NCBI GenBank assembly: GCA_024641655.1
Contig: JAHECR010000009.1
Coordinates: 1-64,000, forward strand
Origin: Acidimicrobiaceae bacterium
GTDB taxonomy: Bacteria > Actinomycetota > Acidimicrobiia > Acidimicrobiales > UBA8592
Direction: 5' to 3'
DNA length: 64,000 bases
The translations under genes and the position numbers were made by a program. Shown in pieces: positions 1-64,000 of this stretch. Position 1 is the stretch's first letter, and every line of letters starts with the position of its first letter. The notes under the pieces are model-generated. The model saw only the letters and a program-made list of their open reading frames with translations. It made no database searches and was not told where the DNA came from.

Positions 1-153
1 AGTGAGCCACACCCGAACACTGCACGGGCGGGCAGCCGGTTAACGAGCGAACCATCCAGAACCCCGATCAGGAGCTTGGCCTTCACCCCCTCACACCACC
101 AATCATGACAAGAGGCCGGATGTGGGTCGCTACCGCGCTCGGCCGGCGAACGG

Positions 154-831
154 GTGATGGCTCACATCGAGGTAGACGCTGCGGTCCTGGCTGCCGACGC
201 ACACGGCAGGTGCGGCCTACTGGGAGGCGCCCCCCTCTCAGCGGAAACGGCTCGGCGCCTCACGTGCGACTGCACAGAGGTCGTCGAGCACACCGACGCC
301 GGCGACGCGTTGCACTCCTCCCAGGCGCGTCGCTCCATTCCTCGTTCCACCCGCCGGGCCCTCCTCCGGCGGGACCAAGGTCGGTGCCAGTTCCCAGGGT
401 GCGAGACGAAGAGATGGGTCGACGCGCACCACATCATCCACCGCGCGCAGGGCGGATCGAACGATCTCCGGAACCTGGTCACGTTATGTCGCCGGCACCA
501 CCACACGGTCCACGAAGGTGGCTTTCACTGCAGCCGCACCGCAACCGGGACGCTGGCATTCGCCCGCCCTGATGGCACTCCGCTCGAACCGGCTCCCGCT
601 CCCGCCGGAACGCCTCGGCGCCTCATCGTCGCAACCAGGCGACGCGGGCTCGCGATCGGTCCCGACACGGTCGCAGGTGGCATTGGGGAGTCGCTCGACC
701 TCGAGCTCACGATCTGGACCCTGGCAGCCAACCGCCACGTGCGTCGGTCCCGTTCAGACGCCCACGATGCTGCCTCCGCGGAAGCGCCGTCGCCGCGTCC
801 GCAATCCACTGCAGACGGGCCGCCGATCTGA
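154..831 (+). CDS. HNH endonuclease domain fragment of a DUF222/13E12-type protein
   Basis: The protein is about 225 residues long and carries a clear HNH nuclease core: CQFPGC, then DAHHI, a GG-x-N-L-x-N-L segment and LCRRHHHTVHEGGF. The short stretch before it (VDAAVL to RRSIPRSTRRALLRRD) resembles the linker that joins the N-terminal DUF222 region to the HNH domain in 13E12 repeat proteins. That N-terminal region, usually 200-300 residues, is absent: the frame is closed by a TGA at 106-108 and neither other frame continues it. The first usable starts are GTG 154 and ATG 157. The C-terminal tail is low-complexity. It is most likely a decayed remnant of an actinobacterial multicopy family, although a short functional nuclease cannot be excluded. 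Confidence 0.6.
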   Translation: MMAHIEVDAAVLAADAHGRCGLLGGAPLSAETARRLTCDCTEVVEHTDAGDALHSSQARRSIPRSTRRALLRRDQGRCQFPGCETKRWVDAHHIIHRAQGGSNDLRNLVTLCRRHHHTVHEGGFHCSRTATGTLAFARPDGTPLEPAPAPAGTPRRLIVATRRRGLAIGPDTVAGGIGESLDLELTIWTLAANRHVRRSRSDAHDAASAEAPSPRPQSTADGPPI

Positions 832-843
832 GATTCTGGCGGG

Positions 844-2211
844 ATGCCTACCCCGCCGAGCATCCCCGACGACGCCGAAGCAGACCGGGCCGCTCTTCAG
901 CGACGAACCGTAGGAGTCCTGTTCCGGGCTGTGGTGCCGGCGGGCGCCGCAACGACAGCAGCGTTCTCCTCTGCGACTCTGCTCGGTAAGGACATCACCG
1001 ACAGCGGCTTTCTCGGGACGCTCGCGGCGGCGTGCGTGACAATCGGCGGCGCCGTAGCCACGGTGCCGATCGCCAACCACATGTCCCACCACGGTCGGCG
1101 CGCCGGCCTTCGACTCGGCTGGCTCATCGCGGTGGGCGGCGCCGCCCTGGCACTCGGGGCCGCAATCTTGGACTTCTACCCGCTCCTGCTCGTCGGCGGC
1201 GTTCTCCTCGGCTGCGGGAGCTCGACGAACCTCTCGGCCCGCTACGCCGCGGCAGATCTCGCCCCAGAGTCAGGACGGGCGAAAGCCATCGGCTTGCTCG
1301 TCTGGGCAGGCAGCTTCGGTTCGGTGCTGGGCCCCACCCTCGGCCTCGGCTGGGCGGGCACCGCCGCCGAATGGGTCGGGCTCCCGGAGCTCGCCGGCCC
1401 CTATCTGATGGCCATCGCGTTGTTCGCCATGGCCTCCGTGTGGATCGACCGACGGCTGCGGCCCGATCCACTGGAAGCCGCCGGCGGCATCGTCGATGCC
1501 GGGAGCGCACCCCACACCTCGTTCCTGAGCGTGCTGCGAGCCGCCCGGCAGCCCCTTGGCGCCATCACCCGTGATCCCTCAGCCCGCCTGGCGGCGACGG
1601 CGATGCTGGTCGGGCACGCAGTGATGGTCGGCATCATGACCGCCACACCCCTCCACATGGACGACGGCAACCACGAGTTGCAGATCGTCGGCTTCGTCGT
1701 CTCCCTGCACATCGTCGGCATGTACTTCTTCGCCCCCGCGGTCGGCTGGGTCGTCGACCGTTTCAGCGCCCGTCCCGTGATTGCGCTGGGAGGCGTCACC
1801 CTGTTCATCGGCGCGGAGCTCGCCGCGCACACCGCAGCCGAAGACCGCCTCGGCGTGTTCGTCGGCCTGTTCCTGATCGGGCTCGGCTGGAGCTTCGGTC
1901 TGATTGCCGGGAGCACGCTGCTGACTTCGTCGTTCGCGGCGAGCGACCGGGTGCCGGTGCAAGGAGCGGCCGATCTCCTGATGAGTGGATCAGGCGCCGC
2001 GGCCGCACTGACCGGCGGGGTGCTCTACGAGATCGCCAGCTATCACGACCTCAGCCACTATGCCGGACTTGCCGCCGTTGGCCTCGCGGTGGCGGCGCTG
2101 TGGTCAATGCTCGGGCGCGGCGGGGTTCAGCGGCGAACGAGACCAGCCACGTCGAAGGTGCCATCGGGTCGCAAGCTGACTCCGTTGAGCCCCTCCGAAA
2201 CCACCAACTGA
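844..2211 (+). CDS. MFS transporter
   Basis: This is an integral membrane protein of 455 residues with about twelve hydrophobic segments. The loop after the second helix reads NHMSHHGRRAGLRLGW, a variant of the major facilitator motif GxxxDRxGRR, and it recurs near residue 300 as GWVVDRFSARPVI. This symmetry supports two six-helix bundles. The substrate cannot be read from the sequence; drug or metabolite efflux is the usual role of such proteins. It starts 12 bases after the HNH remnant. Its 3' end overlaps the convergent binding-protein gene by 85 bases, so the last 28 residues are encoded opposite that gene's C-terminus. Confidence 0.85.
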   Translation: MPTPPSIPDDAEADRAALQRRTVGVLFRAVVPAGAATTAAFSSATLLGKDITDSGFLGTLAAACVTIGGAVATVPIANHMSHHGRRAGLRLGWLIAVGGAALALGAAILDFYPLLLVGGVLLGCGSSTNLSARYAAADLAPESGRAKAIGLLVWAGSFGSVLGPTLGLGWAGTAAEWVGLPELAGPYLMAIALFAMASVWIDRRLRPDPLEAAGGIVDAGSAPHTSFLSVLRAARQPLGAITRDPSARLAATAMLVGHAVMVGIMTATPLHMDDGNHELQIVGFVVSLHIVGMYFFAPAVGWVVDRFSARPVIALGGVTLFIGAELAAHTAAEDRLGVFVGLFLIGLGWSFGLIAGSTLLTSSFAASDRVPVQGAADLLMSGSGAAAALTGGVLYEIASYHDLSHYAGLAAVGLAVAALWSMLGRGGVQRRTRPATSKVPSGRKLTPLSPSETTN

Positions 2212-3572
2212 CGGGTAAGCCTCACGAGCGGAATGACGACCGCGTCCGCTTCGAGCACCTCGGTAGCTGACCGGTAGTCAGCGGCCCGCCCCGAGGCACG
2301 CGCCGTCCGCACCAGTTCATCGAAGGCATCGTCGGAGTAACCCGAGACGTTGTCGGCGCTCCCGCTGAGGTACGGCTCGAGCATCCCGTCGGCTTCGGCC
2401 GCAAGCCCGACCCAGCCGGTGCGATACACCTCGTGGCCCCCAGCAGAGACCAGGTCGACAAACTCCTCGAGCGTGTGCGGTCGAGCGCTCGCAGTGATAC
2501 CGGCGAAACGGAGCTGCTGGGCAACGAGCGCGGCCAGCTCCGCCTCGCGCCCGGTGTCGTCAATGACATAGTCGACGAACAGCTCCGGCAGCTCTGCGGT
2601 CGTCGCCTGCACCTCACCGCTGCAGCTGGGTGCGCAGGTGACTCCTGCCGGATCGAGCGTGTCGATGGGAACTGCAGCACCGCCGAAAACCTCGATGAAC
2701 GCGTCCTGCCTGATCGCCCGCTGGACGAGTCCACGGACGGAGCGGTCGCTCAACTTCGGCGAGCGGGTGTTCAGGGCGAAATGAACCTCGACGAGCACCG
2801 AGCTGGAGCGGTCGCCCGTCGAATCCGGTGCAGCGAAGGCCACATCAGCGTCGAGTGCGGCGAGCACGATCTCGGGGAGGGTCTGGTCGGTGATCGGTTC
2901 CAGGTGCGAGGCGTCGCGGAACACGTAGGGCCCGCTCCCGACGCGGCCGTCGAGGTCGCCCGCCGGTGTCACACCGAACAACGGACTGCTCAGCACGACG
3001 GGCAGATTCTGATCGGGATGTTCGAGCACGATCGCGACATGTTGACCATCGACGACGACGATTTCGTCGACCAGGTCGAGGCGGAGAGCGGGCAGCCCGG
3101 CACGGTCAGCCGTGGCCGCCTCCAACGAGCGCTTGACATCGACAGCGGTGAGCGGCGTGCCGTCGGAGAATGCGGCGTCGTCGGCAAGCGTGAAGGTCCA
3201 GGTTGTGCCATCAGGACTCTCCGTGACCTCCGTCGCAAGAGCCTGCCTCCAGGTCGCAGCCTCAGCGTCCCATGTCGTCAGACCGTCATAGAGCAGATCG
3301 AGAATCTGTAGCTGGGCCGGCATCATCGGTGCCACCAGGGTCGGGTCAAAGACCGGCTCGCCGGCCAGATCGACCACGAGTGCCGGGATTGACGCGTCCT
3401 CGGGCGCGCGAGCAGCCAGATCGTCGGGAACGACCGATGGTTCGTCGAGCGGCGTGTCAGCGTCGACGCTCGGTCCGCTGCACGAGGCCACGACGGAGGC
3501 CGACCCGAACACGACGAGACCGAGCAGAACGAACGCAACACGGCGCGGCCATGGGAGCGAGGAGCGATGCAT
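2127..3572 (-). CDS. ABC transporter substrate-binding lipoprotein (oligopeptide/nickel type, SBP_bac_5)
   Basis: This is a 481-residue exported protein. A basic N-terminus and hydrophobic stretch lead to a lipobox, VVASC, with Cys31 as the probable lipidated residue. The mature part has hallmarks of family 5 solute-binding proteins: LYDGLTTWDAEAATW, WTFTLADDAAFSDGTPLTAVDVKRSLE, and a late segment placing the ligand-binding lobe. Such proteins capture peptides, nickel or other small ligands outside the membrane for an ABC importer. No permease or ATPase gene is present in this window, so it is an orphan here. It lies 38 bases downstream of secG on the same strand and may be co-transcribed with it. 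Confidence 0.82.
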   Translation of the reverse strand: MHRSSLPWPRRVAFVLLGLVVFGSASVVASCSGPSVDADTPLDEPSVVPDDLAARAPEDASIPALVVDLAGEPVFDPTLVAPMMPAQLQILDLLYDGLTTWDAEAATWRQALATEVTESPDGTTWTFTLADDAAFSDGTPLTAVDVKRSLEAATADRAGLPALRLDLVDEIVVVDGQHVAIVLEHPDQNLPVVLSSPLFGVTPAGDLDGRVGSGPYVFRDASHLEPITDQTLPEIVLAALDADVAFAAPDSTGDRSSSVLVEVHFALNTRSPKLSDRSVRGLVQRAIRQDAFIEVFGGAAVPIDTLDPAGVTCAPSCSGEVQATTAELPELFVDYVIDDTGREAELAALVAQQLRFAGITASARPHTLEEFVDLVSAGGHEVYRTGWVGLAAEADGMLEPYLSGSADNVSGYSDDAFDELVRTARASGRAADYRSATEVLEADAVVIPLVRLTRQLVVSEGLNGVSLRPDGTFDVAGLVRR

Positions 3573-3610
3573 CCCCGCCCCATCGGCAGGCCATCGCCAC
3601 CTTCAAGGAT

Positions 3611-3841
3611 CTACTCGTCCATCAAGAGGGCGAGCGCAAGGGTGACGAACGTGAACACCAACGCAACGACCACGGTGATGCGATCGAGGTTCTTCTCGAT
3701 CACGGTGGAGCCGGCGGCCTGGGCACCGAGCCCGCCACCGAACATGTCCGACAGGCCACCGCCACGACCGCTGTGCAGGAGCACGAGGCCGATCAACGTG
3801 AGCGCAGAGAGGACATCGATGATCACGAGCAGCGGTGTCAT
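3611..3841 (-). CDS. secG: preprotein translocase subunit SecG
   Basis: The 76-residue protein has two hydrophobic segments, about residues 4-22 and 54-72. They are joined by a glycine-rich loop (HSGRGGGLSDMFGGG) typical of SecG, the small accessory subunit of the SecYEG translocon. Its place directly after tpiA (63-base gap) matches the usual gap-pgk-tpi-secG order in many Gram-positive bacteria, which strengthens the assignment. Confidence 0.93.
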   Translation of the reverse strand: MTPLLVIIDVLSALTLIGLVLLHSGRGGGLSDMFGGGLGAQAAGSTVIEKNLDRITVVVALVFTFVTLALALLMDE

Positions 3842-3904
3842 GGCGGTGCATGCTAGCGGCTCGGTGCCGTGATGGGTCGGTGCAGACGCTTCAATGCAGG
3901 CGAC

Positions 3905-4685
3905 TCAGTGCAGGCGATACTGCGCGATACGAGCGAAGTTCTCGGCTTCGAGCGACGCGCCTCCAACCAGGGCACCGTCGATGTCGGGCTGGGTGAGCAG
4001 CTCGGCGGCGTTCGCGGCCTTCACCGAGCCGCCGTACTGGATCCGGACCGACGCTGCGGCGTCCGGACCCGAGACCTCGCGCACCGCAGCCCGGACATGG
4101 GCACACATTGCTTGAGCATCCTCGGGAGTCGCCGTCTTCCCGGTACCGATGGCCCAGATCGGCTCGTAGGCGATCACCATCGCGCCGACGGCGGCCTTCG
4201 TGACGCCGGCCAGCCCGGCACGTACCTGCCCGGTGACCTTGGTCTCGGCCTGACCGGCTTCGCGCTCGGTGAGCGTCTCCCCCACACACAGAATGGGGGT
4301 CATGCTGTTCCTGATGATGGCCTTCACCTTGGCATTGACCATCTCGTCGGTCTCGCCGAAGAGCTCACGGCGCTCGGAGTGACCGGCAATCACGAGCTTG
4401 ACGTTGAGCTTCGCCAACATGGCCGGGGCGACCTCTCCGGTGAACGCGCCCTTCTCCTCGAAATGGCAGTGCTGCGCGCCGAGCAGCATCGGGATCCGAT
4501 CGGCATCGAGCACCGTCTGTACCGACCGGATGTCGGTGAACGGTGGGTGCACCGAGACATCGACTACGGCGTAGTCGTCGTCGCTCAGGGCGTACGACAA
4601 CGTCTGCACGAGCTGAATCGCCTCGAAGTGGTTGTTGTGCATCTTCCAGTTGCCGCTGATCAGCGGCTTGCGGCCCGTTGCACCC

Positions 4686-4693
<8 letters not shown>
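3905..4693 (-). CDS. tpiA: triosephosphate isomerase
   Basis: This enzyme interconverts dihydroxyacetone phosphate and glyceraldehyde 3-phosphate in glycolysis and gluconeogenesis. Catalytic residues are visible: Lys17 in GNWKMH, His105 in AGHSERR, and Glu177 in AYEPIWAIGTG, followed by the phosphate-binding QYGGSV. The length, 262 residues, is slightly above the usual 250 because of a short N-terminal extension. The start codon overlaps the end of pgk by 8 bases, showing translational coupling in the gap-pgk-tpiA operon. Confidence 0.97.
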
Positions 4694-6895
<2,202 letters not shown>

Positions 6896-6934
6896 TCAGC
6901 GGCAGCCTCGTTGCTGCCACGGGCGAGCCTACCG

Positions 6935-7798
6935 TCAGTTGGCTGGAGGGGCCGAGATGTCGCGGTGGGCCAACGTGAGCTCGAACCCGAGGGCCTCCAG
7001 CATCCGCCGTGCCTCCTCGGCGATGGCCACCGATCGATGGCGTCCACCGGTGCAGCCGAACGCGATGGTGAGGTACGTCTTGCCCTCGGCGGCATAGCCC
7101 GGCATGACCACAGCGAACAGCTCGGCCAGCGACCGAAGAAAGGCCTGCGCCTCCGGCGAGCCCAACACATAGTCCTTGACGGCCTGATCCCGCCCCGTCA
7201 ATGGACGCAACTCCTCGACCCAGTGCGGGTTCGGGAGAAACCGACAGTCGAGCACCACGTCGACATCGAGCGGGAGCCCGTTCTTGTAGCCGAACGACAC
7301 GATGCGGGTCTGCAGGCGCCGGCCGCCCTTTCCGACCTCGAACATCTCCAGCACCCGGTCGCGGAGTTGATGGACGTTCAGCTCGCTCGTGTCGATGATG
7401 ACGTCGGCGTCGGCGCGCAGCGGCTCGAGCGCGGTCGACTCGGCGGCGATGGCTTCGGCGAGGCTGCCGGCCGCCTTGAAGGGATGGCGGCGACGGGTCG
7501 CCTCGTACCGGCGTACGAGCACGGGAACACGCGCCTGCAGGAACAAGGTCCGCACGGACACGTCGGGTTCCCGGCGCAGCTCCCGCAAGATGTCGGCAAC
7601 ACCGGCATGATGTTCGCCACCCACGACGAGGGCCACGTGATCGATCGTCGAGCCTGGCGCGGTGGCGAGCTCTGCGACCTTGGGGATGAGCTCCGCTGGC
7701 AGGTTGTCGATGACGAACCATCCCATGTCCTCGAGATGCTTCGCCGCCTCCGAACGACCCGCGCCCGAAAGCCCACAGATCACGACGAAGTCGGCCAT
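6935..7798 (-). CDS. rapZ: RNase adapter/nucleotide-binding protein RapZ
   Basis: The 287-residue P-loop protein has the RapZ/YvcJ layout. It starts with a Walker A-like loop near residue 8 (GLSGAGRSEA, with Arg in place of the usual Lys), continues with FLQARVPVLVRRYEATRRRHPF, and ends in the C-terminal domain with FGCTGGRHRS. In Escherichia coli RapZ presents the small RNA GlmZ to RNase E; in Gram-positives the role is less clear. In many actinobacteria rapZ is followed by yvcK and whiA before gap, but here gap follows directly, so both usual partners are missing from this position. Confidence 0.93.
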   Translation of the reverse strand: MADFVVICGLSGAGRSEAAKHLEDMGWFVIDNLPAELIPKVAELATAPGSTIDHVALVVGGEHHAGVADILRELRREPDVSVRTLFLQARVPVLVRRYEATRRRHPFKAAGSLAEAIAAESTALEPLRADADVIIDTSELNVHQLRDRVLEMFEVGKGGRRLQTRIVSFGYKNGLPLDVDVVLDCRFLPNPHWVEELRPLTGRDQAVKDYVLGSPEAQAFLRSLAELFAVVMPGYAAEGKTYLTIAFGCTGGRHRSVAIAEEARRMLEALGFELTLAHRDISAPPAN

Positions 7799-7807
7799 GG
7801 CGCGATC

Positions 7808-8548
7808 TTACGCCTCGGCAACGAGGACCAGCAGCCGCGGGATCGTTGCGGCCTCGAGGTATTCGTGCGCCTTCGCGACGAAACCTGGTGGCGGGGCCGG
7901 CTCGAGCATGCGCACCAGCGACAGCCCGGCATCGAGGAGCGCGTTGACATAGCGACCGAGTGGGCGATGAATGAACGGGATGAACACGTCCTTTTGTACC
8001 TCCTCGATCTCGTTGGACTCGGTGAGGTACGGCCCGATGCGCCAGTACTGCTCGGGAGGATCGATCATGTGGTCGTCGATCCACCCGCTCCCCGGAGTCT
8101 GGAGCAGGGGATGGTTGAGCATGAACACGAATCGGCCACCGGGGGCCAACACCCGGGCGACCTCGTCGATGGCGGCGTCCACCGCGTCGATGTGCTCGAA
8201 GACGAGGCAGGCGATCGCGCCGTCGAAGGAGTCGTCGGGGAACGGCAACGCTGCGGCCGCACCCCGCAGATACAGCGGCCCGCCCCCGCGGGCGACCGCT
8301 TCGCGTACCTGGTTCATGGTCGGATCGAGGCCGACGACGAGGTCGGCACCCTCGGCCACGAGGAGCCGGGCAATCTGCCCCTCGCCGGTTCCGACGTCGA
8401 GGATCTGACGGCGACCGGCGAGCAGGTCGCGGGCCAGCGGCAGGATCTGCTCCTCGTACTCCGGGTCGGCGCCGTCGGTGAAACCGTGTTGCCACCAACC
8501 GCTGTGCGACTCCCAGAGGTCTTCTTCAGGGGGGGTCTCGTCGGTCAT
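7808..8548 (-). CDS. class I SAM-dependent methyltransferase
   Basis: The protein is about 246 residues with the SAM-binding motif ILDVGTGEGQIARLL, an acidic strand end (VVGLDPT), and the post-motif FPDDSFDGAIACLVFEHI with VLAPGGRFVFMLNHP. The substrate is unknown. I chose the ATG at 8548 because it overlaps the uvrC stop as ATGA; an upstream ATG at 8569 would extend the protein by seven residues into uvrC. It sits between uvrC and rapZ, 9 bases from the latter, so it is part of the same transcript. Confidence 0.85.
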   Translation of the reverse strand: MTDETPPEEDLWESHSGWWQHGFTDGADPEYEEQILPLARDLLAGRRQILDVGTGEGQIARLLVAEGADLVVGLDPTMNQVREAVARGGGPLYLRGAAAALPFPDDSFDGAIACLVFEHIDAVDAAIDEVARVLAPGGRFVFMLNHPLLQTPGSGWIDDHMIDPPEQYWRIGPYLTESNEIEEVQKDVFIPFIHRPLGRYVNALLDAGLSLVRMLEPAPPPGFVAKAHEYLEAATIPRLLVLVAEA

Positions 8549-10407
8549 GGTGATCGTTGTCCCGTGCATTTCTCGTAGACGGCGACGGCGACGGCGTCGG
8601 GCAACCAGGACAGCGCTCGGAGCTGCTCAAGCGACGCCTGCTGCACGCGTCGCACCCCGCCGAGCTCCTTGATCAGGCGTTTCTTGCGCGTCGGGCCCAG
8701 ACCGGCGATGTCGTCGAGCACCGAGATGGTCATGCGCTTGTCGCGTAGCTCCCGATGGAAGGTGATCGCGAACCGGTGGCTCTCGTCGCGGATCCGCTGG
8801 AGGAGATAGAGCGCCTCGGACTGACGCGGGAGGCGAACCGGGTCGGTTCGGCCCGGGAGGAACACCTCCTCGAACTGTTTCGCAAGCGAGGCAACGGGGA
8901 TCTCGCCGCGGAGCCCGAGCGCGTCGAGGACTCGCATGGCGCTTGTCAGCTGGCCCTTTCCGCCATCGACGAGAAGGAGCTGCGGCGGGTAGGCGAACCT
9001 GCCGCGCTCCTCGACGGGCTTGTCGCGGTCGGCGAGGTAACCCGTGAGCCGGCGCTCGAGCACCTCCTCCATCGCCGCAAAGTCGTCGTTCCCGTCGACC
9101 GTGCGGATCTTGAAGCGGCGGTAGTCGGCCTTCTTCGGCAGGGCGTCCTCCATCACGACCATGGAGCCGACGTAGTCGCTGCCTTGGATGTGGCTCATGT
9201 CGTAGCACTCGATGCGCAGCGGGGCCTCCGGCAGACCGAGGTACTGCTGGAGCTCGTTGAGCGCGCGCGCCCGGCTGTTGTGATCGCTCATGCGCTTGAG
9301 CCGATGACGCGTGAACGCCTCCTTCGCGTTCTGTGTGACGGTGTCGTGCAGGGCCCGCTTGTCGCCGCGCTGGGGAATGCTGAGCTCGACCCGGGAGCCC
9401 CGCAGCTCCTCGAGCCACTCCTCGTAGAGGTCCCGATCGCTCGGCAGCGCCGGGACGAAGACTCGCTTGGGGTGACCGAGCGGGTTGTCCTGGAAGTAGA
9501 TGCGTTCGAGAACCCGGGCGACGAGCTCGTCGGCAGCGAGGTCCTCCGCCTTGTCGACGATGAACCCTCGCCGCCCCATGACGCGTCCTTTGCGGACGAA
9601 GAACACCTGGACGGCGGCCTCGAGCTCGTCGTCGACGAGACCGATGACGTCGAAGTCCTCGCTCCTGGCGCCGACCATCTGCTGCTTCTCGACGGCCTTG
9701 CGCACCGACAGCAAACGATCGCGGTGACGCGCAGCGAGCTCGAACTCCTGCTGCTCGGCCGCCTCGAGCATCTGACGCTCGAGGCGGGCCACGACCTCGT
9801 CGGTGTCGCCTTCGAGGAACCCGATCAGGTCCGCGACGAGCGCGTCGTAGGCCGGATGATCGATGGCGCCGACGCAGGGCCCGGCGCACTTCTCTATGTG
9901 GAACTCGAGGCAGGGCTTCCCCAGACGTTCGTGACTGGCGAACTTGTTGTCCGAACAGGTACGGATGGGGAACGTCCGTTGCAGGAGGTCCAGCGTCTCG
10001 CGGATCGCGTACGCGTGGCCGAAGGGACCGAAGTACCGGTTGCCCTTCTTGTGCTTCCCCCTGATCACCATCGCCCGCGGCCAGGCATCGACGAGGGTCA
10101 CCGACAGGAACGGGTAGCTCTTGTCGTCTCGGTAGCGGACGTTGAAACGCGGCTGGTGGCGCTGGATGAGGCTGTACTCCAGCATGAGCGCCTCGACCTC
10201 GTTGGCGACCTGGATCCACTCCACGGTCTCGGCCGTCTCGACCATCTGGCGGGTACGCGCCGGGAGGTTCCGCGGATTCTGGAAGTAGTTGCTCAGCCGA
10301 CTGCGGAGCGACTTCGCCTTGCCGACGTAGATGACGCGACCATCGCGATCCTTGAACTGGTACGAACCGGGCGTGTCGGGGATGGTCCCTGCGGCTGGTC
10401 GCTGCAT
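8545..10407 (-). CDS. uvrC: excinuclease ABC subunit C
   Basis: UvrC makes the dual incisions in nucleotide excision repair. The 620-residue protein begins with a GIY-YIG nuclease domain (PGSYQFKDRDGRVIYVGKAK). It has the Cys cluster around KPCLEFHIEKCAGPC, a UVR segment near residues 200-240, and the C-terminal RNase H-like and helix-hairpin-helix regions (DDIAGLGPTRKKRLIKELGG). The start is the ATG at 10407, seven bases after a perfect AGGAGG on the minus strand; the frame stays open upstream into uvrA but that part is not protein-like. It lies 11 bases below uvrA. Confidence 0.96.
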   Translation of the reverse strand: MQRPAAGTIPDTPGSYQFKDRDGRVIYVGKAKSLRSRLSNYFQNPRNLPARTRQMVETAETVEWIQVANEVEALMLEYSLIQRHQPRFNVRYRDDKSYPFLSVTLVDAWPRAMVIRGKHKKGNRYFGPFGHAYAIRETLDLLQRTFPIRTCSDNKFASHERLGKPCLEFHIEKCAGPCVGAIDHPAYDALVADLIGFLEGDTDEVVARLERQMLEAAEQQEFELAARHRDRLLSVRKAVEKQQMVGARSEDFDVIGLVDDELEAAVQVFFVRKGRVMGRRGFIVDKAEDLAADELVARVLERIYFQDNPLGHPKRVFVPALPSDRDLYEEWLEELRGSRVELSIPQRGDKRALHDTVTQNAKEAFTRHRLKRMSDHNSRARALNELQQYLGLPEAPLRIECYDMSHIQGSDYVGSMVVMEDALPKKADYRRFKIRTVDGNDDFAAMEEVLERRLTGYLADRDKPVEERGRFAYPPQLLLVDGGKGQLTSAMRVLDALGLRGEIPVASLAKQFEEVFLPGRTDPVRLPRQSEALYLLQRIRDESHRFAITFHRELRDKRMTISVLDDIAGLGPTRKKRLIKELGGVRRVQQASLEQLRALSWLPDAVAVAVYEKCTGQRSP

Positions 10408-10418
10408 CACCCCGCCTC

Positions 10419-13313
10419 CTAGAGCCTGCCGGCAGCGCGCAGGATCGGCTCGAGGTAGCGTCCGGTGTGGCTTTCGTGGGTCTTCGCGACCACCTCCGGG
10501 GCGCCTTCGACGACGACGGTGCCCCCACCGTCGCCACCGGCTGGACCGAGGTCGATGATCCAGTCGGAGGACTTGATCACATCGAGATTGTGTTCGATCA
10601 CCAGCACGGTGTTGCCTTGGTCGACCAGGCGGCTCAGCACCGACATGAGCTTGCGCACGTCCTCGAAATGCAGACCCGTCGTGGGCTCGTCGAGGATGTA
10701 GATCGTATGGCCGGTCGACCGCTTCGCCAGTTCGCTCGCCAACTTGACTCGCTGGGCCTCCCCGCCCGACAGCGTTGGCGCTGGCTGACCGAGCCGCACG
10801 TAGCCGAGGCCGACGTCGACCAACGTCTGCATGTGCCGTGCGATCGGGGGCTGGTTGGCGAAGAACTCGAGAGCCTGCTCGCACGGCAGATCGAGCACTT
10901 CGGCGATCGAGCGGCCCTTGAACCGGATGTCGAGCGTGTCACGGTTGTAGCGAGCCCCTTTGCACACTTCGCAGGGCACGTAGACGTCGGGGAGGAAGTG
11001 CATCTCGATCTTGATCGTGCCGTCGCCGGCACAGGCCTCGCATCGGCCCCCCTTGACGTTGAAGGAGAACCGGCCGGGGAGATAGCCACGGACCTTTGCC
11101 TCGGCGGTCTGCGCGAACAACTTGCGGACGTGGTCGAACACCCCCGTGTAGGTCGCGGGGTTCGAACGAGGGGTGCGACCGATCGGTTGCTGATCGATGT
11201 TGATGACCTTGTCGAGCGCTTCGAGACCGTCGATCGCGGTGTGCAGCCCCGGCGGCGTCTTTGACTTGTACACATGCTGCATCAGCGACCGGAACAAGAT
11301 GTCGTTCACGAGCGTCGACTTGCCCGACCCCGAGACCCCGGTGACGGTCACGAAACACCCGAGGGGGATGTCGACGTCGATGTTCTTGAGGTTGTGTTCA
11401 CGGGCGCCGCGAATCGTGAGCCACTCCTCCCCTGGCTTGCGCCGGAGCTCCGGCACCGGGACCGAACGGGTACCGGCGAGGTACTGGCCGGTGAGTGACT
11501 CCTTGTTCTTCAGCAGCTTGGCAACGCTGCCGGAGTGCACGATCGCGCCGCCGTGCTCGCCCGCCCCCGGTCCGATGTCGACGACGTGATCGGCGACCCG
11601 GATCGTCTCCTCGTCGTGTTCGACCACGATGACGGTGTTGCCGAGGTTCCGGAGTCGCTCGAGGGTCTCGATCAGGCGCTGGTTGTCGCGTTGGTGCAGT
11701 CCGATGGACGGCTCGTCGAGCACGTAGAGCACACCGACGAGGCCCGAGCCGATCTGGGAGGCCAGGCGGATGCGCTGGGCCTCGCCTCCCGACAAGGTGC
11801 CGGCAGAGCGGCCGAGCGAGAGATACTCGAGCCCGACGTCGAGGAGGAACCCCATCCGGGCGTTGATCTCCTTGAGGACCTCCTCGGCGATCAGGGCGTC
11901 GCGATCGGTCAAGTGCAGCCCGGCCAGGCAGGCCGCGGCGTCGGAGATCGACATCGCGCAGATCTCGGCGATGTTGCGGCCGTCGATCGTGACCGCGAGC
12001 GACAGCGGCCGGAGTCTCGCTCCCCCACAGGCGGGACAGGGCACCTCTCGCATGTAGCCCTCGACCTGGTCGCGCTGGCTGTCGGTCTCGGCTTCGCTGT
12101 GTCGACGGCGAAGGTACGGGAGGATGCCCTCGTAGCGGGCCGCGTAGGTGCGGGCGCGGCCATAGCGGTTCTTGTACTTGACCGTGACCCGCGAGGCGCT
12201 GCCGCCCTCGAGCAGCAGCTTGGTCGCCTTGGCGGGAAGCTTCTCCCAGGCCACGTCCATCGAGATGCCGTGCTCGTCCGCTACCGCCTCGATGAGGCGA
12301 TGGAAATACTGGCTGCGCCCCCCCGCCCAGGGTGCGATCGCGCCCTCGGTGAGGCTCAGCGCCGGATTCGGGACCACGAGCTCCGGGTCGACCTCGTAGG
12401 CGGTGCCGAGACCGTCGCACGCCGTGCACGCGCCATAGGGCGAGTTGAACGAGAAGTTGCGCGGGGCGAGCTCCTCGAAGGACTTGCCGTCACTCGGGCG
12501 GCTCAGATGCTGCGAGAACGTGAGGACCTCGGGCTCGGCAGCGTCGTCGTCGCCGGTTTCGGCGCGCCGCACGATCTCGATCTGGGCCACGCCGTCCGCG
12601 AGGCCGAGCGCGGTCTCCATGGATTCGGTGAGCCGACGATCGATGCCCTCCCGCAACACCAGACGATCGACGATGACCTCGATGTCGTGCATCTCGTAGC
12701 GCTCGAGCTGCAGCCGAGGCGTCCCGTCGTCGTTGGTGCCGGCGACATCGGCCAGCTCGACGACCTCGCCGTCGATGCGGGCCCGCACGAAGCCCTCCGC
12801 GGCGAGGTCGGTGACCAGCGTGTCGTAGGTGCCTTTGCGGCCGCGCACCACCGGTGCCAGCACCTGGAAACGGGTGCCTTCGGGCAATGCCAGGACGCGG
12901 TCGACGATCTGTTGGGGGGTCTGACGCACGAGGCGCTCACCGGTCTCGGGATCGTGGGGGACGCCGACGCGTGCGAACAGGAGGCGCAGATAGTCGTACA
13001 CCTCGGTGATGGTCCCGACCGTCGAGCGCGGGTTGCGGCTGGCGCTCTTCTGATCGATGGAGATCGCCGGCGACAGGCCTTCGATGAAGTCGACGTCGGG
13101 CTTGTCCATCTGCCCGAGGAACTGCCGGGCGTACGCCGACAACGACTCGACGTAGCGCCGCTGACCCTCGGCGTAGATGGTGTCGAAGGCGAGCGAGGAC
13201 TTCCCCGACCCCGACAACCCGGTGAAGACGATCAGCTTGTCGCGCGGGAGTTCGAGGTCGACATTGCGCAGATTGTGCTCTCGGGCGCCCTGGATGACGA
13301 GTCGATCGGCCAC
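10419..13313 (-). CDS. uvrA: excinuclease ABC subunit A
   Basis: This is the DNA damage-sensing ATPase of nucleotide excision repair, 964 residues, close to the family norm. It contains two ABC ATPase modules: [26 protein letters not shown] at the N-terminus and [13 protein letters not shown] in the second half, each with an LSGGEAQR signature. Zinc-binding Cys pairs include [17 protein letters not shown] and CEACAGDG with CEVCKGARY. It starts with GTG at 13313. It lies between uvrC and an ABC1 kinase gene on the same strand with about 10 bases on either side. Confidence 0.98.
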
Positions 13314-13322
13314 GCCAGCAAT

Positions 13323-14732
13323 CTACTCAGGTGCAGTGACGAACCCAGGGCCGGGCACCCACCCTTGCGCCTCACGGCCGAGATCGGTGGAAGGAGGGCC
13401 GTCGACCCACGGCCAGAGCTCCTCGGCGACGCGACGCCAGTCCGCGGTCGCGTTGAGGCGACCGAACACGGCGTACAGGCCAAGGTTGATGCGCTGGATG
13501 ATGACGAAATCGCTCGGCACGTTCGCGGCCTTGCGGATCTCCGCGAACCGCCCCGTCGGGTCGAAGATGTGCCGCACGGTCGAAGAGGCGAACTCCTCGG
13601 TGATCGTGTAGGGACCGGGCTCACGCACGAACTCGTAGAAGTGACTGAAGTACTCGGCCACATCCGCGTCGGCGAACTCGGCTCCGGTCCGGAGAAGGCC
13701 GAGATCCTCCACGACGGCGCGGAACCGCGCCGGGTCGTGCTCGAGCACCATCGAGGTCAGCATCGCCTCGAAACCTGCGAGCGCGGCGTCGTCGAAGCGC
13801 TTCACGAGACCGAAGTCGAGGAACGTGACCCGCCCCCCGGGTTCGAAAAGGTAGTTGCCCGGGTGCGGATCGCCGTTGAACGCCCCGAGTCGGTAGATGC
13901 TGCCGAACGCGAACCGGTAGATGGTCTCCGCGGCCAGGTTGCGCTCGTGTTGACTCCACCCCATGACCTCGTCGAAGCGCACCCCCGACGCCAGCTCCGA
14001 CGTGAGCACCGTGCCCGTGGACAGCTCGTCGACCACCGCCGGGATCCCGATGGAGGGATGCCCGGCGAAGTACGACGCAAAGGCGCGTTGGTTCATCGCC
14101 TCGTGGCGATAATCGATCTCCTCGCTCAGTCGCGCCTTGAGCTCGGCCACGACCGGCCCGGGCTCGAGGCCGGGGAACAGCCGGGCGAGCCCACGGAACA
14201 CCACGTCCGCGGTGGTGAGATCGCTGGCGATCGCCTCCTTGACGCCCGGATACTGCACCTTCACCGCCACCGGGCGGCCGTCATGGGTGATGGCCCGGTG
14301 GACCTGACCGATCGACGCTGCGGCGATCGGGTCGGGGTCCCACACCGCGAAGAGCTCACCGGGCCGGGCCCCCAGCTGATCGGCGATCACCGATTCGACC
14401 AGTGCCACGCTCATCGGCGGCGCATCCTGCTGGAGTTGGGCGAGGGTAGAGCGGACGGTGTCGGGCATCCCCTGATCGAGGTAGCTGGCCATCTGACCGA
14501 CCTTCATGAGGGCGCCCTTCATGTTCCCGAGCAGCGCCACCGCCTGCTGCGCGGTCTCGATCTGGAACCGTCGGTCCAGCTCGTCCTTGCGCTCGGCGGA
14601 CGCGAAGACCCGCCGGGCGCGATGGCGCGCCCAGCTCGCCCCGGTGCGCCCACCGAAGGTGGCGAGCTTGCGCGTGCGGTGGAAGGCACTTCGATGCGCA
14701 ACCGGTTTGGAGCCTCCGCGATCGTCGGACAC
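13323..14732 (-). CDS. ABC1/UbiB-family atypical kinase
   Basis: This 469-residue protein has the ABC1 (AarF/UbiB/ADCK) hallmarks. They are KVGQ in [15 protein letters not shown], an Ala-rich loop ASIGQVHRA in place of a glycine-rich loop, VAVKVQYPG with the nucleotide-binding Lys, and catalytic [11 protein letters not shown] followed by LDFGLVKR. Family members act in ubiquinone biosynthesis or lipid homeostasis; the target here is unknown. Its place inside the uvrB-uvrA-uvrC run, three bases after uvrB and nine before uvrA, is unusual and implies co-expression with repair genes. Confidence 0.9.
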
Positions 14733-14735
14733 GGC

Positions 14736-16781
14736 TCAGACCACGTCGCGCAGCTCGCGCTTGAGATCCTTGATCTCGTCGCGCAGGCGTGCCGCGTACT
14801 CGAAGCGCAGCTCGGCCGACGCGTCGTGCATCTCCTCCTCCAGCGTGCGGATGAGCCGCTCGAGTTCCTCGCCCGGCAGCTCCGCCACCGCGCCGACGAT
14901 ACGGCGCCGACCATCGCGGCTGCGCGAACGTGACTCCCCCCTGGGGACCGGCGCCTTGTCCTCCGAGGGGCGCAACATCGCCAAGATGTCGGTGACCGCC
15001 TTGCGAATCGTCTGGGGATCGATGCCGTTGGCCTCGTTGTAGGCCAGCTGCCGCTGCCGGCGCCGGTTCGTCTCGCTGATCGCCCGCTGCATCGAGTCGG
15101 TCACCTGGTCGGCGTACATCACGACCTCGCCGCCGACGTTGCGGGCGGCGCGCCCGATCGTCTGTACGAGAGAGGTCTCGCTGCGCAGAAAACCCTCCTT
15201 GTCGGCGTCGAGGATCGCGACCAGGGAGACCTCCGGGAGATCGAGCCCCTCACGGAGCAGGTTGATACCCACCAGGACGTCGAACTCGCCCAGGCGCAGA
15301 TCTCGCAGGATCTCGATGCGCTGGATCGTGTCGACCTCGCTGTGGAGGTACCGGACCCGCACTCCCAGCTCCAAGAGATAGTCGGTGAGGTCCTCGGACA
15401 TCTTCTTCGTGAGCGTGGTGACGAGCACCCGTTCATCGCGTTCGGTTCGCTCCCGGATCAGCTCGAGCAGGTCGTCGATCTGGCCCTTGGTGGGTTTGAC
15501 GACGACCTTCGGGTCGACCAGCCCGGTGGGACGGATGATCTGCTCGACGACCTGCTGGGAGATCTCCAGCTCGTACTTGCTCGGCGTCGCCGACAAGAAC
15601 ACGACCTGGTTCAGGCGCTCCATGATCTCCTCGAAACGCAGCGGCCGGTTGTCGCCCGCCGACGGGAGCCGGAAGCCGTGCTCGATCAGGGTCGCCTTGC
15701 GCGACCGGTCGCCCTCGAACTGCCCGTGGAACTGCGGCACCGCAACGTGGGACTCGTCGATGACGCACAGGAAGTCCGACGGGAAGTAGTCCAGCAGCGT
15801 GAACGGGGGTTCGCCGTAGCGGCGACCATCGATGTGCATGGAGTAGTTCTCGATGCCGTTGCAGAACCCGACCTCGCTCATCATCTCGAGGTCGTACTCG
15901 GTGCGCATCCGGAGCCGCTGCGCCTCGAGCAGCTTGCCTTCGGCCTCGAACTGCGCCAGCTGCTGCTGCAGCTCCACCTCGATCCCCTTGACGGCGCGTG
16001 CCATGCGCTCCTCGCCCGTCGCGTAGTGCGTCGCGGGGAACACCACGAGCTCCTCGAGGGTCTCGACCCGCTCGCCGGTGACCGGGTCGATGACCACGAT
16101 GTTCTCGACCTCGTCGCCGAAAAGCTCCACGCGCACGATGTTCTCCTCGTACGCGGCATGGATCTCGATGCTGTCGCCGCGCACCCGGAAGGTGCCCCGT
16201 ACGAGATTGAGATCGTTGCGGTCGTACTGCATGGCGACGAGCTGACGGAGGATCGCCCGCTGGTCGTGTTCCTCGCCCACGCGCAGCACCAGCAGTTGCG
16301 TCTCGTACTCCTCCGGTGAGCCCAGACCGTAGATGCAGCTCACCGAGGCCACCACGATGGTGTCGCGCCGGGTGAGCAGCGCCGAGGTCGAGGCGTGGCG
16401 CAGACGATCGATCTCGTCGTTCACCGACGAGTCCTTCTCGATGTAGGTATCGCTCGAGGGCATGTAGGCCTCGGGCTGGTAGTAGTCGTAGTAGCTGACG
16501 AAGTACTCGACGCGGTTCTTGGGGAAGAACTCGCGCAGTTCGTTGGCGAGCTGCGCCGCCAACGACTTGTTCGGAGCGATGACGAGCGTGGGTCGCTGGA
16601 CGTTGGCGATCGTCCAGGCGATCGTCGCGCTCTTGCCCGAACCGGTGATGCCGAGCAGCGTCTGGAACCGGTCGCCTCGTTCGATCCCCTCCGTCAACGC
16701 GGCGATGGCGGCGGGCTGATCACCCGCAGGCTGGAAGTCGGTGACCATCTCGAAGGGCACGCCGTTTGATCGCTCGACCAT
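14736..16781 (-). CDS. uvrB: excinuclease ABC subunit B
   Basis: UvrB is the helicase-like core of nucleotide excision repair. It has the DEAD-like P-loop [14 protein letters not shown], the beta-hairpin region [20 protein letters not shown] in [14 protein letters not shown], and motif [13 protein letters not shown]-terminal UVR domain ([19 protein letters not shown]) would bind UvrC. I placed the start at ATG 16781 (MVERSNG), giving 681 residues, close to the 673 of E. coli; the frame remains open further upstream without homologous character. coaE ends 37 bases upstream. Confidence 0.96.
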
Positions 16782-16818
16782 GACGTCGAGCCTACTGAGC
16801 GCTGGTGACAGCCAGAAG

Positions 16819-17445
16819 CTAGGAGGGGGACGACTCCGAGAGCGCCAGCATCCACTCCCAGCAGGCGTCGAGTTGCGGCTCGAGCTCCTCGATCGTGCCC
16901 GAGTTGGTGATGAGGCGGTCGGCAATCCCGTTGCGCAGCTCTCGCGCGGCCTGGGCTGCGATGCGGGCGCGTGCGTCGTCCTCGGAGAAGCCCCGAAAGG
17001 CCATCAACCGTGCGACCGCGAGGTCGGGCTCGCAGTCGACGACGATCTTCGCCGTGAACGTCGTGTATTCGGGGCGCGTCGTGCCATCGGGGGTGATCAT
17101 GAGCGGAATGTCGACGAGCACCGTGTCGCCCGCGGCGAGAAAGGCGGCGCGCCGTGCCATCATCTCCTCGACCACCGCAGGGTGCACCATCTGGTTGAGC
17201 GCGGCGAGTTGCTCGGCGTCGTTGAACACGATGCCGGCCACCGCCTGGCGATCCAAGGTGCCACCCTCCCCAACGATCCCGTCTCCGAAGTGCGCAACCA
17301 TCGCCGCGAACACCGACCCTCCGGGTTCTTGGAGTTCTCGAACGATGGCGTCGGTATCGACGAGCGTCGCCCCCCGGGCGACGAGCCCGTTCGCCACCGT
17401 GGACTTCCCCGAACCGATTCCGCCAGTGAGCCCGAATTCAGCCAT
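16819..17445 (-). CDS. coaE: dephospho-CoA kinase
   Basis: This enzyme performs the last step of coenzyme A synthesis, phosphorylating the 3'-hydroxyl of dephospho-CoA. The 208-residue protein begins [16 protein letters not shown] (Walker A), followed by DTDAIVREL and the CoA-domain segment VLVDIPLM. The chosen ATG at 17445 gives the normal family length; a longer open frame to 17595 adds no recognisable sequence. It is the first gene of the minus-strand run that continues into the uvr genes and is divergent from the response regulator at 17623. Confidence 0.94.
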
Positions 17446-17622
17446 GACCAGCACCGTAGCGAACAGTTCGACCAGGCCGCACGACCTCCCCAATTCATCC
17501 GAACTCCTCAGTAATCCACAGGGCGCGCCGATGGAGGCTCGCACATCAGGAGGGTCTGTTTCGGTGCTGGCTGCCGCCCCAGCAAAGCCCGTCACGACGC
17601 GAGCACACGGGAATTGACGTTC

Positions 17623-18291
17623 ATGGCAATACGACTGCTGCTAGCCGACGATCATCGCATGGTTCGAGAAGGCATCAAGCGCGCGCTCACCGACCACGGT
17701 TTCGACGTGATCGGGGAAGCCTCCGACGGCGACGAAGTCGTCCGGATGGTGAGCGAGCTGAAGCCGGAGATCGTGCTGTTGGCCACCAACATGCCGGGGC
17801 AGTCCGGCATCGATGCGTGCCGACAGATCCAGGCGAACGGGACGAGGTCACGCATCGTGATGCTCGCGCCCCACGCCGACACCGAATCGTTCACCCTCGC
17901 CATGCAGGCCGGGGCCAACGGTTACCTCGTCAAGGCCAACGCCTTGTCCGAGCTCGCCACGGCCCTGCGGCTGTGCGCGGCCGGCGAGACGGTGATCGCC
18001 CCCCAGATGAAGTCGGTGATGCTCGGCGAGGCCCAGCGCAACAGGGAACGCGCCAGCGTGGCCGCCAATGCCCAGGCCTCCAAGGTCCGAGGCCTCATCA
18101 CCAAGCGTGAGGAGGAAGTCCTCCAGCTGATCGCCGACGGCTGCTCGACCCCCGAGGTCGCGAGCGAGCTCTACATCAGCCAGAAGACGGTGAAGAACCA
18201 CCTCGCGTCGATCTACCAGAAGCTCGATGCCCGTGATCGCACGCAAGCCGTGCTCACCGCCGTGCGCCTCGGCATCGTCGCGCTGAACTGA
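17623..18291 (+). CDS. NarL/LuxR-type response regulator with a degenerate receiver domain
   Basis: This 222-residue protein has an N-terminal receiver fold (residues 1-120) and a C-terminal LuxR helix-turn-helix (TKREEEVLQLIADGCSTPEVASELYISQKTVKNHLASIYQKL). The acidic pair Asp9-Asp10 and Lys104 are kept. The position of the phospho-acceptor Asp is Ala54 (VLLATNMPG instead of VLLDxNMPG), and the switch Thr/Ser is Ala82 (MLAPHAD). It therefore probably works without aspartyl phosphorylation, as an atypical regulator controlled by ligand, partner or abundance. The ATG at 17623 is preferred to the TTG at 17614. No histidine kinase gene is adjacent. Confidence 0.9.
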   Translation: MAIRLLLADDHRMVREGIKRALTDHGFDVIGEASDGDEVVRMVSELKPEIVLLATNMPGQSGIDACRQIQANGTRSRIVMLAPHADTESFTLAMQAGANGYLVKANALSELATALRLCAAGETVIAPQMKSVMLGEAQRNRERASVAANAQASKVRGLITKREEEVLQLIADGCSTPEVASELYISQKTVKNHLASIYQKLDARDRTQAVLTAVRLGIVALN

Positions 18292-18345
18292 CCCCCGTTT
18301 CGATCACGGCACCCTCGGCGCGTGACGCGCTGGGGACGCGACGAG

Positions 18346-18381
18346 GCCTCGCAGGGAACCACCGGGCGGCTCCTGCGAGGC
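18346..18381. terminator. Bidirectional terminator-like hairpin between the response regulator and rpsA
   Basis: A perfect 10-bp inverted repeat, GCCTCGCAGG at 18346-18355 and CCTGCGAGGC at 18372-18381, lies between two convergent genes, about 55 bases after one stop and 45 after the other. There is only a weak T run on the plus side, so Rho-independent action is plausible but not certain. Confidence 0.6.
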
Positions 18382-18426
18382 TTCCTCGCGTCGTGTCGGT
18401 GACAGGGGTGAGCGGCCAGGAGGCCC

Positions 18427-19800
18427 TCAGTCGTCGGTGTCGTCTTCGGAGTCGGCGGGGGCCCCGACGGCGCCCGGCCCTTCGTCGACCTCGCCACCTT
18501 CGTAGGCCGCCCACGCCTTGTCGAGCTCGGCGGCGGCTTCGGGATCGAGCTCGAGCGCAGGGCCGATGTAGTTGCCCTCGTCGTCGTAGTTCTGCTCGCC
18601 GAAGTGCTCCTGGTACTCGGCTGCGACCACACCACCTTCGGCGGCCTGCTTGATCGACAGGCTGATCCGGCGGCGCTGGAGGTCGATGTCGATGATCTTG
18701 ACCCACAGCTCCTCGCCAGGGGTGACGACCTGTTCCGGGAGGTCGACGTGGTGCGCCGACATCTCCGAGATGTGGACCAGACCTTCGATGCTCTCGCCCA
18801 CCTGGACGAACGCCCCGAACGGCACCAGCTTCGTGACCCGCCCGTACACGAGCTCGCCAACACGGTGACTCGTGGCGAACTCCTGCCAGGGATCTTGCTG
18901 GGTGGCCTTCAGCGACAGGCTGATGCGCTCACGGTCGAGATCGACCTCGAGGACCTCGACGTCGATCTCGTCGCCGACGGAGACCACCGAGGATGGGTGG
19001 TCGACGTGCTTCCACGACAGCTCCGACACGTGGACGAGGCCGTCCATGCCGCCGAGGTCGACGAACGCACCGAAGTTGACGACCGACGACACGACGCCCT
19101 TGCGACGCTCGCCAGGCTTGAGGTTGTCGAGGAACTCTTCGCGCTGTTCCTTCTGCGTCTCCTCGAGCCACGCGCGCCGTGACAGCACGACGTTGTTGCG
19201 GTTCTTGTCGAGCTCGATGATCTTGGCCTCGAGCTCCTTGCCGACGTAGGGCTGGAGGTCGCGGACCCGTCGCAGCTCGACGAGCGATGCGGGGAGGAAG
19301 CCGCGCAGGCCGATGTCGACGATGAGGCCGCCCTTGACGACCTCGATGACCAGGCCCTTGACGACGCCCTCGGCTTCTTTGACCTCTTCGATCTTGCCCC
19401 AGGCGCGCTCGTACTGCGCGCGCTTCTTGGACAGGATCAGACGACCCTCCTTGTCCTCCTTCTGGAGGACGAGGGCTTCGATACGCTCGCCGAGAGTGAC
19501 GACCTCCGAGGGGTCGATGTCGTTTCGGATCGACAGCTCGCGGGAGGGGATGACGCCCTCGGACTTGTAGCCGATGTCGAGCAGGACCTCGTCGCGGTCG
19601 ACTTTGACCACGGATCCCTCGACGAGTTGGCCGTCCTCGACCGACACCATGGTGGCGGCGAAGGCATCGTCGAGCGACTGCCCGCCGAGGTCGTCGACGG
19701 CGATCTCACGAGGGACGTACCCCTCGATGTCCCTATAGGGATTGTCGGCGTCGGTGGCGGTTGTCGGGTCGGTGGTCGGGTCGGTGATGGTGTCGGACAC
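18427..19800 (-). CDS. rpsA: 30S ribosomal protein S1
   Basis: Protein S1 binds mRNA on the small ribosomal subunit. The 457-residue protein contains four S1 RNA-binding domains. These run from VEGSVVKVDRDEVLLDIGYKSEG, through GGLIVDIGLRGFLPAS and VVSSVVNFGAFVDLGGMDGLVHVSEL, to VTKLVPFGAFVQVGESIEGLVHISEM. This four-domain form is typical of Gram-positive and actinobacterial S1. The tail is acidic. The start is taken as GTG 19800 (VSDTITDPTT), preceded by a weak GAGAAG; the N-terminal 40 residues are Thr/Asp-rich. Confidence 0.95.
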   Translation of the reverse strand: MSDTITDPTTDPTTATDADNPYRDIEGYVPREIAVDDLGGQSLDDAFAATMVSVEDGQLVEGSVVKVDRDEVLLDIGYKSEGVIPSRELSIRNDIDPSEVVTLGERIEALVLQKEDKEGRLILSKKRAQYERAWGKIEEVKEAEGVVKGLVIEVVKGGLIVDIGLRGFLPASLVELRRVRDLQPYVGKELEAKIIELDKNRNNVVLSRRAWLEETQKEQREEFLDNLKPGERRKGVVSSVVNFGAFVDLGGMDGLVHVSELSWKHVDHPSSVVSVGDEIDVEVLEVDLDRERISLSLKATQQDPWQEFATSHRVGELVYGRVTKLVPFGAFVQVGESIEGLVHISEMSAHHVDLPEQVVTPGEELWVKIIDIDLQRRRISLSIKQAAEGGVVAAEYQEHFGEQNYDDEGNYIGPALELDPEAAAELDKAWAAYEGGEVDEGPGAVGAPADSEDDTDD

Positions 19801-19906
19801 GAAAGACTTCTTCTCGGTGAATAGGAATGAGGCGGATGGGACGGATGCTCGGGTCGGATCACGATCAGGACGGACCTGGAGGTGACCCCACGATGGAGAT
19901 TCGAAT

Positions 19907-20647
19907 CTACCAGGCAGCCGAACGCAACCCGACAAGCAGGAATTCGGGTTCGTCGGTCGTCGGCCGGCGCCGGCCGTAGCGTCCCGGCGTGACCGAGTAC
20001 ACCGCCCGGACGTCGAGTCTTGCCGCAGAAGCGAGCAGGCGCAGCTCACGAGGCGTGAAGCAGCTGGTCCACAGGTCGTGTTCCGCCTCCGTGCCCTGCT
20101 CGTCACGAAGAGTGGTGCGCTCGTGGTTGACGCCGCGGTCGGCGTCGAAATCGTCGGAGTCCTCGAGGTACCGCACCTGGAAGTAGGCCGAGAAGGCGCT
20201 CACGGCCAGACGACCGCCGGGATTCAGTGCGCCGGCCATCGCCTTGAGGATGTCGCCGTCGGGGTCCAGGGTCGGAACCGGTCCGCCGGGGCCTCCGGCG
20301 AGACCGAACGCGCCCTGACACAACGAGATCACGGCGTCGAAGCCCCCGTCGAACGCGAGCGCACGGGCGTCGCCGCGCTCGAAGGTCGCCCCGTCGGGTG
20401 CACTCGCACGCGCCAACGCAACGAATCGCTCGCTGATGTCGACGCCATGGACCACGATGCCGCGCCGCGCCAGTTCGTGGGCGTGCCGGCCCGGCCCACA
20501 CCCGACGTCGAGCACCCGCATCCCGGCCTCGAGCCCCAGCTCGTCGACGAGGAAGTCGACCTCCTGGCGGGTGCCGCGGGTGAACGAATAGCGCAGGTAC
20601 GCCCCGCCGAGGTGGTCGGCCATGGGCTCGAACCAGTGGTCGGGCAC
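19907..20647 (-). CDS. class I SAM-dependent methyltransferase
   Basis: The protein is about 246 residues with the SAM motif VLDVGCGPGRHAHELARRG and HGVDISERFVALA, and a following FDAVISLCQGAFG strand. The N-terminus (DHWFEPMADHLGGAYLRYSFTRGT) is characteristic of a conserved actinobacterial methyltransferase family of unknown substrate. GTG 20647 is chosen so that this conserved start is included; ATG 20623 is the alternative. It lies 106 bases upstream of rpsA on the same strand. Confidence 0.82.
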   Translation of the reverse strand: MPDHWFEPMADHLGGAYLRYSFTRGTRQEVDFLVDELGLEAGMRVLDVGCGPGRHAHELARRGIVVHGVDISERFVALARASAPDGATFERGDARALAFDGGFDAVISLCQGAFGLAGGPGGPVPTLDPDGDILKAMAGALNPGGRLAVSAFSAYFQVRYLEDSDDFDADRGVNHERTTLRDEQGTEAEHDLWTSCFTPRELRLLASAARLDVRAVYSVTPGRYGRRRPTTDEPEFLLVGLRSAAW

Positions 20648-20772
20648 GCCTCGACAGTAGCGTGCCCGCCTTGCTGACCCCAGGTCGCTCGACCCATTCG
20701 CGCCCGGGAGTGCAATCGGCAACGACGCTGCGCGATGTCCCTCATGAACACACTCCCACCAAAGGCGCATCG

Positions 20773-21321
20773 ATGCATCGCACCCACCCTCTCCTGACCG
20801 CACTCGCCGCAACCGCTGCGGCAACCACCTTGCTGGCGCTTCCGGCGCTGGCAACCGAGGGCAAGCCCTCGCTGTCACCGCCCGATGCCACCAGCACCAT
20901 TGCCCGCCTCGGTGGCGTCGTCGACGCCCAACCGACACCGGTGCGGCCGACGCCGACGGTTCGACCCGAACGCGAGACGCTCGCAATGAAGTGCGCCGGG
21001 CGCATCGTGCAGAGCGATGCCGGACGTTCCAAGGCCGCCACGTGCGCGTGGCGGCCCACGACGAACCGCGCCGCACGCGGCTACCAGCTCTGGCGCATCA
21101 TCGACGGCGGCGGGCGAGAACTCGCGTGGTCGGGCGGACTCGAATCCCTCGAGGCCGCCACGCGGGTTCCGCTCGACGCCGGCGAGGTCACCTTCGTCGT
21201 GCTCGCCGTCGACGCCGACGGCGCAGTCCTGGGCCGCTCCCGGCCACAGACCGTCACGTTCCCCATGCGCGGCGTCGGACCCGTCGATCGTCGGAAGCTC
21301 GACGGGTCCGCTGCCCGCTGA
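20773..21321 (+). CDS. secreted protein of unknown function with an Fn3-like segment
   Basis: I do not recognise this gene. Starting at ATG 20773 the product is 182 residues with a clear signal peptide (MHRTHPLLTALAATAAATT, then LLALPALA and a likely cleavage after ALA). It is followed by a Pro/Thr-rich linker and a 100-residue C-terminal part (AATCAWRPTTNRAARGYQLWRIIDGGGRELAW to VTFVVLAVDADGAVLGRS) that reads like a single fibronectin type III beta-sandwich. It is located 19 bases before a sigma factor gene on the same strand. The C-terminal part of the anti-sigma candidate two genes downstream has a similar Fn3-like look, so the three may form one envelope-related unit. Confidence 0.65.
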   Translation: MHRTHPLLTALAATAAATTLLALPALATEGKPSLSPPDATSTIARLGGVVDAQPTPVRPTPTVRPERETLAMKCAGRIVQSDAGRSKAATCAWRPTTNRAARGYQLWRIIDGGGRELAWSGGLESLEAATRVPLDAGEVTFVVLAVDADGAVLGRSRPQTVTFPMRGVGPVDRRKLDGSAAR

Positions 21322-21340
21322 CGCCGCCGCCGGTGCGACC

Positions 21341-22006
21341 GTGTCCACCATCGCCGCGCGACCAGCGGCCAGGCTCGTAGGAGTGGGACCCCTCCCCGAC
21401 TCCGATGCCGATCCCGTCGATGTCGTCGTCGATGTCGACGTCGACGTCGACGTCGACGACGAACGTGCGCTGGTCGAGCGGGCACGCACCGATCGCGACG
21501 CGCTCGCCGCGCTGTATCGGCACTACCTGCCGAGGATCCACGCGTTCGCCTACCGACGCACCGGCGATCGTCAAGCCGCCGAGGACATCACCTCGGCCAC
21601 CTTCGAGGCGGTGGTCAAGGGCCTCGGGACCTTCCGCTGGCACGGCGGCGGTTTCGGCCCCTGGGTCTTCCGCATCGCCGCCAACGAGACGATTGCCCAC
21701 TACCGACGTGAGTCCCGGTCGCGCAGCCCTCGGGGCCAGGTGGCCATGAGTCGCCTCGCCGAAGGCCCTGTCGGGTTCGACGAACCCGACCTCGACGGCG
21801 ACGAGGCCCTGCGCCTCGCGCTCGACGCCCTCCCCGACCGCTACCAGCGGGCGATCGCGCTCAGGTACCTCGCCGGCCTCTCCCCCGGCGACGCCGCGGG
21901 AGCGATGGGCCTCGCCAAACCGGCCTTCGCCGTCGTGTTGTCCCGCGCCAGGAGCGCGCTGCGCCGGGAGCTGGATCGATCCGAGGATGCAGGAGCCACA
22001 CCATGA
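21341..22006 (+). CDS. ECF-like RNA polymerase sigma factor
   Basis: The protein is about 221 residues. It has sigma region 2 (LAALYRHYLPRIHAFAYRRTGDRQAAEDITSATFEAVVKGL, then WVFRIAANETIAHYRRESR) and region 4 (LPDRYQRAIALRYLAGLSPGDAAGAMGL, KPAFAVVLSRARSALRREL). The start is uncertain: GTG 21341 or GTG 21383. Between the start and region 2 there is an alternating Val-Asp stretch encoded by a GTCGAC hexamer repeat. The stop overlaps the next gene by ATGA, which fits a sigma/anti-sigma pair. Confidence 0.82.
   Translation: MSTIAARPAARLVGVGPLPDSDADPVDVVVDVDVDVDVDDERALVERARTDRDALAALYRHYLPRIHAFAYRRTGDRQAAEDITSATFEAVVKGLGTFRWHGGGFGPWVFRIAANETIAHYRRESRSRSPRGQVAMSRLAEGPVGFDEPDLDGDEALRLALDALPDRYQRAIALRYLAGLSPGDAAGAMGLAKPAFAVVLSRARSALRRELDRSEDAGATP
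21416..21457 (+). repeat. GTCGAC hexanucleotide microsatellite inside the sigma factor gene
   Basis: Seven consecutive hexamers of the type GTCGAY/GTCGTC occur here, the last four being perfect GTCGAC at 21434-21457. In frame they encode alternating Val and Asp. Because the unit is six bases long, copy-number slippage would keep the reading frame and only change the length of the acidic linker. Confidence 0.8.
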
Positions 22007-22872
22007 ACAACGACCTCCGCTCCCGCCTCGCACGCTGGGGCACCGACGAGCCTCCGGCCCCTGACCCCGTGTTCGCGGCGCGACTCGAGCAGGACCTGCG
22101 CTCGCAGGCCTACTTCGGCTCCGGCGCACCCACGCCTTCGTTCCACCGGGGACGCCGCCTGCGGCCCTCGCTCGTGCTCGCCGCCATCGTGATCGTCGCC
22201 GCCGCAGGGATCCTCGCCAGTCGGCTCGGCGAGCAGGCCGTCGACGTCGCCGTGGCCGAGGCGACACAGACCGACTTGGTGCTGCCCGACGGAACGACCG
22301 TCACGGCCGGGGCGGGCCAGACCCTCGACAACGGCACCCGTATCATCGTCGGACCGTCGGGTGCCGCCGTGGTCGGCGGAGTGGTCCTCGCGGCCAACGA
22401 GCAGGCCGAGGTCGTAGACGGCGCCATCGTGGTGGACCGTAGGGCGGTCGCCGGCGAGCCGACACCCGGCCCGGCCCCGACGGAAACCACCCAACGCCCG
22501 ACACCCACCACCGTCGAGCCCACCAGTCCACGGGTCGACACCGAACCGCCGGTCCCACCGGTCACCAGACCGCCGGCCACGAAGCCCCCTGTTGGCGATC
22601 CTCTGCAGGTCGCGCTCAGCGTTGCGGCCGACCCACCGACACGGCTGGTGCTGCGGTGGAAGGTTTCCGGCGACGACGCGGCGATCGACCACTGGGAGAT
22701 CGCGGCGTCACGTGGCGACACGATCCAGACGATCGCGACCTTGCGCGATCCGTCGGCGCGCGAGCTGGTCGTCGACGTCACCGCCCGGCGGGTGGACGGC
22801 CTGCGCGTCCGGGCGCGCGGCATCGACGGTGCGCTCCTCGCCGAGAGCAGCACCGTGGCGGTCCCGGGCTGA
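22003..22872 (+). CDS. single-pass membrane protein, probable anti-sigma factor
   Basis: This 289-residue protein has a cytoplasmic N-terminus of about 50 residues, one transmembrane helix (SLVLAAIVIVAAAGILA), and an extracytoplasmic part. That part begins with a FecR-like segment (LPDGTTVTAGAGQTLDNGTRIIVGPSG), continues with a long Pro/Thr linker, and ends with an Fn3-like domain (PPTRLVLRWKVSGDDAAIDHWEIAA). The ATGA overlap with the sigma gene and this topology suggest it holds the sigma factor at the membrane. No zinc-binding anti-sigma motif is present, so the function is inferred mainly from context. Confidence 0.68.
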   Translation: MNNDLRSRLARWGTDEPPAPDPVFAARLEQDLRSQAYFGSGAPTPSFHRGRRLRPSLVLAAIVIVAAAGILASRLGEQAVDVAVAEATQTDLVLPDGTTVTAGAGQTLDNGTRIIVGPSGAAVVGGVVLAANEQAEVVDGAIVVDRRAVAGEPTPGPAPTETTQRPTPTTVEPTSPRVDTEPPVPPVTRPPATKPPVGDPLQVALSVAADPPTRLVLRWKVSGDDAAIDHWEIAASRGDTIQTIATLRDPSARELVVDVTARRVDGLRVRARGIDGALLAESSTVAVPG

Positions 22873-22890
22873 CCTCGGACCGGGATCGAC

Positions 22891-25569
22891 CTACTTGGCG
22901 TCGGCCCAGCTGCGGCCGGTGCTGATGTTCACCGCGAGAGGCACCCGCAGGTCGAAGGCGTTGCCCATCACCTCGATGGTCAGCGCCTTCGCCTCGTCGA
23001 TCTCCTCGGGGGGACACTCGAGGATGACCTCGTCGTGGACCTGGAGAATGATGCGACTGCGCATGGCGCGTTCGGTGAGCGCCCGATCGAGACGCACCAG
23101 CGCCACCTTGAAGATGTCCGCTGCCAGTCCTTGGATCCCGGCGTTCATGGCCTGGCGCTCCCCTGCCTGGCGGATCCTGAAGTTCGACGAGGACAACTCG
23201 GGGATGCTGCGCCGACGACCGAACAACGTCTCGGTGTACCCCCGCTCGCGCGCTTCGGCGACCGTGCGCTCCATGTAGTCCTTCACCGACGGAAACGCCG
23301 CGAAGTAGGCATCGAGGATCTCCGCTGCCTCGCTCACGGGGATGCCGAGCCGCTGGCCAAGACCGTAGGCCTCCATGCCGTAGGCGAGCCCGTAGCTCAC
23401 CATCTTGGCTTTCGATCGCTGCTCGGTCGTGACCGCGTCGGGTTCGACGCCGAACAGCCGCGCCGCCGTCGCCGTGTGGATGTCATCGCCGGCCTCGAAG
23501 GCCGCGATCAGGCCCGGATCCTCCGCGAGATGCGCGATGCAGCGCAGTTCGATCTGGTTGTAGTCCGCCACCAGCAGCTGGTGGCCCTCGGCGGCCACGA
23601 ACACCTCGCGGAACTCGCGACCGGTCTCGCTGCGGACGGGGATGTTGTGGAGGTTGGGTGCATCCGAGCTGAGGCGGCCGGTACGGGCGACGGTCTGGTT
23701 GAACGTCGCGCGGATCCGATCGCCCGGTCCGACCTCCGCGAGCAGGCCCTCACCGTAGGTGGAGCGCAGCTTCTCCACCTCTCGGTAGTCGAGAAGGTGG
23801 TCGATGATCGGATGATCGCCGCGCATCTTCTCGAGCGTCTGGGCGTCGGTGCTGTAGCCAGTCTTCGTCTTCTTCTGCGGTGTCAGGCCCAGCTTGTCGA
23901 AGAGGACCTCACGGAGCTGCTTCGTGGAATTGACGTTGAAGTCCTCACCCGCGTCGCTGATCACCAGCGCCCGCAACCGATCGGCCTCCGATGACAGCTC
24001 GTCACGCAGCGCCCTGAGGCGTGCAACATCGACACCCACGCCGAGGTGCTCCATCTTCGCCAGCACGAGCACGAGCGGCACCTCCACGGTGTCGTTGAGC
24101 CGTCGCAAACCCTGCGCATCGAGGGCCGCGAGCAGCGGCTCGATCAACGCCGCAACCGCGAGCGCTTCTCGGGCCGCGTTCTGCGCCGGTGGCGTCGACG
24201 TGCCGTCGAGGTCGAGCTGTCCCTCGGCCGCGCCGCCGTCTCGGGGAAGCTCGACGTTGGCGTACTTCGCGGCGAGGTCAGCGAGGAGATAGCGGGCCTC
24301 CGCCGGGTCGAGCAGGTAGGCGGCGAGCTGGGTGTCGAGCCCGAGATCGGTGACCTCGATGCCCCGACCGAGGAGGTGTCCGATGAGCGGTTTCATGTGG
24401 TGGCCGGCCAGCGCCCGGCCGCTGGCGATGAGCGCCACCAACGCGTCGGCGACGTTGGCATCGTCGAGCAGCGCGCCGGGAATCCAGGCGACGTCGGCAT
24501 CGGCCAGTGAGGTGACCAGCGCCAGCCCCTCGAGGCGGCCGCGCTCGTCGTCGCCCACCCACGCAGGAGCGACCGCGAGCAACCCTTCGCCGCGCCCCAG
24601 CTCCTCGAGGAGCGTCACCGCCTGGGCGGGAGTCTCCATGTCCGTGCGTTCGGCCTCGAGCACCTGCTGCGACGACGCCGGGGTGCCGAAGTCTCCCTCG
24701 AGCACCTCGGCCATGCGGTCGTAGAGCGCCCGGAACTCGAGGAAGTCGAACAGCTGGCGCAGCGCCTCGACGTCGACGGACCCCATGGCGAGGTCGGCGG
24801 GATCGCGTTCGAGCGGAACGTCGCGCACGAGGACCATCACCTCGGCGTTCGAACGCACCTGGGATTCGTGCTCCACGAGGTTCTCCCGGAGCTTGGGCGT
24901 CTGTTCGTCGACCGCAGCGAAGATGGCGTCGATGCTGCCGTAGGTGTTGACGAGCTTGGCCGCCGTCTTCTCGCCGACGCCGGGAACCCCCGGCAGGTTG
25001 TCGGAGGTATCGCCTCGGAGCGCGGCGTACGTGACGTAGTCCGACGGCTTCACGCCGGTGCGCTCGGCGATCCCGGCCTCGTCGTAGAACGCGTAGTCGG
25101 AGACCCCCCGACGGTTGTACAGCACCTTGATGTGCGGGTCCTCCACCAGCTGGTAGCTGTCGCGGTCGCCGGTGACGACGATGACGTCCTCGCCGGCGTC
25201 GCGGGCCTGGGTGGCGAGCGTCGCCAAGATGTCGTCGGCCTCGAAACCGGGCGTCTCGAGGATCTCGATGCCCAGCGTTTCGATGACCTGGCGGATGAGC
25301 CCCAACTGCTGGCGAAGAATGTCGGGCGTCTCGGCCCGGCCTGCTTTGTAGCTGAGGATGCGCTCGTGGCGAAACGTCGGGGTCGGCAGGTCGAACGCCA
25401 CGGCGATGCGGTCGGGGCGGTGGTCGCGCAGGAGGTTGACGAGCATGGAGGTGAACCCGTACACCGCCCCCGTCGGCTGGCCGCTGGCGGTGCGCATGTC
25501 GGCCTCGGCGAGCGCGAAGAACGCTCGGTACGACAACGAGTTCCCGTCGATCAACATCACCGTGGTCAC
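22891..25569 (-). CDS. polA: DNA polymerase I
   Basis: This repair and Okazaki-fragment polymerase has 892 residues. The N-terminal 5'-nuclease domain is complete (LIDGNSLSYRAFFAL, FEADDILATLA, TGDRDSYQLV, LRGDTSDNLPGVPGVGEKTAAKL). The central domain lacks the DxE and other acidic residues needed for 3'-5' exonuclease, so proofreading is probably absent. The polymerase domain has motif A LVADYNQIELR, motif B RSKAKMVSYGLAYGM and motif C LQVHDEVILECP. It lies nine bases after the ANTAR regulator gene on the minus strand. Confidence 0.97.
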   Translation of the reverse strand: MTTVMLIDGNSLSYRAFFALAEADMRTASGQPTGAVYGFTSMLVNLLRDHRPDRIAVAFDLPTPTFRHERILSYKAGRAETPDILRQQLGLIRQVIETLGIEILETPGFEADDILATLATQARDAGEDVIVVTGDRDSYQLVEDPHIKVLYNRRGVSDYAFYDEAGIAERTGVKPSDYVTYAALRGDTSDNLPGVPGVGEKTAAKLVNTYGSIDAIFAAVDEQTPKLRENLVEHESQVRSNAEVMVLVRDVPLERDPADLAMGSVDVEALRQLFDFLEFRALYDRMAEVLEGDFGTPASSQQVLEAERTDMETPAQAVTLLEELGRGEGLLAVAPAWVGDDERGRLEGLALVTSLADADVAWIPGALLDDANVADALVALIASGRALAGHHMKPLIGHLLGRGIEVTDLGLDTQLAAYLLDPAEARYLLADLAAKYANVELPRDGGAAEGQLDLDGTSTPPAQNAAREALAVAALIEPLLAALDAQGLRRLNDTVEVPLVLVLAKMEHLGVGVDVARLRALRDELSSEADRLRALVISDAGEDFNVNSTKQLREVLFDKLGLTPQKKTKTGYSTDAQTLEKMRGDHPIIDHLLDYREVEKLRSTYGEGLLAEVGPGDRIRATFNQTVARTGRLSSDAPNLHNIPVRSETGREFREVFVAAEGHQLLVADYNQIELRCIAHLAEDPGLIAAFEAGDDIHTATAARLFGVEPDAVTTEQRSKAKMVSYGLAYGMEAYGLGQRLGIPVSEAAEILDAYFAAFPSVKDYMERTVAEARERGYTETLFGRRRSIPELSSSNFRIRQAGERQAMNAGIQGLAADIFKVALVRLDRALTERAMRSRIILQVHDEVILECPPEEIDEAKALTIEVMGNAFDLRVPLAVNISTGRSWADAK

Positions 25570-25578
25570 GGTGGGAAC

Positions 25579-26175
25579 CTACCCGGCCAGGATGTCCTCG
25601 GCGACTGCACGCATCGTGCTGCGCTGTTCCATCGCCGTCTGCTGCAGATGGCGGTAGGCATCGCCCTCGCTCATGCCCTGCTCGTCCATGAGCCGGCCCT
25701 TGGCGCGGTCGAGGAGTTTGCGCGTCTCGAGGCGTTCCTGCAGCGCGGCCGCCTCGCCCTCGATCGCCTTGAGCTCGCGGAAGCGCCCCAGCGCGAGTTC
25801 GACAGCAGGGACGAGCTCGGACCGCTGGAACGGTTTGACCAGATAGGCCAGGACGCCCGCGCCGCTCGCCTGCTGGATCAAATCTCGCTGACTGAATGCG
25901 GTCAGCAGCAGCACCGCCGCGAGCCGGTCGGCGTTGATGAGCCTGCCGGCCTCGATGCCGTCCATCCCGGGCATCTTGATGTCGAGGATGGCGACGTCGG
26001 GCTCGAGGGCGCGGACCAGCTCGACCGCCTCGTCGCCGCGCCCGGTCTCGCCGACGACCTCGTAGCCCTCCTCGATGAGGCTCTCCTTCAGGTCCAGGCG
26101 GATGATGGCCTCGTCCTCGGCGATGACGATGCGCACCGGGGGTTGGGACTGCGGCTCGCTCTGAGCCTGCGTCAT
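25579..26175 (-). CDS. pdtaR: ANTAR-domain response regulator (PdtaR-like)
   Basis: This 198-residue two-component regulator acts on RNA. The receiver domain is intact: acidic residues in IVIAEDEAIIRLDL, phospho-acceptor Asp in VAILDIKMPGMDG, Thr in LLLTAFSQ and Lys in YLVKPF. The C-terminal ANTAR domain (ETRKLLDRAKGRLMDEQGMSEGDAYRHLQQ) binds paired hairpins in target transcripts and works as an antiterminator. In mycobacteria the partner kinase is PdtaS; no kinase is seen here. Its start overlaps the stop of the small upstream gene by one base (TGATG) and polA follows after nine bases. Confidence 0.9.
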   Translation of the reverse strand: MTQAQSEPQSQPPVRIVIAEDEAIIRLDLKESLIEEGYEVVGETGRGDEAVELVRALEPDVAILDIKMPGMDGIEAGRLINADRLAAVLLLTAFSQRDLIQQASGAGVLAYLVKPFQRSELVPAVELALGRFRELKAIEGEAAALQERLETRKLLDRAKGRLMDEQGMSEGDAYRHLQQTAMEQRSTMRAVAEDILAG

Positions 26176-26471
26176 CAGCTGCCGCCCTCGGCGACGAGTT
26201 GGTCGAGCAGCGCATCCTGGTGCACCTCGAGCGCGGCGATCTCGGCGGCCACCTCGTCGCGATGGCGCCGCATGGCCTGTGCATGCCGCTCGGCCTCACG
26301 GTGCTCGCGCTCGGCGATCGGGGTTTCCGACACGAGCGACCGGATCCGGGCGTCCTCGGCCTCGTCATCGAAATGCGCGAGCTGTTCGTCGGCGACACGG
26401 AGGTCGTCACGCAGGGCGCGTAGGCGATCGCCGTTCTCGATGAGGCGCCGCTCGGTCATCGTCTTGCTCAC
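26175..26471 (-). CDS. small coiled-coil protein, conserved actinobacterial type
   Basis: The product is about 98 residues and strongly helical. Its heptad-like composition (RLRALRDDLRVADEQLAHFDDEAEDARIR, then a second helix AQAMRRHRDEVAAEIAALEVHQDALLDQL) suggests an antiparallel coiled-coil hairpin. There is no signal peptide or membrane segment. The start is GTG 26471 (VSKTMTERR) or ATG 26459. The frame is open much further upstream, but that part lies antisense to oadA and is not real. The one-base TGATG overlap with pdtaR indicates translational coupling, so a role linked to that regulator is possible. The function is unknown. Confidence 0.72.
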   Translation of the reverse strand: MSKTMTERRLIENGDRLRALRDDLRVADEQLAHFDDEAEDARIRSLVSETPIAEREHREAERHAQAMRRHRDEVAAEIAALEVHQDALLDQLVAEGGS

Positions 26472-26634
26472 GCCATCCACTCTATGCCCAGCCCGGGGCG
26501 CCATCATGACCAAGGGAGCCACGCGAGGAGCCTTCCTTGCTCGCAGAGCGGTCGACGGATGTGCCGTTGGTCCACAGGCTTCGTAAGGTGTCGGGTTGCG
26601 AGGCCAGATCCGTGGCGAACTCGAAGGAGAACCG

Positions 26635-26868
26635 ATGCTCGCAGAAGGGGTCCGCCTCACGATCGTGGGAATGGTGGCCGTCTTCGCCTTCCTCGGACTG
26701 CTGGTCGCGATGATGCACGCATCGGCTGCGTTCTTCGGCGCGTTCGGTGATCGGTTCGATCCTCCGGCCCCCGCAACACCTGCGCGCGAACGGGTCAGCC
26801 GAGCCGACCAGGAGATCGCCGTGGTCTTGGCCATCGCCGAACACCTCGGCCGCGACGCACCCCACTGA
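26635..26868 (+). CDS. oadG: sodium-pump decarboxylase gamma subunit (OadG-like)
   Basis: This small membrane protein of 77 residues has one transmembrane helix (VRLTIVGMVAVFAFLGLLVAMM), followed by a Pro/Ala-rich linker and a short helical tail. This is the layout of OadG, which anchors the carboxyltransferase subunit to the beta subunit. The start at ATG 26635 has a good ribosome site (GAAGGAGA, four bases upstream). The assignment rests on size, topology and position 80 bases upstream of oadA and oadB. Confidence 0.75.
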   Translation: MLAEGVRLTIVGMVAVFAFLGLLVAMMHASAAFFGAFGDRFDPPAPATPARERVSRADQEIAVVLAIAEHLGRDAPH

Positions 26869-26948
26869 CCCGACCCGCCGGCAACGCAACCCGCCCGGCA
26901 ACGCACCCCGAACGACCGCCGAACCAGCACAGGACGACACCAGCGAGC

Positions 26949-28790
26949 ATGGCCAAGAAACTCGTATCCGTCATGAACACCGCCTTCCGGGACGGCTTCC
27001 AGTCCGTCTACGGCGCCCGTGTCAAGACCGCGGACTTCCTTCCCGCCCTCGAAGCCTCCCGCGACGCGGGGTTCACCCACTTCGAAGCCGGCGGCGGTGC
27101 CCGGTACCAGTCGTTGTACCTGTACTGCCAGGAAGACGCCTTCGACATGATGGACACCTTCCGGACGACCACCGGTACCGATGCCAATCTCCAGACATTG
27201 TCCCGCGGTGTGAGCGTCGTCGGGCTGGACTCCCAGAGCTCCGACATCATCGACCTGCACGCAAAGATGTTCAAGAAGCACGGGATGACCACCATCCGGA
27301 ACTTCGATGCGCTCAACGACGTCCGCAACCTGTCGTACTCGGGACGCTGCATCACCGACGCCGGCCTGCGCCACGAAGTGGTCATCGCCTTGATGGAGCT
27401 CCCGCCGGGAGCGACCGGCGCGCACACGCCGGAGTTCTACCTGAGCGTCCTCGAAGGCATCCTCGAAAACGACATCCCGTTCGACTCGGTGTGCTTCAAG
27501 GACGCGTCGGGTACCGCCGTGCCCCAGAAGGTCTATGAGACCGTCCGCCTCGCCCGACGCCGCCTCGGCAGCGCCGTCCACATCAGGGTCCACACCCACG
27601 AGACCGCCGGCGTTTCGGTGGCGGCATACCGGGCAGCGCTCGATGCGGGCGCCGACGGCATCGACCTCGCCATGGCGCCGGTGTCGGGCGGAACGAGCCA
27701 ACCCGATTTCGTCGTCATGTGGCACGCGCTGCGCGGCAGCGACTACGTGTTGGGAAACCGGACCGGCGGCGACGAGATCGACGTCGAGAAGGTCGTTGCC
27801 GCCGAGGCGGTGTTCAAGGACTGCATGTCCGACTACTTCATGCCCCCCGAAGCCACCGCGGTCGAGCCGCTCATCCCGTTCTCCCCCATGCCCGGCGGTG
27901 CGCTCACCGCCAACACGCAGATGATGCGCGATGCCGGCACCTTGCACCAGTTCCCTGCCGTGATCCACGCGATGGGCGACGTGGTGCGGCGTGGTGGCTT
28001 CGGCACCTCGGTGACCCCGGTCAGCCAGTTCTACTTCCAGCAGGCCTACAACAACGTGGTCCTCGGACCGTGGACGCGCATCGCCGAGGGGTACGGGAAG
28101 ATGGTGCTCGGGTATTTCGGCCGCACGCCGGTCCCTCCCGACCCCGAGATCGTCGCCCTCGCGAGCGAGCAGCTCGGACTCGAGCCGACGACCCGCGACC
28201 CACGCGAGATGGACGACGAGGACCCCACCAAGGGCATCGCCGCAGCAACGGCCACGCTCAACGAGCACAACCTTCCTGTCACCGACGAGAACGTGTTCAT
28301 CGTGTCGGCCCTCAAGGACAAGGGCATCGCCTTCCTCCAGGGCGACCGTCCCGACGGGGTGCGCAAGGCATCCGCCGAGGCGGTACCGGTACGGGCGACG
28401 GCGGCGTCGTCGTCGTGGTCGATAACCCTCAACGGCGTCAGTTACGACGTCGACCTCGGTCGGGCCGGTACCGCTGTCGTCAACGGCAAGAAGTACTCGT
28501 ACGCCGTCGGCGAGGGCGACGCGACGTCGCCCGTTCCGCCACCAGGTGCCCCCGAAGGGACCGGTCACGTCGTCACCGCCGAGCTGGCGGGGCAGATCCT
28601 CCGACTCGAGGTCAGCGAGGGCGACCTCGTCGAGGAGGGAGACGTCCTGGTAGTGCTCGAAGCGCTGAAGATGGAGATCGAGATCAAGACGTCCGTGCGC
28701 GGCGCGGTCACCGCAGTGTTGTGCAACCTCAATCAAACCGTCGCAGTCGGCGACGCGCTCGTGGAGATCGCCGATGACCGAGCTCAATGA
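26949..28790 (+). CDS. oadA: oxaloacetate decarboxylase/pyruvate carboxylase-B type subunit with biotin domain
   Basis: This carboxyltransferase of 613 residues has a TIM-barrel HMGL-like domain ([16 protein letters not shown], metal ligands in RVHTHETAG, reactive Lys in SVCFKDASG). It also has a conserved PYC/OADA domain ([35 protein letters not shown]) and a C-terminal biotinyl domain with EALKMEIE, where Lys is the biotin site. It transfers CO2 from a keto acid, presumably oxaloacetate, to biotin; the beta subunit then decarboxylates it while exporting sodium. The barrel opens with FRDGFQS rather than the more common LRDAHQS, so it belongs to a divergent subtype. Confidence 0.88.
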
Positions 28791-29910
28791 GCTGTGGGAT
28801 GCCACTGGCATCGCGAACTTCAGCGGTGGTCAACTCGCAATGCTGCCGGTCTGTCTGCTGTTGCTGTATCTCGGCGTCCGACGGGGTTTCGAGCCGCTGC
28901 TGCTGATCCCCATCGGGTTCGGCGGCCTGCTGGCCAACATCCCCGTCGCCGACATGACCGGTCCCGACGGGTTCCTCGGGATTCTGGCGAAGTTCGGACT
29001 CGAGAACGGCGGGCTCTTCCCGCTGCTCATCTTCATCGGCGTCGGCGCGATGACCGACTTCGGACCGCTGATCGCCCGCCCCAAGACCGCCCTGCTCGGC
29101 GCGGCCGCACAGTTCGGCATCTTCACCACGCTCATCGGAGCACTGGCGATCTCGAAGCTCGTCGGCGCCATCGACTACAGCGTTCGCGACGCCGCATCGA
29201 TCGGCATCATCGGCGGCGCCGACGGGCCCACCGCCATCTTCCTGTCGACGCGGCTGTCCCCAGACCTCCTGGGTGCGATCGCGGTGGCCGCCTACTCCTA
29301 CATGGCGCTGGTGCCGATCATCCAACCCCCGATCATGCGGCTGCTCACGACCCCCGAGGAGCGGGCGATCAAGATGACCCAGCTGCGTCACGTCCGCCAG
29401 CTCGAGAAGATCATCTTCCCGATCTTGGTGCTCGTGTTGTGCATCCTGCTCATCCCGACCGCCACACCGCTCGTCGGCGCACTGATGTTCGGGAACCTCC
29501 TCACCGAGTCGGGCGTCGTCGACCGCCTTTCCTCCACCGCACAGAACGCGCTCATCAACATCGTGACCATCTTGTTGGGCCTCGCCGTCGGCTCGAAGCT
29601 CGAGGCCCACAAGTTCCTCACTGCCGAGACCCTCGGCATCCTCGCGCTCGGCCTTGCCGCGTTCTCCGTCGGCACCGCGGCCGGAGTGTTGCTCGCGAAG
29701 CTCATGAACAAGGTCGGCAAGGACCCCATCAACCCGTTGATCGGCGCTGCCGGCGTGAGCGCGGTCCCCATGGCCGCCCGCGTCGCCAACAAGGTCGGCC
29801 AGGAGGCCAACCCACAGAACTACCTGCTCATGCACGCGATGGGCCCCAACGTGTCGGGGGTACTCGGCTCTGCGGTCGCTGCCGGCGTGCTGCTCGCGCT
29901 CGTGCACTGA
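28774..29910 (+). CDS. oadB: sodium-translocating decarboxylase beta subunit
   Basis: This 378-residue integral membrane protein couples decarboxylation of carboxybiotin to sodium export. Family hallmarks include [31 protein letters not shown], the strongly conserved [35 protein letters not shown], and [17 protein letters not shown]. The C-terminal segment [18 protein letters not shown] to [23 protein letters not shown] is also typical. It overlaps the end of oadA by 17 bases, so the subunits are translationally coupled. Confidence 0.95.
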
Positions 29911-29926
29911 ACCTGGAGTCGAAACC

Positions 29927-30508
29927 ATGCCCGCGCCACGCCGATTCGGTCCGATCCCACCGGAGGAGATGACCTCCGCGGCGCAGGCCGTGGCCGATGC
30001 CATCCTCGCTGGGCCCCGGGCAATGTCCACAGGACTCCGCGGTCCGTTCGAAGCGCTGTTGCGCAGTCCCGGGCTCGCGGATCCCGCCCAGCGCCTCGGC
30101 GCCCACATCCGCTTCGCTTCGAGCATCCCGGCACACCTCAACGAGATGGCGATCCTGCTGACCGCTCGCCGCTGGAGCGCGCAGTTCGAGTGGCATGCCC
30201 ATCGGGAACTCGCCCTGGCCGCGGGGCTCGACCCCGAGATCGCCGACGCCATCGCCGTCGGGTCACGTCCCGCCATGGACGCCGACACCGCTTCCGTGTT
30301 CGACTTCGCGTCGGCGCTGCTCACCATTGGCGACGTCGAAGACGAGCTCTTTGCCGGGGTCGAGCAGCGGTGGGGGAAGCAGGGCGCCATCGACCTGATC
30401 GGTGCGGTGGGCTACTACACGCTCGTGTCGTTCATCCTCAACGTCGATCGATACCCCGTGCCGGGCGGCGAGGCGCCGCTTGGGCCCTTGCGCGAGTCAC
30501 GCCCATGA
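29927..30508 (+). CDS. carboxymuconolactone decarboxylase-family (AhpD-fold) protein
   Basis: The protein is 193 residues and all-helical, with the CMD-type core RFASSIPAHLNEMAILLTARRWSAQFEWHAHRELALAAGL and a second half VFDFASALL to AIDLIGAVGYYTLVSFILNVDR. It has no cysteine at all, so it cannot act as an AhpD-type peroxidase; a decarboxylase or hydrolase-like role is more likely. It lies 16 bases after oadB and overlaps the next gene by ATGA. Confidence 0.85.
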   Translation: MPAPRRFGPIPPEEMTSAAQAVADAILAGPRAMSTGLRGPFEALLRSPGLADPAQRLGAHIRFASSIPAHLNEMAILLTARRWSAQFEWHAHRELALAAGLDPEIADAIAVGSRPAMDADTASVFDFASALLTIGDVEDELFAGVEQRWGKQGAIDLIGAVGYYTLVSFILNVDRYPVPGGEAPLGPLRESRP

Positions 30509-31392
30509 GCCCGAGACCAGGGCCGGGGCTACTCGCCGTGCGCGTGCTCGCTGCGGGACTCAATCGCGCCGACCTGATCGCGTACGGGTCGGCGCCCACC
30601 AGCGCTCCTGGCCGTGAGCTCGCGGGTGAGATCACGGCGGTCGGCGACGGGGTGGAAGGGTTTGCCGTCGGAGATCGCATCATGGCCCGGGGCCACGGTT
30701 TCGCGGCGACCGCCGTCGTCGAGGCGCGTCTCGCCATCGCCGCGCCCGAAGGCCTGTCCGACGAGGAAGCCGGTGCGCTGCCGGTAGCGCTCACGACGAT
30801 GCACGATGCAATCGTGACCCACGGCCACCTGGCGCCGGGGGGCCGGGTCCTGATCCACGCCGCTTCATCGGGCGTGGGCGTCACCGGAGTCCAGCTGGCC
30901 GCAGCGTTCGGCGCGTCGACGATCTTCGCGACCTCCCGCTCGTCGACGAAGCTCGACGTCATCGGGCGGCATGTCGGCCCGATCGACAGCGAGCTGGTCA
31001 CGATCGACACGTCGGTCGAAGCGTTCGAAGAGGTCGCGACCGACGTCGACTTGATCGTCGACAACGTCGGCGCATCGGTACTCGAGGGCAACATCGTGGC
31101 CGCCGCGGTGCAGGGTCGCATCGTGCAGGTCGGCCGGCTCGGGGGTCGGGAGGCAACCATCGACCTCGACGAGCTGGCCCGCAAACGCATCGAGCTCATC
31201 GGCGTGACGTTCCGGACGCGCTCGGACGACGAGGTCGCCGAGATCTTCACCCGCGTCCGAGACGACCTCGGTGACCGTCTCACGCTCTTTCGGCCGCGCA
31301 TCGCCGGACGATTCGCGCTGGCCGATCTCGAGGTTGCGTTCGCAGAGCTCGCAGCCGACCGCCACGTCGGCAAGATCGTCGTCGTGCCCTGA
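30505..31392 (+). CDS. zinc-independent alcohol dehydrogenase/quinone oxidoreductase (MDR family)
   Basis: The protein is 295 residues. The NADPH-binding Rossmann part is clear (GRVLIHAASSGVGVTGVQLAAAFGAS, DLIVDNVGASVLEGNIVAAAVQGRIVQVG), as is the catalytic-domain segment VRVLAAGLNRADLIAYG. Compared with usual family members of 320-330 residues, the first strand pair is missing and the loop after Asn-Arg-Ala-Asp is short. The start at ATG 30505 overlaps the preceding stop as ATGA, which argues that the short N-terminus is genuine. No structural zinc cysteines are present. The substrate is unknown. Confidence 0.85.
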   Translation: MSPRPGPGLLAVRVLAAGLNRADLIAYGSAPTSAPGRELAGEITAVGDGVEGFAVGDRIMARGHGFAATAVVEARLAIAAPEGLSDEEAGALPVALTTMHDAIVTHGHLAPGGRVLIHAASSGVGVTGVQLAAAFGASTIFATSRSSTKLDVIGRHVGPIDSELVTIDTSVEAFEEVATDVDLIVDNVGASVLEGNIVAAAVQGRIVQVGRLGGREATIDLDELARKRIELIGVTFRTRSDDEVAEIFTRVRDDLGDRLTLFRPRIAGRFALADLEVAFAELAADRHVGKIVVVP

Positions 31393-31409
31393 CGCGTCGC
31401 CCCCTGGCC

Positions 31410-33449
31410 TCAGCCGGGCGGCTTCCGAAAGGTCAGGTGTCCGGTGCGCATCAGGAAAGCCCGTGCCGGTGTTGGGTAATTCAGGCACTCGGCGCCGCGT
31501 GAGGTGAACCACAGGTACACCGAGTAGGGCTCGACGGACGTCTCGGCCGTCGCGTCGGGCATCCAGTTGCGTTCGTAGGTGGGGTGCAGCTTCTTGTAGT
31601 GCAGGTCGACGGGCTCTCGACGCACGAGGTGGGTCAGGGCATTGCGCGCCCGGCGGGGGAAGACGTGCATCGAACGGTACGGGACCGACCCGCGGACGGG
31701 GGCCGTGTACTTGACGAACTTGCCGCGCCGATCGAGCTCGGACGACGGACGCACCGGGTACCCCTCCGCCAGCCAGGGCGCACACTGCCAGGTGGCCGTG
31801 AAGAAGAGGAACCCGCCGGGTTTGAGTACGCGCCAGATCTCGGCCAGCATCGCCTCGGGGTAGGGCACGTGCTCCATGACGTGGTTGCTCCACACGGCGT
31901 CGAAGGTCGCGTCGGGGAAGGGCAACCTGCTGGCCCGGGCGTTGACGAAGGGCTTATCGAGGTGTTTCGCTGCAGAGAACGCCAGGTCGACGCCGACGTA
32001 GTCCTCCACCAGGTGCTGGCACTGGCCGTATCCCGTTCCGACCTCGAGACAACGCTTGTCGAGGAGGTCGTTCGCCTCCAGGAAGCGGTGCAGGTGTGGC
32101 GTGATGTAATGCCCCTCGGGGTTCTCCGGGTACGCGTACCGGGTCTGGGCATAGGGCCGATCGAATACGCCGTCGAAGAAGGCCTTGGCGGCGCGGGTAC
32201 TCGGCGCCTTCGTGGTCGGCGTCTTCCCGCTGCGGCGCTGGCGCTCCCGCTGTCTCGACGCGAGGCCGACACAGCGAGCGAGGTCGAACAGGAACGGGGC
32301 CGGATCGCGCAGCGAGAAGAGCGCGAATCGCTTGCGACCACGCAGCGTCTGTAGCCAACCGGTCAGGGTCAGCTCCCCCCGGCGCAGGTACTTGATCGAC
32401 GACATGAGGTCCTGGCGCAGGTAGATCCACTTGGCGCGGCCGTCCGGGGTCTGGGTCCGTGCCCCCGGGAGCGCAAGGCCCGCAGCGTCGCAATACATCG
32501 TGTAGAGCAGCTCGACGCCGCCCGCCTCGGCGATCGCCATCCGGCCGCTGACCCGCCCGATGTTGGGCTCCACGATCAGGTACCGGCCGGTGTTGACGTC
32601 CCGCTTGATCTCGACGTAGCCGAGGCCCCGGAAGTCGATGGAGCGGAACAGCTTGCGGGTGATCTCGCAGACCACCTCGTCGTGGACCTCCTCGGAGAGG
32701 CACGCCTGTCCGGTTTCGACCGGCCATTGGCGGACTTTGCGCGAGACGAAGGTGGCGAGCGGCTCGCCGCCCTCATCGAAATACCCATGGCACGCGTACA
32801 GCTCGGTCTCGGGTCCCGCGATCCACTCCTGGACCACGAGCGGCGTCGCGACCGGCGGGCCGTAGTCCGCGAAGACACGATCGAGCTCAGCACGGTCATC
32901 CACACGGAACGCCTTGGCGTTGGTGTGCGCGAGCCAGGTCGGCGACTTGCTGTTGGGAGGCTTGACCACGAGCGGGAATCGGAGCGAGTCGGCGGCATCG
33001 GCCAGCTCCTCCGGCGTCGCCACGAACCGGGTCCGCGGTATCGGGTGGCCCTCCGCCTCGGCCCACCGGTAGAAGGCCACCTTGTCCATGAGCGTCTCCA
33101 CCGTCTCGATCGACGGCAGCGTGAGGCGGTAGCCGGCAAGGCGGTCGCGGTGGCGCGAAACGAACAGTGCCGCCATGTCGGTGCAGGGTACGAGCACCGG
33201 CGGGACCGTGAACGACGGCGCCAGCGACTCCAGCAGATCGACGAATGCCGCGGTCCTGGTGTCGGCGTAGTGCACCTCGCTACAGGCTCTGGTGCGGCGC
33301 CCGTAGGATTTCGGGCTCCGGGAGATCCCCACCACGCGCACCCCGTGAGCCGCGAGCGTGCGGGCCGCGTGTACCCCGCGTATGTCCTCCAGACCGACGA
33401 GCACGGCGGCCGGCATCTGACTCGGATCGGGTTGGATGCGGGCGGTCAT
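31410..33449 (-). CDS. ATP-grasp ligase fused to a SAM-dependent methyltransferase
   Basis: This is a 679-residue two-domain protein. Residues 1-390 form an ATP-grasp module of the kind seen in carboxylate-amine ligases: an N-terminal Rossmann-like part (VLVGLEDIRGVHAARTLAAHGVRVVG), LMDKVAFYRWAEAEGHPIPRT, VVKPPNSKSP with the ATP Lys, VQEWIAGPETELY, and the metal site IVEPNIGRVSG. Residues 430-679 are a class I methyltransferase (CLEVGTGYGQCQHLV, FDAVWSNHVMEHVPYPEAMLAEI, LKPGGFLFFTATW). It probably joins an amine or amino acid to a carboxylate and methylates the product, or modifies a peptide. It overlaps the upstream cupin_8 gene by ATGA. Confidence 0.85.
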   Translation of the reverse strand: MTARIQPDPSQMPAAVLVGLEDIRGVHAARTLAAHGVRVVGISRSPKSYGRRTRACSEVHYADTRTAAFVDLLESLAPSFTVPPVLVPCTDMAALFVSRHRDRLAGYRLTLPSIETVETLMDKVAFYRWAEAEGHPIPRTRFVATPEELADAADSLRFPLVVKPPNSKSPTWLAHTNAKAFRVDDRAELDRVFADYGPPVATPLVVQEWIAGPETELYACHGYFDEGGEPLATFVSRKVRQWPVETGQACLSEEVHDEVVCEITRKLFRSIDFRGLGYVEIKRDVNTGRYLIVEPNIGRVSGRMAIAEAGGVELLYTMYCDAAGLALPGARTQTPDGRAKWIYLRQDLMSSIKYLRRGELTLTGWLQTLRGRKRFALFSLRDPAPFLFDLARCVGLASRQRERQRRSGKTPTTKAPSTRAAKAFFDGVFDRPYAQTRYAYPENPEGHYITPHLHRFLEANDLLDKRCLEVGTGYGQCQHLVEDYVGVDLAFSAAKHLDKPFVNARASRLPFPDATFDAVWSNHVMEHVPYPEAMLAEIWRVLKPGGFLFFTATWQCAPWLAEGYPVRPSSELDRRGKFVKYTAPVRGSVPYRSMHVFPRRARNALTHLVRREPVDLHYKKLHPTYERNWMPDATAETSVEPYSVYLWFTSRGAECLNYPTPARAFLMRTGHLTFRKPPG

Positions 33450-34435
33450 GGCGCCGGAGTCGACCGGGACGCCCGACCGTCGGCATCGCGGCCCCGGAGC
33501 CGACGGCTTCGATATGCGGCGTCACGGGCGCGTTCGATCGCCCAGATCGTGGCGAGGTAGGGCATCGCCCCCACGGCCCTGAGGGGCCGCTGCCCGCGGG
33601 CGTTCCAGACATCGGACATGAGCGCGCCCCAGTTGTGGCCATTGGCGATGTTGCTGCTGACGGAGATCGAGAGCCCCGGCATCTTGGTGGTGTGCCACCA
33701 TCCCGAGGGCACGAACAACATCTCCCCAGGGCCGAGCGTGCATCGGCTCGGCGTCGCACAAGCGAACATCGGGAATCGCTCGAGGTCGGGGTTGTCGACG
33801 TCTCGAATGGCGGAGACGTTCCCGACCCCGTTCGCCGCCACCTGCGGATAGACGAAAGCCGACTGTTCCGGTGGCACGACCAGCACGTCCTTGTCGCCAT
33901 AGATCTGGAAGATGAACGCATACCCGTGATAGTTGTCGTAGTGCAGGTACGGAAAGCCCGCCCCCCGTCCGCCGATGAAAAGGTCGGTCCGGTAGTTCGA
34001 GATGCGCGAGGGGACGAGTGGATTGTCGAACCAGTTCGGCCGGAGGTAGTCAGGCAGCGGCGAGATGTCGGGCTTCAGCTCGGGGAAGTCACGATCGATG
34101 GGTCGATTCCGCAGGTAGGGAGGGGCCTCGCCGTCGATGGGCCGCTCGAGCAGATCGATCAGCTCTCGCAGGGTCAGGCCGCCGAGACCGGTCGCGGTGT
34201 CGCCGTACTCGGACCGGAAGAATCCGGGGGTCCATCGCGCAAGAGCGGGCCAGCTCCCAATGGCGTCGGTCACGATCACCGGAGCGTTGCGGCTCACGTA
34301 GGTGTCGACGAACTCGGCGTAGGGCAGCCCAGATCGACGCTCGATCGGCGCCGCGGTACCGCCCGGCTCACCTCCTGGTGCGTTGGCCACCGTCCCGAGT
34401 CGACCTTTCCGCCCATTCCCGCGAGCAGGTCCCAC
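33446..34435 (-). CDS. cupin_8/JmjC-like Fe(II)/2-oxoglutarate-dependent oxygenase
   Basis: The protein is about 329 residues with the cupin_8 (FIH-like) arrangement. An N-terminal NAPVIVTDAIGSWPALARWTPGFF matches the usual opening. It is followed by metal ligands His-x-Asp in YLHYDNYHG and the distal His in FVPSGWWHTTKMPG. Such enzymes hydroxylate protein side chains, peptides or small molecules. The start is GTG 34435 or GTG 34390; neither has a strong ribosome site. It is the first gene of a two-gene unit with the ATP-grasp/methyltransferase fusion, suggesting a shared biosynthetic or modification pathway. Confidence 0.83.
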   Translation of the reverse strand: MGPARGNGRKGRLGTVANAPGGEPGGTAAPIERRSGLPYAEFVDTYVSRNAPVIVTDAIGSWPALARWTPGFFRSEYGDTATGLGGLTLRELIDLLERPIDGEAPPYLRNRPIDRDFPELKPDISPLPDYLRPNWFDNPLVPSRISNYRTDLFIGGRGAGFPYLHYDNYHGYAFIFQIYGDKDVLVVPPEQSAFVYPQVAANGVGNVSAIRDVDNPDLERFPMFACATPSRCTLGPGEMLFVPSGWWHTTKMPGLSISVSSNIANGHNWGALMSDVWNARGQRPLRAVGAMPYLATIWAIERARDAAYRSRRLRGRDADGRASRSTPAP

Positions 34436-34717
34436 GGGGCGTTAACCGACCCTACCAAGTTCCAGCGACAGCTCACTCGAATCGCGTCTTGTAGCATCGG
34501 TCGATCTGGCGGATCGGCGGCCAGGGGATCAGGGTGAGCTGAGCTACGTTCGGGCACGATGCGGCGGAGTAAGTGTTCGACTGCGCTCCGGCCGGGAGAC
34601 TTCCGAGGATGACCTTGTTCCGCCACGAGACGCATCGAACCGACGATGAGAACGGTGCCCTCCTCACGGCACCTGCTGATCGACCGATCGTCGAGACGAC
34701 GTTGCGGGGATCTGGGC

Positions 34718-37700
34718 ATGAACGCTGATCCCCGGAGCGTCCCCGACCTTCGGAACGCCATGTCGCTGCGCCGACACATCCCGGCAATCGCTGTCGACTG
34801 GGAGCTCGCGACGCCAGCGCAGCGGTCTCGACAAATCGACGGAACACTCGTGTTCGCCGACATCTCAGGGTTCACCGCGCTCTCGGAACGCCTGGCGCAA
34901 CGCGGCAGGATCGGAGCGGAGGAGCTCGTGGAAACGCTGAGCCGGGTGTTCGGTGCCATGCTCGAAACTGCCGCCGGGCGCGGAGGTGTGCTTCTCAAGT
35001 TCGGGGGCGATGCGCTCCTGTTCCTCTTCGAAGGAGCCAGCCACGCTCGGCAGGCATGTTGCGCTGCGGTGGAGATGCGCTCGGCGCTACGCGAAGCCCA
35101 GGCAGTCCCGACCTCGGTCGGTAGGCTGGCCCTGTCGATGTCGGTTGGCGTCCACACCGGACCCGTTGACTTGTTCCTCGTCGGCGCGCCACACCGCGAG
35201 CTGGTGGTCCTCGGTCCGGCCGCAACCGCGGTCACCGAAGCGGAGGGAGCCGCCCAGCCCGGCGAGATCCTGCTCAGCGCCGGCGGGGCGGAAGCGCTGG
35301 GCCTGCGATTTTCCCGCGACCGCGGGGACGGACGCCGGGTACTCCGCTGGGCGAAGGCACCAGACCCGCCGACCGGTCGGCGCCACGAGGAACCCGTCGA
35401 CCGCAACGTCCTTGTCCGGCTGTTCCCACGCACTCTCGGATCCGTGCTCGAGCTCGGCCCACCCGACCCGGAGCATCGCGTTGCGACCATCGCCTTCATC
35501 CGCTTTTCCGGTACCGACGCCCTGCTCGCCGAAGGCGGGCCCAATGCCGTTGCCCACGCGCTCGACGAAACGCTGCGCGTCGTGGAGGAAGCGTTCTTGG
35601 CCGAGGGGGTGACCCTCCTCGCGGTCGATGTCGACAAGGACGGCGGAAAGGTCTTCGCAGGCTCGGGCGTGCCGCACGCGAGCGAAGACGACGAGTCGAG
35701 CATGCTACGCGCCCTCCGAGCGATTCTCGACAGCGGTTGTCCCCTGCCCCTCCAGGCCGGCGTGAATCGCGGGCACGTGTTCGCCGCCGAAGTCGGCACC
35801 CTCAGCCGAGCGGCCTACTCCGCAATGGGTGACACGACGAACACAGCCGCACGGATCTGTGCGAAGGCGCCGCCCGGCCATCTCTATGCGCATCCGGCCG
35901 TCCTCGAGCACGCGAACCACCTCTTTCAAACCGAACTTGCAGGGCCCTTCGAATTCAAGGGCAAGGCCGTCCCCCAGGTCGTGTATGACATCGGCTCCGA
36001 GGTCGGTCCCCGGCGCCCCCACGGCAACGATGAACGGCCGCTGCTCGGACGCGAGACCGAGCTGGCGACAGCACGCGCCGCTGTTGCTGCGGTGGCCTCG
36101 GGAGCCGGTGGCGTCCTCACGATCGTCGGGGTCACCGGCATGGGCAAGAGCCGGCTGATGCGTCAGGCCCTCTCTGAGTTGAGCAGCTCCGCCATTGTGC
36201 CAGTCCGCGCCGAGCCTTACGGCTCGACCAGCCCGTATCGCATGTTCCGCGACCGGGTGCGGGAGCTCCTGGGAGTCGAGCGGGGCGATCCGGCGACGAT
36301 GAGCGACTCACTGCTGAGAGGCGTCGAAGCGCTGGACGCCTCGCTCGTGCCCCTCGCTCCGCTCATCGCCGAGGTCGCACACGTCGAGGTGCCGACCACG
36401 CCGGAGGCCGATGCCATCGACCCCCAATTCCGCCCCGATCGAACCGCTGACGTCGCGATCGCGTTGCTCGAAGCGGGCCTTCAGGGCCCGATGGTGCTCA
36501 TCGCCGAGGACGCCCACTGGGCCGACGAGGCGTCAAGCCTCCTCCTTGGAAAGCTCGCCGACGCGTGCCGGTCCCACCCTTGGCTGCTCGTCGTTGCCCG
36601 ACGGGGAACCGAACGAGGGTTCACGCCGCAGTCAGGCGAGACCATCGAGCTAGTCCCGCTCGACGACGACACGATCACCGCGATGATCATCGACGCAACC
36701 CAGACCACGCCGTTGCGACCCCACGAGATCGACGGCCTGGTCGCCCGCGCCGGGGGCAACCCGCTGTTCGTGGAGGAGCTGGTCCGAGCGATCCGGGAGG
36801 TCGGCTCGCTCGAGGCGGTGCCCGAGTCGCTCAACGCTGCGATGGCCGCCCAGGTGGATGCGCTCGATCCGGTCGCGCGGCGCATCCTGAGTTACGCATC
36901 CGTCCTCGGTCGAAGCTTCCGTCGGCGGACGCTGGACGCGGTGCTCGAGCGTGAGGAGCTCGTGCTCGACCCGGCAACGGCCGAGCGGCTGCAGGCATTC
37001 TTCGACCCCGAGGGCAACGAACGGCTGCGTTTCCGCAACGCCCTCATACGTGACGTCGCGTACGAGGGCCTCGCCTACCGCGTTCGCACCCGCCTCCACC
37101 GTGAGGCAGGCGAGGTCCTAGAGACCATGTCCACCGACGTCGAGGCCGACGCCGACACCCTCTCCGGCCACTTCTGGCGGGCGCAGGACCATGCCCGCAC
37201 GTGGCGTTACGCACGCCTCGCTGCCCAACGTTCGGAGCGTGCATTCGCGAACACCGACGCCGCTACCCACTATCAACGGGCCCTCGAGGCGGCCCGGCGG
37301 TTGCCCGACATCGGCGACGGCGAGCGAGCCGAGGTGTGGACCAGGCTCGGCGATGTCTCGGAGGTCGCCGGGTTGTTCGACGGTGCGCTCGACGCGTTCC
37401 GGCGCGCGTCGCGTCTCACCAGGGACCCGGTGGGCCGCGCGGAGCTGTTCCTCAAGCGAGCGCGTGCGCGCGAGCGAGCCGGTTCGTTCTCGAATGCACT
37501 ACGCGAACTCGCTTTTGGCCGACGCGAGCTCGAAGGCGTGGACACCCCGGAAGCCGGGGTCATGCGCGCCCGCCTCGCGTCGTTCGGCGCGATGGTTCGT
37601 TTCGGCCAGGAACGCTTCAGCGATGCTCGCACTCGTGCCGAGAACGCCGTCGAGCTCGCGCGACGAGCCGGCGCGCGAGCCGGCCTCGCCGAGGCCCTGG

Positions 37701-38527
37701 CGGCGCTCGAGATCTCTCTGTTGTACCTCGGGACACCCGCCGACGGTCGCTACCTCCGGGAGGCCGTGGCGATCTACCGCGAGCTTGGCGAGCGCCGCAT
37801 GGCGGCTCGATCGGAGAACAACTTGGGCAACGTCCTCTTCCACATCGGCCGGTGGGCCGAGGCGGTCGAGCACCTCGAACGGGCGCGTGCCGAGATCGTT
37901 CGGCTCGGGGACATGGCCGGCGCGGCCACCACTGCGTCGAACCTCGGCGAGATCCTCCTCATGAGCGGACACCTCGGCGAGGCCGAACCGTTCCTACGTG
38001 AGGCGGTCCGGGTGCTGCGTTCCATCGGCTACGTCGACGGCGCTGCGTACGCAGAAATCCAGCTCGGGCGTCTCCTGGTCGAAACCGACCGCCTCGACGA
38101 GGCGGAGCGGCTCCTCACCCGGACGATCGCCGAGTTCGAGGCGCTCGGGCAGCTCAGCAGCGTGCTGGAAGCCATGGTCGCCGACGCGGAACGTCTCATT
38201 CGACTCGGTCGCGCCGACGAGGCGCTGGCGCGCCTCGCGAAGGGCGAAGCACGTGCGGGTACCGAGGCCGACCTCATCGGCCCACGCCTGGCCTACGTCC
38301 GCGGCATGGCACTTGCGCAGCTCGGACGTTTCGCCGAGCTGGAGCCGGTCATCGCCGCCGGAGTCGACACCGCTCGCGAGCAGGGCCTCGCTTTCGACGA
38401 GGCCCTGCTGGTCATCTTCCAAGCCGACCATGCCGCCCAGATCGGGGTCGAGGTCGATGCCACTGCGCTGGACCGGGCCCAGACCATGCTGGCCGGTCTC
38501 CGCGGAGCCGCTAGCGCAACATCCTGA
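34718..38527 (+). CDS. tandem class III cyclase domains fused to AAA/STAND ATPase and TPR repeats
   Basis: This giant protein has about 1269 residues. Residues 40-200 form a first nucleotide cyclase homology domain with both metal Asp residues (Asp48 in FADISGF, Asp98 in LKFGGDA). Residues 250-410 form a second. The second lacks the metal Asps (FIRFSGTD, DKDGGK) but keeps the substrate and transition-state residues in GDTTNTAAR, which the first lacks. An ATPase follows, with Walker A GVTGMGKS near residue 475, VLIAEDAHWADEAS, and then about 400 residues of TPR-like repeats. Family members are signal-transducing ATPases; cyclase activity is possible through one composite site. ATG 34760 is an alternative start. 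Confidence 0.85.
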   Translation: MNADPRSVPDLRNAMSLRRHIPAIAVDWELATPAQRSRQIDGTLVFADISGFTALSERLAQRGRIGAEELVETLSRVFGAMLETAAGRGGVLLKFGGDALLFLFEGASHARQACCAAVEMRSALREAQAVPTSVGRLALSMSVGVHTGPVDLFLVGAPHRELVVLGPAATAVTEAEGAAQPGEILLSAGGAEALGLRFSRDRGDGRRVLRWAKAPDPPTGRRHEEPVDRNVLVRLFPRTLGSVLELGPPDPEHRVATIAFIRFSGTDALLAEGGPNAVAHALDETLRVVEEAFLAEGVTLLAVDVDKDGGKVFAGSGVPHASEDDESSMLRALRAILDSGCPLPLQAGVNRGHVFAAEVGTLSRAAYSAMGDTTNTAARICAKAPPGHLYAHPAVLEHANHLFQTELAGPFEFKGKAVPQVVYDIGSEVGPRRPHGNDERPLLGRETELATARAAVAAVASGAGGVLTIVGVTGMGKSRLMRQALSELSSSAIVPVRAEPYGSTSPYRMFRDRVRELLGVERGDPATMSDSLLRGVEALDASLVPLAPLIAEVAHVEVPTTPEADAIDPQFRPDRTADVAIALLEAGLQGPMVLIAEDAHWADEASSLLLGKLADACRSHPWLLVVARRGTERGFTPQSGETIELVPLDDDTITAMIIDATQTTPLRPHEIDGLVARAGGNPLFVEELVRAIREVGSLEAVPESLNAAMAAQVDALDPVARRILSYASVLGRSFRRRTLDAVLEREELVLDPATAERLQAFFDPEGNERLRFRNALIRDVAYEGLAYRVRTRLHREAGEVLETMSTDVEADADTLSGHFWRAQDHARTWRYARLAAQRSERAFANTDAATHYQRALEAARRLPDIGDGERAEVWTRLGDVSEVAGLFDGALDAFRRASRLTRDPVGRAELFLKRARARERAGSFSNALRELAFGRRELEGVDTPEAGVMRARLASFGAMVRFGQERFSDARTRAENAVELARRAGARAGLAEALAALEISLLYLGTPADGRYLREAVAIYRELGERRMAARSENNLGNVLFHIGRWAEAVEHLERARAEIVRLGDMAGAATTASNLGEILLMSGHLGEAEPFLREAVRVLRSIGYVDGAAYAEIQLGRLLVETDRLDEAERLLTRTIAEFEALGQLSSVLEAMVADAERLIRLGRADEALARLAKGEARAGTEADLIGPRLAYVRGMALAQLGRFAELEPVIAAGVDTAREQGLAFDEALLVIFQADHAAQIGVEVDATALDRAQTMLAGLRGAASATS

Positions 38528-39944
38528 GATCACCGGTGACGTAGATCCGCTGCTGCACGACCATCGTGTCAGCACCCAGATAGGTCGTCTCCTCGTGCAG
38601 GACACATGCGTACTCGAAGTACTCGTCGAACCCGGATCTCGACGCGGGAACCATGTCGAGCCGGTTGGTGGGCTGCGTTGTCGCATGGGGGTCGTTGGGC
38701 GTCGTGTCGATACCGACGAGCCGGGCGACGTCAGGGTCGTTGCCGTCAGTATCGACGTAGCGCAGGGAGCCGTCGACGTTGGTGCCGTCGACCTTCTGGG
38801 GCTGACCCTCGCAGATCTGGATCTCGACGCCCTCTTCCCCCGCTGGTGGAAGCGGCGATGGCACGGGTGCAGTGTCGAACACGATGCGAGTGGGGTCGAT
38901 CGGGTAGGTAGCCGACTCCTGCGTCCACACGAGGTCGAAGATGTAGGCCGCGGTCGTCTGGAAGGTCGGGTCCTTGACGAAGTTCACGCCGCTGTCGATG
39001 TCGAGTCGGTAGAGGATCGCCACGCAAGTGCTGTCATCGGCGTTGTCGAGGCGGCTCGCACTCACGGCCGCTGCGACGCCGGCGTCACCGAAGGAATCGC
39101 CGCAATCGAGAACGCCTGCGTCAGTGAGCACCAGGTACGTCCGGTTGGAATCGGCGGCTGAGCCCCAGTCCTCGCCGTCGTCGACCGAGAATTCGCCGAT
39201 GCCATCCACAGCGGTGAAGACGACGCGATCGAACAAGATGCCGTCACCGGCCTCGGCCAGCACGAAGGGGCAGTTGTCCGACGGGCCGGAGTCACTGCCC
39301 GAGTCGCTCGACCCTCCATTGCACGTCGCAGCGCCGTCGGGAGCGGAGGAAACGCTTTCACCGGTGTAGAGCTTCGATGTCGCAACCGACGTCGAGCCGA
39401 GGAAGAGCTCCGCCTGCACGACGACGTTGCCCTTCGCCTCGATGTCGGCGTAGCCTGCCATCGCGTGCAGCCCGGCAAGGACCGGGTTGGCGTGGTCGAG
39501 CGTCCAGGTCAGGGCCTGGCCGTTCCCGACGCGCGAGCACGGTGTTCCACGGCCGCCAGCAGCTGCCCCGCCGTAGACGCCCATACCGTTGTCGAATGTC
39601 CCGGCAGGACCGCCGAGCAGCACCAGAGAGGCGCCGCTCGACCCGATCACGCACTTGTTGGGCGTGAGCGTTTGTACCTCGTCGTCGCTCGCGTTACCAG
39701 GTGTGTTCGGGTCGAAGTGGAACGCCTTGGTGGACCCGGTGAGGTCGAGCGTGATCGTCGCCACAGGAAGCAGTGGTGATGCTCCGGCGGGCGCTTCGAG
39801 CGGTATGGGGGCACGCGCGATCGAAAGACTGGTCGCGGCCGCGGCGACGAGTGCCACCATCGCCGCGAGGAACCAGACGCGCTGCAGAGGACCGGAACCA
39901 CGCTGTTTCACTTTCGCCCCTTGTCGTTGATCGACGTTGTTCAT
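38511..39944 (-). CDS. large exported protein of unknown function
   Basis: I do not recognise this gene. The 477-residue product has an N-terminal signal or anchor (residues 22-45, VWFLAAMVALVAAAATSLSIA). It is followed by a mostly beta-type, Asp/Gly/Ser/Thr-rich extracellular region with scattered Cys residues (PNKCVIG, GTPCSRVG, DCGDSFGD, STCVAILY, IQICEGQ), which could form disulphides. A low-complexity SSDSGSDSGPSDN segment is present near residue 215. There is no C-terminal anchor or sorting signal. It overlaps the convergent cyclase-like gene by 17 bases. The start codon lies within a 13-base tandem duplication. Confidence 0.68.
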   Translation of the reverse strand: MNNVDQRQGAKVKQRGSGPLQRVWFLAAMVALVAAAATSLSIARAPIPLEAPAGASPLLPVATITLDLTGSTKAFHFDPNTPGNASDDEVQTLTPNKCVIGSSGASLVLLGGPAGTFDNGMGVYGGAAAGGRGTPCSRVGNGQALTWTLDHANPVLAGLHAMAGYADIEAKGNVVVQAELFLGSTSVATSKLYTGESVSSAPDGAATCNGGSSDSGSDSGPSDNCPFVLAEAGDGILFDRVVFTAVDGIGEFSVDDGEDWGSAADSNRTYLVLTDAGVLDCGDSFGDAGVAAAVSASRLDNADDSTCVAILYRLDIDSGVNFVKDPTFQTTAAYIFDLVWTQESATYPIDPTRIVFDTAPVPSPLPPAGEEGVEIQICEGQPQKVDGTNVDGSLRYVDTDGNDPDVARLVGIDTTPNDPHATTQPTNRLDMVPASRSGFDEYFEYACVLHEETTYLGADTMVVQQRIYVTGDLRMLR

Positions 39945-39961
39945 CGACGTTGTTCATCGAC
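39931..39961. repeat. 13-bp tandem duplication covering the start of the exported protein gene
   Basis: TCGACGTTGTTCA occurs at 39931-39943 and again at 39944-39956, with five bases of a third copy. On the minus strand each copy carries an ATGAACAACG start-like sequence. The two ATG codons (39944 and 39957) are 13 bases apart and therefore in different frames; only the inner one leads into the long gene. Confidence 0.85.
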
Positions 39962-40196
39962 AACTTCTGATAGTTGCCCTGTCGGCCGTGGCCGTCAATG
40001 GCTCGTGGCGAGTTGTTCCGAATCGCCCCAGGTGTTCACACCCCCGAAACAACCAACGAAAGGTCCATGCAAGATCGAGTCGACGACACTGGCGGCTTCT
40101 CATGAGACCGGACTGCGCAGGCCCGAACACCGCGGCGTTGGCCTGTTCGCCTGTGAGCCTCTGGACTCTTCGGAGACCGGCCGCGAGACTGGAGCC

Positions 40197-40994
40197 ATGA
40201 GTACCACGACGAGCGATTCAGGGGGGCCGTCGATGCCGGTCGACATCGACGCGTTGCGCGATGAGGTACGCCTCAAGTACGCAGCCGTCGCTGTGGCCCC
40301 TGATGACGACTACCACTTCCACACCGGACGCGCCGCGGCTGAGCGATGCGGCTACGACATGGGGGCGGTCGATGATCTTCCAGCGGTCGCGGTCGAGTCC
40401 TTCGCCGGGGTCGCCAACCCCTTTGAGCTGCGTGCACTTCGACCTGGCGAGAAGGTGGTGGATCTCGGCTCGGGCGCGGGCTTCGACACGTTCTTGGCTT
40501 CCCGGGCCGTCGGGGCCGGTGGCTATGTGGTCGGCGTGGACATGACCGACGAGATGCTCACGAAGGCGCGCTCCACCGGCGCCACGATGGGTGTCACCAA
40601 CGTGGAGTTCCGCGCCGGTTATCTGGAGGAACTCCCAGTAGACGATGGGTGGGCCGACGTCGTGATCTCCAACGGGGTGATCAACCTTTGTCCTGACAAG
40701 GCGGTCGCATTCAATGAGGCGTGGCGGGTGTTGCGCCCCGGAGGGGTGTTGCAGTTCGCCGACATCGCCAACGGCCGGCCCGTGCCCGAAGAGGCGATGC
40801 GCCAGATCGACTTGTGGACCGGTTGAATCGCCGGTGGCCTGCCGTGCGCAGGCTGGAAGAAGATGCTCGACGAAATCGGGTTCGTCGATATCGAGATCGG
40901 GCGACCGGTCGACACGTTCGGGGGCGCGAGCGGCGAAGCCAACGCCAGAACCTTTGACGTCCATGGCTACCCGTTCCGCGCCCGCAGACCCTGA
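40197..40994 (+). CDS. arsM: ArsM-like methyltransferase with in-frame UGA at a conserved Cys position (candidate selenoprotein)
   Basis: Residues 1-209 read as an arsenite-methyltransferase/UbiE-like enzyme: RCGYD near 51, the SAM site [44 protein letters not shown] and LRPGGVLQFADI. After DLWTG comes TGA at 40824-40826, then the same frame continues as IAGGLPCAGWKKMLDEIGF to GYPFRARRP and a final TGA at 40992-40994. This is the family's normal C-terminus, in which DLWTG is followed by Cys. With read-through the protein has 265 residues and position 210 would be selenocysteine. A 6-bp hairpin begins 11 bases after the UGA. Without read-through it would be a 209-residue truncated product or a pseudogene. 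No sel genes are in the window. Confidence 0.7.
40837..40853 (+). promoter_or_regulatory. Candidate bacterial SECIS-type hairpin after the in-frame UGA
   Basis: GCCTGC at 40837-40842 pairs perfectly with GCAGGC at 40848-40853 around a five-base loop CGTGC. The loop is 17-21 bases downstream of the UGA and contains G residues, within the range expected for SelB-binding elements in bacteria. Extra pairing of CC (40831-40832) with GG (40855-40856) could extend it across an internal loop. A hairpin of this size can occur by chance in GC-rich DNA. Confidence 0.5.
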
Positions 40995-41382
40995 CCGCGC
41001 AAGCAACCGCCCAACCAGTGTGAATGCTTCACCGACGCGGCACGACCGGACCGGTCGACGCTCCCATGGCATCGGTGCGTGACCGACGCCGGAGTGCGCG
41101 CTCAATGAAGAGTCTGACGAGCGACCCGCAACGTTGGACCCGTTCAGCCTGGTAGCGGCTCTCGGGTCGGTGCCCATGGACCATCGGCCTGCCACGACCA
41201 GTACGGAACCGGGTACACCGTGCAGTGTGCCTCCGAGCGGTGGTGGGTCACACTGAGCCGGTCGCGATTGAGCGCGTCGTCGACGTCATCGCATCGTGAC
41301 CAACTGTGACCAATCTGTGACCACGGCACCTGGTTGACGCGACAGGCCGAGGGGCGGCTGGACTCCGCTGGTCAGCCGTTGT
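40995..41382. other. Intergenic stretch without a recognisable gene
   Basis: This 388-base stretch separates the ArsM-like gene from tRNA-Leu. Small open frames exist but none reads like a protein. The only structure I see is a set of three near-identical GTGACCAA elements at 41296-41324. Confidence 0.6.
41296..41324. repeat. Three GTGACCAA/C direct repeats near tRNA-Leu
   Basis: GTGACCAA at 41296-41303 and 41306-41313, and GTGACCAC at 41317-41324, are spaced by 10 and 11 bases, about one helical turn. Their role is unknown; protein-binding sites on one DNA face or a short decayed repeat are both possible. They lie 3' of the tRNA gene, which is on the minus strand. Confidence 0.5.
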
Positions 41383-41465
41383 GCCCGGGGCGGGACTTGA
41401 ACCCGCACTCCCTTACGGGAAAGGGATTTTGAGTCCCCCGCGTCTGCCACTTCCGCCACCCGGGC
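41383..41465 (-). tRNA. tRNA-Leu (anticodon CAA)
   Basis: On the minus strand a complete 83-base class II tRNA can be folded. It has acceptor arms GCCCGGG and CCCGGGC, a D region GTGGCGGAAGTGGCAGAC, an anticodon loop CTCAAAA giving CAA for UUG codons, a variable arm CCCGTAAGGG, and a T loop GGTTCAAGTCC. No CCA is encoded. It lies 244 bases upstream of fabD on the opposite strand. Confidence 0.93.
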
Positions 41466-41709
41466 GTGGGTGGGCGAACCGCTCGCTTGCGGCGCGCAAG
41501 CAGCGTAGCCTCGGGGGCGCCCGGTGCCACCCACGCGCCCCTCACACCGACACGGCCACGGCGCCGGCGACGGCGACGGCGACGGGGTCGAGCACGACGC
41601 CGAAGTTGCGCAGATTCGAATTCGTAACCAGGATGAAACCTTCGTCTCCCGTCGTGAGTCACAATGCAGTCCACAACCACGCCCGCCCCCGAGAGGTTGT
41701 AGCCCAGCG
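41466..41709. promoter_or_regulatory. Upstream region of the fab operon with overlapping palindromes
   Basis: This 244-base gap between tRNA-Leu and fabD presumably holds the fab operon promoter and the tRNA promoter. Two overlapping perfect palindromes, ATTCGAAT (41614-41621) and CGAATTCG (41617-41624), lie about 90 bases before fabD and are a possible operator for a fatty-acid regulator. I cannot place -10 or -35 elements with confidence. Confidence 0.3.
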
Positions 41710-42888
41710 ATGATCGTGTTCACCTACCCCGGCCAGGGGTCACAGAAGTCCGGCATGGGCGAAGCCTGGGTCGACCATCCCTCGTGGGAGCTCGTCGTCG
41801 ACGCCGCCGAGACATCGGGGCGCGACCTCGAGGCCTTGCTCCTCCGCGCCGACGACGACGAGCTCCGCCACACCCGCAACGCGCAGTTGGCGACGTTCCT
41901 CACGTCGATGGTCGTGTTCGACGCCGTCCAGCGTGTGGGAGTCAGCGCCGTCGCCCACGCTGGCCACAGCCTCGGCGAGTACTCCGCGCTGACTGCGTCG
42001 GGGGCCCTCGACTTCGACGACGGCGTTCGGCTGGTGTTCGAGCGCGGCGAAGCGATGCAGGTGTGCGCTGAGGACCGAGATGGCACCATGGCCGCGATCC
42101 TCGGCCTCGACGACAATCTCGTCGAGAGCGCGTGCCACCGGGTCGACGACGATGTGTGGGTCGCCAACTTCAACGCACCCGGCCAGGTCGTCATCGCCGG
42201 GTCCCCCTCGGGGGTCGCGGCTGCGTGTGCGGTCGCGAAGGAGCTCGGAGCGAAGCGCTCGATGCCCCTGCCGGTATCGGGCGCCTTCCACACACCGTTC
42301 ATGGGCCCGGCGCGCGAACGCCTCCGCAAGGCCATCGACCAGGTCGAGTTCCGGGACCCGGATCATCCGGTGTTCGCCAACGTCGACGCGATCGGTCACG
42401 ACTCCGCCGGCGACTGGCCGGCGCTGCTCTCCTCCCAGCTGACGAGCCCCGTGCGCTGGCGCCAGACCCTCCACGCGCTCGATGCCGCCGGGTTCACCAC
42501 CTTCGTCGAGCTCGGCCCCGGCGCGGTGCTCACCGGGATGGCCAAACGAACCGTCAAGGACGGGCGGACACTGAAGGTCAACACCCCCGACGACATCGAC
42601 GCCCTCCTCGAGGCCGTCTCGGGTCAGCCGGCCCCGATCGCCGGCGGGGCGCTCGAAGGCGAGCACCTGTTCGCCACGGAGCGTCTCGTCGTGAGCCCCT
42701 CGGCGGGCGTGTTCGTTCCGGTCCACCAGGCGCTCACCGGCACCATCATCGACGCCGGCCGACTCATCGGCCACGTCAACGGCATCGAGGTGCGCAGCCC
42801 TTTCGCCGGGGAGATCCAAGGATTCCTCGCCGTCGATGGCGAGCGAGTCACCGCGAGCCAGCCGATCGCCTGGCTACGAACGAGCTGA
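41710..42888 (+). CDS. fabD: malonyl-CoA:ACP transacylase with a C-terminal lipoyl-like domain
   Basis: FabD loads malonate onto acyl carrier protein. The N-terminal 310 residues are canonical: FTYPGQGSQKSGMG, nucleophile Ser87 in GHSLGEYSAL, His194 in SGAFHTPFM, and ELGPGAVLTGM. Residues 326-392 form an extra domain (VVSPSAGVFVP to ASQPIAWL) with the pattern of a biotinyl/lipoyl beta-sandwich: SP-x2-G-x-F, then RSPFAGEI-x-GFL-x2-DGE-x-V-x3-QPIAWL. The hairpin where biotin-bearing Lys normally sits reads HVNGIEV, without Lys. ATG 41710 opens the fab operon. Confidence 0.93.
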   Translation: MIVFTYPGQGSQKSGMGEAWVDHPSWELVVDAAETSGRDLEALLLRADDDELRHTRNAQLATFLTSMVVFDAVQRVGVSAVAHAGHSLGEYSALTASGALDFDDGVRLVFERGEAMQVCAEDRDGTMAAILGLDDNLVESACHRVDDDVWVANFNAPGQVVIAGSPSGVAAACAVAKELGAKRSMPLPVSGAFHTPFMGPARERLRKAIDQVEFRDPDHPVFANVDAIGHDSAGDWPALLSSQLTSPVRWRQTLHALDAAGFTTFVELGPGAVLTGMAKRTVKDGRTLKVNTPDDIDALLEAVSGQPAPIAGGALEGEHLFATERLVVSPSAGVFVPVHQALTGTIIDAGRLIGHVNGIEVRSPFAGEIQGFLAVDGERVTASQPIAWLRTS

Positions 42889-42892
42889 GGCC

Positions 42893-43846
42893 ATGCAGAA
42901 CCTGACTCCCACGCGCGGCGCCGTCATCACCGGATGGGGCACCGCACTGCCGAACAAGGTCGTCACCAACGACGATCTCGCCGCGACACTCGACACCAGC
43001 GACGACTGGATCAGCGAGCGGACCGGTATCCGCGAACGCCGCATCGGGGGCACCACGTCGGGCCTGGCCGTCGAGGCCGGCGCACTGGCGCTCCAGCGCG
43101 CCGGCGTCGATCCCTCCGAGATCGATCTCCTCGTGCTCGCCACGACGACACCCGACGACCAGGTCCCGGCAACGTCGTCGAAGGTGCAACACGAGCTCGG
43201 ACTCACGTGCGGTGCGATGGACATCAACGCCGCCTGTAGCGGATTCGTGTACGGCCTGGTCACCGCGCACGGGTTCATCGCAAACGGCTGCGACAAGGTG
43301 CTGCTCATCGGGGCCGAGACCCTCTCGCGCATCACCGACTGGAGCGATCGCAGCACCGCGATCCTCTTCGCCGACGGCGCCGGGGCGGTCGTCCTCGAAT
43401 CCGTCGACGGCCCCGGACAGCTACTCGGGTGGAATCTCGCCAGCATGGGGGGCTTGCGCCACATCCTCCATGCCGAGATCGGCGGCCATCTCAAGATGGA
43501 GGGACGCGAGGTCTTCCGGCAGGCCGTGGTCGCCATGTGCGAGTCCGCAGAAGCAGCCCTGGAGAACGCCGGCGTGAGCGCATCGGACGTATCGCTGGTC
43601 GTGCCTCACCAGGCCAACATCCGTATCATCGACGCGGCCATGAAGCGCCTTGGCATTCCCCGCTCGAAAGCCGCGGAGGTCATCCACCGCACCGGCAACA
43701 CCTCATCGGCGTCGATACCGCTGACGTTGGTGGACGCGATCGACCACGGTCGCATCGCCGCCGGCGACATCTTGCTGCTCGTCGGCTTCGGCGCCGGCAT
43801 GACCTCCGCCAGCGCGGTGATCCGCTGGGGCGGCCACCGGCCATGA
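42893..43846 (+). CDS. fabH: beta-ketoacyl-ACP synthase III
   Basis: FabH starts each fatty acid chain by condensing an acyl-CoA primer with malonyl-ACP. The triad is complete: Cys115 in INAACSGF, His in VVPHQANIRI, and Asn in HRTGNTSSASI. The enzyme is 317 residues, a typical size. It starts four bases after fabD and overlaps fabG by ATGA, so it is part of a tight fab operon. Confidence 0.96.
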   Translation: MQNLTPTRGAVITGWGTALPNKVVTNDDLAATLDTSDDWISERTGIRERRIGGTTSGLAVEAGALALQRAGVDPSEIDLLVLATTTPDDQVPATSSKVQHELGLTCGAMDINAACSGFVYGLVTAHGFIANGCDKVLLIGAETLSRITDWSDRSTAILFADGAGAVVLESVDGPGQLLGWNLASMGGLRHILHAEIGGHLKMEGREVFRQAVVAMCESAEAALENAGVSASDVSLVVPHQANIRIIDAAMKRLGIPRSKAAEVIHRTGNTSSASIPLTLVDAIDHGRIAAGDILLLVGFGAGMTSASAVIRWGGHRP

Positions 43847-44547
43847 GCCGCGTGGCGCTGGTCACCGGCGGCAACCGCGGGATCGGCCTCGCGATCGCGC
43901 GGTCGCTCACCGACGCCGGCCATCGTGTGGCCGTGACGTACCGGTCCGCCGCGCCCGACGACGAACGGCTCCTGGCGGTGCCCTGTGACGTGACCGACGC
44001 AGCATCGGTCGATCGAGCCTTCACCCAGATCGAGGAGGCGCTCGGGCCCGTCGAGATCCTCGTTTCCAACGCCGGCATCACCAAGGACGGCCTGCTTCTC
44101 CGGATGAGCGAGGACGACTTCACCAGTGTGCTCGATGCCAACCTCACCGCCGGGTTCCGCGTGGCCAAACGCGCAACCAAGTCGATGATGAGGGCGCGCT
44201 GGGGCCGCATCGTGTTCATCTCTTCCGTCGTCGGCCTCGGCGGACAGGCCGGACAAGCGAACTACGCCGCGTCCAAGGCCGGGCTCGTGGGTCTCGGCCG
44301 GTCGCTTGCCAAGGAGTTCGCGACACGCAACATCACGGTCAACATCGTCGCTCCCGGACCGGTGCAGACCGACATGATCGATGCCCTCAGCGATGACCAG
44401 AAGACGGCCATGCTCGACAGCGTCCCCCTCAAGCGTTTCGCGGACCCCGCGGAGATCGCTGCGGCAGTCACGTTCCTCGCCGGCGACGACGCCGGCTACA
44501 TCACCGGCGTCGTCCTCGCGGTCGATGGCGGGTTGGCAATGGGTTGA
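43843..44547 (+). CDS. fabG: 3-oxoacyl-ACP reductase
   Basis: This NADPH-dependent short-chain dehydrogenase reduces beta-ketoacyl-ACP during elongation. The 234-residue protein has the cofactor motif TGGNRGIG at residues 8-15, NAG in VSNAGITKDG, and the catalytic Ser128, Tyr141 and Lys145 (YAASKAG). The operon context between fabH and acpP supports the FabG role over other short-chain dehydrogenases. Confidence 0.94.
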   Translation: MSRVALVTGGNRGIGLAIARSLTDAGHRVAVTYRSAAPDDERLLAVPCDVTDAASVDRAFTQIEEALGPVEILVSNAGITKDGLLLRMSEDDFTSVLDANLTAGFRVAKRATKSMMRARWGRIVFISSVVGLGGQAGQANYAASKAGLVGLGRSLAKEFATRNITVNIVAPGPVQTDMIDALSDDQKTAMLDSVPLKRFADPAEIAAAVTFLAGDDAGYITGVVLAVDGGLAMG

Positions 44548-44620
44548 GCTTCCCAGCCGCTAGGTTTTCTCCGTTCGTTCCAGGCGAGCACCGCCGCAAT
44601 CCAATGAAAGAAGGCAACCC

Positions 44621-44857
44621 GTGAGCGACGAGCAGTTCGAACGCTTCAAGAAGTGCGCCGTCGAAGTTCTCTCCGTCGACGCTTCCAAGGTCACCATGGA
44701 GGCGAGCTTCGCTGACGATCTCGACGCCGACAGCCTGGACCTCGTCGAGCTGGTCATGGCGCTCGAGGAGGAGTTCGACGTCACCGTCGAAGAGGACGAG
44801 CTCGAAGGCATCTCCACCGCCGGTCAAGCCTTCACTCTCGTCACCAGCAAGCTCTGA
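44621..44857 (+). CDS. acpP: acyl carrier protein
   Basis: This acidic 78-residue carrier has the phosphopantetheine attachment site at Ser38 in [12 protein letters not shown]. It holds growing acyl chains for the fab enzymes. It starts with GTG 44621, preceded by GAAAGAAGG, after a 73-base gap from fabG, and its stop overlaps the fabF start by one base (TGATG). Confidence 0.96.
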
Positions 44858-46029
44858 TGGCCCGCCGCGTTGCCGTCACGGGCATCGGCGTCGTCGCCAA
44901 CTGTGGCACCGACACCGAGACCTTCTGGAAAGGCCTCCTCACCGGGGTGCCCGACACCGGCTTCGACATCATCGAGTTCGATCCGTTGCCCTACTTCGAC
45001 GGCAACGCGAAGGACGCTCGCCGTGCGGACCGCTTCACGCAGTTCGCGCTGGCAGCAGCCGACGAGGCCCTGACCCAAGCCGGTGAGCTCAGCGCCGACC
45101 CGGGTCGCATCGGCGTGTGGATCGGCACCGGTGTCGGCGGCATCGGCACCCTCGAGGAGCAGATCGGCATCTTCATCGAGAAGGGCCCACGACGCGTCTC
45201 GCCGTTCCTGGTGCCGATGATGATGTCGAACGCAGCGGCCGCGGCGGTTTCCATGCGCTACGGCTTCCAAGGCCCCTGCGAGAACACCGTCACCGCGTGC
45301 GCGGCGGGCACCCAGTCGATCGGCCGAGCGGCCGACCTGATCCGGCTCGGCAGATGCGACGCCGTGATCACCGGCAGCAGCGAGGCCGCGCGCAGCCCGG
45401 TCGGCAAGCAGGGCTTCATCAACATGACCGCCACGTCATCGGCGGGCATCAGCCGCCCGTTCGACGCCGCACGCGACGGCTTCATGCACTCCGAGGGCGC
45501 CGGCGTGCTGGTTCTCGAGGAGTGGGAGATGGCGGTCGCCCGTGGGGCCACGGTCCTCGGCGAGATCCTCGGATCCGCGAGCACCGCAGATGCCCATCAC
45601 ATCACAGCACCCGCGCCTGGTGGCTCCGGTGCCGTGCGATGCATGGAGCTGGCCCTCGAAGATGCCGGCCTGAGCGCCGCGGACATCACCCACATCAATG
45701 CCCACGGCACGTCGACCCCGCTGAACGACGCCGCCGAGGCCGAGGCGGTCTCCAAGGTCTTTGGCGCCGGGGGACCCCCGATCACCTCCATCAAGGGGGT
45801 AACCGGCCACGGCCTCGGTGCTGCAGGAGCGATCGAGGCCGTCGCCGTGATTCTCGCGATGCAGCACCGGCTGATCCCGCGCACCTTCGGAACGACAGCG
45901 GTCGATCCCGAAATTGCGCCGATCAACCTCGTCCTCGGTCAGCATCTCGCCTGGGAACCCGGTCCGGCGATGAGCAATTCGTTCGGCTTCGGCGGTCACA
46001 ACGGCACGATCATCCTCGGACCGGCCTGA
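44857..46029 (+). CDS. fabF: beta-ketoacyl-ACP synthase II
   Basis: FabF is the elongating condensing enzyme of fatty acid synthesis. The 390-residue protein has nucleophile Cys148 in VTACAAGTQS, His in INAHGTSTPLND, a second His in GVTGHGLGAAG, and the C-terminal NSFGFGGHNG. It is slightly shorter than the usual 410 residues because of compact loops. It is the last plus-strand gene of the fab operon and converges with the fabZ-like gene after 25 bases. Confidence 0.96.
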   Translation: MARRVAVTGIGVVANCGTDTETFWKGLLTGVPDTGFDIIEFDPLPYFDGNAKDARRADRFTQFALAAADEALTQAGELSADPGRIGVWIGTGVGGIGTLEEQIGIFIEKGPRRVSPFLVPMMMSNAAAAAVSMRYGFQGPCENTVTACAAGTQSIGRAADLIRLGRCDAVITGSSEAARSPVGKQGFINMTATSSAGISRPFDAARDGFMHSEGAGVLVLEEWEMAVARGATVLGEILGSASTADAHHITAPAPGGSGAVRCMELALEDAGLSAADITHINAHGTSTPLNDAAEAEAVSKVFGAGGPPITSIKGVTGHGLGAAGAIEAVAVILAMQHRLIPRTFGTTAVDPEIAPINLVLGQHLAWEPGPAMSNSFGFGGHNGTIILGPA

Positions 46030-46054
46030 CGCCTCACCGCGGCGCCACTCGGCG

Positions 46055-46480
46055 TCAACCGATGACGAACATCACCTCAGCGGAGCAAGCTCTTTCTCCG
46101 CCGACCGAGGCAGTCCCGGTGGCCTTGCCCGCGCGCGCCGACATCCGTTGGACGTCGATGCGCAGGTCGAGTCGGTCGCCGGGGAGCACCTGGCGGCGGA
46201 ACCGGGCACCATCGAGGCCCCCGAACAACGGGATGCGACCGACGAACCGCTCATCGAGCAGCACCACGTACGCCCCGAGCTGGGCGATGGCTTCACACAT
46301 CAGGACCCCCGGCAACGTCGGACGGCCGGGAAAGTGGCCGGCGAAGAAGGCCTCGTCGTCGCCGAGCTGCCAGTAGCCCTCGGCCCAGGACCCCGCTTCG
46401 TAACCGGTGACCTCGGTGAGGAAGAGGAACGGGTCGCGGTGGGGCAGCACGTCGACCGGCTGGGGGATGGATGCGCTCAT
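46055..46480 (-). CDS. fabZ: 3-hydroxyacyl-ACP dehydratase, FabZ type
   Basis: This hot-dog-fold dehydratase of 141 residues has catalytic His in VLPHRDPFLFL and Glu in GHFPGRPTLPGVLMCEAIAQLGA. It would remove water from 3-hydroxyacyl-ACP, the step missing from the neighbouring plus-strand operon. The start is ATG 46480, with a perfect AGGAGG five bases upstream on the minus strand; a longer frame from 46507 has no such site. It is transcribed separately, towards fabF. Confidence 0.9.
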   Translation of the reverse strand: MSASIPQPVDVLPHRDPFLFLTEVTGYEAGSWAEGYWQLGDDEAFFAGHFPGRPTLPGVLMCEAIAQLGAYVVLLDERFVGRIPLFGGLDGARFRRQVLPGDRLDLRIDVQRMSARAGKATGTASVGGERACSAEVMFVIG

Positions 46481-46504
46481 TGAACCCTCCTGGGGTGAAA
46501 ACGA

Positions 46505-46537
46505 CATCGGGGACCGTCTCGTCGACGATCCCCGATG
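46505..46537. terminator. Terminator-like hairpin downstream of the HU gene
   Basis: CATCGGGGA (46505-46513) and TCCCCGATG (46529-46537) form a perfect 9-bp stem around 15 bases. On the minus strand, the direction of the HU gene ending at 46572, the stem is followed by TCGTTTTC, a moderate T run. It lies just upstream of the fabZ start and would insulate the two genes. Confidence 0.65.
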
Positions 46538-46571
46538 TTTCGTACGTGCTCGTGACGACGATGCGCCGTCG

Positions 46572-46862
46572 CTAGGCCTTCTTGGACGCCTTCGCCGCCG
46601 CCTTGAGCTTGGAGCCGGCGCTGAGCTTCATCGCGTTGGCCCCGGCAACGTTGATCGTCTCGCCGGTCTGGGGGTTCCGACCAGTGCGTGGTCCGCGGTA
46701 GGTGCGCTCGAAGGTCATGAAACCGGTGAGGGTGATCTTGCCACCCTTTGTTGCGACCTCGCTGGTGACGACGTCCTCGAGCGCCTTCAGAACAGCATCG
46801 GCATCGGTCTTGGTGACGCCGGCACGCTCGGCAAGCGCATCGACGAGCTCGGACTTGTTCAT
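46572..46862 (-). CDS. hup: HU-family DNA-binding protein
   Basis: This histone-like protein of 96 residues (MNKSELVDALAERAGVTKTDADAVLKAL, GFMTFERTYRGPRTGRNPQTGE) bends and compacts DNA as a dimer. The arm motif GRNPQTGE is intact. The C-terminus has only a short Lys/Ala tail (SKLKAAAKASKKA), unlike the long tail of mycobacterial HupB. It is a single-gene unit with its own hairpin terminator. Confidence 0.95.
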   Translation of the reverse strand: MNKSELVDALAERAGVTKTDADAVLKALEDVVTSEVATKGGKITLTGFMTFERTYRGPRTGRNPQTGETINVAGANAMKLSAGSKLKAAAKASKKA

Positions 46863-47050
46863 TGGTATTCCTCCTGATGCCCGCCCTGGGCCTGTTCGGT
46901 AGTGGCTCGAGCACGGGCTTCTCTTGTGCGTCGAACAGCGCCCAAATTACACAGCTGTAAGACCAATTCCCCGGCAATCCGCCAAATTCACGTAGTACGA
47001 ACTACATAACGGGTGCGCTCCGCCGAGACCGGCCCACTAGCCTGACCGAC
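46863..47050. promoter_or_regulatory. Divergent promoter region between hup and the ECF sigma factor gene
   Basis: This 188-base region is relatively AT-rich for the window. It contains a short inverted repeat GTAGT-ACGA-ACTAC at 46992-47005, about 45 bases upstream of the sigma start, which may mark a regulatory site. I cannot assign the promoter boxes securely. Confidence 0.35.
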
Positions 47051-47626
47051 GTGGAGCGGCCCGATACGACCCCCAGCGCGCCGACGACGACCTCCGCGAC
47101 CGACCGACGCTTCGCCGAGCTCGTCCTCCCCGAGGTCGATGTCTTGTACCGGGTAGCGATATCACTGACGCGCAACGCCGCCGACGCCGAGGACCTCGTC
47201 CAGGACACCCTCCTGCGGGCCTATCGCGCCCTCGACCGATTCGACGGCCGCTACCCACGTGCGTGGCTGTTGACGATCCTGCGCAACGCCCAGATCAACC
47301 GCGTGCGCCGGCGGCGCCCCGAACTGCTGCGCGACCCCGACGCCGCCATGGAACGCCTCGCCGATACCGAGACGGGGCGGTCCGTGGAAGAGATCGTCGT
47401 GGACGTGGGTTTCGACGCCGAGGTCGAACGCGCCTTCGCCGACCTGCCTGGGAAGTTCCGCGACGCGGTCGAACTGGTCGACATCGCGGGTCGGAGCTAC
47501 CAGGAGGCCGCAAACGAGCTCGGCGTACCGCTCGGCACGATCATGAGCCGGCTCCACCGGGGCCGTAAACGCATCAAGTCCCAGCTGGAGTCGGAGGGCT
47601 ACACCGTGCGAGGAGCACGATCATGA
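47051..47626 (+). CDS. ECF sigma factor, SigR/SigH-like
   Basis: The protein is 191 residues with sigma region 2 (VDVLYRVAISLTRNAADAEDLVQDTLLRAYRALDRFDG, PRAWLLTILRNAQINRVRRRRPE) and region 4 (LPGKFRDAVELVDIAGRSYQEAANELGVPLGTIMSRLHRGRKRIKSQL). The pattern is that of group ECF sigma factors that respond to thiol-oxidative stress. It starts with GTG and overlaps the following anti-sigma gene by ATGA. Confidence 0.9.
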   Translation: MERPDTTPSAPTTTSATDRRFAELVLPEVDVLYRVAISLTRNAADAEDLVQDTLLRAYRALDRFDGRYPRAWLLTILRNAQINRVRRRRPELLRDPDAAMERLADTETGRSVEEIVVDVGFDAEVERAFADLPGKFRDAVELVDIAGRSYQEAANELGVPLGTIMSRLHRGRKRIKSQLESEGYTVRGARS

Positions 47627-47916
47627 GATTCACCCGACACCGGCACCAGCCGCTGCCCGACCATGCCGATTGTCGGCAGGTGGCACGGGTACTGCAGAGC
47701 TACCTGGACGGCGAGATCGACCCCGTCGACGTACCGGCGATCACCGAACACCTCGACGCATGCCGAGACTGCGGTCTCGCCGAAGCCACCTACGACCGGA
47801 TCAAGGTGGCCCTGGCGAGACCGTCGGGTACCGACATCGACCCTGCGGTCCTCGAGCGTCTGCGTTCGTTCACCGAAGCCCTGGAGCGGTCCGTGGACCC
47901 TCAGAGCGAGGCGTAA
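47623..47916 (+). CDS. zinc-binding anti-sigma factor (RsrA-like)
   Basis: This 97-residue protein carries the ZAS motif His-x3-Cys-x2-Cys (EHLDACRDC) with an upstream [18 protein letters not shown] helix. It would bind the adjacent sigma factor and release it when its cysteines are oxidised. The ATGA overlap with the sigma gene fits the usual stoichiometric pair. Its last five codons lie opposite the end of metH (16-base convergent overlap). Confidence 0.88.
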
Positions 47917-50900
47917 CCGAGGACCGGGCCGAGCCAGCGCTCCACGTCGGCGACGGCCATGGCCTTGCGCTGCGCGTACTCCTCGATCTGGTCGCGCCCG
48001 ACACGACGCACCCCGAAGTAGCGCGACGCCGGGTGACTGAAGTACAAGCCGGAAACGGCCGCAGCCGGATGCATGGCGAACGACTCGGTCAGGTGCAGGT
48101 CGAGGGTCTCCGTTGCGCGGAGCAGCGCGAAGATCGTCGCCTTCTCCGTGTGGTCGGGGCAGGCCGGATACCCCGGCGCAGGCCGGATCCCCTGATATTT
48201 CTCGGAGATGAGGTCGTCGGGTGAGAAGGCCACGTCCTCATAGCCCCAGTACTGGCGCCGGACCCGTTCGTGGAGGTACTCCGCAGCGGCCTCGGCAAGG
48301 CGATCGGCAAGCGCCTTCACCATGATCGAGCGGTAGTCGTCATTGTCGGCCTCGTAGGCGGCAGCCCGCTCGTCCACGCCATGGCCCGTCGTGACCGCGA
48401 AGGCACCGATGTGGTCGAGCACGCCACTGTCGGCGGGCGCAATGAAGTCCGCCAGCGCCAGGTGGGGCCGGGCGTCGTGATGCACGACCTGCTGTCGCAG
48501 GGTGTGGAGGGTGGCCAGCGGCATCGCGTCCTCTGGAGCGCCGCGAACCTCGATGTCGTCGCCCACCGCCCGCGCCGGCCAGAAGCCGACGACGGCGCGT
48601 ACCTCGAACCATCCGCCGGCAATCGCGTCTTCGAGCATGCCCCTGGCATCGTCGTAGAGCGACCGGGCTACCGCTCCCACCACGGGATCGTCGAGAATCC
48701 TCGGGAACGCTCCGGCGAGGTCCCAGGTCCCGAAGAAGGGCGTCCAGTCGATGTAGGGGACGAGATCAGCCGCCACGATGTCGTCGATGGAACGAACTCC
48801 CACGAAATCCGGCACCGCCGGGGTGTACTGCGCCCAGTCCACCACCAGTCGGTTGGCCCTGGCGTCGTCGAGCGAGACCGTCTGACGCACGCCGCTCTCG
48901 GCGCGCTCGATGCGCACGGCCTCGTACTGCTCGCGCACACCTGCCAGATACGCCTCGGCGTCATCGCCAAGGAGCTGCGACACGACCCCGACCGCGCGCG
49001 ACGCATCGGCGACATGGATCACGGCGTGGTCGTAGACCGGTTCGATCTTGACCGCCGTGTGGACCCGACTCGTCGTCGCCCCGCCGATCAGCAGCGGAAT
49101 GGAGAAGCCCTCGGCCTGCATCTGCGCTGCCACGTGAACCATCTCGTCCAGGCTCGGCGTGATCAGCCCCGAGACCCCGATGACGTCGGCGCCTTCGCGT
49201 CGCGCCGCTTCGAGGATCTTGGCCGCAGGCACCATGACGCCGAGATCGACCACGTCGTAGTTGTTGCATCGAAGCACCACACCCACGATGTTCTTCCCGA
49301 TGTCGTGCACGTCGCCCTTGGCCGTCGCGAGCACGACCTTGCCGGCGGCCTTGGCCTCACCGCCCTCGGCGGCGATGTAGGGCTCCAGGTGAGCCACGGC
49401 CTTCTTCATGACCCGCGCCGATTTGACCACCTGCGGCAGGAACATCCGACCCGACCCGAACAGGTCCCCGACCTCGTTCATGCCGTCCATCAGGGGGCCT
49501 TCGATGACATCGAGGGCCCGGATCGAACCCACGCGTGCCTCCTCGGCATCGACGACCACGTCCTGGTCGAGTCCGTGGACGAGCGCATGGATCAGCCGCT
49601 CGCGGACGGGCAGTTCGCGCCAGCTCACATCGGCTGCCGCGGCCGCAGTCATGCTCTCGACGTCGCTGGCCACTTCGATGAGTCGGTCGGTGGCATCGGG
49701 TCGCCGGTTGAACAAGACGTCCTCGATGCGCTCGCGGACGTCGGGTTCGATGTCTTCGTAGACAGGAAGACGGCCGGCGTTGACGATGGCGAGGTCGAGC
49801 CCGGCGCGGGTGGCGTGGAACAGGAAGACGGCGTGCATTGCCTCTCGCAGCGCATTGTTGCCGCGGAACGAAAACGAGAGGTTGGAGATGCCACCGGACA
49901 CGCGGGCGTGCGGCAAGGTGGCGGTGATGGCGCGAGCGGCCTCGATGAACGCACGGCCGTAGTCGGCGTGGGCCTCGATGCCCGTGGCGACGGCGAACAC
50001 GTTCGGGTCGAACACGATGTCCTCGGGCGGGAAGCCATCGCCGACGAGCAGCTGATAGGCGCGGGTGCAGATCGCCACCTTCTGTTCGAGCGTGTCGGCT
50101 TGACCGTCCTCGTCGAACGCCATCACGACCACCGCCGCGCCATACCGGCGCGCCAGGCGAGCCTGCTCGAGGAACCGCTCCTCACCCTCCTTGAGACTGA
50201 TGGAGTTGACGATCGCCTTCCCCTGGACCTGCTGGAGTCCGGCTTCGATGACGCTCCACCGCGACGAATCCACCATGATCGGCACCCGACTGATGTCGGG
50301 CTCGGTTGCGATCATGCGCAGGAACCGGGTCATGGCCTCCTCGGAGTCGAGCATGCCTTCGTCCATGTTGACGTCGATGACCTGCGCGCCGTTGTCGACC
50401 TGGTCACGCGCGACCGCGAGTGCGGCGTCGTAGTCGCCGCCCAGGATGAGTTTTGCGAAACGCGCCGAGCCGGTGACGTTGGTGCGTTCCCCGACGTTGA
50501 CGAGCAGGCTGTCGTCGTCGATCACGAAGGGTTCGAGGCCCGCCAGACGAGTGGCGATCGGCAGCGACGGCACGATCCGGGGCGCCTTCCCTCGCACCGC
50601 ATCGGCGATGGCGGCGATGTGCGCCGGCGTCGTGCCACAGCACCCACCGACCATGTTCAGCACGCCTTGATCGGCGAGGTCGCCGATCACCTGAGCCATG
50701 TGCTCCGGGGTGTCGTCGTATTCCCCCAGCTCGTTGGGGAGCCCCGCGTTCGGGTACAGGCTGATCGCCACGTCGGCGACACGGGACATGTCGGTGATGT
50801 AGCCCTTGATCTCGTCGACGCCGAGCGCGCAGTTGAGGCCGATCGCGATCGGGTCGCCGTGGCGAAGGGAGTACCAGAACGCCTCGGCGGTCTGCCCGGA

Positions 50901-51563
50901 GAGCGTACGACCGCTGAGATCGGTGATCGTTCCCGAGATGATGAGCGGGAGATCGATGCCGTGCTCGGCTCGATAGCCGCTGATCGCGAAGAGCGCCGCC
51001 TTGGCGTTGAGCGTGTCGAACACGGTCTCGACCAGCACGAGGTCGACGCCACCTCGCACGAGCCCGTCGAGCGCCTCGCTGTAGGCGGCGACCAGTCGGT
51101 CGAAGTCCACGTTGCGAGCGGCAGGGTCATTGACATCGGGGGAGATGCTCGCCGTGCGCGTGGTCGGGCCCAGGGCCCCGGCAACCCACACGTCACGGTC
51201 GGCACCATCGGCGACCTCTCGGGCGAGGCTGGCCGCCGCGAGGTTGAGCTCGTGACAGATCGATTCGAGGTGGTAGTCCGACTGCGAGATCGCGTTCGCG
51301 TTGAAGGTGTTGGTGGTGAGAATGTCCGCGCCTGCAGCGATGAAGGAGCGATGGACGTCGGCGATCACGTCCGGTCGGGTGAGCGTCAGCAGGTCGTTGT
51401 CGCCCACGACGTCGATCGCGTTGTCGGCGAAACGATCGCCCCGGTAGTCCTCGGGCTTGAGGCGACGCGCCTGGATGCTGGTGCCCATGGCCCCGTCGAT
51501 GATCAAGATGCGATCCCGAAGGGCGGTCTCGAACGCCCCGAGGCGTTCGTCACGGGTGCTCAT
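47901..51563 (-). CDS. metH: cobalamin-dependent methionine synthase
   Basis: MetH transfers a methyl group from methyltetrahydrofolate to homocysteine through cobalamin. The 1220-residue protein has all four modules. They are the homocysteine domain ([16 protein letters not shown] and [11 protein letters not shown] zinc ligands), the pterin-binding domain ([13 protein letters not shown]), and the B12 domain with base-off His in [11 protein letters not shown] near residue 750. The C-terminal reactivation domain has [15 protein letters not shown] near residue 1125. The ATG at 51563 overlaps the metF stop as ATGA. Confidence 0.97.
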
Positions 51564-52519
51564 GGGTGGTGTCCTTCGATCGCCGAGGGGGTTCGGGGCA
51601 TCACGCCGAGCAGGTGGCACGCGGCCACGGGAAGCTCGGCGCGGTTCATCGTGTAGAAGTGGAACTCGCGCACGCCGTGCGCGGCGAGATCGCGGCATTG
51701 CGCTGCGGCGAGGGCGGCAGCGACCAGGGGCTGCACGATGGGCTGGTCATCGAGGGTCGCGAGGTTGGCGCCCAGCCACGAAGGGACGACCGCTCCGCAT
51801 CGGGCCGCGAAGCTGGCGACTCGAGCGAAGTTCAGCACCGGCATGATCCCCGGGACCAGAGGAACGGTGATGCCGGCGCTTTCCACCTGGTCACGAAAGC
51901 GCAGGAACCGCTCGTTGTCGTAGAAGAACTGGGTGATCAGCCGGTCGGCGCCGGCATCGACCTTGGCCTTGAGGCTGTCGAGATCGGCCTGTGGCGACGT
52001 CGCACGCGGGTGGACCTCGGGATAGGCGGCGACGCTGACGTCGAACCTGGCTCCGTCGGCGCGGGCGCGGATACCGGCGACGAGGTCGGAGGCCGACCGA
52101 TACCCACCCTCGACCGACCCGTCGGTCTGACCTTCGGGTGGATCGCCGCGAAGGGCGACGATCCTGGTGATACCGGCCTCGACATAGCTGTCGAGCACGG
52201 CCTGCACCTCGCCACGGGTCGCGCCCACGCACGTGATGTGACCGGCCAGGGGCACGTCGGTGCGTTCGCCGAGGTGGCGCAGCGTGCTCGCTGTGCGCCC
52301 CTGATCGGTGCCGCGCGCGCCATAGGTGACGCTCATGAACGACGGCTCGAGCGGGGTGAGCAGGTCCACGCACACATCGAGGTTCGTCGTCCCTGCGGCG
52401 GTGGCCGGGGGGAAGAACTCGAAGGACACCGCGATGGCGCCGGCTCCGGGCAACGCGGCCCACGGCGGGCTCGTGGCCTCGGCTTGCCCACCGTGGTGAG
52501 GGGGTTGGGTCACGGTCAT
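51560..52519 (-). CDS. metF: methylenetetrahydrofolate reductase
   Basis: This flavin-dependent TIM-barrel enzyme of 319 residues produces 5-methyltetrahydrofolate for MetH. Family features include the catalytic Glu in [29 protein letters not shown], the [14 protein letters not shown] helix with folate contacts, and [11 protein letters not shown]. Four-base overlaps on both sides (with the regulator and with metH) make regulator-metF-metH one operon. Confidence 0.95.
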
Positions 52520-53523
52520 GATGCCGCCTCCAGATCGTGCACCACGGGTGGTGCGATGGCGTTCTTACGCGCGCCCCAGAGGGTCACGGTGAGACGTTCG
52601 ACGGCCTCTCCATCGCGCCGCGCGTGCTCTGGTGGAGCCGGCGCGAAATGGGCGACCGGCTCGAGCTCGAGCCCCGCGTCGCTGCAGAAGGCCATCACCT
52701 CGCCGTCGGCGAATCCCAGACGGTGATGGGCGTACTCCGTGCGGAGCCGCTCGACTTCGTGGCGGGCGAAGTCGACGACGAGGAGGCGACCCCCTGGACG
52801 TAGGGTCCGCGCGACCTCACGAACGGCGTCACCGGGTCGGTCGAGGAAGTGCAGCACGTGATGGAGCACGGCCACGTCCATGGTCCCCGAGGGGATGTCG
52901 AGCTGGTAGATGTCGCCGTGGCGAACCGCACAGTGCTCCAAACCGAGGCTGTCGAGCCGGGTCCGGGCCAGGTGCAGCATCTCGCGACTGCGATCGATCC
53001 CGAGCCCGCGACGGCAGCGCGGGGCCAGGATCTCCAGGATGCGCCCGGTGCCGGTGCCGATGTCGAGCAGCGTGTCGATCGGGCCGGGCCCGACGGCGTC
53101 GAGCAGGGCTCGCTCGACGGTCTCGTCGGCCACGTGGGCGGCGCGGATGCGATCCCAGTCGGGGGCGAGCGACTCGAAATAGGAGGCGGCGACCTCGGCT
53201 CGTTCGGCTCGCACTGCCTCCAGGCGGGCTCGATCGGTGCGTAGTACCAATTCGTCGGCTTCGACGAGGTCGAGCACCGTCTCGTAGAGGCGCCGGGCCG
53301 GACCATCGAGACACGGCCGGAAGAAGGCGCTCGCCCCCTCGGCATGGCGTTCCAGCAAGCCGGCGTCAACGAGCAGCTTCAGGTGTCGGCTCACGCGTGG
53401 CTGGCTCTGCCCGAGCACCCGACACAGTTCGCCGACGGTCAGCTCGTTGCGTTCGAGGACGACGAGGATCCGCAGCCTCGTGGGCTCCCCTGCGGCCTTC
53501 AGTGCATGCACCAGCACGTCCAT
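52516..53523 (-). CDS. ArsR-family regulator fused to a methyltransferase domain (SahR-like)
   Basis: The 335-residue protein has an N-terminal winged helix-turn-helix (residues 1-90; LKAAGEPTRLRILVVLERNELTVGELCRVLGQSQPRVSRHLKLLVDAGLLER). It is followed by a complete class I methyltransferase fold (TLLDIGTGTGRILEILAPRC, GLGIDRSREML, MDVAVLHHVLHFLDRPGDAVREVARTLRPGGRL). In proteobacteria similarly fused regulators near metF/metH sense S-adenosylhomocysteine and control the methionine cycle; the same is inferred here. The ATG at 53523 is chosen because an AT-rich operator-like palindrome lies immediately upstream. It leads the metF-metH operon. Confidence 0.87.
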   Translation of the reverse strand: MDVLVHALKAAGEPTRLRILVVLERNELTVGELCRVLGQSQPRVSRHLKLLVDAGLLERHAEGASAFFRPCLDGPARRLYETVLDLVEADELVLRTDRARLEAVRAERAEVAASYFESLAPDWDRIRAAHVADETVERALLDAVGPGPIDTLLDIGTGTGRILEILAPRCRRGLGIDRSREMLHLARTRLDSLGLEHCAVRHGDIYQLDIPSGTMDVAVLHHVLHFLDRPGDAVREVARTLRPGGRLLVVDFARHEVERLRTEYAHHRLGFADGEVMAFCSDAGLELEPVAHFAPAPPEHARRDGEAVERLTVTLWGARKNAIAPPVVHDLEAAS

Positions 53524-53531
53524 GAAGGATA

Positions 53532-53549
53532 AACATATCTTTATATGTT
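53532..53549. promoter_or_regulatory. Palindromic operator of the ArsR-methyltransferase/metF/metH operon
   Basis: AACATAT at 53532-53538 and ATATGTT at 53543-53549 are perfect 7-bp arms around CTTT, starting 9 bases upstream of the regulator start codon. The site is a sharp AT-rich island in GC-rich DNA and has the size of an ArsR-family dimer site. Its position predicts autorepression of the regulator and of metF-metH. Confidence 0.72.
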
Positions 53550-53593
53550 GATCCGCGCAACGAAACAGCGTGGACGCTGGTCCGAGAGATGGA

Positions 53594-54379
53594 CTACGGC
53601 GCGTCGAGTGCCGCACGGACCTCCGCGACGAACGCACCAACCGCCTCGGGGCCGCCGCCGTCGATGAGACGACCGACGATGGCAGAACCGACGACACACC
53701 CGTCCGCGACGCGGGTGACCTCGCGCGCCTGTTCGGGCGTCCCGACCCCCACCCCGACCAGCACGGGCATGTCCGTGACGGCCTTGACCCGAGCAGCGAT
53801 CACCGTGGCGCTGGCAGCGAGCTGCTCGCGCACGCCGGTGATGCCGAGCAATCCCACCGCATAGACGAAGCCGCGCGACCGATCGCAGATCCGGACGAGA
53901 CGTTCGTCGGAGGTGGTCGGCGCCGCGAGCAGAATCGTCTCGATCGCTTCGGTATCGGCGGCTGCGGTCCACGGACCAGCTTCGTCGAGAGGCAGGTCGG
54001 GCACGATGGCACCGGCGACCCCCGACTCGCGCAGCGCCGCCGCGAAGCGCTCGAGCCCGTAGCGGTAGACGATGTTGTAGTAGGTCATCACGGCCAGGGG
54101 CACCGCCACGTCGAGCTCGGCGAGCTCGTCGAGAATCTGCGCCGGCGTCACGCCCCTGGCCAGGACGATGTCGTTGGCCTGCTGGATGATCGGACCGTCC
54201 ATCACCGGGTCCGAGAACGGGATCCCGACCTCGATGGCATCCGCGCCGGCATCGGCCGCAGCCTGGATCGCCTCCCGGTAGCCCTCGAAACCTCCCGTGA
54301 TGTAGGGCACCAGGACCTTGCGACCTTCGCCGATGCGGGCCCGGAGGGTGGGTTCGACGTGGTCTCGATGCACCGTCAC
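53594..54379 (-). CDS. trpA: tryptophan synthase alpha chain
   Basis: TrpA cleaves indole-3-glycerol phosphate to indole for the beta chain. The 261-residue barrel has the acid catalyst Glu in [18 protein letters not shown] with the following Asp, and the phosphate site [10 protein letters not shown]. The start is GTG 54379, which overlaps the trpB stop by four bases (GTGA). It is the last gene of trpC-trpF-trpB-trpA. Confidence 0.96.
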
Positions 54380-55530
54380 CCCAGGATCTCCATCATCTGG
54401 GCGACGTCCTTGTCGCCGCGTCCGGAGAGGTTCAGCAACACGACCTTGCCGGCGAGCTCCTCGCGCGCCCGGGAAACCCACGCCAGCGCGTGCGACGGCT
54501 CCAGCGCCGGGATGATTCCCTCGGTGCGAGCCAATAACTGGAATGCCTCGATGACCTCCGCGTCGGTCACCTGTTCGTACCGAGCCCGGCCGATGTCGGC
54601 CAGATGCGAGTGCTCCGGGCCGATACCGGGGTAGTCGAGGCCCGCCGAGATCGACTGCGCTTCCAGCACCTGTCCCCACTCGTCCTGCATCAGATACGAC
54701 AGGGAACCGTGCACCACCCCGGGCACTCCGTGGCCGACCGCGGCGCCCCCGGCCGGCTCGACGCCCACCAGCTCGGCTTCGGTGTCGACGAAGCCCGAGA
54801 AGATGCCGGCGGCATTGGAACCACCACCGACGCACGCGGTGACCACGTCGGGGTCACGACCGAGCAGCGCGTGGCACTGGGCCCGAGCCTCTGAGCCGAT
54901 CACCCGGTGGAACTCGCGCACCATCCACGGATAGGGGTGTGGCCCCATCACCGAGCCAAGGCAGTAGTGGGACTCCTCCACGGTGGCAACCCAGTCACGC
55001 ATGGCCTCGTTGACGGCATCCTTGAGCGTGCGGCTGCCGCTGAACGCTGGCCGAACCTCGGCACCGAGCAGCCGCATCCGGAAGACGTTGAGCGCCTGGC
55101 GGGCCATGTCGACTTCGCCCATGTAGACGACGCACTCGAAGCCCAACAGCGCGGCGACAGTGGCCGTGGCGACGCCGTGCTGTCCTGCGCCGGTCTCGGC
55201 GACGAGGCGCTTCTTGCCCATACGTTTGGCGAGCAGGCCCTGGCCGAGCACGTTGTTGATCTTGTGGGAACCCGTGTGGTTGAGGTCCTCGCGCTTGAGG
55301 AGCATCTCGCAGCCCAACTCCTCCGAGAGTCGGTGACAGGCGGTGAGCGGCGACGGGCGACCTGCGTAGTCGGTCAGGAGGCCGTCGAGCTCGCCTCGGA
55401 AGCGCGAGTCCTGCCACGCGTCGCGGAACGCGGCCTCGAGCTCCTCGCACGCGGGGATCAAGGTCTCCGGAACGAATCGGCCTCCGAAACGTCCGAACCG
55501 CCCGTCAGGTGTCGGTTCGGTCATCGCCAT
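54376..55530 (-). CDS. trpB: tryptophan synthase beta chain
   Basis: This PLP enzyme condenses indole with serine. The PLP lysine is in HTGSHKINN, and [10 protein letters not shown] and [10 protein letters not shown] (phosphate loop) are intact; the 384-residue size is usual. The ATG at 55530 has AGGAGG seven bases upstream; a second ATG at 55524 overlaps the trpF stop as ATGA. Confidence 0.97.
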
Positions 55531-56213
55531 GTGGCGTCCTCCTGCCAGTCGTAGGGTTCTGTGCCGAGATCGCCGAGGTCGCCCGAGAACGGTGCCGTCC
55601 CGTCGAGTCGACGGAACGCAGCGTGCGCGGCCCGCACGAAGTCACGCACGAGGATCGGGTCCTTGCGACCGGGGCTGCGTTCGACGCCCGAAGCCACGTC
55701 GACACCCCACGGCCGCACCTTCGCGATCGCCTCGGCCACGTTGCCCGGGTGCAGACCCCCGGCCATGATGAGCGGCACGCCCGACGGTGCGTCCTCGGCC
55801 AGCCGCCAGTCGAACACCCGACCCGATCCCGGGCTCGTCGCGTCGACGAGGAGCGCATCGGCGCCGAATTCGGTGCCGTGCTCGAACGCGGCGCTTCCGG
55901 CAACCACGGCCTTGAAGACCGTACGGACCTCACGCTTCACCTCGGCCACCATTGCGGGCGTCTCCGAGCCGTGGAGCTGCGCCGCAGCGAGGCCCGCCTG
56001 GTGACAGATCTTGATGACCCGCTCGGGGGTCTCGTTGCGGAACACGCCGACGGTGAGCACGTCCTGCGGAAGGCGACGCACGATCTCTGCGACGCGCATC
56101 GGTGAAACCTGCCGGGTGGAAGGCGCGAAGATGAACCCGACCGCATCCGCGCCGACGGCAACCGCCAGCAGCGCGTCCTCTTCGCTCGTCATGCCGCAGA
56201 TCTTCACGAACAC
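55521..56213 (-). CDS. trpF: phosphoribosylanthranilate isomerase
   Basis: This third-pathway enzyme of tryptophan synthesis has 230 residues and a (beta-alpha)8 fold. The catalytic Cys is in VKICGMTS, and the phosphate-binding segments GVDVASGVE and [11 protein letters not shown] are present. Many actinobacteria lack trpF and use a bifunctional HisA/PriA instead; its presence here means the HisA at 62490 can be single-function. It overlaps trpB and trpC by 10 bases each. Confidence 0.95.
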
Positions 56214-57007
56214 GACGACACGCCCCTGCCCGCCTGGCGCAGCGCCCCGAGCGCGGCAGCCGGGTCGTCGGCGGTCACCAACGACTCACCGACGAGCACG
56301 GCGTCGTACCCCGCCGCCGCCAGCGCCGCCGCGTCAGCGGGCCCTCGGACGCCGCTCTCGGCGACCTTGACGACTTGCTCCGGGAGCGACTTGGCAACCC
56401 GGACTGCGCGTTGCTGATCGACCTGGAACGTGACCAGATCGCGCTGGTTGACCCCGACCAAGGTGGCGCCCACCGTCAACGCCCGTTCGACTTCGGCTTC
56501 GTCGTGGGTCTCGACCAGGGCGTCGATGCCGAGCTCGTGAGCGAGGGCATGGAAGTCGGCGAGCTCGGCGTCGTCGAGCGCCGCGGCGATCAGCAGGACG
56601 CAGTCGGCGCCCATGAGCCGAGCATCGCAGACGTCGCGCGCGTCGACCGTGAAGTCCTTGCGGATCACCGGGAGGTGCGTCGCTGCGCGCGCGGCCTGCA
56701 GGTCGGCGACCGAACCCCCGAAATGCTCGGCGTCGGTGAGAACGGACACGCACGCAGCTCCGCCGGCCTCGTAGGTAGCGGCGAGCACCGCAGGATCGAG
56801 GTCGGCGAAGAGGTCACCCTTCGATGGGGAGCGCCGCTTCACCTCGGCGATCACGGCCAGCCCATCGGCGGCCACGAGCGCGCTGCGGAACCCGCGAGGT
56901 GCCTCGCAGTGTCGGGCCGAGTCGACCAAGGCCGACAACGACCGGGTGTCGGCATCGGCGAGCTCCCGATGACGCGCCACGATGGCGTCCAGGTACGTCG
57001 TCGTCAT
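56204..57007 (-). CDS. trpC: indole-3-glycerol phosphate synthase
   Basis: The 267-residue barrel enzyme closes the indole ring. It shows VIAEVKRRSPSKGDL with the catalytic Lys, LPVIRKDFTVD, GVNQRDLVTFQVD and VAESGVRGPADAAAL. The start is ATG 57007. It is preceded by a 53-base gap after the J-domain gene and overlaps trpF by 10 bases. Confidence 0.96.
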   Translation of the reverse strand: MTTTYLDAIVARHRELADADTRSLSALVDSARHCEAPRGFRSALVAADGLAVIAEVKRRSPSKGDLFADLDPAVLAATYEAGGAACVSVLTDAEHFGGSVADLQAARAATHLPVIRKDFTVDARDVCDARLMGADCVLLIAAALDDAELADFHALAHELGIDALVETHDEAEVERALTVGATLVGVNQRDLVTFQVDQQRAVRVAKSLPEQVVKVAESGVRGPADAAALAAAGYDAVLVGESLVTADDPAAALGALRQAGRGVSSCS

Positions 57008-57060
57008 GAAGTCGTTTCCCGAGGCCGCACCCGCGCAAGGGTACTGCTCCCCCGCCGCCT

Positions 57061-57579
57061 CTAAGCAGTCTTTCGGCGACCGGTGAACGCGCTCGCGGCA
57101 GCGGCCCCGTCGCCACGCTGACGGGGCCCGAACAGCGTCACCACTCCGGCAAGAGCCGTGCATGCGAGCCCACCGATCACGAGCAGGCTCGATCCGGTGA
57201 CCAGACCGATCGCGAAGAGCACGAGCGTGAGGGCCAGCGCGCCCCACGTCAGCCTGCCCGCACCGCCCGGGGTCGTCGCGAGCGGGCTCGAGCCGGGCGC
57301 GGCTTGAGGCTCCGGCGTCGGCGCTGTCGCCGGGCGCGGCTTGAGGCGGTCCAGACGACGGTCGTAGGCCTCACGGCGGGACCGGTTCCCGAGGACGTTC
57401 CATGCCTCGTTGATGTCGCGCATCCGCTCGGCGGCTTCGATCTGGACCGCGGGCTCGTCAGCAACGTGGAAGTCGGGATGGTGTAGCCGGGCGAGCGCGA
57501 CGTAGCAGGCCCGTATCTCTGCCATCGTGGCCTCGGGAGGGACTCCCAGGGTGTCGTAGTGGGTTGAACCGGTCTGCAC
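57061..57579 (-). CDS. J-domain membrane protein
   Basis: This 172-residue protein has an N-terminal J domain (THYDTLGVPPEATMAEIRACYVALARLHHPDFH, with the HPD motif; INEAWNVLGNRSRREAYDRRL). A Pro/Ala-rich linker and two transmembrane segments (about residues 108-128 and 131-150) follow. It would recruit and stimulate a DnaK-type chaperone at the inner membrane face. It lacks the zinc and C-terminal domains of DnaJ. It lies upstream of trpC in the same direction; a functional link is not evident. Confidence 0.86.
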   Translation of the reverse strand: MQTGSTHYDTLGVPPEATMAEIRACYVALARLHHPDFHVADEPAVQIEAAERMRDINEAWNVLGNRSRREAYDRRLDRLKPRPATAPTPEPQAAPGSSPLATTPGGAGRLTWGALALTLVLFAIGLVTGSSLLVIGGLACTALAGVVTLFGPRQRGDGAAAASAFTGRRKTA

Positions 57580-57681
57580 TCGTCGCTCGTTGCTGCTGAG
57601 ATCGGCGCAGCGACCGCCAGGGTGCGGTCACGCCCCTGATCCATCGGCACGAGGGACCCTGCCATGAGGGCCCCGCTCCGC

Positions 57682-58557
57682 TCACGAACCGACGGCGAAG
57701 ACCTCAGCGGAGCAGCCCCCAACGGTTCCCTCACGGGGCACATCGACGCCGCGCTTCACGTAGGCCAACGCGATCGACCGTCCCCCCGCGTCGGCGACCG
57801 ACGTGAGCTTTCCGACAACGGCCCCGTCGCAGTGGAGATCGTCACCGGGGACGGCCGGCCCGGCGACGAGCACGCCCCGTAACAACCGGGGGACGTTGTT
57901 CCCACGGCTGTCGATGCGCGCCACGAGCTCCTGGCCCGTGTAGCACCCTTTCGTGAAGCTCACGCTGCGGCCGACGACACCTGCCTCTGCCGGAATCAGG
58001 CCCTCATGGATCTCGCGCCCCATGGCGGGGACGCCACACGCGATCCGCAGCCCCTCGAGATCGTCCTCGGAGGCCACGGCGACCCCGGCGGGCATCGACA
58101 CAACGGGGCCCAGGGCATCGGCCCCGTCGATCCCGGGCCACTGAGCGGGAACCACGACGAGGGCACCGGGCACGGCGTCGATCGCCATGTCCCCGGCTCC
58201 CGGGCCGCGCACGCTCACGGTCGACCAGCGTTCGAGCGAGAAGGCGCAGTCGGTGCGGAGGAGGAAGCGCTGCAGCCGAGCGAGCGCCTGCGCTCCGGCG
58301 CCGGCATCGAGATCGAGGAGGAGATCCTGCTCGCCGAGGCTGCTCACCCGCAACCACGCATCGACCTTGCCTTGGGGCTGCAACAGGAACGACCACGCCG
58401 CCTGGCCGGCCTCGAGTGGCCCGATTGCCTGGCTGAGCTGGCCCTCGAGGTACTTCACCGCGTCGGGCCCCGACACGCGGATCACGTCACGTTCCACCGC
58501 AACGGCCACAGGACCGGCCGCGAAGATCGCCGGGAACAGGTCTGCGCCCGTCGTCAC
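57682..58557 (-). CDS. ygfZ: YgfZ-type folate-binding protein (GcvT fold)
   Basis: This 291-residue protein resembles the glycine cleavage T protein but carries the YgfZ signature KGCYTGQELVARIDSRGN. YgfZ helps assemble or repair iron-sulphur enzymes and binds tetrahydrofolate. The N-terminal part IRVSGPDAVKYLEGQLSQ is typical. It overlaps the trpE stop by four bases, so it is co-transcribed with trpE, a combination I do not recognise as standard. Confidence 0.9.
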   Translation of the reverse strand: MTTGADLFPAIFAAGPVAVAVERDVIRVSGPDAVKYLEGQLSQAIGPLEAGQAAWSFLLQPQGKVDAWLRVSSLGEQDLLLDLDAGAGAQALARLQRFLLRTDCAFSLERWSTVSVRGPGAGDMAIDAVPGALVVVPAQWPGIDGADALGPVVSMPAGVAVASEDDLEGLRIACGVPAMGREIHEGLIPAEAGVVGRSVSFTKGCYTGQELVARIDSRGNNVPRLLRGVLVAGPAVPGDDLHCDGAVVGKLTSVADAGGRSIALAYVKRGVDVPREGTVGGCSAEVFAVGS

Positions 58558-60068
58558 GATGCCTTACCTGCTCGGCGGGCCGCGGTCATCCGTTCCGCCG
58601 GCCGCACGGCCGCAAGCAGGGCCCGGGCCTTGTTGCGGCACTCCAGATTCTCCTGCTCCGGGACGCTGTCGGCCACGATGCCGGCGCCGGCCTGCACCGA
58701 CGCCGTCTTGCCACTGATGACCATGGTGCGGATCGCGATGGCATTGTCGATGTTTCCCGAGAAGTCGAGGTAGCCGACGATGCCGGCATAGGGCCCGCGT
58801 TTGACCGGCTCCAGAGCGTCGATGATCTCCATGGCGCGCACCTTCGGCGCCCCCGACACGGTGCCCGCAGGAAGCGTGGCCCGCAGGACGTCGATTGGCG
58901 TCTTGCCCGGTGCGAGCTCCCCGGAGACCTGCGAGGTCAGGTGCATGACATGGCTGTAGAGCTCCAAGGTCATCATCTCGTCCATCTGGAGGGTGCCGTA
59001 CCGCACGACCCGGCCGAGATCGTTCCTGGCGAGATCGACGAGCATCACGTGCTCGGCAAGCTCCTTGGGGTGTTCCTTGAGCTCGGCTGCGAGGCGCCGG
59101 TCGTCTTCTTCGGTTCGCCCGCGACGACGAGTACCGGCGATCGGCCGGGAGATCACCCGGTTGTCGAGCAGCTGCACCATCGGCTCGGGTGAACAACCCA
59201 CGAGGGTCACCTCGGGCTGGCGAACGAAGTACATGTACGGGCTCGGGTTGATCTGACGGAGCACGCGGTAGACGTCGAACGGGTCGGCGTCGAGGTCGAA
59301 GTCGAAACGCTGGGACAGCACCACCTGGAAGATGTCCCCGGCGAGTATGTGCTCCTTCGCCGTCTCCACCGCGAGGTGGAACTGGGCTTCGGTCATCGAC
59401 GACCGCACCTCGGGAAGGTCCTCCTCGGCCGTCGGCGGATCGAGGAACGGCTCGTCGAGAGGCCGCGCCCCGTCGGCGGCCATCGAGTCCAGACGGCGGC
59501 AGGCATCGTCGTAGGCGGCGTCGAGCGTTGCGGCGTCGGCGCCGGAGGAGACGATCGCGTTCGCGATGAGGACCACGCGCTGACGCCAGTGGTCGAACAC
59601 GGCGAGCTCTCCGAGAATCGAGAGCATGGCATCGGGGAGGCCCAGATCGTCGAGGGGCACCTCGGGAAGCCGCTCGACCTCGCGGACGATGTCGTAGCCG
59701 ATGTAGCCCATGATGCCGCTGTGCATCGGCGGCAGCTCGGGGAGCACCGGAGCCCGCAAGCGCGACTGCAGCTGCTCGATCAGGTCGAGGATGCCGGTGC
59801 CGGCCACGACGCCCTCGGGCAGCTCGCCGTCGATGGTGAGCGCACCGTCGCGTTTGACGATCGACAGCAGTGGATTCCGGCCGATGAACGACCAGCGGCT
59901 CCACCGTTCGCCGTGCTCGACCGATTCGAGCAGGAATCCGGGCCCATCGCCCACCACCCGGGCGAATGCCGCCACCGGCGTGGTCAGGTCGGCAACGAGC
60001 TCGCGCCACACCGGAACGACGGTGTGACCCGCTGCCAGCTCGTGGAACCGTTCCCGACTGGACTGCAT
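58554..60068 (-). CDS. trpE: anthranilate synthase component I
   Basis: TrpE converts chorismate to anthranilate with ammonia from TrpG. The 504-residue protein has the chorismate-binding domain (GDIFQVVLSQRFD, SPYMYFV, SRPIAGTRRRG, EHVMLVDLARNDLGRV, GTVSGAPKVRAMEII, GAGIVADSVPEQE). The N-terminal LLESVEHGERWSRWSFIG marks the feedback-regulatory part. Start ATG 60068 shares one base with the GroES-like stop (TGATG); GTG 60071 is an alternative. trpG and trpD are not in this window. Confidence 0.96.
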   Translation of the reverse strand: MQSSRERFHELAAGHTVVPVWRELVADLTTPVAAFARVVGDGPGFLLESVEHGERWSRWSFIGRNPLLSIVKRDGALTIDGELPEGVVAGTGILDLIEQLQSRLRAPVLPELPPMHSGIMGYIGYDIVREVERLPEVPLDDLGLPDAMLSILGELAVFDHWRQRVVLIANAIVSSGADAATLDAAYDDACRRLDSMAADGARPLDEPFLDPPTAEEDLPEVRSSMTEAQFHLAVETAKEHILAGDIFQVVLSQRFDFDLDADPFDVYRVLRQINPSPYMYFVRQPEVTLVGCSPEPMVQLLDNRVISRPIAGTRRRGRTEEDDRRLAAELKEHPKELAEHVMLVDLARNDLGRVVRYGTLQMDEMMTLELYSHVMHLTSQVSGELAPGKTPIDVLRATLPAGTVSGAPKVRAMEIIDALEPVKRGPYAGIVGYLDFSGNIDNAIAIRTMVISGKTASVQAGAGIVADSVPEQENLECRNKARALLAAVRPAERMTAARRAGKAS

Positions 60069-60487
60069 CACAAATAGAGGCCGGTCGACCCTTGGTCGAG
60101 GCGCTCCGCAGCCACGGCGTGCACGTCACGCTCTCGCAGGATGATGTAGTCGCGCCCGCGCACTTCGACCTCGTAGCGATCCTCGGGATTGAAGAGGACC
60201 TGGTCGCCGATCTCCATACTCCGGACGTTCGGGCCGATCGCCTTGACCTCGGCCCAGGTGAGCCGCCTCGACACCTGGGCAGTGGCGGGAATCAGGATGC
60301 CACCGGTGGATCGCCGTTCACCTTCGTCGTTCGGGGTGCCGACGAGGATCCGGTCGTTGAGCATCTTGATCGGCAGGCGCTCCTCGAGTACCGGGCTGTG
60401 GGAGCCGCGCCGTTTACGGTCGGGGCCGGCGGCATGCTCGGTCGCCGGCGCGTCGGGGGTGTCGGGGGTGCTCTCGGCTGGGGCCAC
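60068..60487 (-). CDS. GroES-like co-chaperonin family protein
   Basis: The C-terminal 98 residues read as a GroES (Cpn10) fold: MLNDRILVGTPNDEGERRSTGGILIP, then WAEVKAIGPNVRSMEIGDQVLFNPEDRYEVEVRGRDYIILRERDVHAV. They differ from standard GroES, lacking the usual VKxGDxVLFxKYxGTE pattern. From GTG 60487 there is a 41-residue Pro/Ala/acidic extension; ATG 60364 gives the domain alone. No GroEL gene is nearby. The stop overlaps the trpE start, so it is the first gene of a groES-like/trpE/ygfZ unit. Confidence 0.75.
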   Translation of the reverse strand: MAPAESTPDTPDAPATEHAAGPDRKRRGSHSPVLEERLPIKMLNDRILVGTPNDEGERRSTGGILIPATAQVSRRLTWAEVKAIGPNVRSMEIGDQVLFNPEDRYEVEVRGRDYIILRERDVHAVAAERLDQGSTGLYL

Positions 60488-60513
60488 GATGGTCCAAGCT
60501 ACCGTGTGCGACG

Positions 60514-61176
60514 ATGAGCGACGATTCCATACCCACGCCGCGCCTGGCTCGCATCGCCTCTGTCGACGGCGTGGTGCTGGAGGCCGAAGCGCACCTGCCC
60601 GCCGCGCCACGCGCCGCGGTCGTCATCACGCACCCTCACCCCACCTATGGCGGATCGATGCACGCGACCATCCCTGCTCTGCTGTACCGGCAGGCTCGGC
60701 TCGACGCGATCGCTGCGGTTCGCTTCAACTTTCGCGGCGTCGGTGCCTCGACGGGGACGCACGATCACGGCGGAGCCGAACGACACGACGTCGCTGCGGT
60801 CGTGGCGGCGCTGCGCCACGCCGTGGGGCCCGGCGTGCCGCTCGGGCTCGCCGGGTGGTCCTTCGGCGCCGATGTCGCTCTCTCCGTGCCCGCCGCGGCC
60901 GTCGACGCGCACGATCTGCGCGGCTGGATGGCGGTGGCCCCGCCTCTGGCGCTCGTGCCGCTCGGAGAAATGAGCGCCGCGAGCTCTCCCCTGCCCAAGC
61001 TTCTCGTCGTCCCCGAGTTCGACCAGGGATGTCCACCGTCCTGCGTCGCCGAACGCACTGCCACCTGGCCCAACACCGAACGGGTCACGGTGCCGGGGAA
61101 CGACCACTTCCTGGCGTCGGGCTCAGCGGAGGTCGTGGCCGCCTTCACGCGGTTCGTAGCGCTGCTCGACTCATGA
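60514..61176 (+). CDS. alpha/beta hydrolase
   Basis: This 220-residue hydrolase of the dienelactone-hydrolase-like type has the oxyanion region THPHPTYGGSMHATI, RFNFRGVGASTG, nucleophile Ser in LAGWSFGADVAL, and a late His in PGNDHFLASG. It lacks a signal peptide. It is divergent from the GroES-like gene and overlaps the macro-domain gene by ATGA, forming a two-gene plus-strand unit between trp and his genes. Confidence 0.86.
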   Translation: MSDDSIPTPRLARIASVDGVVLEAEAHLPAAPRAAVVITHPHPTYGGSMHATIPALLYRQARLDAIAAVRFNFRGVGASTGTHDHGGAERHDVAAVVAALRHAVGPGVPLGLAGWSFGADVALSVPAAAVDAHDLRGWMAVAPPLALVPLGEMSAASSPLPKLLVVPEFDQGCPPSCVAERTATWPNTERVTVPGNDHFLASGSAEVVAAFTRFVALLDS

Positions 61177-61697
61177 CGACCAGCTGCACTGCGGTCCCGG
61201 GTGACATCACGACGTTCCCGGTCGACGCGATCGTCAACGCGGCCAATTCTTCGCTGATGGGTGGCGGTGGCGTCGATGGCGCCATCCACCGAGCCGGCGG
61301 CCCGGCCATCGTCACCGAGTGCCGCGAGATCGTGGCCCGCCAGGGAGCCCTGCGGCCCGGCGATGCCGTGCTCACCGGCTCAGGCGAGCTCCCGTGTCGC
61401 TTCGTCGTGCACACGGTCGGGCCCATCTGGGGCAGGATTCCCGACGGCGAGGCCGACGCCACGCTGGCCTCGGCCTACGAGCGTTCGATGGAGGTCGCCG
61501 AAGCCGCCGGGTGTCGGTCCATCGCCTTCCCGAACATCTCGACGGGCGTGTACGGGTTCCCCAAGGCGCGCGCGGCCGACGTTGCGCTGGAGAGCGTGCG
61601 CCACTACGTGGCCGCGGGCACCCGCATCGAATCGATCCTCTTCGTGTGCCACGATGCCGAGAACCTGGAGTTGTACCGCCGCAAGCTGGCGTCCTGA
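61173..61697 (+). CDS. macro domain protein, O-acetyl-ADP-ribose deacetylase-like
   Basis: The 174-residue macro domain has the ADP-ribose motifs VPGDITTFPVDAIVNAANSSLMGGGGVDGAIHRAGG and FPNISTGVYGFPKARAA. In the YmdB-type subfamily these proteins hydrolyse O-acetyl-ADP-ribose or remove ADP-ribose from proteins. ATG 61173 overlaps the hydrolase stop. Its stop lies four bases from the convergent hisF stop. Confidence 0.92.
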   Translation: MTTSCTAVPGDITTFPVDAIVNAANSSLMGGGGVDGAIHRAGGPAIVTECREIVARQGALRPGDAVLTGSGELPCRFVVHTVGPIWGRIPDGEADATLASAYERSMEVAEAAGCRSIAFPNISTGVYGFPKARAADVALESVRHYVAAGTRIESILFVCHDAENLELYRRKLAS

Positions 61698-61701
61698 GGA
61701 C

Positions 61702-62493
61702 TCACCCCAGCAGCTCAGGGGCGGGCCGCACCGCGATCCCAGCGGCAGCCAGGTGGCGCTTGGCATCGGCGACGGAGTACTCCCGGAAGTGGAAGATGCT
61801 CGCCGCCAGCACCGCATCGGCGCCCCCGTCGATGACGCCCGCTACCAGATGGTCGAGGTTGCCGACTCCCCCGCTGGCGATCACCGGGACGTTCGTGGCG
61901 TCGGAGACCAGTCGGGTGAGCACGTTGTCGAAACCATCGCGCGTTCCGTCCCGGTCCATCGAGGTCAGCAGGATCTCGCCGGCTCCCAGTTCGGCGCCCC
62001 GTATGGCCCACTCGACGGCATCGATGCCTGTCGGCGTGCGCCCACCGTGCACGAACACTTCGAAGGCGTTCGTGGCCTCGGGGCGGCGGCGGGCATCGAT
62101 CGCGAGAACCACGCACTGGCTCCCGAACTCGTCGGCGATCTCCGACAACAGCCCTGGGCGGTCGACCGCCGCGGAATTCACGGCGACCTTCTCCGCTCCC
62201 TCACGGAGCAGGCGTCGAGCGTCTTCGACGCTTCGCACGCCACCGCCGATCGTGAAGGGGATGAACACCTCTTCGGCGCAGTGCCGGACCAGCTCGTAGA
62301 CGGTCTCACGGTTGTCAGACGACGCAGTGATGTCGAGGAACACGAGCTCGTCGGCTCCCTCGGCGTCGTAGCGCGCCGCGAGCTCCACAGGGTCGCCGGC
62401 ATCGACGAGGTCGACGAAGTTGGTCCCCTTGACGACGCGGCCCGCGTCGACGTCGAGACAAGGGATCACCCGCACATTGGTCGGCGCGCTCAT
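61702..62493 (-). CDS. hisF: imidazole glycerol phosphate synthase cyclase subunit
   Basis: HisF uses ammonia from HisH to form the imidazole ring and AICAR. The 263-residue barrel has the catalytic Asp in [15 protein letters not shown] and DRDGT (second Asp), with phosphate sites [13 protein letters not shown] and IASGGVGN. The ATG at 62493 overlaps the hisA stop as ATGA; an upstream GTG-type extension to 62514 is less likely. Confidence 0.96.
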
Positions 62494-63236
62494 CGGGGTC
62501 CGCCGTCCCGACATGCCGCGAGGCCCGCTTCGAGGTCGACGGCCCCCTCGTAGATCGCGCGCCCGACGATCACGCCCGACAGCGCCCGGCCCTCGACCCG
62601 CAGCGCTGCAAGCTGTGCCAGATGATCGGTGGTGCCGATGCCACCCGATGCGATGACGTCGAGCGTCGTCCCGGCGAGCACCTTCCCGAGCCCCTCGACA
62701 TCGGGACCTTCGAGCGTGCCGTCACGGGCGATCTCGGTGACCACGACCGCGTCGACACCGAGATCCTGGAATCGGCGGGCCATCTCGACCACCTCGATGT
62801 CGGTCTCGGTCTCCCAGCCGTGAGTGGCGATGCGCCCATTGCGCCCGTCGAGACCGATGGCGACCCGATGTCCCCTGGCCGTCAGTTGGCCGGCGAGCGC
62901 CGGGTTCTCGACGGCCGCCGTGCCGATGACGACCCGGGTCACACCGACATCGAAAAGCGCCTGCGCCGCGTCGATCGTGCGGACACCGCCACCGGTCTGC
63001 ACCGGGATGGTCACGGCTGCGGCAATGGCGGCGACGACCGGGCGGTTGACCGGATCGCCGGTGCGCGCGGCGTCGAGGTCCACGACGTGGATCCACCCGG
63101 CGCCGGCGTCGGCGAAGAGCCGTGCTTGCGTGACAGGGTCGTCGCCGTAGACGGTCTCACGGCCATAGTCGCCCTGCATGAGTCGCACGCACTTCCCACC
63201 GCGGAGATCGATCGCCGGGTACAGCTCGAGGCTCAT
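62490..63236 (-). CDS. hisA: phosphoribosylformimino-AICAR-P isomerase
   Basis: This 248-residue barrel isomerase of histidine synthesis shows [20 protein letters not shown] with the catalytic Asp, TGGGVRT, the second Asp in [13 protein letters not shown], and IASGGIG. It resembles actinobacterial HisA/PriA in general form, but a separate trpF gene exists at 55521, so dual activity is not required. ATG 63236 overlaps the hisH stop (ATGA); GTG 63242 is the alternative. Confidence 0.94.
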
Positions 63237-63856
63237 GCGCACAGCTCGACGAAGTTGGTGAGGAGCCGGCGACCGGCGTCGCTGGACTTCTCCGGGTGGA
63301 ACTGGGTGGCGAACACATTCTGGCGTTGCACTGCGGCAACGACCCGTCCGCCGTAGTCGCAGGTCGCGGTGACATCGCCGTCGAGGGCCTCGGAATCGGC
63401 CGCGTACGAGTGCACGAAGTAGAACCAGGCGCCGTCGAGATCACGCAGGAGCGGGGACGGGCGCTCGACGGTGATGGCGTTCCACTGCATCTGGGGACGT
63501 TTCACGGTGGCGGGAAGCAGCCGGATGATGCCGGGCAGGATCCCGAGCCCCGCATGGTCGGGTGACTCCTCGGACCCGTCGAACAGCAACTGCATGCCGA
63601 CGCAGATCCCCAGGAAGGGCCGGCCCGACGCGACCGCGTCCTTCGCCATCGCGGCGACGCCGTGCGACTCGATGGCTTCGACGCATCGACCGAAGTTCCC
63701 GACGCCCGGCAGGACCACGCCGTCCGCGGCGGCGACATCGGCGGCATCGGCGGTCAGATGAGCATCGGCTCCGGCGCGTTCGAGGCCCTTCTGGGCTGAC
63801 CGCAAGTTGCCGATGCCGTAGTCCAAGACGGCGATACGCGGGCGGTCGCCGCTCAC
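63233..63856 (-). CDS. hisH: imidazole glycerol phosphate synthase glutaminase subunit
   Basis: HisH is a class I glutaminase that feeds ammonia to HisF. The triad is visible: Cys in GICVGMQLL and the His-Glu pair in [21 protein letters not shown] is the usual N-terminus. The 207-residue length is typical. The start is GTG 63856, overlapping the hisB stop by four bases (GTGA). Confidence 0.96.
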
Positions 63857-64000
63857 AGGACCCCCTTGGTGGAGGGAATGCCCCCACCTTCGATTCGCAC
63901 GGCGTCGCGCAGCGCGCGAGCGGTGGATTTGAACGTCGACTCCACGATGTGGTGGGTGTTCTTTCCCCGCACCAGTACCTGGTGCATCGTGATGCCGGCC
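63853..64000 (-). CDS. hisB: imidazoleglycerol-phosphate dehydratase, C-terminal part
   Basis: Only the last 48 codons lie in the window and the gene continues past the right edge. On the minus strand they read [20 protein letters not shown], followed by [19 protein letters not shown] and ending PSTKGVL. The metal-binding HH in NTHHIVE followed by a K-x3-RALRDAV helix is the conserved C-terminal end of HisB. It is the next gene upstream in the his operon. Confidence 0.93.

Follow-up and report, generated by a model that had tools for sequence, protein, structure and literature searches.

A probable selenocysteine at an arsenic-ligand position of an ArsM-like methyltransferase from an Acidimicrobiaceae bacterium

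The stretch of DNA analysed here (64,000 nucleotides from an Acidimicrobiaceae bacterium, hereafter the window) carries on its plus strand a gene for an ArsM-like SAM methyltransferase whose reading frame is interrupted by one UGA, which raises the questions of how this codon is read and what the resulting enzyme would methylate. The gene (40197–40994) starts with the ATG at 40197 and terminates with the TGA at 40992–40994, encoding 265 residues when the internal TGA (40824–40826, residue 210) is taken as selenocysteine, in the context DLWTG-U-IAGGLP and followed by 55 further codons (residues 211–265). The initial annotation had described this single interruption with its 55-codon tail, whose codons are indeed conserved, and had placed the UGA residue 50 positions after Gly160 (GGG, 40674–40676), in agreement with the codon positions. 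The same spacing, given there for Cys174 and Cys224 of CmArsM, is also right, as an alignment with solved enzymes puts residues 160 and 210 at the places of 174 and 224.

The encoded protein belongs to the class I SAM methyltransferases (Methyltransf_31, 2.3e-27), and a predicted model obtained with 48 aligned sequences (mean pLDDT 87.4) agrees with this domain match in having the ArsM fold and its SAM-binding domain. One reading of the gene is that of a canonical arsenite methyltransferase which merely has Sec for Cys224. It is in line with the best NCBIfam match (NF008823, arsenite methyltransferase, E 1.1e-65), with a Foldseek search of the predicted model against the PDB, in which the first 13 matches are ArsM or human AS3MT, with the name arsenite methyltransferase given to UxxG Sec proteins in the part of PMC13188914 available to us, and with the ArsR-type regulators that are common neighbours of these genes (14 of 150 ORFs). 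However, the NF008823 match amounts to 221.8 bits, below the curated cut-off of 263, and the alignment places Val72 (codon 40410–40412), Gly160 and Sec210 where the solved arsenic methyltransferases have Cys72, Cys174 and Cys224. These three cysteines are the arsenic ligands of the solved enzymes, and PDB titles among the fold matches name C72A and C224A mutants; two of the three ligand cysteines are therefore gone from the window protein.

A scan of 84,980 species genomes yielded 554 candidates for relatives of the gene, and the best 80 of them were retained. Among these 80, Val72, His40 and His42 (the latter two within a His40-Phe-His42 motif, 40314–40322) are each found in 80/80, as is Gly160, although partly by choice, since the search patterns contained VISNGVIN (the stop codon lying outside the pattern). 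Five residues past Gly160 a cysteine special to the family, Cys165 (40689–40691), is present in 78/80. The early remark that Gly160 makes the substrate uncertain is thus upheld. The expectation that relatives have Cys at the UGA holds in part: Cys210 occurs in more distant relatives only, namely canonical ArsM and the members of a Cys branch within the same clade, whereas the closest ones carry a stop codon.

A distinct clade also emerges from a tree of 58 chosen rows (20 of them from the best 80), inferred by a quick method that left 18 of 55 inner branches open. In this tree an SH-aLRT of 99 separates the Gly160 group from the Cys160 group, which comprises ArsM, with one change at position 160, while the states at position 210 (Sec, Cys and one Gln) need four changes; rows L182–L184, which did not match the pattern, do not enter these state counts. 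The Cys forms of the order are nested within the Sec forms, and in the nine such proteins read (nine genomes) an extra Cys lies six residues before position 210 in 8/9, with Cys165 kept in only 2/9. Going by record titles, the clade is spread over Actinobacteria and Alpha-, Beta-, Gamma- and Deltaproteobacteria. Further, among the 12 best domains of NF041537 type from 396 genomes of the phylum, none of which reaches the NF041537 cut-off, Gly160 is present in 12/12 and TGA at position 210 in 8/12, which indicates that the Gly160 clade is wider than the family of the window protein. ArsM Sec fusions are reportedly the subject of Haft and Tolstoy (2025), and judging from these sequences the known fusions may belong to the Gly160 clade. 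Taken together, the lost ligands, the subthreshold score and the separate branch make a canonical arsenite methyltransferase an unlikely description of the gene.

Two further proteins were encountered among the relatives. A distant Gly160 ArsM-like protein (L036, at G096:C15:22492-23079) has a TGA in AWAGUVSGAL and adjoins a sigma-factor-like frame; it is possibly a second Sec methyltransferase family. In another genome a Cys-containing relative (L023, G076; SNGALNLS, AWAGCIAGA), whose C-terminal part is cupin-like, stands directly before the Sec gene.

The gene neighbourhood points in more than one direction. In the window the gene is solitary, flanked on one side by a minus-strand gene and on the other by a tRNA gene (41382–41465, minus strand). 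Neighbouring frames of the relatives were picked with a codon-position filter, and the counts are given without a background control. At 28 actinobacterial loci (150 of 160 neighbour frames scanned) they include rhodanese (24), ArsR-type HTH (14), MFS (13), metallo-beta-lactamase (8), DsrE (5) and TauE (2) proteins. At the remaining 52 loci (148 of 217 frames scanned) the sole clear theme is SelB (6) and the SelD-type AIRS domain (4). An ArsR-rhodanese protein is encoded directly upstream in 7 and nearby in 13 of the best 80 of 554 relatives. Besides the ArsR-type regulators, arsenic genes are absent from the 25 commonest of the 113 and 193 neighbour families. Individual loci are worth describing. 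At L120:2596-12757 the Sec gene lies amid an ArsR-rhodanese protein, two metallo-beta-lactamase/rhodanese proteins, DsrE and TauE, and by eye DsrC-like and sulfide:quinone-reductase-like frames are also near. In L066 and L090, selD follows the Sec gene by 22 and 31 bp, respectively, with selB upstream (and selA too in L090). The window itself holds at 34646–38527 (plus strand) a large cyclase-like protein which by eye has ATPase and repeat parts, and class III cyclases occur near the Sec gene in 5/80 loci (best 80 of 554). A fusion-like frame of 1385 codons running into the gene at L130 overlaps long frames on the opposite strand and was taken as spurious.

We turn to the reading of the internal UGA. 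Alignment of homologues, proposed as a check in the initial annotation, evidences exactly one in-frame stop codon, at residue 210, in all of the best 80 of 554 relatives, with TGA in 77 and TAG in three. A first search for kin in 99 genomes had yielded TGA in four further full-length relatives and one partial relative, of 66–69% identity (the contigs G023 and G047 of that search apparently correspond to L078 and L108 among the 80), and homologues on plasmids (147 records) are each below 60% identity, with no close named copy there. Were the UGA a true stop, the 209-residue product would work alone and the tail would be unused. Yet the tail columns W220, G228, D239, F241, G246, E247, A250, G257 and F260 are invariant in 48 aligned proteins, and in the TAG copies the anticodon of tRNA-Sec has changed along with the codon (see below), so that termination at this position is very improbable. 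The locus displays what is expected of a bacterial selenoprotein gene, an in-frame UGA with conserved sequence on either side.

A second line of evidence concerns the RNA downstream of the UGA. The 6-bp hairpin with a G-containing loop that had been pointed out 11 bases past the codon is confirmed and covaries in relatives: its arms (40837–40842 and 40848–40853) enclose the loop CGUGC (40843–40847), and a G-U pair between 40836 and 40854 extends it to 7 bp, so that the SECIS-type element spans 40836–40854 (plus strand). The 6-bp arm begins 11 nt and the loop 16 nt past the UGA, and the fold of the window sequence has −14.9 kcal/mol for 48 nt. According to the bacterial SECIS rule as given in the available part of PMC13188914 (a hairpin 16–37 nt past the UGA whose loop has a G among its first two bases), the window hairpin qualifies. 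This simple rule is passed by 68/81 sequences, as compared to 37–56/81 in 20 sets of synonymous shuffles; since shuffles pass so often, the rule is weak evidence and we have used covariation instead. Moreover, the lowest-energy fold is another hairpin in L057 (45 nt), the nearest relative, and in L097, and the SECIS fold prediction for L089 gave no hairpin.

Covariation was analysed in the 61 sequences with Cys217 (the window and 60 of the best 80 relatives). The pair at positions 18 and 26 joins the third base of codon 215 to the second of codon 218; it is G-C in 42/61 and U-A in 19/61, with no exception, such that Leu CTG goes with Ala, and Leu, Ile or Val codons ending in T go with Glu or Asp. 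Ala218 is encoded by GCA in 36/42 cases, as against 197/1842 among the Ala codons of the same genes. Overall, 95.6% of cells are paired (59 distinct rows) versus 17–47% when one side is slid by 1–3 bases, and the covariation score was reached by 0/500 shuffles. The loop CGTG is present in 61/61 members of this group and in 19/19 sequences of the Arg217 group, where it lies two nucleotides later and in another reading frame; L125 (Leu217) has no CGTG loop.

The third line of evidence comes from the Sec machinery. The genome search for selA, selB, selC and selD suggested at the outset has recovered all four above curated cut-offs in the source assembly (92.78% complete, 5.72% contaminated, a draft of 121 contigs): tRNA-Sec (selC) with 63.5 bits (cut-off 47) and anticodon UCA, selB with 303.3 bits (cut-off 242.25), an adjoining selA with 386.2 bits (cut-off 267.9), and selD with 371.4 bits (cut-off 125), itself carrying an in-frame TGA within HGAGUGCK, which corresponds to the known UxxK Sec site. 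The selC, selA/selB and selD genes lie on three contigs other than that of the methyltransferase, which is to be read with the contamination of the assembly in mind. As weak tRNA-Sec and selB matches appear in 14/14 control genomes, such matches were counted only above cut-off.

The three TAG copies belong to Modestobacter (L097) and Blastococcus (L115 and L122), and for them we compared the codon with the anticodon, examining the genomes of eight relatives (three TAG, five TGA) and the own genome. The best tRNA-Sec match has the anticodon CUA in 3/3 TAG genomes and UCA in 6/6 TGA genomes, own included; weaker second tRNA-Sec matches above cut-off occur in 5/8 relatives' genomes (L173–L178). 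This joint change of codon and anticodon, seen by sequence comparison, gives the strongest evidence that tRNA-Sec would read the codon. The occurrence of selA, surveyed across the window's order (298 genomes, 179 of which have selA overall), is in accordance. TGA rows are found in 15/298 genomes (12 full-length with E <1e-100, two pieces at contig edges and one distant relative, G096), and full-length forms without a stop (E <1e-100) in nine. selA is present in 15/15 TGA-form genomes versus 2/9 genomes with full-length Cys forms (G084 and G143; Fisher p 1e-4), a count in which any TGA row is taken as a Sec form whereas Cys forms needed E <1e-100. When the same E-value limit is applied to the two groups, the figures become 12/12 versus 2/9 (Fisher p 3e-4), and both p values ignore kinship.

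These observations bear equally on the reading of the UGA by near-cognate suppression or a reassigned code rather than as Sec, for which we found no supporting point. Given that the tRNA-Sec anticodon follows the codon, that the Sec form accompanies selA, that the hairpin is conserved and that the gene itself ends with TGA, we regard it as highly improbable. Least probable of all is a pseudogene or sequencing error turning TGC or TGT into TGA, for which a single base in a contaminated 121-contig draft would suffice, as the stop codon lies at the same place, with no other in frame, in all 80 relatives (best 80 of 554) and recurs as TGA in the four full-length and one partial relatives of the first search; we therefore reject it.

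The preferred reading is that of a gene for a stand-alone class I ArsM-like SAM methyltransferase in which SelB and tRNA-Sec very probably read the UGA at 40824–40826 as Sec, directed by the hairpin at 40836–40854. The Sec assignment put forward in the initial annotation is supported in this respect by the machinery, the conserved stop codon and the covarying hairpin. In such an enzyme, Sec210 would act as an active-site nucleophile or soft ligand which holds or activates a soft substrate beside SAM and, with both further cysteines of the arsenic site absent, Cys165 or His40 and His42 would perhaps assist it. As substrate we would expect a chalcogen or metalloid species of soft character. Given the loss of the thiolates, a canonical As(III) site is unlikely, and the sulfur-type neighbours lead us to lean, tentatively, to reduced sulfur or selenium (sulfide, persulfide or selenide), whereas the fold, the name of the family and the regulators of ArsR type point to trivalent arsenicals, which rank next as a possible but doubtful substrate; something else altogether appears improbable. 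By extension, it is conceivable, though rather doubtful, that the Gly160 clade is a widespread family of non-arsenic selenoenzymes methylating reduced sulfur or selenium, in which a selenolate replaces the three-thiolate site and whose Sec codon has moved to UAG, together with the tRNA, in Geodermatophilaceae.

A Sec at a metalloid-binding place without an obvious redox task would make this family a test of the benefit of selenium beyond redox catalysis. Natural Sec/Cys pairs occur within the clade, the Sec forms accompanied by selA and the Cys forms mostly without it, and together with the three TAG forms these pairs make that benefit directly testable. In addition, names such as 'arsenite methyltransferase' may be wrong for these proteins.

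In respect to known systems, Sec at the UxxG site of ArsM-like proteins is already known, and in that the window gene is not novel. The part of PMC13188914 available to us lists 'Arsenite methyltransferase, NF008823, UxxG' as 'Experimentally verified', citing Fomenko 2007, while the accessible portions of PMC5029168 and PMC2398784 count 41 such selenoproteins in 39 organisms and list the Sec-containing family in marine data, respectively. A literature search of open-access papers, made with no phrase for the clade itself, found no paper on the Gly160 change, and the Gly160/Val72 arrangement, the TAG forms of the gene and the sulfur neighbours do not figure in the available parts of PMC13188914, PMC5029168, PMC2398784 and PMC5330540. 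The Sec arsenite methyltransferase WP_011987699.1 (NF008823), as it appears in the excerpt of PMC13188914, is likewise ArsM-like with one Sec in UxxG (U-I-A-G in the window protein), but the window protein scores below the NF008823 cut-off. A similar situation is found with ArsM_AhpD_UU (NF041537), ArsM_DUF2284_UU (NF041536) and MTase_UXPK_star (NF047649): their methyltransferase part aligns with window residues 16–235, and all 48 proteins scanned match the three profiles. The window protein, however, has one Sec and is without the AhpD, DUF2284 or UXPK-star part, reaching 195–215 bits where the cut-offs are 460–575; its NF041537 match extends no further than position 227 of the 345-position profile, with 214.9 versus 510 bits. 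The solved arsenic methyltransferases (4fr0, 4kw7, 5evj, 6cx6 and human 8xt7) are alike in fold, with residue 210 at Cys224, and differ in having Cys72 and Cys174 where the window protein has Val72 and Gly160, as well as in their longer chains (>299 modelled residues). Finally, the TAG codon and CUA tRNA-Sec of L097, L115 and L122 are the same as in the UAG-Sec of Geodermatophilaceae, for which the part of PMC5330540 available to us names formate dehydrogenase, UGSC and AhpC; compared with the genes named there, the methyltransferase of these three genomes would be a further UAG-Sec gene.
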